In this document: positions 1 to 29,402 of the stretch, piece by piece | Layout of the letters: each line of letters begins with the position of its first letter | Position numbering within the stretch: the stretch's first letter is position 1 | DNA from: a virus | DNA: 29,402 bases | Direction: 5' to 3' (one strand) | Virus record (IMG/VR): IMGVR_UViG_3300012351_000023 | Span: 1 to 29,402 of that record | Program-made: the position numbers and the translations under genes | Notes under the pieces: generated by a model | The model's input: only the letters and a program-made list of their open reading frames with translations | Databases searched by the model: none | Told to the model about the DNA's origin: nothing

Positions 1-1239
1 TGGTATGTTCTTCACTTCGCTAATAGGCATGTCTACATCGTCGCACCCTCTCTGGATCAGGCCCGAATAATATACGACGAGATAGCGCGTCACTTCTCCG
101 GGCCGCTGCGGGTCATGCTGAAATCCAAGCCCGTAGATTTCCCCTTCCCTCACCTACAACTGCTCAACGGTTCTCATGTACATGGACGGGGGGCAAACTC
201 TCCTAAGTATCTTCGTGGCAAGCTCGTACACCTCCTGATCGAGGATGAGTCGGCTTACTTCAAGGAGGGGATACATGGTCGAGAGATTGAGCCGATGTTC
301 AACGTCACAAGCACTCAAGAGCATACCGGGATCATCCGCATATCCACCCCGTTTGGTGAAGGAGACTTCCAGGACGGATACGTGGCTGCTCAGAAGGACA
401 CATCAGGGAAGTCAAAGGCACTCCACTTCACGGCTCTTGACAACCCGTACGCAGATAAAGGGCGTTTGGCTGCAATTAGAGAACGCTACGGTGAGGACAG
501 TCTTCTCTGGCGTACAGAATACATGGCTGAGTTTGCCGACAGCGACCTCGCGGTGTTCTCTTCGCAAGACATCAAGTGGGCCTACGAGAACTACCCATAC
601 CAGTCGAAGGAAGGCCGAATAGAGTACCCGGTTGCGGTACAGAGGGGGCATAGGTATGTGCAAGGAACTGACCTGGCGAACATACGCGACTACTTCGTTG
701 CGACGATCCTGGACACGACTGATCCACGGCTTGCAGTACAGGTTCGGCACGACAGACTTCAGAAGCGAGGTTATGCCACTTATAAGGCAGTTACCCGGGC
801 TAATTACCAGGCTTATAATTCGGCCCGGACCCTGGTTGATGCTACGTCTTTGGGTGAGTCTGTGGTGGAAGACCTCGAAGATATCTCAGCGGAGGGCTAC
901 AAGTTCGGGGGCAACGAGGCGAAGTACGACATAGTTCACGGCCTGGTACGCATGTTCAACGAGCACCGCATCGCCATCCCCCTGATCCGCGAGCTAGTGG
1001 ATGAGCTTAAACACTTCCAGTACAAATTCACCCCAGCCAAGGTCCTCAAGATGGAGGCAAAGTCTGGACATGACGACTACGTGATGAGCCTCTCCCTATC
1101 CGGCAAATTAGCCTCCAGACCCGACTTCACAGGCTTTTTCCTCGGCGGAATTAAGAATTTCGACACGATTGTGCCCAAAAACACGAAAAATGCCCAAATT
1201 CCCGATAATTACGATCCTTTTGCCAATCTAGACGCATAA
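1..1239 (+). CDS. terL: Terminase large subunit (5' partial)
   Basis: ATP-driven DNA packaging motor and headful nuclease. The frame is open from base 1, so the N-terminus including Walker A lies outside the window. Visible from base 1: a VAPSLDQARIIY segment (codons 14-25), the Walker B strand LLIEDE (about codons 78-83) with adjacent acidic residues for ATP hydrolysis, and the coupling motif STPFGEG further on. The C-terminal RNase H-like nuclease shows its acidic set: Asp in GTDLA (codon 224), Asp in LVDAT (codon 280) and the Asp pair in GHDDYV (codons 358-359). It lies directly upstream of the portal gene, the usual order. The ATG at 115 is internal, not the start. The family assignment is strong; the subfamily and packaging type cannot be told from this part. 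Confidence 0.95.
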   Translation, partial: WYVLHFANRHVYIVAPSLDQARIIYDEIARHFSGPLRVMLKSKPVDFPFPHLQLLNGSHVHGRGANSPKYLRGKLVHLLIEDESAYFKEGIHGREIEPMFNVTSTQEHTGIIRISTPFGEGDFQDGYVAAQKDTSGKSKALHFTALDNPYADKGRLAAIRERYGEDSLLWRTEYMAEFADSDLAVFSSQDIKWAYENYPYQSKEGRIEYPVAVQRGHRYVQGTDLANIRDYFVATILDTTDPRLAVQVRHDRLQKRGYATYKAVTRANYQAYNSARTLVDATSLGESVVEDLEDISAEGYKFGGNEAKYDIVHGLVRMFNEHRIAIPLIRELVDELKHFQYKFTPAKVLKMEAKSGHDDYVMSLSLSGKLASRPDFTGFFLGGIKNFDTIVPKNTKNAQIPDNYDPFANLDA

Positions 1240-1282
1240 AAGGCCCAATTCATGCCAACCAGCACCATAGAGCAGTAAATAT

Positions 1283-2881
1283 ATGGCTAATCTCATTACC
1301 AAGGCACTCAGAACGCTCGCTTCCTCTGCTGTAAGGCCGAGAAGGGAGTCTACTGCTGCTCGTGGGACGGTTTCGGGCTTTGCTCTCGGGGTTTCTCCGC
1401 TGTGGGGCCAGCCATACCCGGAGCAGGTGGCACAGGACGCAACAGGCTTAATTTCCAGGCCGCGCATGAGGGAGGTTGTACTTCGCACTCCGACCGCCGC
1501 TGCCTCAGTGAATGCCATCCTGGACTTCGCCGGTGGGGTCAAGATAGATGTCAGAAATGTGGATGCCTCCAAGCCCGTACCCAAGAACCAGGCCAATGCA
1601 GTCAGGCGCATACTCCAGAGACCGAACGACGACCAGACGCGCAGGCAATTCATCCTTACCCTCATGCGTGATATCGTGACCTTCGGGTATGGGGCGGTAG
1701 AGGTAGCCAGGGATAGGGATGGAACCGTAAATATGTGGGTGATGGATTCTGCACGCCTACGTATCGACTTCGATGAGCATGGGTACATCCGTGGGTATGA
1801 CATGCTGGACGCCAGGGGCACGCCGATCATCGAGAACCACTCTGGTAGGTCCATGTATGAGTTCCCATCTGGCATGAGTATGGGCGTGCCTTCTGCTGCC
1901 TCTGTGCCTAGCTACGGAGCCTCCGCGATAGATGCGAATGCTGCTCCAGGAACAAGCCTACATGGTTGGGAGCCGAACGAGGTCATGCTCTTCAGCCTAA
2001 ACCCAATCAGTGAGTCCGTCTACCCACACTCCAGGATCGTCCAACTCTTCACGGCGGCTATTCTGGAAGACACCATGATGCAGTTCATCTCCGAGCGGTT
2101 CACGGACTCCAATATCCCGTTTGGTGTATTTGACCTGGGGGATGTGACAGAAACCGAACTCAAAGCCGCGATTGAGAACTGGAACACTCAGGGGAAGACA
2201 GGCAATCGCATCCTCATGACCGGGAGCAAGGGTGCCGGGTCCAAGTGGATACCATTTGGCTACCACCTGAAGGACCTGGAAGCCGTGGAGCTTCTCAAGG
2301 AGTTCCGCATGAAGATCATGGGCATCCTCGGGGTCACGATGCAGGAGCTAGGGGAGTCCCAAGATGTTAACCGGAGCAACGGGTATAACTTATCTTTCAC
2401 CTTCAAGAAGAGAGCCATCGAGCCACTCCTGGACGAAATATGCGAGACCCTGACCAGGAAGCTGCTCTGGAACGTGCTCGGGTACACAGACCTCGAATTT
2501 TACTACGAGGAGATCGACTCAAGGGACGACTTCCTGATGAGCCAGATCGACACGAACTACCAGAAGACGGGCATATTCAAGCCAAACGAGGTACGTAATC
2601 GGAAGGGCCTAATTAGCGTGCCGGGTGGTGATGAGTCCTTGATATTCACCGGCAATGCCTGGATACCTATGGATATGGTACGCAAGATGGCTGAAGAGGT
2701 CATCGCGGTTGAGGGTGCATCCACGGCGGTCGGCCTCTCCGGTCCAGAGGGCTCCTCACAGATCAGGGTACGCTCCTCCGCCGGTGGCCCAACCAGGAGT
2801 GGAGCTGGCGAGCAGACAGGCAACGGGCACAATAGAGGCAGGTCGAGCGAGATGGCCCGCCAGTTAGGATCAGGACCGTGA
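1283..2881 (+). CDS. Portal protein
   Basis: 532-residue protein in portal position between terminase and prohead protease; it would form the dodecameric ring through which DNA enters the capsid and to which the tail attaches. An N-terminal basic region is followed by a portal core with the typical segment FGYGAVEVARDRDGTV and a helical clip/stem region around EFRMKIMGILGVTMQELG. The C-terminal about 60 residues are Gly/Ser/Arg-rich and low complexity. The start has only a weak ribosome binding site (purines around 1272-1276), and an 8-codon ORF (1252-1278) lies just before it. The stop TGA is one base from the next ATG, suggesting coupled translation. The assignment rests on position, length and portal-like segments. 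Confidence 0.88.
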   Translation: MANLITKALRTLASSAVRPRRESTAARGTVSGFALGVSPLWGQPYPEQVAQDATGLISRPRMREVVLRTPTAAASVNAILDFAGGVKIDVRNVDASKPVPKNQANAVRRILQRPNDDQTRRQFILTLMRDIVTFGYGAVEVARDRDGTVNMWVMDSARLRIDFDEHGYIRGYDMLDARGTPIIENHSGRSMYEFPSGMSMGVPSAASVPSYGASAIDANAAPGTSLHGWEPNEVMLFSLNPISESVYPHSRIVQLFTAAILEDTMMQFISERFTDSNIPFGVFDLGDVTETELKAAIENWNTQGKTGNRILMTGSKGAGSKWIPFGYHLKDLEAVELLKEFRMKIMGILGVTMQELGESQDVNRSNGYNLSFTFKKRAIEPLLDEICETLTRKLLWNVLGYTDLEFYYEEIDSRDDFLMSQIDTNYQKTGIFKPNEVRNRKGLISVPGGDESLIFTGNAWIPMDMVRKMAEEVIAVEGASTAVGLSGPEGSSQIRVRSSAGGPTRSGAGEQTGNGHNRGRSSEMARQLGSGP

Positions 2882-2882
2882 C

Positions 2883-3176
2883 ATGAGTGAATTATACGTA
2901 GAGAAGATATTGGGATGGAGTACTCGTGGTGACATCCAACCATACTGGAAGTCTATCACCGCAGCCGAGCGCCACGCAGCCACGACGCACTGTGGGCCAC
3001 ACGAGTCATACCCGCTTGGACCTGGATGTGCTCATGTAGATGCAGCATTCCACCTGGCAGAAACAGGTCATGGGCATCCGTCTCTAGGCTGCATCAAGAG
3101 CTATGCCAGGTCCCACGGATGTTCAGTACCAGCATCACAGAAGGCGTCCCCGTTCTGGAGTAATGAGAGGTTCTAA
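2883..3176 (+). CDS. Small Cys/His-rich protein of the capsid module
   Basis: 97-residue protein. Residues about 37-80 follow a pattern seen in small phage proteins, and in the tails of some phage proteases, beside the portal: a CGP-x-xSYPL start, then C-AHVDAAFHL, a Gly/His loop, and a closing GCIKSYARSHGC. The regularly spaced Cys and His residues suggest a small metal- or disulfide-stabilised fold. It sits between portal and prohead protease, one base after the portal stop, and its TAA overlaps the protease ATG (TAATG). This places it in the head assembly operon, but I can assign no biochemical role. Confidence 0.75.
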   Translation: MSELYVEKILGWSTRGDIQPYWKSITAAERHAATTHCGPHESYPLGPGCAHVDAAFHLAETGHGHPSLGCIKSYARSHGCSVPASQKASPFWSNERF

Positions 3177-3970
3177 TGTTCACGACGGAAGAGGCCATCA
3201 GCTACTTACTATCGAAGGCCCGCAAGCCTGGTGTGCCGATGGGTAAGTCATTCATCTTCTCTTCTTCTTTAGCCATGATGAAAGCACGAGTCCTTGATGA
3301 TGGTTCTATTGAGTCTGAGGGATGGATCAGCAAGCCTAACAAAGACCTCGACAAAGACATGCTAGAGCCGGAGAGCTTCAGCCCCGCGCTCAAGGCATAC
3401 ATGGATGGTGGGGCACCCATCAGCGTGGAGCACGGCACGAGATACCTGCCTGTGGGATTTCTCCAGAAGGCTGTGCTGGTGCGAGATGGAACCATCATCG
3501 AGGCTGCGGATAACCCACTCCATGACAAAGTAGAGTTCAAGTACTTCGACGGCGGGACTGGCTGGTATGGATTGGCAAACATCTACGACCAAAAGGCTGG
3601 ACTCGGGGTCATGAAGGGCACGGTCAGGTACTTCTCCTGGATTGGTATGCCAAACAGGTGGAAAGACCAACCAGATGGCGGGAGGCACTTCACCGACCCA
3701 GGTTCAATTGATCCACTCATCGAGGTAACACTGACTGGCTTCCCGGTTAATAACCAGGCGGTAATGCGTATTGCTAAAGCCCAAGGGTACTCACCGGAGA
3801 TCAACCTGATGGAACTCTATGCGAACCCGATGGTCATTGATGTGGCAGTTGAGGCTATGGGAGTCAGGGAAGCTGCTGAAAGAGTTATTAAGGCTAGCCT
3901 GGACGAGCAGAACGACTACTACCGCCAGAACTTCCCACAGCGGAAAACATTTGTTGATTACTTTAAGTAA
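3176..3970 (+). CDS. Prohead protease (HK97-type, U35/S78-like)
   Basis: 264-residue protein between portal and major capsid genes, expected to cleave scaffold or capsid N-termini during head maturation. The fold is recognisable from a central GWISKPNKDLDKDMLEPESF region, a candidate catalytic His in SVEHGT (His86), a candidate nucleophile Ser in YFSWIG (Ser154), and the conserved closing strand EVTLTGFPVNNQA. The C-terminal 60 residues (MELYANP to VDYFK) are helical and probably the self-cleaved or scaffold-interacting tail. The start overlaps the preceding stop (TAATG) and has a GAGAGG ribosome binding site; an internal start at Met22 is possible because the first 21 residues are outside the conserved core. 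Catalytic residues are inferred by pattern only. Confidence 0.82.
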   Translation: MFTTEEAISYLLSKARKPGVPMGKSFIFSSSLAMMKARVLDDGSIESEGWISKPNKDLDKDMLEPESFSPALKAYMDGGAPISVEHGTRYLPVGFLQKAVLVRDGTIIEAADNPLHDKVEFKYFDGGTGWYGLANIYDQKAGLGVMKGTVRYFSWIGMPNRWKDQPDGGRHFTDPGSIDPLIEVTLTGFPVNNQAVMRIAKAQGYSPEINLMELYANPMVIDVAVEAMGVREAAERVIKASLDEQNDYYRQNFPQRKTFVDYFK

Positions 3971-4030
3971 CTAGTTAGTGCAGCCCCCATACCTGGGTAC
4001 CCCCCGGCCAAGGCTGACAAGGAAACACAC

Positions 4031-4495
4031 ATGCTTGAAGATAAGAAAGAAACCCAGGAACAGCCAAAGGACTTGCTGGAGCAGTTGCTTGTGGTGGCTG
4101 CTGAAAAGGCCGCAGCGCAACAGGCTGAAGATGCTCTCCGAAAGGGGTACGTCACCAGGGAACAGATCAACATGGCCCTGGACACCTTCGGCAAGAACCT
4201 GGAGACGACCCTGGCGGAGAGCCTGCTTGGTCAACTCGATGAAAAGATGACAGCAGCCGCGAAGAAGGCCATCGAGAGTGCTGACCTTCCCGGAGCCACG
4301 AGAAAGAGCACCGTTGCCACCCCGGAAGACGAGCGCGATGCTGACCCTGTGGCATACCTACTCAAGAAGGGCCGGACTGCTGCTTCTGCCGGCAAGGACC
4401 CGGAATATGATGATACTGAAAAACGTATACTTTGGGAAATGACCTATCGTGCCCTGTCAAGCGGAATGATCCTGGATCAGCGTGAGACGGAGTAA
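4031..4495 (+). CDS. Putative scaffolding / capsid assembly protein
   Basis: 154 residues, highly charged and almost entirely helical by composition, with Ala/Glu/Lys-rich heptads over about residues 10-85 (coiled-coil-like) and an acidic middle (PEDERDAD). Position between prohead protease and major capsid gene is the classical scaffold slot. The start has an AAGGA ribosome binding site. There is no sequence motif that proves the role, so the call is from position, charge and predicted helicity. Alternatives are a separately encoded delta-domain equivalent or a head decoration protein. Confidence 0.62.
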   Translation: MLEDKKETQEQPKDLLEQLLVVAAEKAAAQQAEDALRKGYVTREQINMALDTFGKNLETTLAESLLGQLDEKMTAAAKKAIESADLPGATRKSTVATPEDERDADPVAYLLKKGRTAASAGKDPEYDDTEKRILWEMTYRALSSGMILDQRETE

Positions 4496-4501
4496 CCTCC
4501 C

Positions 4502-4560
4502 TCAGGTCGAGAACCTTCAGGTCCGAGACCCCTAACCACCCCTATGGAGTAACCCCTATG
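4502..4560 (+). promoter_or_regulatory. Major capsid gene leader with direct repeats and a two-codon ORF
   Basis: The 62-base gap before the capsid gene holds two imperfect copies of a 14-15 base unit, TCAGGTC-GAGA-CC (4502-4515 and 4517-4531), and a duplicated ACCCCTATG (4538-4546 and 4552-4560). The first ATG of that duplication opens a two-codon ORF, ATG GAG TAA (4544-4552), which contains the only ribosome-binding-like GGAG of the capsid gene; the second ATG is the capsid start. Such a minimal ORF over the ribosome binding site could tune translation, but this is inference. Confidence 0.4.
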
Positions 4561-5565
4561 TCTTTGGCTACCGATGCCTTAATCAAAAAGGCTACCAGTG
4601 TCGCCAACCTCCAGGCGCTCATCCCCCAAATTTGGGCGTCACTCATGGAGCTCAACCTGCGTCGGCGTGCAGTACTTGAGCAATCCCTCCTGGTGAACAC
4701 TGACCTCCTCGTTCCGGGAGCGGGTGATAAAGTCTACATCCCCGCATTGCCGGATATCGTCGCTGCTGATGCATTGACAGAAGGCACCGACCAGACCCCA
4801 TACGCCATCTCCAACGCCGCCTCGGTCTCCCTCACCCCAGCCGAATTTGGGAAACTGGTTGAGGTCACTCGTAAGGCTCTCGACCGGATCAAATACGACG
4901 GTATGGTGGCCCTCATTGATCGCCTCGCCTACGCTATGAGCATCCGTATCGAGACCAACATCGCGGCTCTCTACAACCAGACTGCCAATGCGGGCCTGCC
5001 TAACTCGCAATCCCCATTCGGTGGCGCAACACTCACCACGATCCCCCAGCTTTACCCGGGTGGACATACCAGCGCAAATATCGTGGCCGGTGATGTGATG
5101 AGCGCGGATATGCTCTCCCGTGCGGTTGCAAAGCTCCAGCAGTATGACAACGTGCCTTTCCCGGATGGCAACTACTGGCTCTTCCTTTCCCCCGACGCCT
5201 TCCAGTCCCTCATCATGGATGCCAATATCCGCCAGGACTTGCGGTATGCGGCACCTGAGCGGCTGTTGAATGGCGACCAGGGTGTGGTGTACGGTGTGCG
5301 CCTGATCCTCTCCAATTACCTACCCGGTGCGACCGGTAACACGGCCATTGGTGAGGGTGCAGGTAGTGCGGTCAACGTGGTGAAGAACATCATGGTGGCT
5401 CCGAGATGGGCAGCTATCGCATACAAGAGACGCCCTGAAGTGATTGTGGACCCAACGCTCTATGACTTGGGACGCAGACGCAGGTTCGGAGTCCTTGCCG
5501 ACTTCGATATCCAACTCTTGCATCCAGAGCGCGCGGTTATCCTGACAGTAGCCAAGGTCTTCTAA
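4558..5565 (+). CDS. Major capsid protein (HK97 fold, N4-gp56-like family)
   Basis: 335-residue protein, expected to form the capsid lattice. The N-terminal helix (residues 1-45) is followed by a beta-rich E-loop-like part and the segment ALTEGTDQTPYAIS leading to AEFGKLVEVTRKALD, a layout typical of the N4-gp56 capsid family. The C-terminal half contains WLFLSPDAFQSLI, a strand with NYLPG and the closing VIVDPTLYDLGRRRRFGVL. There is no long N-terminal delta domain, in keeping with a separate scaffold-like gene just upstream. The best-supported start is the ATG at 4558 with GGAG nine bases away. The Pro- and Ala-rich codon choice favours C-ending codons, as expected for a highly expressed gene. 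Confidence 0.87.
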   Translation: MSLATDALIKKATSVANLQALIPQIWASLMELNLRRRAVLEQSLLVNTDLLVPGAGDKVYIPALPDIVAADALTEGTDQTPYAISNAASVSLTPAEFGKLVEVTRKALDRIKYDGMVALIDRLAYAMSIRIETNIAALYNQTANAGLPNSQSPFGGATLTTIPQLYPGGHTSANIVAGDVMSADMLSRAVAKLQQYDNVPFPDGNYWLFLSPDAFQSLIMDANIRQDLRYAAPERLLNGDQGVVYGVRLILSNYLPGATGNTAIGEGAGSAVNVVKNIMVAPRWAAIAYKRRPEVIVDPTLYDLGRRRRFGVLADFDIQLLHPERAVILTVAKVF

Positions 5566-5571
5566 TAGCAG

Positions 5572-5600
5572 CCTGGAGGGGGGCATCATACCTCTCCAGG
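5572..5600 (+). other. RNA hairpin between capsid and connector genes
   Basis: CCTGGAGGGG (5572-5581) can pair over ten positions, including one G-U pair, with CCTCTCCAGG (5591-5600) around a nine-base loop. It begins six bases after the capsid stop and its right arm runs into the purine stretch that serves as ribosome binding site of the next gene (ATG 5609). No T-run follows, so it is not a typical intrinsic terminator. It could protect the 3' end of capsid mRNA or mask the next gene's ribosome binding site, lowering its expression relative to capsid. Confidence 0.6.
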
Positions 5601-5608
5601 GGGCTTGA

Positions 5609-6292
5609 ATGGCTTGGACAACTCAGGCATATTGCACACGCGCCGATGTGAAGTTGGCCCTGGACCCCAACCTGGGCAGCACGGATGACCCATTTATTGA
5701 TGGGCTTATAGTGGCTGCTCAGGGTGATCTGGATGCGGAGATTGGATATTCCTTCCAACAAGATGGCACCTCGGGCACGCCAGCTATACGCACCTATGAC
5801 GGGATTGGAGAGGACTTTCTGGCGATTGATGACCTCGTATCCCTCTTCAGCACAACCGCTGGGGCCGTGTTCGAGACCGCAGTGAATAGTTCCCTTTCCA
5901 GCGGCGGTATATGGATCAGCGGCACACCAGTCACCACGGATATAACGGCGGACATTATCCTGAAGCCAAACAACTATGCCGCCTATGGGATATCCGCCAG
6001 GAAGATGACCAGGAATAGTGGGCTGGCGTTCGTTAAGGGCAACCAGAACTACATGGTGAAAGGCATCTTCGGGCAACCCATCGTAGCAGGACAGACCTAC
6101 CCCGGTGTGCCCAATGACATTAGCCGGGCCTGCATCCGTCTCGCCATCTTCTACTACAAGATGCGGGACACCAACTATGCAGACCTCGTACAGGAGCAGG
6201 GCGGGGTTAGGGAGAAGTTCCTGAAGACCTGGCCGATGGATGTACAGCGCATTGTCCGTAAGTATGCACGAGTAAGGTTCCTGACCAGATAG
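5609..6292 (+). CDS. Head-tail connector / adaptor (HK97 gp6-like)
   Basis: 227 residues, first gene after the major capsid protein, the usual place of the adaptor ring that docks under the portal. The N-terminus YCTRADVKLALD followed by a helical segment with DDPFIDGLIVAAQGDLDAEI matches the helical start of gp6-like connectors, and the C-terminal DISRACIRLAIFYYKMRDTNY helix completes the alpha bundle. The middle (about residues 50-130) is a beta-rich insertion. A downstream GTG gene follows after nine bases. Assignment is by order and helical pattern. Confidence 0.7.
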   Translation: MAWTTQAYCTRADVKLALDPNLGSTDDPFIDGLIVAAQGDLDAEIGYSFQQDGTSGTPAIRTYDGIGEDFLAIDDLVSLFSTTAGAVFETAVNSSLSSGGIWISGTPVTTDITADIILKPNNYAAYGISARKMTRNSGLAFVKGNQNYMVKGIFGQPIVAGQTYPGVPNDISRACIRLAIFYYKMRDTNYADLVQEQGGVREKFLKTWPMDVQRIVRKYARVRFLTR

Positions 6293-6301
6293 GAGCAGGC
6301 T

Positions 6302-6757
6302 GTGGAAGTAGGCTCGGTAGAAATCATCGCTGGGACTGGCCTCATCATCCACGTCGATCTGTGGGCGACTATAGATGAACAACTCCACGAACACACTCCA
6401 GAACTTGGTTTGGGCTTACAGGAGTTGGTCATCCAGAGAACCCCATTTCTGACAGGCGCTTTGCAGGCAGATATCCAATACGAAGCCTATGAGAGTCCTG
6501 GTGGCTACGGTATGGAGGGGTCGGACCTTGTATACGTATACGCGGCCAACATGGAACAACTCCTGGCCTGGGCGCGTATCTATGCACCATACCAGGAGGG
6601 TGGCCCGCTCGGACTTCCCACGTACACGAACGACCCACGGGAGATGTTCTACTTGACCGCGAAAACCGATGGACTTGCGCTCGTCGAGACCTGGGGCAAC
6701 TACTACGTGAACGTGGCCCTGGGGATGTGTGCGATGGGTGTTGGAGTACCATTCTGA
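6302..6757 (+). CDS. Head-tail joining / tail completion protein (HK97 gp10-like)
   Basis: 151 residues with a GTG start at 6302 preceded by AGGAG at 6291-6295, six bases away. The segment VIQRTPFLTGALQADI followed by a beta strand and WARIYAPYQEGG resembles gp10-like neck proteins, in which an RTP-x-x-TG-x-L motif precedes strands and a YAxyxEGG turn. It would act at the neck, joining capsid connector and tail. The context (second gene after capsid) agrees. It could alternatively be called a minor capsid protein. Confidence 0.62.
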   Translation: MEVGSVEIIAGTGLIIHVDLWATIDEQLHEHTPELGLGLQELVIQRTPFLTGALQADIQYEAYESPGGYGMEGSDLVYVYAANMEQLLAWARIYAPYQEGGPLGLPTYTNDPREMFYLTAKTDGLALVETWGNYYVNVALGMCAMGVGVPF

Positions 6758-6793
6758 CATGAAGCGTACCTAATATGGTACAGGAGGATAGAT

Positions 6794-7012
6794 ATGCCAC
6801 TTTGTCAGGTTTGTGGTGTGAATATGACCGTTAGTGAGGTGACTCAGCGACGGGATCAGGTGGTGGGTAATTGGCACTACAACTGCGCCTACCTGGACTA
6901 CCTACTCGATAATGGAGAGCCGGCGGGTACGGATGGTTGGTTGAAGACGATCATCTGTGCCAAGCAGAAGCTAGCAGACAAGTACAACGGTGTCGCTAAT
7001 GAGTTCCCGTAG
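6794..7012 (+). CDS. Small Cys-rich protein, putative zinc ribbon half
   Basis: 72 residues, preceded by a strong AGGAGG (6781-6786). CQVCG at residues 4-8 and HYNC at 28-31 give a CxxC...HxxC pattern able to bind one zinc ion; a further Cys occurs in TIICAKQ. I do not recognise the family. It sits between neck genes and a beta-rich structural protein, all in one orientation. A nucleic-acid-binding or assembly accessory role is possible but unproven. Confidence 0.6.
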   Translation: MPLCQVCGVNMTVSEVTQRRDQVVGNWHYNCAYLDYLLDNGEPAGTDGWLKTIICAKQKLADKYNGVANEFP

Positions 7013-7020
7013 GGGGTACT

Positions 7021-7383
7021 ATGAGCCTACATTCTAAGTTACATTCGCAGGCCACTATCACCGCCTCTGGTAGCTCTCCAGTCTTCAAGAACCCGAGAAG
7101 CAAGCGACATCTCCTCTCTGTGGCAATAGCTTCTGCTCCAACGGGTACGGCCCCAACGCTCCTCTTTGCTGTGATGGTGAGTAATGATGGGGTAACGTTT
7201 GCTCAGAAGGGTGCTGCTCTGTCCTCACTCAGCGCAGTAGGCAACCAGAGGACGCAGTATGGCGCGGGGACTACTCAGGGGCAGATCACGGAGGCATTCA
7301 TACGGATCGACTGGGCTATTGGTGGCTCCGCGTCCCCCACGTTCACCAATGTAAGCACGTACTTCACAGGATTGGATTGTTAA
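7021..7383 (+). CDS. Beta-rich structural protein, paralogue of the two at 9422 and 9893
   Basis: 120 residues with an AGGGGG ribosome binding site. From residue about 35 it reads as a beta sandwich: APTGTAPTLLF, then VSNDGVTFAQKGAAL, AVG and TTQG. The same order of short signatures (TGTxP, a DxG-x-F turn, GAA(L/I), AVG or AAG, TTQG, then a strand ending in a hydrophobic tail) occurs in the proteins at 9422-9856 and 9893-10291, so the three are probably homologues. The likely role is a virion decoration or tail-tube accessory protein. The stop TAA is directly followed by the next ATG. Confidence 0.68.
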   Translation: MSLHSKLHSQATITASGSSPVFKNPRSKRHLLSVAIASAPTGTAPTLLFAVMVSNDGVTFAQKGAALSSLSAVGNQRTQYGAGTTQGQITEAFIRIDWAIGGSASPTFTNVSTYFTGLDC

Positions 7384-7728
7384 ATGGCCGAAGACAAGAA
7401 GATACCACTGGCAAGCATACAGATGAAGGATGTGGTGCCTGTGGAGAAGCCGAAGAAGAGTCCACCGATTAAAGATAGCGACCCCTTCCAGAAGAGGAAT
7501 GCAGAGATGGTAGCCGTGATAAAGGATGAGGTTAAATCGGCGACAAGAAGCGTCCAATACAGCAACCACTACATCCTGGGCTGGCTCATTGACCGGATCA
7601 ACAACCTGGAGGACGCGGAGGCAGCGAGAGAGGTCTTGTTGGTGGCTGCGGAGAATAGTGCTCATGAAGGTCTGCGGAGGGTGGCTGAGGAATTGAAGGC
7701 GGAACTGAAGCGAAGGAATGCACTTTGA
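7384..7728 (+). CDS. Hypothetical helical protein
   Basis: 114 residues. The first 40 are Lys/Pro-rich (KKIPLAS to KKSPPIKDSDPF) and probably disordered; the rest is charged and helical, with repeated Glu/Ala/Leu spacing in NNLEDAEAAREVLLVAAEN. The start abuts the preceding stop (TAAATG) and the end overlaps the next ATG (TGATG), so it is translationally coupled on both sides. I do not recognise a family; a scaffold-like or chaperone role fits the composition but nothing more can be said. Confidence 0.62.
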   Translation: MAEDKKIPLASIQMKDVVPVEKPKKSPPIKDSDPFQKRNAEMVAVIKDEVKSATRSVQYSNHYILGWLIDRINNLEDAEAAREVLLVAAENSAHEGLRRVAEELKAELKRRNAL

Positions 7729-7991
7729 TGGGACTAGGCGTCATGAAGGTTGATCTGAGAGTACTGGAGCATGCCCTATACCTGCCAGAGGGATATCACA
7801 TCAGGACCATACAGCACAATAGTTTTAGCCGCGCAATCTCCATGCTCATCGAGGCAGATTCAATACCAAAGACAGAAGATGGGCACGAACTACCGGAGCT
7901 AGATGCAATTGTGCGTGTGGAAGTTCCCGAGGATGCCGCCCTGGTTCAGTACAAGAAGTACACGACCAGGCTTGAGGTGAGGAATGGCTAG
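7728..7991 (+). CDS. Hypothetical protein
   Basis: 87 residues if started at ATG 7728, which shares one base with the preceding TGA and has AAGGAA upstream; an in-frame ATG at 7743 is an alternative, and the TTG at 7725 is less likely. A short alpha/beta protein with segments such as LYLPEGYHIRTI and VRVEVPEDAALVQYKKY. No family is recognised. It overlaps the kinase gene by eight bases, so the two are probably translated in fixed ratio. Confidence 0.6.
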   Translation: MGLGVMKVDLRVLEHALYLPEGYHIRTIQHNSFSRAISMLIEADSIPKTEDGHELPELDAIVRVEVPEDAALVQYKKYTTRLEVRNG

Positions 7992-8421
7992 TGTCGTACT
8001 CACCAAGGGGCTTCCGGCATGTGGGAAGACTACCTGGGCCAAAGCGAAGATGCGGAAACGCCCCGGCCAATATAAACGTGTGAGCAAGGATGAGCTTAGA
8101 GTGATGCTGGACGATGGTGTGTACAGCCCTGAAAACGAGAAGATCGTGCGTAATGTGCGTGATGCTGCGATCCTGCTGGCTATACACGCTGGGTTTGACG
8201 TGATCGTAGATGACACCAACCTCAACCCACGCCATGTGCAGGAAATCCAGGCACTCGTACTTGGTCAGGCCGATGTGCAAATGATGGACTTTACCGATAT
8301 CCTGCTGGAGGTCTGCATAAAAAGGGACAGTGAACGCCCAAATCCCGTGGGGGAGAGTGTGATCCGGGAAATGCAGCAAAGGTACCTGGTGGAGAAGGGG
8401 GCCAGCGGAATTGGGGGATGA
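7984..8421 (+). CDS. P-loop 5' polynucleotide kinase domain (T4 PseT kinase-like)
   Basis: 145 residues. Walker A GLPACGKT (9-16) is followed by KRVSKDELRVML (substrate-side Arg/Asp segment), a VIVDDTNLNP strand (Asp76-Asp77), and a lid helix KRDSERPNPVGESVI ending in MQQRY. This order and the RP-x-x-VGxxVI lid are typical of the kinase domain of T4 polynucleotide kinase, which transfers ATP gamma-phosphate to 5'-OH ends of DNA or RNA. The 3'-phosphatase domain of T4 Pnkp is absent, and no RNA ligase is nearby in the window. It has a strong GAGGTGAGGA ribosome binding site inside the previous gene. Its place among head-tail genes is unusual. A role in RNA repair after host tRNA cleavage, or in DNA-end repair, is inference. 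Confidence 0.8.
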   Translation: MASVVLTKGLPACGKTTWAKAKMRKRPGQYKRVSKDELRVMLDDGVYSPENEKIVRNVRDAAILLAIHAGFDVIVDDTNLNPRHVQEIQALVLGQADVQMMDFTDILLEVCIKRDSERPNPVGESVIREMQQRYLVEKGASGIGG

Positions 8422-8542
8422 GGTCTTATGGGGGGTTTGGTGGTGTCTCTATCTCCTTTTATTAATCGGTTTCTTTCCTCAAGTTGCAGATTTTGGGTTG
8501 CACTACCGTTTTAGGCTCTCAACCCTTTTAGTAAGTACATAG
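8411..8542 (+). CDS. Possible 43-residue membrane peptide (TTG start)
   Basis: An ORF from TTG 8411, overlapping the kinase stop, encodes a Trp- and Leu-rich hydrophobic stretch (WWCLYLLLLIGFF) followed by a basic tail. An AAGGGG lies about ten bases upstream. Its last 40 bases run antisense to the 3' end of the GIY-YIG gene. The LIGF codons are identical to those in two other membrane segments of the window. It could equally be leftover intergenic sequence, so this is a tentative call. Confidence 0.22.
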   Translation: MGDEVLWGVWWCLYLLLLIGFFPQVADFGLHYRFRLSTLLVST

Positions 8543-8862
8543 TTGTTGCATGATGCTTTGTTGGTGAGGTTATCGAGACCATAGATGTTGATGCGTTCAC
8601 ATTCTACTAGGAAAGCAAGTTTGCGGTCTCTTGTAGCGAAAACGACGGTATAGATGATGTCCTCGTTGTTCACCAAGATGCTTGCAATAGTCCTGTTCTT
8701 CTTGTCCATGAAGCCACCCTTCGGCCATATTGAATACTTTTTTAGGTAGCGGCGCACATCACTCTCGTGTTCGTACTTTCTGGCACGATTACCAGAGCCA
8801 ACATAGAAAACATGACCATCTGGTTCTAACAGTTCGTAGACCTCATAGACTTCTTTTTGCAT
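8503..8862 (-). CDS. Free-standing GIY-YIG endonuclease
   Basis: 119 residues on the reverse strand, the only leftward gene in the structural block. The first strand YEVYELL and second strand HVFYVGSG stand for GIY and YIG, followed by an Arg in GNRARKYEH and a Glu in FLVECERINIYGLDNLTN, matching the catalytic Arg and metal-binding Glu of the family. There is no recognisable DNA-binding module, so it resembles minimal GIY-YIG homing enzymes of phages. It lies between the kinase and the tail terminator, with its own promoter and a leader shared with the HNH gene at 17535. Codon use is AT-rich compared with its neighbours. Probably a mobile intergenic homing gene. Confidence 0.82.
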   Translation of the reverse strand: MQKEVYEVYELLEPDGHVFYVGSGNRARKYEHESDVRRYLKKYSIWPKGGFMDKKNRTIASILVNNEDIIYTVVFATRDRKLAFLVECERINIYGLDNLTNKASCNNYVLTKRVESLKR

Positions 8863-8863
8863 A

Positions 8864-8890
8864 GCGAACTCCTCTACTACCCAAAAGTAC
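8864..8890 (-). repeat. Copy A of the 27-nt endonuclease leader
   Basis: On the reverse strand the 27 bases upstream of the GIY-YIG start (GTACTTTTGG at the 5' end, AGTTCGC at the 3' end) are identical to 17504-17530 upstream of the HNH gene. The repeat contains AGAGGAG, the ribosome binding site, six bases from this ATG. Confidence 0.9.
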
Positions 8891-8915
8891 CAAACACGTA
8901 TTCAATTCTCTACTT

Positions 8916-8945
8916 ATTATACCACATATTGTAGAGACCAGGCAA
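8916..8945 (-). promoter_or_regulatory. Sigma-70-type promoter of the GIY-YIG gene
   Basis: Reading the reverse strand: TTGCCT (8945-8940), an 18-base spacer, and a perfect TATAAT (8921-8916). The transcript would begin near 8909 and carry a leader of about 47 bases including the shared 27-nt element. It points away from, and sits close to, the ribosome binding site of the divergent tail gene at 8962. Confidence 0.7.
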
Positions 8946-8961
8946 CAAAGAGAGGTGTAAA

Positions 8962-9411
8962 ATTCCGGGGCCGTACTCACCATCAGATACCATCATTGGG
9001 CCAATAGCCAACGCCATAGCAAGCCTCATCACCACACAAATCCCTTCCATCGTTAAGGTCTACCCTACCCTGACTGATCGCACTCCCGGGGATAATGCTG
9101 TTGTGCTCAGGTTCACCAGGGGCAGGGTTACGGACGAGACCAGCGGGAAGGTGCGGATACTTCTGACCTACACTATGCAGCACCTATTCCGCCGCACAGA
9201 GGTAGCCGACTCCTTGCTCCGGGCCTATGCATATGTCGTGCCATGGCTGCTATTTCTCGCGGCAGTGCCAAATCAGGCTCTCGGAGGTCTGGCAATCTCA
9301 ATAACTGCAACCGACCTCGCTACCACGCAGCTTTCCGTATCCGGACAGCCAGTAGTCGCGCTGGTAGTCGATTTCAACGTACACACGGAGTTCAACATAC
9401 CGCAGACATAG
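8962..9411 (+). CDS. Tail terminator / tail completion protein, probable ATT start
   Basis: 149 residues if started at ATT 8962. The frame is open from 8935, with no ATG, GTG or TTG before GTG 9103. That GTG would remove a helix-rich N-terminus (IIGPIANAIASLIT) that fits the fold and lies in the middle of a strand. GAGGTG at 8952-8957 is placed four to five bases before ATT. The core strands VVLRFTRGRVTD, GKVRILLTYTMQHLF and PVVALVVDFNVHTEF, and the place between neck genes and major tail gene, suggest the ring protein that caps the tail tube. Family assignment is by order and strand pattern, not by motif. The upstream intergenic space has been occupied by the GIY-YIG gene. Confidence 0.6.
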   Translation: MPGPYSPSDTIIGPIANAIASLITTQIPSIVKVYPTLTDRTPGDNAVVLRFTRGRVTDETSGKVRILLTYTMQHLFRRTEVADSLLRAYAYVVPWLLFLAAVPNQALGGLAISITATDLATTQLSVSGQPVVALVVDFNVHTEFNIPQT

Positions 9412-9421
9412 GAGAAGGTAC

Positions 9422-9856
9422 TTGGCAATTGGAAGAGTAGAACAAATCTTAGGGAAGGCCAGCCTCATCGCCGCTGTTTCCGGGGCAGTATCCACGATGT
9501 CACAGGCTGGGCAACTCAACGGCCTGACCTTCCTCAGCAGGCAAATAACGATCAGCACGGAGCCTGGTTGGGTGCTGCTCTGTCGAATGGAGACGGCACC
9601 AACAGGCACGACCCCCGGCATTGTGTGGGAAGTAGACCTCTCCGATAACGGCGGTGCCTTCACCAGGGTCGGGGCTGCAATTGCTGCACAAACGGCAGTA
9701 GGGGCGTTGGTGGTTCCATACTACACATCCTCCACGCAGGGTCTAATCATCCCCTCCTTCAACGCCACGCACACGTATGTAGTCCAGGTCAAGGGAGTGC
9801 TGGCTAATGCAGATAACGTCTTCCCCAGCGTATCAGTAGACCTCATAGCAATCTAG
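9422..9856 (+). CDS. Beta-rich structural protein, paralogue 1 of a tandem pair
   Basis: 144 residues, TTG start at 9422 with AGGAGAAGG upstream. After an N-terminal helix with VEQIL it carries LTFLSRQI, TGTTPGIVWEVDL, a DNGGAFTRVGAAI turn, STQG and NADNVFPSVSVDLIAI. The next gene repeats this order closely (LTFLSKLI, TGTTPGIIWELD, GAAI, TTQG, NADNLSADVSVDLIAI), so this is a tandem duplication. The location between terminator and major tail protein suggests a tail-tube decoration or an adhesion protein. Function unproven. Confidence 0.72.
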   Translation: MAIGRVEQILGKASLIAAVSGAVSTMSQAGQLNGLTFLSRQITISTEPGWVLLCRMETAPTGTTPGIVWEVDLSDNGGAFTRVGAAIAAQTAVGALVVPYYTSSTQGLIIPSFNATHTYVVQVKGVLANADNVFPSVSVDLIAI

Positions 9857-9892
9857 CAGCCGCATATAGCTTCATATGTGCATGGGAAAATA

Positions 9893-10291
9893 ATGTCACT
9901 TCAAAGACAGGAACAGATACTCCTCCACGAGGTCCTCACCCCCGCCGCGACAGGCATCGGACTTACCTTCCTCTCCAAACTAATCCCCTATGGTGGCGAG
10001 GCTGGCTGGATATTGGTCGTCAGAAATGGTTCGGCTATCACGGGCACCACTCCTGGAATCATATGGGAACTTGATGCGACCACGGTGGCTGGCGGTGGCT
10101 CGGGCATGACTCGTGTTGGTGCTGCAATAGCTACCTTCGCTGCGGCTGGGGTGCAGGTGACTCCTTACTTCACAGGCACCACACAGGGAGCAATCGGCAG
10201 CACGTCCACATTCATCCAGGTCAAGGGCACAATTGGCAACGCAGATAACCTCTCTGCTGATGTCAGTGTAGACCTGATCGCAATTTACTAG
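9893..10291 (+). CDS. Beta-rich structural protein, paralogue 2 of a tandem pair
   Basis: 132 residues from ATG 9893 (GGGA six bases upstream); an in-frame GTG at 9878 lacks a ribosome binding site. The sequence parallels the preceding gene throughout, including EQIL near the N-terminus and NADNLSADVSVDLIAI at the C-terminus. Relative to its partner it has a Gly-rich loop extension (TTVAGGGSGM) and a shorter late loop. The stop codon is followed at once by the GGAGGTG that serves the major tail gene, so expression of both is probably linked. Confidence 0.7.
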   Translation: MSLQRQEQILLHEVLTPAATGIGLTFLSKLIPYGGEAGWILVVRNGSAITGTTPGIIWELDATTVAGGGSGMTRVGAAIATFAAAGVQVTPYFTGTTQGAIGSTSTFIQVKGTIGNADNLSADVSVDLIAIY

Positions 10292-10301
10292 GAGGTGTGA
10301 T

Positions 10302-11540
10302 ATCGGGATTAGCAAGAAATCCTGGACTGGAACGGCTAAAGAGTCAGTATCCGGGACCGCCATAACTGTGCCCACCAAGTACATTCCAACCAAGACCGTC
10401 TTCAAGGGTGGTAAGAAGCGTGAGTACTTGATGGAGGAGCGCGGAGACAGGAACGGGAAGTATGGCGTGGTGGATTCCGTGCGTCAGTCAGCCATAGAGA
10501 TGAAGGGTCCATACTACAACGACGTATCCCCGATCATGCTGTGGGGCGGAATGGGACTCCCTTCATCGGCCCAACCAGACTCCGTGAACCTGCCCTCCGT
10601 CTGGAAGCACACCTTTCAGCTACAGGAAGTGCCACCGAGCTATACGGTGCAGAGAAACCTGGACACGAAGGACTACTACGTGCCTTACGGAGTGGTGGAG
10701 AAATGGATACTGCACTTCACTGCTGATGGGAAGCTGCTGGAACTAGACTCGAATTGGGTGGGCCTCTTCGCACAGCCGAATAACTCCCCACCAACCGCCA
10801 CCTACTCGACCCTCCTCCCATTTGCCGGGTATGCACCAACAATCAAGTTCGTGGATGGTGCGGTGAGTCAGGACATATCCGACCTCCAGATTGAGTACTC
10901 ACAGAAAATCACGCTCTGGTATCCGGCGAACGGGACCCAGGACTTCATCACGGTCTACTTCGGTGAACGTGACATCATGGTGGACTTTACCGCACGCTTC
11001 GACACCACCACAATCTATGACCGCTGGCGCAATAACGTGATGGACTCCCTAACCTTCGATGTGCAGGGGCTAAACATAGGCAAGACCTTTGTAGTGACTC
11101 TTGGAGCACCATCAGCGGGTACGTTCACTTTGACATACAACGGCCTGACGACAGCGGGCATCTCATTCAACGCTACCGGGGCCACAGCGCAGACAGCCTT
11201 CCAGTTGCTCGCTAGTGTTGGGGCCAATGCAACTATCACGGGTGCAGCAGGCGGTCCATACACGGTGAGCTTCCTGGGGCCGCTGCTGAATGACGGACTT
11301 GCGCTGACCGGCTCTGGTGCTGGTCTGACTGGTGGTACGTTCTCAATCGGCGCTCAGGTCAACACCTTCCAGGAACTCAACATGGTGCTCCCAAACCTAT
11401 CCTACGATACCGTGGAGCACGACACCACGAAGGACAATGTACTCATTAAGGCGAAGGGTACGGTGGTTGTGCCTCAAGGTGCGGCGCTCATCTCGGGGTT
11501 CGTCCAGAATACAGTGCCCAACACAGGATATACGACGTAA
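10302..11540 (+). CDS. Major tail protein with inserted Ig-like domain, probable ATC start
   Basis: 412 residues if started at ATC 10302, or 390 from GTG 10368. A perfect GGAGGTG (10291-10297) lies five bases before the ATC, whereas the GTG has none; the intervening codons GISKKSWTGTAKESVSG read as a normal N-terminus. The following KYIPTKTVFKGGKKREYL and DSVRQSAIEMKGPYYNDVSP segments are typical of major tail tube proteins. Bases about 11070-11360 encode an inserted beta domain (GTFTLTYNGLTTAGI, then NATGATAQTAFQLL, TITGAAGGPYTVSF), a module common on phage surfaces. After it the tube fold resumes with LPNLSYDTVEHD. It overlaps the chaperone gene (TAATG). The domain would project from the tail shaft. 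Confidence 0.72.
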   Translation: MGISKKSWTGTAKESVSGTAITVPTKYIPTKTVFKGGKKREYLMEERGDRNGKYGVVDSVRQSAIEMKGPYYNDVSPIMLWGGMGLPSSAQPDSVNLPSVWKHTFQLQEVPPSYTVQRNLDTKDYYVPYGVVEKWILHFTADGKLLELDSNWVGLFAQPNNSPPTATYSTLLPFAGYAPTIKFVDGAVSQDISDLQIEYSQKITLWYPANGTQDFITVYFGERDIMVDFTARFDTTTIYDRWRNNVMDSLTFDVQGLNIGKTFVVTLGAPSAGTFTLTYNGLTTAGISFNATGATAQTAFQLLASVGANATITGAAGGPYTVSFLGPLLNDGLALTGSGAGLTGGTFSIGAQVNTFQELNMVLPNLSYDTVEHDTTKDNVLIKAKGTVVVPQGAALISGFVQNTVPNTGYTT

Positions 11541-12004
11541 TGCCAATAGAAGAGTTTGTAGAGGCAGTGAGAGAGAAGATGGAAGAGACAGTAGAGCGGT
11601 TCATTTGGTCTGACTACTCCTCGGACGCAGCGGATCGAGGGGTGGAGACGACGGTTACGTGGCGGGGGCAAACTATCCCGATCCGTGTGAAGCGTGCCCT
11701 GACCATAGACGAGCGGCAGAAGGCGAACAAGGCGGCTATCCAGATCGACCTGGACAAAGATGGAAAGCCCACCATCGTCAAGCAGGACCAGTCGGCGTAC
11801 ACAAAGATGGTCTGCCTACTCGGTCTGAAGTTTTGGCCCTTCGAGTACTCACCAGGACAGCCCGTACCGATTAACATGAAGACGATATCGGAGATGGACG
11901 GCGGCTTGCTTGACGAAATCTCCTTCCGCATCCTCCAGGGCACGAAGCCGCCGACAAAGGCAGAGCTTGACCCTTTAGAGAGTCCGTCCGAAGAAGCCTC
12001 CTAG
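11540..12004 (+). CDS. Tail assembly chaperone, short form (gpG-like)
   Basis: 154 residues between major tail protein and tape measure, the fixed position of the G/GT chaperones that coat the tape measure before tube assembly. N-terminal acidic helices (EEFVEAVREKMEETVERF) are followed by a strand pair (VTWRGQTIPIRVKRALT) and an alpha/beta body. The gene starts inside the preceding stop (TAATG) and ends TAG at 12002-12004. The adjacent -1 frame is open across its end, giving the long form through slippage at 11971-11977. Sequence similarity to lambda gpG is not evident; the call is from position and the frameshift arrangement. Confidence 0.78.
   Translation: MPIEEFVEAVREKMEETVERFIWSDYSSDAADRGVETTVTWRGQTIPIRVKRALTIDERQKANKAAIQIDLDKDGKPTIVKQDQSAYTKMVCLLGLKFWPFEYSPGQPVPINMKTISEMDGGLLDEISFRILQGTKPPTKAELDPLESPSEEAS
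11971..11977 (+). other. -1 ribosomal frameshift slippery heptamer CCCTTTA
   Basis: The sequence fits XXXYYYZ and is read C-CCT-TTA in the zero frame; slipping back one base gives CCC-TTT. It lies immediately after a TGA (11968-11970) in the -1 frame, so it is the first place where the shift is possible. Six bases downstream, CCGTCC (11984-11989) can pair with GGACGG (12011-12016) to form a stimulatory stem. Confidence 0.75.
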
Positions 12005-12333
12005 CTGGTGGGACGGCCAGGCCAGAGATAGACATATACTCCTTCGCCTTCCGGTACTCCTGCTACTCCGAGTTCCATTGGACCTATGACGAGGTAGGGC
12101 GGCTTCCAGAAGAGGAGGCTCTCTACTTGGCCGTTGTGTTCGAGGAGACGGGTGCGTACCAATACAAGAAGAACAAGGAGGCAGAGCGCGGTCAAGGTGG
12201 TGGGGCTTCAGGTGGGGTGGGTCTCAAGGAAGGCTTCGAGGAGACCTTCAGCTTTGGGGAGGATGACACAAACGACTACTGGCAGGGCACTGATTGTGAT
12301 GATTGTGCAGACCCAAGAGATATGAGCACTTAG
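11971..12333 (+). CDS. Tail assembly chaperone, frameshift extension (gpT-like part of gpGT)
   Basis: The -1 frame is open from 11971 to the TAG at 12331-12333 and contains no ATG or GTG start; the first alternative start is TTG 12127, in the middle of a conserved-looking segment. Slippage at CCCTTTA would fuse codons 1-146 of the upstream gene to 118 more codons, giving about 264 residues. The extension begins RESVRRSLLAGG, contains the aromatic YSFAFRYSCYSEFHWTYDEV typical of T-like domains that contact the tape measure, and ends in a Gly-rich linker and an acidic tail. It ends 13 bases before the tape measure start. Confidence 0.72.
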   Translation, partial: PFRESVRRSLLAGGTARPEIDIYSFAFRYSCYSEFHWTYDEVGRLPEEEALYLAVVFEETGAYQYKKNKEAERGQGGGASGGVGLKEGFEETFSFGEDDTNDYWQGTDCDDCADPRDMST

Positions 12334-12346
12334 ATAGGAGACACGC

Positions 12347-15127
12347 ATGGGAACCAGCACTGCTGAAATTGGCATACGTGTCTTCATGGATGATGCTGCC
12401 TCCAAGATAGCCTATGGGATCAACCAGCAGCTAGGTCAGATGGAGTCTCTTACGCGGCGGGCGGGGTTGGGCTTTCGTGGTATGGGCAAAGATATGGCTG
12501 GTCTCTCCATAGTGGCCGGACTTATTGCTGCTTTCCTACTCTTCGGTGGTGCCATCGTCTACTCCACGGACCAGGCAGCCAAGCTACAAACAACCATGAT
12601 TGGACTCAAGGCGGCTACCGGGGCTACTGATGCACAAGTCCAACAGATGCAGAACACCTTACTGACCCTCGGTGCTACGTCTATCTTCAGCCTGGATGAG
12701 TTAGCTCAGGGTTTCACGTTGGCTGGACAGCGGGGTGTCAGCGCTGGGGATATCATCAAGTACGTCGGTCAGCAGGGCATCTTTCTGGCAGAGGCTATTG
12801 GTGTGAAGCCCGTTGCTGCCTTCGGTCTATTGGCAAGTGTGCTGGCTGCTTTCAATCTACCAGCGAGCCAGGCAGGTAAGGTAGCCGACCTTCTCTTCTT
12901 CGCTTTTGAGCACGGAGTTCCAAGTGTAAGTCAACTCACTGCTGGCCTGGGTAAGCTCGGTTCTGTTGCTGCCATCTTACATGTCCCGCTCGATCAGATC
13001 ATCCCTGCCTTTGATGTGGTGGCACGTGCGATGGGTTCTGGTACTGTGGCTGCAACCGGGCTGTACTTCTTCTTGAAGCAGATAAGCGCGGGTACTCCAG
13101 CATTCAGAACAGAAATAGCTAAGCTGGGGCTGTCCTTCTATGATTTGAATGGTAAGTTCATCGGCCTGATACCTTCTTTGGATGAACTATACAAGAGACT
13201 CAAGAGCAGCACCCCACATGAAGCCGCCATCATCCTCCAGGCACTATTCGCTCAACGGTCTAGCCAGAGTCTCGCTATTCTGCTCCAAGACCTCTCGAAG
13301 TTTGATACTCTAGTCAAGCAGCTAAAGACCTCGCACGATGCTTACCACACAGCACTAGCTCAGGCGAAGAAGGCGGAAGACTCACTTGCTGGATCGACCG
13401 CAGCCCTCAAGACGAACCTGACGGACTTTGCTGCCCTGGCTGGTGGCCCACTTTCCACAGCCCTCACTCCCGTAGTCCAGAATATCAATAAATTCGTATC
13501 TACGCTGCGGGATATGGCCGCGAGTAACCCCAAGGCCTTCTCATCTATCATGTTAATCGGTGCGGCTCTGGCTGGGTTGGGTTTGGTGGTGGCTATTGCT
13601 CTCTCCCCATTCGCCTTACTCATCGGGATCATGGTCGCTGTGGTCGCTATTGTGGCTGGGCTGGCTGCGGGAATTACCTGGCTTACGGGTAACTGGTCCA
13701 AGGTAGTGTCCGCTGTACACCCGGTCATTGCAATATTCCAACAGCTGGTCTCCTTCCTTGGTGGTATATTCGGGCCGGTATTCCACGAGGTCATGGGTGG
13801 GATGGGCAGTGACACCGGGATAATCAAGCAACTAGCCGCAATTGTTAGTAGCACTCTAATCCCTGCCTGGCATAGTATGGTTGCATCTATCCAGACAGCC
13901 ATGCCAGCAATAATTATGGTGGCGAAGATTATTGGGGTCCTGCTTGGTGGGGTCCTGCTCTCCCTTGTAGCTATCATTTCCTCTGTGGTGGTTGGTATCA
14001 TACATGCTCTGGCCTATGTAATAACTGGTGTGGTCATGATCGTATCCGGCATTATTACGGCGTTCATGGGCTTGATCCAGTTCATTACGGGCTTCATTCA
14101 GATATTCCAGGCAATCTTTCTGGCACTCACCGGGCATAGCAAGCAAGCCTCTGCCATGCTCCAGGCCGCATTCCACAACATGGTCGAGGGTGTTACAAAC
14201 ATGTTCAAGGGCATGTTCCTATCGATCGTGGGCATACTCGTCGCTTCGGTGGGGGCCATACTTGGGTTCTTTGGTGGACTTGTGAGTGGTATAGTTGCCT
14301 GGTTCCACAAGTTGGCAGCTATGTTGATTGGGCACTCCATCATCCCAGACATGCTGACTGCAATCCTAACTGCCTTCGTGACCTTCTTCGCAAACATAAT
14401 CTCCGGTATCGCCGCCTGGGTTGCTCACATAATCTCAGTAATCATAAACTTCGCAACCGCCATGCTGGTGCATATCCGAGCGGTAATAACCATGATCCGG
14501 GTTATATGGCAAAATGGATGGAATGCACTTATTGCTCTGATTGTCGCCTTTGTAGTTGGTGTGATCGTGCATATCCTCGTACTCAAGGCCCAGGCACAGG
14601 CGAAGTTCAATGAGGTGATGACCAGCATACACACGGCGATCACCACAGGCATTTCCAAGGCAGTTCAATTCTTCAAGGACCTCCCTGGCAAGATCATCTC
14701 CGCTCTGTCTATCCTGGGAACTATGCTGTTCAACGCTGGTAAATCTGCTCTCCAGAGGTTTCTCGATGGGATTAATAGCATAATTCAGAATATAAAGAAT
14801 GCCATTGGCGGTATAGTCCAGTGGATATCTGACCACCTGCCGCGCTCTCCAGCCAAGATGGGACCACTGAAGGACCTGGACAAGACGGGGCCAGCCTTCA
14901 TAAATGAGATAGCGAAGGGCATAGAGTCGGGAGCACCTAGACTTGAACTGGCCCTCAATCGTGCTACAGGCGGCATGTCTTCTATTCCCGTCCGGGCTGG
15001 TGGGGGCTACGGTGGTGGGACTGCTACCTATAACCTCATACTTGAAGGGCGCGTGCTAGGCTCCTGGACGGTCAACTACATCACCGGGCACCTACAGATG
15101 AATGGGATGGGGAGGATGTTGCGGTAA
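12347..15127 (+). CDS. Tape measure protein
   Basis: 926 residues with an AGGAG ribosome binding site. It sets tail length and is ejected with the DNA. The N-terminus has the core found in TP901-type tape measures (residues about 65-330: STDQAAKLQTTMIGLKAATG, then the SIFSLDELAQG and KPVAAFGLLAS region). From about residue 400 it becomes hydrophobic, with many closely spaced transmembrane-like helices over about residues 400-790, then an amphipathic helical end and a Pro/Ser-rich SDHLPRSPAKMGPLKDLD motif that is frequent near tape measure C-termini. At the usual 0.15 nm per residue the tail would be roughly 140 nm, an estimate only. The TAA overlaps the next ATG (TAATG). Confidence 0.93.
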   Translation: MGTSTAEIGIRVFMDDAASKIAYGINQQLGQMESLTRRAGLGFRGMGKDMAGLSIVAGLIAAFLLFGGAIVYSTDQAAKLQTTMIGLKAATGATDAQVQQMQNTLLTLGATSIFSLDELAQGFTLAGQRGVSAGDIIKYVGQQGIFLAEAIGVKPVAAFGLLASVLAAFNLPASQAGKVADLLFFAFEHGVPSVSQLTAGLGKLGSVAAILHVPLDQIIPAFDVVARAMGSGTVAATGLYFFLKQISAGTPAFRTEIAKLGLSFYDLNGKFIGLIPSLDELYKRLKSSTPHEAAIILQALFAQRSSQSLAILLQDLSKFDTLVKQLKTSHDAYHTALAQAKKAEDSLAGSTAALKTNLTDFAALAGGPLSTALTPVVQNINKFVSTLRDMAASNPKAFSSIMLIGAALAGLGLVVAIALSPFALLIGIMVAVVAIVAGLAAGITWLTGNWSKVVSAVHPVIAIFQQLVSFLGGIFGPVFHEVMGGMGSDTGIIKQLAAIVSSTLIPAWHSMVASIQTAMPAIIMVAKIIGVLLGGVLLSLVAIISSVVVGIIHALAYVITGVVMIVSGIITAFMGLIQFITGFIQIFQAIFLALTGHSKQASAMLQAAFHNMVEGVTNMFKGMFLSIVGILVASVGAILGFFGGLVSGIVAWFHKLAAMLIGHSIIPDMLTAILTAFVTFFANIISGIAAWVAHIISVIINFATAMLVHIRAVITMIRVIWQNGWNALIALIVAFVVGVIVHILVLKAQAQAKFNEVMTSIHTAITTGISKAVQFFKDLPGKIISALSILGTMLFNAGKSALQRFLDGINSIIQNIKNAIGGIVQWISDHLPRSPAKMGPLKDLDKTGPAFINEIAKGIESGAPRLELALNRATGGMSSIPVRAGGGYGGGTATYNLILEGRVLGSWTVNYITGHLQMNGMGRMLR

Positions 15128-16770
15128 TGGCATACTCGATCACGCTGGCAGGTCAGGACATCACGCTACATGTAGACCAGCTAACCGTTGAGATAGAGGA
15201 CACCTTGGGGCAGGGGTCCGGGGCTGGGTCCTCTGGTGGCACACAGGGCAGGGCGGCTACGATCAAGTTCAACACCGACCTCGGACCTATGAATACCGCC
15301 GTGGGTGCGGGGCAGGCCATACCGCAAAGGACTACCAGCCCAGCCATCGTGCCGCGCATCTTCGGGGGGCCAATCACCGGGCTCCCCATCATCACCCTCC
15401 ATGCTGACCCATCACTTGTTAGGCAGGGAGAGATCGTTGTCATAGACGCATCGGGGGCCATTGTATTTGGTGGATTTGCGACGAAGTACACGGACACCAC
15501 TACCTCTGTTATCGGGAATACCAGACGGAACTTCACGACCGTTGAAGGGGTAGACTACTCCACCAGCCTGCAACGGACCATCGTGAATGAGACCTTTGTT
15601 GGGCAGACAGATATCCAGATCATCCAGTTCGTTATGAGTAAGTACGCCCCCTGGATCGACCTGACCTTCCTCCCCACAAACGCCTCCTTCACCTTCGCTG
15701 TGAAGAACTTCAGGAACGTGTCCGTGGAGCAGGTATTGCAGACCATCGCGGGGATTACCGGCTTTATCATCTTCGTGGACTACCAGAAGTTCTTGCGCTA
15801 TGTCTCTCCCAATTCGGCTAGCTCTGCACCATTCAACCTGAGTGACCAACCAGACTTCGTGTTGACGTTCCCACATGCTGTCACGGAGTTCCTACAGGAC
15901 GACAACTCTATTATTAATCGGGTCTTCTTCTATGGTGGAACGAGGACCAGCAACAACTTCACGCAGGACGTATCTACGCTTGCGAATGGGAACAATACGA
16001 CCTTCCCACTAGCCTACCACCCCCTCGTTACCACTGATGGGCTGTACCATGTCCTCGTGAATGGCACGGAGCAGGTGGTAGGTAGGGCAAACGCACCTGG
16101 TCCGGCTAATACCCTCAAGAGTGCTGGTGGCCTTGCTGATGTGCTCATCGACCAGAGTGCTGACACCGCAACCTTCAACGTGGCACCGGCTGGGGGAGCA
16201 ACTGTTCTGGTCAAATACCGTTACTCCTTCCCACTCTCCCTGGTGGTTACTGATGAGACTAGCCGTAAGTTCTTCGGGGGCTACTTCGATGGCTCCATCT
16301 CGGACAACACTATCTTTGACGTGACCACAGCCATCCAGCGCAGCAAGGTCCTTCTCTCCCAGCAGTCATTCGGGCTGATTTCTCTCAAGATCGATACCTA
16401 CCAACCAGGCATCCAGTCGGGCATGCTGATCCATGTAGTCAACGCGGTAAGAGGGATCAACGCGACCTACCTCGTACAGAATGTGGTGGTGGACCCCTAC
16501 GGCAGCGGCAAGTTCATCTTCCACCTGACCCTAGGTGCGTGGGATTGGAACCTGATCGACTTCCTGCTCAAGCTCCCAGCCATCGTGCAGCAGGACACCA
16601 ACCCGGATGAGGTGACGGAGTTCGTGGTCCTCCAACAGCTTCTCGCCAACGTACAGGTACAGGATGCCTGGACGCATACATCAACAACGCCGGGTGGGTA
16701 CTGTGCCCATGCGTCGGTATTAGGAGACGGACATGACGCCTACCCAGGATTTGCTACGATCACAACTTAG
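15127..16770 (+). CDS. Tail hub / tail-associated structural protein
   Basis: 547 residues directly after the tape measure, starting in its stop codon. A beta-rich N-terminus with a Gly/Ser loop (residues 30-45) is followed by GEIVVIDASGAIVFGGF and a middle domain (NVSVEQVLQTIAGITGFIIFVD) resembling the hub fold of gp27/gp44-type proteins. The C-terminal part includes KIDTYQPGIQSGMLIHV, a segment common in phage tail hub proteins. It probably forms the ring at the tail tip that holds the fibres. The last 38 bases overlap the next gene. The family call is moderate; location and beta content are firm. Confidence 0.62.
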   Translation: MAYSITLAGQDITLHVDQLTVEIEDTLGQGSGAGSSGGTQGRAATIKFNTDLGPMNTAVGAGQAIPQRTTSPAIVPRIFGGPITGLPIITLHADPSLVRQGEIVVIDASGAIVFGGFATKYTDTTTSVIGNTRRNFTTVEGVDYSTSLQRTIVNETFVGQTDIQIIQFVMSKYAPWIDLTFLPTNASFTFAVKNFRNVSVEQVLQTIAGITGFIIFVDYQKFLRYVSPNSASSAPFNLSDQPDFVLTFPHAVTEFLQDDNSIINRVFFYGGTRTSNNFTQDVSTLANGNNTTFPLAYHPLVTTDGLYHVLVNGTEQVVGRANAPGPANTLKSAGGLADVLIDQSADTATFNVAPAGGATVLVKYRYSFPLSLVVTDETSRKFFGGYFDGSISDNTIFDVTTAIQRSKVLLSQQSFGLISLKIDTYQPGIQSGMLIHVVNAVRGINATYLVQNVVVDPYGSGKFIFHLTLGAWDWNLIDFLLKLPAIVQQDTNPDEVTEFVVLQQLLANVQVQDAWTHTSTTPGGYCAHASVLGDGHDAYPGFATITT

Positions 16771-17449
16771 GGTACGGGTGGATTGGGTCCTCAAGGAGCA
16801 TCAGGGTGGCCTGTGGGTCCCCATTCACAGGTTCCATAATCTCGTGACCAACTTCGGATTGACCGCACTCGCACAGGCTCCGGGTGGCTTATATGCACCG
16901 CCGATATATCTCGTCATTGACACAGCCTCAACCACTGTCTCGCTTGGTGGTAATCCCGGTGATCCAACCATCCAGTTAGCGGCTGATCCCACACTGACCG
17001 GCGATACACAACTCGTACTCTCTCCAGGGGCAGCAGGCCAGGAGACTGTGACCTTTTCATCAAAGTCCTTCGGTCCACCCTTCACCTATACTCTGGTAGG
17101 ACTCCTGGTGAACGCACATCCACTGAATGACTTGGTAGTGAGGGGGCCTACGATACTCGACACGATATCTTCCGTAGTTAGTGAGGCACAATACGACCCG
17201 ACCTTCAACCCGAATAAGCGAGCTACCCTAACCGCCTCATACTCCCCCGGTCTCGGACAGGGCACCATGCAGTTCTTCCTATCGGGGCTGACAGCAACCA
17301 ACCTGCTTTTCGCACATGTCGGGCTGGCAGATAAGCAGACTATCGGTGTGGGTGGAACGAACCTGCACAACTACGCTGCGCTCGGATACAACCACAACAA
17401 TACCAACGATGTGGAGATTGACGTGACTTACACGATGCAGGTCTTCTAG
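16733..17449 (+). CDS. Minor tail protein
   Basis: 238 residues, starting in the end of the hub gene with TAGGAGAC upstream. The first 45 residues (WVLKEHQGGLWVPIHRFHNLVTNFGL) resemble the short attachment segments of phage tip proteins; the remainder is strand-rich with Gly/Asn turns (GGNPGDPTIQLAADP) and a Gly/His/Asn-rich closing GYNHNNTNDVEIDVTYTMQVF. It probably sits at the tail tip. I recognise no catalytic motif. It is the last gene before the HNH insertion. Confidence 0.6.
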   Translation: MTPTQDLLRSQLRVRVDWVLKEHQGGLWVPIHRFHNLVTNFGLTALAQAPGGLYAPPIYLVIDTASTTVSLGGNPGDPTIQLAADPTLTGDTQLVLSPGAAGQETVTFSSKSFGPPFTYTLVGLLVNAHPLNDLVVRGPTILDTISSVVSEAQYDPTFNPNKRATLTASYSPGLGQGTMQFFLSGLTATNLLFAHVGLADKQTIGVGGTNLHNYAALGYNHNNTNDVEIDVTYTMQVF

Positions 17450-17453
17450 GGAA

Positions 17454-17484
17454 TTACCTGATGCATTCTAGTGTTCTCTACTAT
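17454..17484 (+). promoter_or_regulatory. Candidate promoter of the HNH gene
   Basis: TTACCT (17454-17459) and TACTAT (17479-17484) with a 19-base spacer, four matches of six at the -10. The element begins with the same TTxCCTG as the GIY-YIG promoter, and both precede the shared 27-nt leader, but the spacer is long and the -10 weak. Confidence 0.35.
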
Positions 17485-17503
17485 AGAGGTACATATGAGT
17501 TTA

Positions 17504-17530
17504 GTACTTTTGGGTAGTAGAGGAGTTCGC
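17504..17530 (+). repeat. Copy B of the 27-nt endonuclease leader
   Basis: Identical to the reverse strand of 8864-8890. It includes AGAGGAG, here nine bases from the HNH start, four bases further than in the GIY-YIG copy. It is non-coding in both places. Confidence 0.9.
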
Positions 17531-17534
17531 AACA

Positions 17535-18050
17535 ATGAGGAAGTGTGGTCGCTGCGAGGCTATGCATAACACCAAACATTACTGGTGCCTGGACTGTAGA
17601 AGTGCATACAACAAGGAGACACCAGAGGAGAGGGCACGGTGGAAGTCTCTCAAGAAGGTCGTGTCCAAGGAAGCAGAAGAGAAGAGGCAGCGAGAAAAGA
17701 ACAAGGAGTACCAGAGGAGGTATAGGGCAACGCTCCCCCCATCTCTTTGGGCAAGTAAGGTGAGCAACTGGAGAAGGATAGGAATTACTAATCCACCGGA
17801 AACAAGGGAAGAGTACGAGGAGTTAATTGCGGCTAACGAAGGGATTTGCCCTGCGTGCAGAAGACCTCCAAAGGGTGGAAAAGGGAATGGTTGGGCCTTA
17901 CACCACAACCACAAAACAGGGTTGGTCGTTGGTGTGGTTTGCTCCCGTTGCAACATGGGAATGGGCCAATTTGAGGATAATCCCGACCTACTAATGACGG
18001 TTGCCTTTTGGTTAGTTGAACAAGAGGAGCGCGAGGGGCTGTATGCGTAA
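17535..18050 (+). CDS. Free-standing HNH endonuclease (endonuclease VII-like)
   Basis: 171 residues. An N-terminal zinc finger (CGRCEAM then WCLDC, residues 4-21) is followed by a strongly basic helical linker and the catalytic module: CPACRRPP, ALHHNHKTG, VCSRCNMGMGQFEDNPDLL. The CxxC, HHNH-x-TG and CxxCN set is the hallmark of the recombination endonuclease VII family, in which two CxxC pairs bind zinc and the HNH residues bind the catalytic metal. The place between tail genes and the shared leader with the GIY-YIG gene suggest a mobile homing gene. Codon use is richer in A and AGG/AGA than in its neighbours. Confidence 0.88.
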   Translation: MRKCGRCEAMHNTKHYWCLDCRSAYNKETPEERARWKSLKKVVSKEAEEKRQREKNKEYQRRYRATLPPSLWASKVSNWRRIGITNPPETREEYEELIAANEGICPACRRPPKGGKGNGWALHHNHKTGLVVGVVCSRCNMGMGQFEDNPDLLMTVAFWLVEQEEREGLYA

Positions 18051-18070
18051 ACAAAAAAGAAGTAGAAGTG

Positions 18071-18079
18071 TGCTATACT
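18071..18079 (+). promoter_or_regulatory. Extended -10 promoter upstream of the tail fibre gene
   Basis: TGC followed by TATACT (18074-18079) matches the TGn extended -10 pattern with five of six -10 bases. No -35 is evident, which such promoters tolerate. The start site would be near 18086, about 17 bases before the ATG at 18103. It would restore transcription of the downstream tail genes after the HNH gene. Confidence 0.45.
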
Positions 18080-18102
18080 ATATAGGGAATAAGTAGAAGA
18101 CT

Positions 18103-19197
18103 ATGCCACTGACAGTTAGGACGAACGGCACAAGCGGCTCAAACGTGATCCAAGCAGCCTGGTTTAATGACATCAGGGACCTCCTTACGGGCGTGATGAA
18201 GGACCAGGAGGTGACGATCAAGAACAACCTCGCGCTCAGAGCTATTGCCAACAACCCAGGAGCAGCACCGGGTGGTACCTTGGCCGCAAGCTCTGCATTG
18301 GGTATCGGCATTTATAAGTATGTCTACACCTTCGTAAGTGCCAGTGGGGAATCTACCCAAAGCAACACACTCACCATCACGACCACCACAGGCAACCAAT
18401 CGGTGAACCTAACGGGGATTGTCACTGGAGCACCGGGTACTGTAGCGAGGAATGTTTACCGGACGGTGGTTGGTGGGGCTGTCTTTAAGCTCCTGACCAC
18501 GCTGAATGACAACGTAACCACCACGTTCGCTGACACTACACCAGATGGGAGCCTGGGAGCCAGTAATCCGCCTGTAAGCTCGTCCTTTGGTGGATCACTT
18601 CTCATTGAAAGCTCGAACGGTACAATCAATGGACAGATATTCAATGATGGGTCTATCACGGTAAACAACCTGACTCTGCTCGGGGCTTTCATCGGGGCCA
18701 CCTTATCAGCCACCAATCTATCATTAACCGGGTCCATCCTAGCAGCAGTCAACGCAACACTTTCCGGCTTTCTTAGTGCGAAGTACATCAATCCAGAGGA
18801 CCCGGCATTCCCGTTCATCAATGGCTCTACCTCCGGCACGCTGAAGCTCTACCAACTGACCAGGGGCACGGTAAAGATCACGCTCCTCATAGGCAACAAC
18901 TTCAGGAATGGCGGGGGTAGTGTACAGACTCTTGGGTTTCCTGTGGGGTACACGGATCGCGCCCTTTTCTTCTGCTCTGATACGCCTGGGTTTACTCTCC
19001 GTGTAGGGTCTGGTGGTTCGGATATCACCAACCACGCGATCATCACAAGCATAGCCTCTGGTGGTGGTACATCCACACTCACAACAGCGGTAAACAACTG
19101 GTCCATTGGTGAGCTACGTGGGCCATTCGACACTCTTGGAGCATCTTCAGGTAATGCATCAGCGCACAACTACTTGATATTCATGATAGGTGATTGA
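18103..19197 (+). CDS. Tail fibre / minor tail protein with fibronectin-like domain
   Basis: 364 residues. After an N-terminal virion-anchor helix (AAWFNDIRDLLTGVMKDQEV) comes a beta-sandwich domain over about residues 55-160: GIYKYVYTFVSASGEST, TGAPGTVARNVYRT and a TTFADTTPDGSLG end, the pattern of phage Ig/FN3-type modules. Residues 165-245 form short repeated Leu/Thr/Asn strands (NLTLLGAFIGATLSATNLSL), then a globular C-terminus that may be receptor-binding. The ribosome binding site is weak (AGAAG). It follows an extended -10 promoter. Confidence 0.65.
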   Translation: MPLTVRTNGTSGSNVIQAAWFNDIRDLLTGVMKDQEVTIKNNLALRAIANNPGAAPGGTLAASSALGIGIYKYVYTFVSASGESTQSNTLTITTTTGNQSVNLTGIVTGAPGTVARNVYRTVVGGAVFKLLTTLNDNVTTTFADTTPDGSLGASNPPVSSSFGGSLLIESSNGTINGQIFNDGSITVNNLTLLGAFIGATLSATNLSLTGSILAAVNATLSGFLSAKYINPEDPAFPFINGSTSGTLKLYQLTRGTVKITLLIGNNFRNGGGSVQTLGFPVGYTDRALFFCSDTPGFTLRVGSGGSDITNHAIITSIASGGGTSTLTTAVNNWSIGELRGPFDTLGASSGNASAHNYLIFMIGD

Positions 19198-19199
19198 AA

Positions 19200-19526
19200 A
19201 TGGCTGTAGTATCTGGCATTCACAGGACAATCATCATCCCCTTCGGCACAAGCGAGGGTGGTGGGTTTGATGAGCCCGGGATGCTTACTGCCCTGGCCTC
19301 CCTGGTAGCAAGTACTTCCAACGTAATGGTATCAAGTGCTGGGGTTGGGTATAGGATGTTCGAGAGCTTCTCCGCAGGTGCCTGGCACTTCGGGAGGGGC
19401 ATAGCGATTGAGCTTTGGACCACGGTGGCTGGCGATGCTGTAGTCCTGGGGAATATGCCTACGTTCCAGGCAGCGGTGGGCGGCACGGTCTACACATGGT
19501 CCCACTCGATCAGCTTCGGCTTCTAA
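19200..19526 (+). CDS. Hypothetical virion-associated protein
   Basis: 108 residues from ATG 19200 (AGGTGA upstream, overlapping region of the previous stop); a TTG six bases earlier is possible but less likely. Strand-rich sequence with Gly/Ser turns (GTSEGGGFDEPG, VSSAGVGYRMF) and an aromatic end (YTWSHSISFGF). No recognised family. Its position between fibre genes suggests a fibre accessory protein or chaperone. Confidence 0.58.
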   Translation: MAVVSGIHRTIIIPFGTSEGGGFDEPGMLTALASLVASTSNVMVSSAGVGYRMFESFSAGAWHFGRGIAIELWTTVAGDAVVLGNMPTFQAAVGGTVYTWSHSISFGF

Positions 19527-19535
19527 AAGGAATGT

Positions 19536-19787
19536 ATGCCAGAAGAAAACACACCAATTAATATCCAGACAGAGGACTCCAGGGTATTTCTCAGGCATCA
19601 GGAGTTAATAGAGCAATACGAGCGCACGGCAGCAGCATTGCGTCGGGACCTGGAGCGGCAGATAGAGTTGAGGTATGGGATTGATATGAGGAAAGAGGAT
19701 TGGGTGCTGGACCTTAATCGAGGCATCTTAGAGCGTATAGGTGAGGGGATAAGAGATGTCGAAGAAAGCAACGCGCCACGAGGTTGA
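19536..19787 (+). CDS. Hypothetical charged helical protein
   Basis: 83 residues with AAGGA upstream. Nearly all helical and charged (QELIEQYERTAAALRRDLERQIEL), ending NRGILERIGEGIRDVEES. It overlaps the XhlA-like gene by 32 bases. No family recognised; it could assist the neighbouring membrane protein. Confidence 0.6.
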   Translation: MPEENTPINIQTEDSRVFLRHQELIEQYERTAAALRRDLERQIELRYGIDMRKEDWVLDLNRGILERIGEGIRDVEESNAPRG

Positions 19788-20094
19788 CTTGCGGTTCTTG
19801 GCTATAGACCGCCTGGCTGAGCAGATGATAGAGGATATAGCCATACGCTTTGCTGCGAGGGACAAGGCCGACGATCTGGCTGAGAAGGTCCTGGATGCTC
19901 GTCTCTCTGAGATACGCGGCACCCTCACAGTAGAGGTCAGCGCGCGGGATCAAGCTGCCAGGTCAAACGCAACCCGCATCTCCGCCCTAGAAACTGCCTA
20001 CGCGAACTTACAGGGCCGTATGTGGGCCTTTGGAGTCATCATTACCTTTCTCCTAACCGCCCTGAGTGTCGGTATCCACTTCCTCCCTAAGTAA
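19756..20094 (+). CDS. XhlA-like membrane protein (coiled coil plus C-terminal helix)
   Basis: 112 residues with GAGGGG ribosome binding site. Residues 10-85 are a charged coiled coil including ISALETAYANLQGRM; residues 88-108 are one transmembrane helix (AFGVIITFLLTALSVGI) ending in HFLPK. This order, long amphipathic helix then single C-terminal membrane anchor, is that of hemolysin XhlA-type proteins, which work with a second membrane protein in phage lysis. The adjacent 27-residue membrane peptide could be that partner. Similarity is architectural. Confidence 0.55.
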   Translation: MSKKATRHEVDLRFLAIDRLAEQMIEDIAIRFAARDKADDLAEKVLDARLSEIRGTLTVEVSARDQAARSNATRISALETAYANLQGRMWAFGVIITFLLTALSVGIHFLPK

Positions 20095-20102
20095 AGGTTC
20101 AC

Positions 20103-20186
20103 ATGCTTGAGATTATCAGTATCGTATTAATCGGTTTCATCCTTCTGGTCGATATCGTGGCTCTAATTAGACACTGGAATAGATAA
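20103..20186 (+). CDS. 27-residue single-helix membrane peptide
   Basis: ATG 20103 with AAAGG upstream, TAA overlapping the next ATG (TAATG). The peptide is one hydrophobic helix, IISIVLIGFILLVDIVALI, flanked by Glu3 and a basic HWNR end. The gene fills the gap between two genes exactly and keeps the stop-start overlap style of the operon, which supports it being real. A holin-like or lysis-accessory role is inferred from the neighbour at 19756. Confidence 0.62.
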   Translation: MLEIISIVLIGFILLVDIVALIRHWNR

Positions 20187-20632
20187 TGGCCTTCACAGCT
20201 ACACCCCTGGATGGCAGCGCGACCCCCATCCCTATGCCAACCGTCGTTCCTGATGGCACCAACACTCCGATTGTGGTTGAGGGTGGACCGATCATCAGTA
20301 CGGGTGGCAATAACCTCGCGCCTGTGGCAATGCAGGACATAGAGCGTTCCGGGTACATCGCTGCCACCTCCCCACCATCCGCAACAAATGCCGGGTCCGA
20401 TACCCCGTATACCTTCTCTAGCCAGGTGCAAAGGATTATTATTCAGAACAATACGAGTGCAAACGTCAACTTCGCATTTGATGTTGCAGCGTCTTTAGGA
20501 TCGCTTCTGCTTGTGCCTGGTGCCATGCTCGTCTATCCCAAGAAATGCACAGTATTGCACATCTTCACGGCAGCGGCACAAAATATCAATGGTACCACGG
20601 TGGGCAATATCGTTGTGCTGGGGGCGATCTAA
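20186..20632 (+). CDS. Beta-rich virion protein upstream of the tailspike
   Basis: 148 residues. A Pro/Gly-rich first 60 residues (GSATPIPMPTVVPDGTN) is followed by a compact beta region from TPYTFSSQVQRIIIQNNTSANVNFAF to INGTTVGNIVVLGAI. Such small proteins often precede fibres and may act as spike-attachment adaptors. Both ends overlap neighbours by TAATG. The family is not recognised. Confidence 0.58.
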   Translation: MAFTATPLDGSATPIPMPTVVPDGTNTPIVVEGGPIISTGGNNLAPVAMQDIERSGYIAATSPPSATNAGSDTPYTFSSQVQRIIIQNNTSANVNFAFDVAASLGSLLLVPGAMLVYPKKCTVLHIFTAAAQNINGTTVGNIVVLGAI

Positions 20633-22095
20633 TGCCATATCAATTAACAGTACAACGCAACCTCAATTTTTTCAACATCCTTGATTTTGGCGCGTCTCCT
20701 TTAGCCCCTGCTGCAAAGAATGATACAGCTTTTGTCAATGCTTTTGCCGCGCTACCATCCTCTGGCGGTGTAATTGGTGTGCCTGCCATTGGAACGTTCC
20801 TCATCTCTCAATCCATCATCATCGATAAGGACGGCGTGTCGCTCATCGGCTTTGGGCAGCGGGTGAGCGCGCCAACTATCCAAATCGATTCCTCAGCCGA
20901 CCCGACGTATGCGCTGGTGGTGGGCAACACGCGCAATGCCAATAGCTGTTTCATCTCAGGCATTTCGTTTGTCGGGCGCAACAACACCTCAAGCACCGGC
21001 AAGGGCATTCTTTTTCGTGGCAATGGCGCGAAGATGTTCCAGGTCAAGGTGGCACTCTTTGGTGGGAATGGCATCGCACTAGACTCATTTTCTGGGACCA
21101 TTTATGAGCTGTTTCTGGAGGATATCGAAACTACCACCAACGGCATGAACTCCACGACGCATGGGGACGGCCTCACCATTAGCGCGCTGGTATCGGATAG
21201 CGAGTATCACCGCGTCATCAGTTCAGGCGATGCGGCTAAAACCACGACAGTGAACGGCATCAAGCTCGTGAGCGCAGGGGCGCAAAAGTTCGTAGACTGC
21301 CATTGTTACTTTTGCTCCAATGATGGACTGAACAATGCGGCCTCACCCGGCGCGAAGCTGAGCATCATAGGCGGGGCCTACGAAACCAACGGGGTCAACG
21401 GGATAGAGACGGCAGGTCCCGGTGCCAGTATTATTGGGCCAGCCGTCTACAGCAATGGGAATACCGGCATTGCCTGCTACGCGCAAACATCGGTGGCAGA
21501 CTGCACCCTTAATGCGAATACCAATGCTGATATCTACGCCAATAGCGCCAATGGCGGCGTGATCGAGGGGAATATCTGCTCAGGCACCATTTCTGCCATT
21601 TCACTGGATACCGGAGCGGCAGGCTACGTGGTCGCTGACAACAATCTGGCAGCGACGACGACCAATGTGCTGACGACCAAATCCACCAATTCGGACATTC
21701 ACGACAATATCATTACAGGTGGTGGTAACATCGTCGAGCAGACGGGGGCACAAGGAAACAATATTCACGATAATACGCTGATCGGTGGTGGCACCATCAC
21801 CCAAATTGGCACGTCCACACGCATCAAAAATAATGTTGGGTTCAATCCGCGTGGACATAGTGTCACGCAACCCGCTGTACCTGCTTCAACCGTCGCCGTG
21901 ACCAATACAACAGGTAGCGATTGCACTGTGCTTATCGCGGGTGGAACGCTGACTGTGATAAATGTTGGCGGCTCGGCAACAGGTATCACGGCAGCAGCAG
22001 CGGCGGGGTCTGTACACTCTGTACGCGTGCCTGTGGGGCAGACAATCAGTATTACGTATACCGTCGCCCCCACCTGGCAGTGGTTTGGTGACTAG
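20632..22095 (+). CDS. Right-handed beta-helix tailspike (pectate lyase superfamily)
   Basis: 487 residues from ATG 20632, which overlaps the previous stop. The N-terminus FFNILDFGASP, the early DTAFVNAFAALPSSGGVIGVP and the following short Gly/Asn-spaced coils (GISFVGRNN, NNIHDNTLIGGG) identify a parallel beta-helix of the polysaccharide-binding type. The C-terminus, from NPRGHSVTQPAVPAS to SVAPTWQWFGD-like TYTVAPTWQWFGD, is a widespread phage spike end domain that probably assists trimerisation. It likely binds or cleaves host surface glycan. All nine Arg codons are CGN, whereas neighbours use many AGG/AGA codons, suggesting separate origin. Confidence 0.78.
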   Translation: MPYQLTVQRNLNFFNILDFGASPLAPAAKNDTAFVNAFAALPSSGGVIGVPAIGTFLISQSIIIDKDGVSLIGFGQRVSAPTIQIDSSADPTYALVVGNTRNANSCFISGISFVGRNNTSSTGKGILFRGNGAKMFQVKVALFGGNGIALDSFSGTIYELFLEDIETTTNGMNSTTHGDGLTISALVSDSEYHRVISSGDAAKTTTVNGIKLVSAGAQKFVDCHCYFCSNDGLNNAASPGAKLSIIGGAYETNGVNGIETAGPGASIIGPAVYSNGNTGIACYAQTSVADCTLNANTNADIYANSANGGVIEGNICSGTISAISLDTGAAGYVVADNNLAATTTNVLTTKSTNSDIHDNIITGGGNIVEQTGAQGNNIHDNTLIGGGTITQIGTSTRIKNNVGFNPRGHSVTQPAVPASTVAVTNTTGSDCTVLIAGGTLTVINVGGSATGITAAAAAGSVHSVRVPVGQTISITYTVAPTWQWFGD

Positions 22096-22107
22096 AAAGG
22101 ACCTCAT

Positions 22108-23799
22108 ATGGCCGCACCTTTATTCGTAGACATTTCTGTATTCCAACCAGCGGTAGTAGACTGGTCCCTATACCTCCCATGGTCAGCAAGGAACGATGGA
22201 CGTGCCAGGCTCTCCATACGAGCCACAGAGGGCACCGGGGTGAGGGACGGACACTATGCCAGGTATCGCTCGGAGTCCATTGCTGAGGCCGCAAAGCTAG
22301 GCATCCCCCTGGACCTCATCCACTACCACTTCTCAGACCCAGACCTGAACTCCCCACAGGCCGAGGCAGACTTCTTTCGCAGCGTCGTGGGGAGCCTAGA
22401 TGGGCGTGCAACGGATGTGTGGATGTTGGACTTCGAGAAGAACGTCCCACAGTCCAATGCATCCTGGGCGCTGGGCTGGTGTAGGCGTGCAGAGTCCAAC
22501 TTCAATGGGCTTATAGGCACGATCTACGCGAGTAAGTCCTTTGCCGAGGCCAGACTACAGGACACCAGGCTGGCACGCTACTCCTACACGATGGCTGACT
22601 GGACGTTCGACCCCAACGTTCGCCCGTCGTGCCCGCTGCCCTGGAGGAAGTACCAATACCTCCAGTGGACGGATCAGGACGTACAGGTGCCCGGCTTCTT
22701 CAATGCAGATGGCTCCCCGGTTCGTGTGGATGCCGACATCTTCATGGGTTCCGTCATGGGTGGGGATTACGCTGAGGCTATGTGGCTCCCATCCCCCAAC
22801 TTCTGGTCAGGCAATACGAAAGACTATGTAGTGATCCACGGCACAGCCACCTGCGGCCCACAGACGGGGTATGAGCTTGCCACCAGCCCGGAGTTCACAG
22901 ACGGGAAGACGAAGAGCGTTCACTACATCAATGACCGCAACGACTCCCCCGTGTACCAGGTAGTCCGAGAACATGACTCTGCCTGGGGTAATTGCTGCGT
23001 AACGGGTAATGCGTGCGCTGATGGTACGCTCCCGCATCCTGGTACGGGTGACTGCCACGATCCCTGGCTGATAATGGACCACAACTACAACGTGAACTCC
23101 ATCTCCATCGAGAACGTGAAGCACGATTGTGACAATGCAGACGGTCTGACCACGGTGCAATACAACAAGCTCGTAGCCTTGGTCCATGACATCTGCTTAC
23201 GAAATGGCATCCCCATGCGGCGGGCTACAGACGCGAGTGGGGGCATTATCGGGCACTTCGATCTGGACCCGGTGAACAAGGCCAGGTGCCCCGGTAACTT
23301 TCCGTGGGACCAATTCTTAAAAGACGTAGCAGCAGGAGGAGGTCAATCAATGCTCCCAACAGGATGGACAGATGACGGAACCACACTGACCGCGAAGAAC
23401 GGGATCGTGGTTGTCCGTGGTTTCCGTAATAAGGTCTTGGACGCAGCTAGTTGGGACTCTGATGATGTGCCCAATACGGTTGAATTCCATGCAGACCAGG
23501 TACTCTATCACCGCCCGGACCTTGGTGCTGGGCAGGTGCAGACCTTCAGGGATCACTACATGTGGTTCACCAGCACTCGTGGGGTAGTCCTGGAGAAGGA
23601 GTTGGGCCTCGAAATATACCTCAGAGACAAGAAGATAGCCGATTTGGAGGCACAACTGGCGGCAGGTGGTGGTGGAACTCCTCCCACTCCCCCGGACACA
23701 AGTGCATTGAAAGCTGCATTGGATGCTGTTGTAGCCGACCTCCAAAAAGCAAGCACCGACGCGCAAGCCGCAGAGACCGACCTAAGCAACCTCAAATAA
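22108..23799 (+). CDS. Bifunctional endolysin: GH25 muramidase plus amidase_2
   Basis: 563 residues with AAAGGA upstream. Residues 1 to about 215 form a GH25 lysozyme: VDISVFQP (Asp8) and LDFE (Asp108, Glu110) are the catalytic strand residues, with WTDQDVQVPG near the end. Residues about 235-410 form an N-acetylmuramoyl-L-alanine amidase 2 domain: VIHGTATC (His244), SISIENV, and GHFDLDP through CPG (His383, Cys394) as zinc ligands. Residues about 425-505 form a C-terminal domain of unknown role, followed by a Gly/Pro linker and a coiled coil (LKAALDAVVADLQKAS). It degrades peptidoglycan at both sugar and peptide bonds. The LLH-type holin gene follows at once. Confidence 0.92.
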   Translation: MAAPLFVDISVFQPAVVDWSLYLPWSARNDGRARLSIRATEGTGVRDGHYARYRSESIAEAAKLGIPLDLIHYHFSDPDLNSPQAEADFFRSVVGSLDGRATDVWMLDFEKNVPQSNASWALGWCRRAESNFNGLIGTIYASKSFAEARLQDTRLARYSYTMADWTFDPNVRPSCPLPWRKYQYLQWTDQDVQVPGFFNADGSPVRVDADIFMGSVMGGDYAEAMWLPSPNFWSGNTKDYVVIHGTATCGPQTGYELATSPEFTDGKTKSVHYINDRNDSPVYQVVREHDSAWGNCCVTGNACADGTLPHPGTGDCHDPWLIMDHNYNVNSISIENVKHDCDNADGLTTVQYNKLVALVHDICLRNGIPMRRATDASGGIIGHFDLDPVNKARCPGNFPWDQFLKDVAAGGGQSMLPTGWTDDGTTLTAKNGIVVVRGFRNKVLDAASWDSDDVPNTVEFHADQVLYHRPDLGAGQVQTFRDHYMWFTSTRGVVLEKELGLEIYLRDKKIADLEAQLAAGGGGTPPTPPDTSALKAALDAVVADLQKASTDAQAAETDLSNLK

Positions 23800-23811
23800 A
23801 AGGAGAGAATT

Positions 23812-24183
23812 ATGAGCGCCGAATTATTCCAAATCTTGCTCATCGTACTACCAATCGTACTCCCACCCCTTATCGCATTCCTCGTGGTATTGGTGAATAA
23901 AGAACTCGCCAAGCTCCCAGCCAACGTGCGTCCAGTCCTTGCTGATGTAGCGAAGGTCTCGGTTTCGGCTGTGGAACAAGTCGCGCAGTCTGAGCTAGGT
24001 ACGGCTGAGAAGAAGCAGAAGGCCCTCGCGTTTGCATCTGCTCAACTCGACCACCTCGGTATGAAGGTCCCAACGGATGTACTCAATGTGGTGGTAGAGG
24101 ATGCCGTATTCGCAGTGAAGCACGCGCCACCCATCGTCCTTGCCACCCCCGCTGCCCTACCGATTAATACCAAAGGAGCATAA
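23812..24183 (+). CDS. LLH-type phage holin
   Basis: 123 residues with strong AAGGAG. One N-terminal transmembrane helix (residues about 6-28, LLIVLPIVLPPLIAFLVVLV) is followed by a long amphipathic cytoplasmic part with VEQVAQSELGTAEKKQKAL, the V-EQ...GxxKKxxA signature of the LL-H holin family. It would form or time the membrane lesion that frees the endolysin encoded just upstream. The stop overlaps the next ATG (TAATG). Confidence 0.75.
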   Translation: MSAELFQILLIVLPIVLPPLIAFLVVLVNKELAKLPANVRPVLADVAKVSVSAVEQVAQSELGTAEKKQKALAFASAQLDHLGMKVPTDVLNVVVEDAVFAVKHAPPIVLATPAALPINTKGA

Positions 24184-25037
24184 TGACCACCGAACTCTAT
24201 GACCCCAAACGGAAAGCGGGCACGGGTCGACTTACCTATCGTGGCGGTCCGCTCCTCCAGCACGCCAAGCTGTTCGGAGTCTTCATTGACGATCCAGCGA
24301 CGGGCAGCCCGCACCCACTGACCGCTGACCTCTCCAAGTTCCTGGACTGGTATGGCGGGAGTGACCTCATTACCGAATTGGGGGAGTACAACATCACCGG
24401 GCCCGCCAGCCACATGGGTGATGCACGGCTTCCGCTTGGTGGCTCTACCCCTCCACCACCACCTCCACCCGTTGGAAGTCTGGAGCAGTGCTTGATTGAT
24501 TGCTTCATGTCTGCTGGGTATAGCGTCACACGCCGGAAGCACAAGAAGAAGCACATATCCAGCCTCGACCTGCCACACAGGATCAGGATGGCTGGCACAG
24601 TGGTCCAGGATTCAGACCTACAGAACCTCATCGCCAAAGGGATAGCTGGTGGCGTATTGCCCAAGCCGGATGGGAGTTTGCTATTCGTCATGTTCCTACC
24701 TGATGGTGTCCAGGTACAACTCGGCTCTGATGCTTCCTGTACAACCTTCTGTGGCTACCATAATAACTTCAACCTGAGTGATGGAACCGACGTGTTCTAC
24801 GCGATCCTCCCATTCCCGTCTTGCTCTGGCTGCCTGGCCGGACTCACCGCGCTGGAGAGCCTGACTGCCATTACGAGCCACGAAATCAGCGAGGCAATTA
24901 CTGATCCTGTTCCGGGTAGTGGGTGGTATGACGACACCAATGGGGAAATAGGAGACATTTGTGCGTGGACTTTTCGACAAGATGGCGGGTATAACATTCA
25001 GCTTGAGTGGTCTAATAAGCATGGTGCGTGCATTTAG
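24183..25037 (+). CDS. EXORDIUM/PHI-1-like HExxE protein, putative metallopeptidase
   Basis: 284 residues with AAGGAG upstream. A Pro-rich spacer (STPPPPPPPVG, about residue 88-98) separates an N-terminal domain from a body that reads CGYHNNF, then FPSCSGCLAGL, then SHEISEAITDPVPGSGWYDD and GEIGDICAWTF. The CGYH, C-x-x-C, HExxExxTDP, W-x-D and CAW series is that of plant phosphate-induced/EXORDIUM-type proteins and bacterial relatives; His233, Glu234 and Glu237 form a zinc-site-like HExxE. No signal peptide is visible, so release would be by lysis or as a virion part. Peptidase activity is inferred from the motif only. Confidence 0.6.
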   Translation: MTTELYDPKRKAGTGRLTYRGGPLLQHAKLFGVFIDDPATGSPHPLTADLSKFLDWYGGSDLITELGEYNITGPASHMGDARLPLGGSTPPPPPPPVGSLEQCLIDCFMSAGYSVTRRKHKKKHISSLDLPHRIRMAGTVVQDSDLQNLIAKGIAGGVLPKPDGSLLFVMFLPDGVQVQLGSDASCTTFCGYHNNFNLSDGTDVFYAILPFPSCSGCLAGLTALESLTAITSHEISEAITDPVPGSGWYDDTNGEIGDICAWTFRQDGGYNIQLEWSNKHGACI

Positions 25038-25128
25038 CCGTGCCTTTTTCGCACCCATAGCTCGGTCATTCAGGCGGCTTCAGGACGATGCCGTGTGGTT
25101 TGCCGATTGGAGCAAGCGACCAAAGTAA
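25021..25128 (+). CDS. Possible 35-residue basic peptide
   Basis: ATG 25021 lies 17 bases before the end of the previous gene, and the TAA forms the start of the TAAGGAGG ribosome binding site of the next gene, so the ORF fills the gap exactly. The product is Arg/Phe/Trp-rich (SRAFFAPIARSFRRL), an amphipathic-helix pattern. Only a weak GAGTGG precedes it. It may be a real small protein or a reading-frame accident. Confidence 0.42.
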   Translation: MVRAFSRAFFAPIARSFRRLQDDAVWFADWSKRPK

Positions 25129-25139
25129 GGAGGGGGCAA

Positions 25140-28130
25140 TTGTCTACTCGGATTAGGACGGGGGTTATTGGTTCCCTGCTCCTTATATTAATCGGTTTCT
25201 CTTCCTTTGGTGTGGTAGGGGTGGCTCATACGGCCTCTCCCCTTTCCAGCGTGAAGAATGCCTTTGTGATCGTGATGGAGAACCACTCCTGGAGCCAGAT
25301 CAAGGGGGCATCAGACGCTCCGTACATCAACTCCCTGCTGACCCGGGGTGACGCATCCTATGCCTCCAACTACCACAACGTCCTATCCAGCGAGGCCGGG
25401 GGAAACCTACACCCCTCCGAACCGAACTATGTGTGGACAGAGGCGGCGACTAACAGCTTCTCGGATCATACCTTCACGAATGACGACGATGCATCAGGTA
25501 GTAACTCCACCAGCTCTACGGCCCACCTCGTAACCAACATGAATGCTAAGGGTTTGGGTTGGACCGGGTATATGGAGAATAAGCCATCCGGGTGCCCAAT
25601 CTCTTCCTCCGGTGGGTATGCGGCCAAACATAACCCCTTCGTATTCTTCCAGGATGTCTCAGGTAATCCCCCATCTAACGGGAACGCATACTGCCAGGCC
25701 CACACCAAGAACTCCAGCGCGCTAGCTTCGGACATCTCAGGGAACACGCTGGCCCCGTTCTCCTATATCGTTCCCAACCTCTGCAACGACATGCACGACT
25801 CTTGCAGCCCGACTAACGACCCCATCAAGCAGGGTGATAACTGGCTCCAAAGCAACCTGCCAACCATCCTGAACTCTCCGCAATACGCTGCCGGGGGTGC
25901 AGTCTTCATTACGTGGGACGAGGATAGTAGCTCATCAAACAGCGCTATCGGGATGATCGTGCTCTCCCCCTTTGGTCGCGGGAGTGGGTACACGAACACC
26001 ATAGCATACAGCCACACCTCGCTTGTGAGGACCATTCAGAATATCTTTGGCCTACCACCTGTGGGGAACACCACAAACTCTGCCCCACCAGACCTGTCAG
26101 ACCTCTTCCAACAGGCATCCCCCACCCCTACACCAACCCCCAGCACCACCCCAACTCCCACCCCAGGTACTACCCCAACGCCAAGCCCAACCCCTTCTTC
26201 GGGCACTACCTATTATGTAGACAATGGCCTTGGATCGGACTCCAACAACGGTACCTCCCCCAGCGCACCCTGGAAGACTATCGCGCATGTACAAAGCCTT
26301 CTATCCAGCTTCCTACCAGGCGATCAGGTGCTCTTCGCACGTGGGGATGTGTGGTCTGAGGAACTTGACCTTAGTGGCATACATGGAAGTTCCGGTAGCC
26401 CGATCACGTTCAGTAACTATGGTTCTGGTGCTATCCCGGTCATTGATGGCGGGAGCACGCGGGCCAACTGTATCCTCGCCGACACCATAAACCCATTAGT
26501 CTCCTACGTAACCATCGACGGGTTTGAGTGCCGCAACACCACGCAGCATGGCATCAAGTTCGATACCCAATCTGGTAACATGCCCGGCATCACGGTTGAG
26601 AATAGTTATATCCACAATACCGGGCCGGGGGCGTGTGCTGGCTGTGGTACTCCGTTTGATGATGGTCACTACGCAAACCAGCTAGACTTCGAGGACTTCA
26701 ACGCTGGTGCTGATGGTGTCCAATTCCTGAATAATACCGTGAATAATTGTGGTGGGCATAACTGTCTTGAGGTCCACTATGATACGGGCAGTCCGGTAGT
26801 CAGGGGCAATATAGTTGGTCCTGGTTGTGTCCATAACTGCGTAGACCTCAAAGGGGTTGTTGGTGGGGTCGTTGATAAGAACGTCACTACCGTTGGCGGA
26901 GGGACAGACCAGAATGCGTACTACACCGAGAACACGCTGACTCCCCATGAGGACATCACCTACTCCAACAACGTGGCATACAACTCATTCATCGGGTTTC
27001 ATATTGAGAATGGTGGGTCCTGTACGAATGCACCGTGCTCGATCACTGCGAAGTACTACAACAACACGGTCTATGTCTCCTCCGGCCAGTTCAACTTCAT
27101 GAATACTAGCTGCGTGAGTACAACTGAGGATATTCGGAACAACATCATAGACGGGGGGAAGGTCGATATTCACGGCCCCCCGGACTGCGGATTTACCTGG
27201 GATTACAACGATGATGGGGGGTCACAGGGCTTCTCCGGTGTCAACTTCAACGGATCAAGCACCTTGCCAGCAGGACCACACGATCTCTCAGTTGATCCGC
27301 TCTACGTCAATGCCGCTGCACACGACTTCCACCTGACCTCAAGTTCACCAGTGATTGGGAAGGCAGACCCCAGCATTGGCGGTGAGTCTGATATGGGAGC
27401 CTATCAATCTGTATCCCCAACGCCTACCCCGACCCCGACAAATACGCCCACACCTGCCCCCACACCCACAAATACTCCGACCCCAACGCCTACCCCTCCA
27501 CCACCACCGGCTGGTAACATCACCTTCAGGTCTGCAACGGAGGCCGACAATGGTGCAGGTGGAACAAGCCTCATTCTCAGGACTCCAGCAGGAACCAGCA
27601 GCGGGGATGTACTGGTCGCCCATATCACTGTTCGTACATCGGGGGTCACAATTACTGCTCCCTCGGGTTGGACCAGAGTACTGAGGCTTGATAGCACCAC
27701 CTCCATCTCAACTGCTGCCTATGTCCGCGTCGCGAGTGCAACAGAGCCATCAAGCTATACATGGACCTTTAATGCATCCCACGAGGCATCTGGCGGGATC
27801 AGCGGGTACTCCGGGGTAAACACGACAAGCCCGGTGGACGCATCTGCTTCCCAATACAACTCCTCTACGAACGCTGTAGACAACCCAGGAGTAACCACCA
27901 CAGCGGCTAATGATATGCTCGTCTTCATGGTGGGCATCGCTGTCCCAACCACGGTGAACACCATCCCAGGCTTCACCCAGGAGTGGAGCGTCACGAGTAA
28001 CTCCTCAACCTCCTCGGAGATGTCGGAGGAAGTAGACCCCCTGGTAGGAGCAACCGGCCCACTAATCGCCACACATAATGGCGGGTCCAGTTCCAATGTT
28101 ACAATGTTGATAGCCCTCAAACCCGCATAG
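25140..28130 (+). CDS. Secreted phosphoesterase / beta-helix / beta-sandwich fusion
   Basis: 996 residues from TTG 25140, chosen because TAAGGAGGGGG lies just before it; an in-frame GTG at 25095 lacks a ribosome binding site. Residues 1-32 are a signal peptide (RIR, then a 17-residue hydrophobic core, AHTA). Residues about 38-320 form a PF04185-type phosphoesterase: VIVMENHSW (Glu47-Asn48), HPSEPNYVW, CNDMHD, TWDED and SHTSLVRTIQNIFG, the order seen in acid phosphatases and phospholipase C-like enzymes. A Pro-Thr linker (about 326-355) leads to a right-handed beta-helix (357-755, YYVDNGLGSDSNNGTSPS at its start), a second Pro-Thr linker (758-790) and a beta-sandwich (791-996). It is exported from the producing cell or carried on the virion. 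Likely targets are phosphodiesters in envelope polymers or lipids. Confidence 0.82.
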   Translation: MSTRIRTGVIGSLLLILIGFSSFGVVGVAHTASPLSSVKNAFVIVMENHSWSQIKGASDAPYINSLLTRGDASYASNYHNVLSSEAGGNLHPSEPNYVWTEAATNSFSDHTFTNDDDASGSNSTSSTAHLVTNMNAKGLGWTGYMENKPSGCPISSSGGYAAKHNPFVFFQDVSGNPPSNGNAYCQAHTKNSSALASDISGNTLAPFSYIVPNLCNDMHDSCSPTNDPIKQGDNWLQSNLPTILNSPQYAAGGAVFITWDEDSSSSNSAIGMIVLSPFGRGSGYTNTIAYSHTSLVRTIQNIFGLPPVGNTTNSAPPDLSDLFQQASPTPTPTPSTTPTPTPGTTPTPSPTPSSGTTYYVDNGLGSDSNNGTSPSAPWKTIAHVQSLLSSFLPGDQVLFARGDVWSEELDLSGIHGSSGSPITFSNYGSGAIPVIDGGSTRANCILADTINPLVSYVTIDGFECRNTTQHGIKFDTQSGNMPGITVENSYIHNTGPGACAGCGTPFDDGHYANQLDFEDFNAGADGVQFLNNTVNNCGGHNCLEVHYDTGSPVVRGNIVGPGCVHNCVDLKGVVGGVVDKNVTTVGGGTDQNAYYTENTLTPHEDITYSNNVAYNSFIGFHIENGGSCTNAPCSITAKYYNNTVYVSSGQFNFMNTSCVSTTEDIRNNIIDGGKVDIHGPPDCGFTWDYNDDGGSQGFSGVNFNGSSTLPAGPHDLSVDPLYVNAAAHDFHLTSSSPVIGKADPSIGGESDMGAYQSVSPTPTPTPTNTPTPAPTPTNTPTPTPTPPPPPAGNITFRSATEADNGAGGTSLILRTPAGTSSGDVLVAHITVRTSGVTITAPSGWTRVLRLDSTTSISTAAYVRVASATEPSSYTWTFNASHEASGGISGYSGVNTTSPVDASASQYNSSTNAVDNPGVTTTAANDMLVFMVGIAVPTTVNTIPGFTQEWSVTSNSSTSSEMSEEVDPLVGATGPLIATHNGGSSSNVTMLIALKPA
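26115..26205 (+). repeat. Pro-Thr linker repeat 1
   Basis: A low-complexity ACC/CCA-rich stretch encoding alternating Thr-Pro with Ser/Gly breaks between the phosphoesterase and beta-helix domains. It is typical of extended, protease-resistant linkers of secreted proteins. Confidence 0.8.
27412..27510 (+). repeat. Pro-Thr linker repeat 2
   Basis: A second Thr-Pro low-complexity stretch with three TNTP-like breaks and a short Pro run at its end, joining the beta-helix to the C-terminal beta-sandwich. It repeats the composition, not the exact bases, of the first linker. Confidence 0.8.
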
Positions 28131-28139
28131 GAGGCTAAA

Positions 28140-28343
28140 GTGCTTAGTTCTGTTTTCCGTGCTGCCCTATTAACTACCCTGCTGCTCGGTCTTGCAGTGA
28201 TCCCCTTCCTCGTATTCAATTGGGCAGCGGGCATACTACACGGCCCACAGATAGACTACCCATTCGTAGCCCTCATCGCTGCCATATTGAGCGGTGGTTG
28301 GGGTGTCTCCATAGGCTTCTCCCGCCCCGGTTCGCCACAATAA
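28140..28343 (+). CDS. Two-helix membrane protein, holin-like
   Basis: 67 residues from GTG 28140 with TAGGAGG nine bases upstream. Two hydrophobic helices, residues about 9-31 (ALLTTLLLGLAVIPFLVFNW) and 42-60 (PFVALIAAILSGGWGVSIGF), are joined by a short loop, with few charges and a small basic end. Its size and topology suit a small holin or antiholin. It is the last rightward gene and is followed by a terminator. Function is inferred from topology alone. Confidence 0.55.
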   Translation: MLSSVFRAALLTTLLLGLAVIPFLVFNWAAGILHGPQIDYPFVALIAAILSGGWGVSIGFSRPGSPQ

Positions 28344-28366
28344 CCTCTTCTATTCGTAGGCAAAAA

Positions 28367-28410
28367 GAAAGGCCCCATCGGCTTCTCGTCGGTGGGGCCT
28401 TCTTTATTTT
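28367..28410. terminator. Bidirectional intrinsic terminator
   Basis: AAGGCCCCATCG (28369-28380) pairs with CGGTGGGGCCTT (28390-28401), with one G-T pair and a nine-base loop. TCTTTATTTT follows on the + strand and, read on the - strand, TTTCTTTTTG follows, so both the rightward late operon and the leftward genes can end here. Confidence 0.9.
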
Positions 28411-28772
28411 CTCCTGGTAGTGATCCAGCGGGAGTAGGGGCGTTCTTCTGGATGGGTCGCGTAGTACGAGCCAAAGTTCCTAGGGGGTGGGTCCACCGTA
28501 CCACTCTCACCTATAGGAAACTGGATAGGTTCCGGTTCAAAAGGTTCATCGAGTAGCCACCACCAACCAGGAGCATTCTCCTCCATCACATTAGGCTCAT
28601 CCTTTACTTGCGGGCCTAGCTCTTTCCACCAGGGGTACAGGCCAAAGAACTCACGAAACATGGACCAAAATTTCTCCTTATCCTTCTCCTGATGGGACTC
28701 ATACTCTACCAGCGCTTGTAAAGATGGGTAGTCTTCCAGATTGTCTAACACATGAGTCCTCGGGTCTCCCAA
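28404..28772 (-). CDS. Hypothetical protein, acidic and aromatic
   Basis: 122 residues from TTG (28772-28770), with AAGGAAG eight bases upstream. An upstream in-frame extension exists without a usual start. The middle is Trp-rich (LYPWWKELG, GWWWLLDEPF) and acidic, the end basic (RPYSRWITTRRK). No family recognised. It closes the leftward cluster and stops inside the terminator region. Confidence 0.55.
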   Translation of the reverse strand: MGDPRTHVLDNLEDYPSLQALVEYESHQEKDKEKFWSMFREFFGLYPWWKELGPQVKDEPNVMEENAPGWWWLLDEPFEPEPIQFPIGESGTVDPPPRNFGSYYATHPEERPYSRWITTRRK

Positions 28773-28827
28773 CTCATCTTCCTTGGTTGGATAGTATCGT
28801 TTGTTTCCATAAAAGTCCGTGTGTGTT

Positions 28828-29037
28828 CTAGCATGTATCCGCTCTCCCCCTCTCGTTGGGTTCGCCCTTCAGTATATTCCCCTCATCATCCCCTGCATAC
28901 ATCACAGCACCATTTGGGAAATGCCGTGGAGGGAAATATCCGGTGCTCATGACATACCCCCTCGCCTCTTCCTCACTCATTCCCGTAGCCTGACTCACCC
29001 GCCACACCGAATACTCTATCTCTTTCTGTGTCAGCAT
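28828..29037 (-). CDS. Hypothetical small protein
   Basis: 69 residues, overlapping the gene upstream (29031-29258) by seven bases. It begins with a helix (LTQKEIEYSVWRVSQATGMSE) and continues with short Gly/Asp turns (MYAGDDEGNIL). Unrecognised family. Genes of this kind are typical of early or accessory phage regions. Confidence 0.55.
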   Translation of the reverse strand: MLTQKEIEYSVWRVSQATGMSEEEARGYVMSTGYFPPRHFPNGAVMYAGDDEGNILKGEPNERGRADTC

Positions 29038-29258
29038 ATCTCCGCTCCTCTAATCCTCTTTCCGCAGTGGTAACAATGGCAGATATCAGGCCCGGTCTCG
29101 GTCGCCATGTATACTACCAGCTTCTTTGCCTGTGCACTTGGGGGAGGCCAGACGGAAACCAGATCAGTGAACCCGCGAGTATCCTTGGTTGTTGGCATAT
29201 AACGATCCTCCACGTAGATCACGACTCCACAGTTCGCGCAATACCCCTGCTGTGTCAT
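29031..29258 (-). CDS. Small double-CxxC protein
   Basis: 75 residues. CANCG (residues 7-11) and CHCYHCGKRI (about 60-69) provide two CxxC-like knuckles, a zinc-ribbon arrangement that often binds nucleic acid or protein. Its ATG overlaps the stop of the next upstream leftward gene (ATGA). AAGGAGGG precedes it at 29266-29270. The gene is coupled at both ends. Confidence 0.6.
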   Translation of the reverse strand: MTQQGYCANCGVVIYVEDRYMPTTKDTRGFTDLVSVWPPPSAQAKKLVVYMATETGPDICHCYHCGKRIRGAEIC

Positions 29259-29402
29259 GCTGCCCTCCTTCTCTTTGGTTTATGCCCATACTGCTCGTTG
29301 GCTAGCTTCTCCAGGCCAATCTTCTCTATGTAATATGCCTCTACTCGATATGCCTCCTCTTCGCTATCCGTGCGAAAGATGATTTCATGCCCAACCTCAT
29401 AA
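29255..29402 (-). CDS. C-terminus of a GIY-YIG-like protein (5' partial)
   Basis: The reverse strand is open from the window edge to TGA (29257-29255), giving 48 residues: HEIIFRTDSEEEAYRVEAYYI followed by EKIGLEKLANEQYG and a basic end. The E-x-x-x-VE-x-x-xI-x-x-x-G-x-x-x-LxN pattern is that of the C-terminal half of GIY-YIG nucleases, with Glu in RVEAYYI as likely metal ligand. The N-terminal GIY and YIG strands lie outside the window, so this stays provisional. Confidence 0.5.
   Translation of the reverse strand, partial: YEVGHEIIFRTDSEEEAYRVEAYYIEKIGLEKLANEQYGHKPKRRRAA

Follow-up and report, generated by a model that had tools for sequence, protein, structure and literature searches.

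Two exact copies of a 27-nt sequence, GTACTTTTGGGTAGTAGAGGAGTTCGC, lie in the window, by which we mean the whole stretch of DNA analysed here, 29,402 nucleotides (a 29.4-kb virus record) from an uncultivated soil phage. Each copy stands directly upstream of a nuclease gene, and the proteins encoded behind the two copies are unrelated to each other. We favour, with a rough probability of 0.52, the reading that this 27-mer is the end of a two-module 5' untranslated leader that provides nuclease genes with an independent translation start, and that the two copies were homogenised recently. The identity of the copies, the composite structure of the leader, its distribution and the insertion/absence polymorphism of both nuclease genes are direct observations. 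The genes and the leader are placed as follows.

8503..8862, minus strand: GIY-YIG nuclease gene, 119 aa, LEM-3-like; an open reading frame antisense to the late operon
8864..8890, minus strand: 27-nt leader, copy 1; exact match, directly 5' of the GIY-YIG gene
8891..8912, minus strand: 5' continuation of the leader similarity, copy 1; gapless, with weaker identity; the leaders of the relatives L005 and G004 can be aligned here
17482..17503, plus strand: 5' continuation of the leader similarity, copy 2; gapless pair with copy 1
17504..17530, plus strand: 27-nt leader, copy 2; exact match, directly 5' of the endonuclease VII-type gene
17535..18050, plus strand: endonuclease VII-type gene, 171 aa; PF02945, 7e-16; matching site empty in G004

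Could such a pair arise by chance? Shuffled sequences give an expectation of 0 copies of the 27-mer, and by our own arithmetic the probability that 29 kb would contain a 27-mer pair by chance is ~5e-8. The window contains no third copy, even with up to three mismatches allowed. The sequence-only reading, which had reported the identical 27 nt before two unrelated nuclease genes and had held a chance match not to be expected, is borne out on both points. The similarity of the pair extends without gaps to 49 nt at 84% (8864-8912 / 17482-17530), and the 27-mer is separated by 1 nt from the ATG of the GIY-YIG gene and by 4 nt from that of the endonuclease VII-type gene. A small upstream open reading frame, which would have made the leader coding, was ruled out, since the leaders differ by indels whose lengths are not divisible by three. 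Rfam gave no match in the window.

Relatives were drawn from IMG/VR by capsid and terminase searches (protein identity 66-100%). Their capsid proteins are 76-100% identical, so that the leaders can be compared. One of them, L003, has 95-97% DNA identity to the window over long stretches; G004 is a 63-kb contig that contains L006. The window and G004 are collinear on either flank of each nuclease gene, so the window contig is unlikely to be chimeric at these genes. An assembly artefact at one locus, which the sequence-only reading had allowed for, is likewise unlikely, both loci being collinear with independent relatives. Four leaders make up this small sample, all from incomplete genomes of the group, and two of the four are not independent of each other.

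What are the two genes? The GIY-YIG protein matches LEM-3_GIY-YIG (PF22945, E 5e-11, above the cut-off) and phrog_5356. Its homologue in L005 (61% protein identity, same orientation, about 100 bp away) conserves the catalytic Y, E and N positions, is separated from the place of the window gene by a TATTAATCGGTT element, and has a related promoter (TGTGGTATAAT) and a related leader (ATTAGTACCTTTGGGTTGGGAGTTCACATTATG). Thus the gene is elsewhere nearby in L005, and it is missing at the syntenic site in L003, L007 and G004. At this site L003 and L007 have an intergenic region with five copies of TGTGGATAA, which is DnaA-box-like. G004 keeps ATACGTGTTTGGTACTTT at the matching place with the gene missing, which would most simply be a gene-less remnant of the leader; since the remnant is retained there, the leader appears to be old at this locus. 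Identity between the window and L003 is 90% as far as 8480, falls to 76% over 8959-9414 and rises to 97% from 9409, so that the gene sits in an exchanged patch, and a 76% patch adjoining the gene is as expected near a nuclease-linked exchange. By its domain and its presence or absence among relatives, the gene encodes a putative free-standing homing endonuclease.

The plus-strand gene, which the sequence-only reading had labelled HNH, matches Endonuclease_7 (PF02945, 7e-16) rather than a generic HNH family, and also phrog_2914 (4e-23). Its usual DHDH motif reads HHNH, and since the first D is replaced by H, resolvase activity is uncertain. The gene lies inside the late operon and is co-directional with it. 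In G004, ~43 nt lie between the corresponding upstream stop and downstream start, and they contain no nuclease gene; the window gene is therefore an insertion, or it was lost in G004. Both window nuclease genes are thus presence/absence polymorphic among the relatives. These carry other nuclease genes as well, two of the endonuclease VII type and one GIY-YIG in G004 and one endonuclease VII in L008. Among these four the leader is present only before the G004 endonuclease VII gene at contig position 59069 (identified by domain match), where TTGACT-17-TATACT is followed by ...AAATAGGACCTTTGGGGGAGTTCGTAGATG. It is missing from the G004 GIY-YIG gene, the second G004 endonuclease VII gene and the L008 endonuclease VII gene, and these three start within operons or behind a different leader.

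How is the leader built? The 3' third of the 27-mer is the 9-mer GGAGTTCGC, a Shine-Dalgarno GGAG with a conserved spacer; the upstream module is a TTTGGG box, TRGKACYTTTGGG. The copies in the window are listed here.

8864..8872, minus strand: start-associated sequence GGAGTTCGC, copy 1; the same 9-mer precedes ordinary G004 starts
8880..8895, minus strand: nuclease-associated box GTTTGGTACTTTTGGG, from the weight matrix and leave-one-out
17499..17514, plus strand: nuclease-associated box GTTTAGTACTTTTGGG, from the weight matrix and leave-one-out
17522..17530, plus strand: start-associated sequence GGAGTTCGC, copy 2; the same 9-mer precedes ordinary G004 starts

In the 63 kb of G004 the 9-mer occurs 7 times, against 0.37 expected. 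Six of the seven copies stand 0-4 nt before the start codon of a gene without a nuclease match (one of these genes, with a TTG start, is less certain). At start-associated sites GGAG is followed by a conserved TTC[GA][CT], and one ordinary G004 start, AGGAGTTCGCAACAATG, equals the start of the window endonuclease VII-type gene over 17 nt. Judged by these placements, GGAGTTCGC is the general start-associated sequence of this phage group, used also by genes that are not recognisable as nucleases.

The upstream box is distributed differently. Within the group, every gene found behind it is a nuclease gene (both window genes, the L005 GIY-YIG gene and the G004 endonuclease VII gene), and its one remaining occurrence is the gene-less remnant at the GIY-YIG locus of G004. 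A regular expression for the leader motif finds only four sites in the ~180 kb of window and relatives, each of them immediately 5' of a nuclease gene. Upstream of GGAGTTCGC-type starts the box is present at 4/4 nuclease starts, counted as the four bearing GGAGTTC, versus 0/6 of the others, counted as the six bearing GGAGTTCGC (Fisher p 0.005; p 0.018 at 3 vs 5, when the window pair is treated as one case and the doubtful gene is left out). It precedes no ordinary gene in the 63 kb of G004. The window, a fragment, lacks most of the early genes, so that ordinary genes with the box could exist there. A two-box weight matrix scores the four leaders at 31-36 bits, with the next best site at 17.6 and shuffled maxima of 14-17.5, a partly circular test since the matrix was built from the same four leaders; the motif, too, was discovered from the sequences that define it. 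On leave-one-out the L005 box ranks clearly, and those of the window pair and G004 are weaker.

Does the similarity extend into the promoters or the RNA fold? Two features bear on this.

8916..8945, minus strand: sigma-70-like promoter TTGCCT-18-TATAAT with extended -10 (TG); TGTGGTATAAT conserved in L005
17471..17530, plus strand: predicted RNA hairpin pairing the Shine-Dalgarno sequence in endonuclease VII read-through transcripts; z -2.75

In the endonuclease VII leader the hexamer TTACCT lies 5 nt nearer than its GIY-YIG counterpart, and the bases aligned with TATAAT read GTTCTC. TTxCCTG, which had been taken as the common beginning of both promoter regions, was accordingly rejected as a shared promoter motif: the hexamer spacing differs and there is no common -10. 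The predicted hairpin has a folding energy of -21.3 kcal/mol (z -2.75, 0/200 shuffles), and the leader that contains it is the sole outlier among 31 gene starts in the window. The G004 endonuclease VII leader offers a 9-bp pairing of promoter with ribosome site (z -0.3), and the GIY-YIG leaders of the window (z -0.4) and of L005 (z 0.5) fold no better than shuffles. A conserved RNA structure common to the four leaders was rejected, shuffling of the upstream arm giving it no support, and the four share no inverted repeat. As the other three leaders are without the hairpin, it does not explain why the 27-mer is shared.

Why, then, are the two window leaders identical? The distance from box to GGAGTTCGC is 7 nt in each of the window pair, 3 nt in L005 and 0 nt in G004. 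The 7 nt read TAGTAGA in both window leaders, and the 3 nt in L005 are of other sequence; the L005 and G004 leaders differ from the window leaders and from each other. Since TAGTAGA is found in the window pair and not in L005 or G004, a recent common source is favoured over independent conservation. Most likely, copying or gene conversion from one already-related leader to the other recently made the 27 nt identical; we infer recombination as the cause of the identity, translation as the function and mobility of the leader with its gene. The leader would let free-standing nuclease genes start their own translation wherever they are placed, here antisense to the late operon (GIY-YIG) or inside it (endonuclease VII). 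Its 3' module would contribute the Shine-Dalgarno sequence and fixed spacer of the group's start-associated sequence, and its 5' module, 0-7 nt upstream, probably travels with nuclease genes or swaps between them.

No donor event is seen, and the 27 nt could also have stayed identical through strong selection exerted by a shared regulator.

A bolder form of this reading makes the leader, built on the phage start signal, a module exchanged between unrelated mobile nuclease genes that gives newcomers a ready translation and regulation signal. We regard it as a tentative proposal, with the odds somewhat against it. The mobile cassette proposed in the sequence-only reading stands in so far as the same type of leader precedes two unrelated nuclease families, in three phages and at four loci, with a window pair that looks recently homogenised; it falls short in that the 3' third is a general start signal, three nuclease genes are without the leader and promoter regions are not shared. 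Searches for the leader found it before nuclease genes within the phage group and not beyond. In IMG/VR the exact 22-mer and 18-mer matched nothing besides the phage's own records, single-protein searches with the two nucleases gave no confirmed match, a two-row GIY-YIG alignment recovered L005 as its sole match, and a gapped motif recovered L005, G004 and one chance match inside a coding frame. The same motif had 35 matches in 84,980 GTDB genomes, nearly all within reading frames, and none of these 36 chance matches outside the group (1 in IMG/VR, 35 in GTDB) precedes a recognisable nuclease. Isolated phages gave an 18-nt chance match only. With these exact and near-exact patterns, no spread beyond the phage group was seen in IMG/VR, the 84,980 genomes or isolated phages.

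Might one trans-acting regulator, as the sequence-only reading had also allowed, target the leader and control both nuclease genes, with selection keeping the sequence? It could be a phage or host factor, either a protein or a small RNA. The box is conserved across phages despite divergence elsewhere in the leader, lies between promoter and Shine-Dalgarno sequence before two unrelated families, and in L005 forms a near-dyad, ACC-TTT-GGGT. However, its spacing to the Shine-Dalgarno sequence varies (the 7, 7, 3 and 0 nt given above), a common site would not require the identical 7-nt middle segment of the window pair, and no RNA fold is shared, the window endonuclease VII leader alone beating its shuffles. 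We consider such a regulator unlikely.

It is more improbable still that the leader is merely the group's general translation start signal, its association with nucleases being a sampling effect in a small, mostly late-gene data set. The six other G004 genes with GGAGTTCGC, one of them identical over 17 nt, speak for this, and the fear that the 27-mer is a general phage leader is to that extent justified: the 9-mer stands before ordinary genes, but the 5' box does not (0/6, as against 4/4 nuclease starts), and similarity over 27-49 nt far exceeds what a start signal needs.

Least probable is T4-like timing, in which a hairpin would hide the ribosome site in read-through RNA so that translation would be confined to transcripts from the gene's own promoter: it has a precedent in T4 and Aeh1 (PMC2988022), the one fold outlier, a gene co-directional with the late operon and the 9-bp pairing in G004 in its favour, but the window endonuclease VII arm contains only a weak promoter and upstream-arm shuffling lends no support. 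Since the folds of the G004, GIY-YIG and L005 leaders are not significant, such a hairpin is at most a property of one leader.

Most of what is known about the expression signals of newly landed free-standing nucleases comes from T4, whose endonucleases each solve the problem differently. If the reading favoured here is true, a leader common to unrelated nucleases and built on a general start-associated sequence would make expression signals themselves modular. The group is also a second one, unrelated to cluster K, with start-associated sequences. Read-through transcripts of T4 I-TevI and segB and of Aeh1 mobE form a hairpin that masks the ribosome site (PMC2988022). Here, as with the T4-type homing endonucleases (I-TevI/II/III, segB, Aeh1 mobE), the nuclease genes have promoters and leaders of their own, and one leader shows a predicted ribosome-site hairpin and a possible internal promoter; the hairpin is not common to the other leaders, and the available part of PMC2988022 describes no leader sequence common to unrelated endonucleases. 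The HEG islands and domain swaps of PMC10448857 likewise show nuclease genes where the identity of close relatives changes sharply, and modules exchanged between such genes, but the piece exchanged here would be a non-coding leader.

Cluster K mycobacteriophages have the closest known kind, the Start-Associated Sequences (SAS) with their longer form, the extended SAS (Pope et al. 2011, PMC3203893); that paper assigned them no definite role. Both they and GGAGTTCGC are short, asymmetric, conserved sequences that combine a Shine-Dalgarno sequence with bases unable to pair with 16S rRNA, stand a few nt before ATG, are absent from most other phages, and have a second conserved element just upstream at a subset of sites. 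That second element is a 17-bp imperfect inverted repeat in the extended SAS, whereas here it is the TTTGGG box, confined to nuclease genes. The core is GGGATAGGAGCCC there and GGAGTTCGC here; since the sequences differ, GGAGTTCGC would work like an SAS rather than belong to that family.

How is the motif TATTAATCGGTT / ACCGATTAATA distributed? Dispersed copies occur in the window at

8460, 20125 and 25186, + strand: TATTAATCGGTT / ACCGATTAATA
24169, - strand: copy with one mismatch

The window has 4 exact 11-mers and G004, a collinear 63-kb relative, has 12, where about 0.1 would be expected; the commonest 10-mer of the two sequences together is CCGATTAATA (20 copies). The copies lie throughout G004, on either strand, within genes and between them. 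The motif adjoins the GIY-YIG gene both in the window and in the relative L005, and in G004 it also precedes the endonuclease VII gene that carries the leader. It looks like a repeated regulator or recombination site. A second 10-mer in excess, GATGAGCTTA, occurs 11 times in the two sequences combined and is frequently contained in the longer form ATTGATGAGCTTA.

The phage also encodes, in its lysis-side region, a secreted-looking protein with Thr-Pro-rich linkers:

25095-28130: 1011-aa protein, Phosphoesterase domain (PF04185, 6e-22)

What became of the genes neighbouring the nucleases? Two features bear on this:

18069-18100: promoter-like TGTGCTATACT, after the stop codon of the endonuclease VII gene and before the tail gene that follows
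8959-9411: structural gene beside the GIY-YIG leader; ATT, preceded by AGAGAGGTGTAAA, at the ATG position of the relative L003

The matching, nuclease-free site of G004 carries GGTATAAT in place of TGTGCTATACT. Therefore the downstream tail gene seems to have kept its own putative promoter when the endonuclease VII gene was inserted. In G004 the codon aligned to the L003 ATG of the structural gene is ATC; the gene may use a non-standard start, or its start may have been displaced by the neighbouring nuclease leader.

The intergenic region of the GIY-YIG locus looks like an insertion hot spot, for between the same two flanking genes L005 carries

L005 5537-7069: inserted reading frame of 510 aa that, by eye, looks like a glycoside hydrolase of the cellulase type

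The region that the GIY-YIG gene occupies in the window carries, in three relatives, an intergenic array of five perfect TGTGGATAA:

L003 4993-5132
L005 5359-5499
L007 8296-8436

No such array is present in the window or at the matching place of G004. The DnaA-box consensus is TTATCCACA; the TGTGGATAA array is possibly a replication origin or a DnaA-titration site, lost on insertion.
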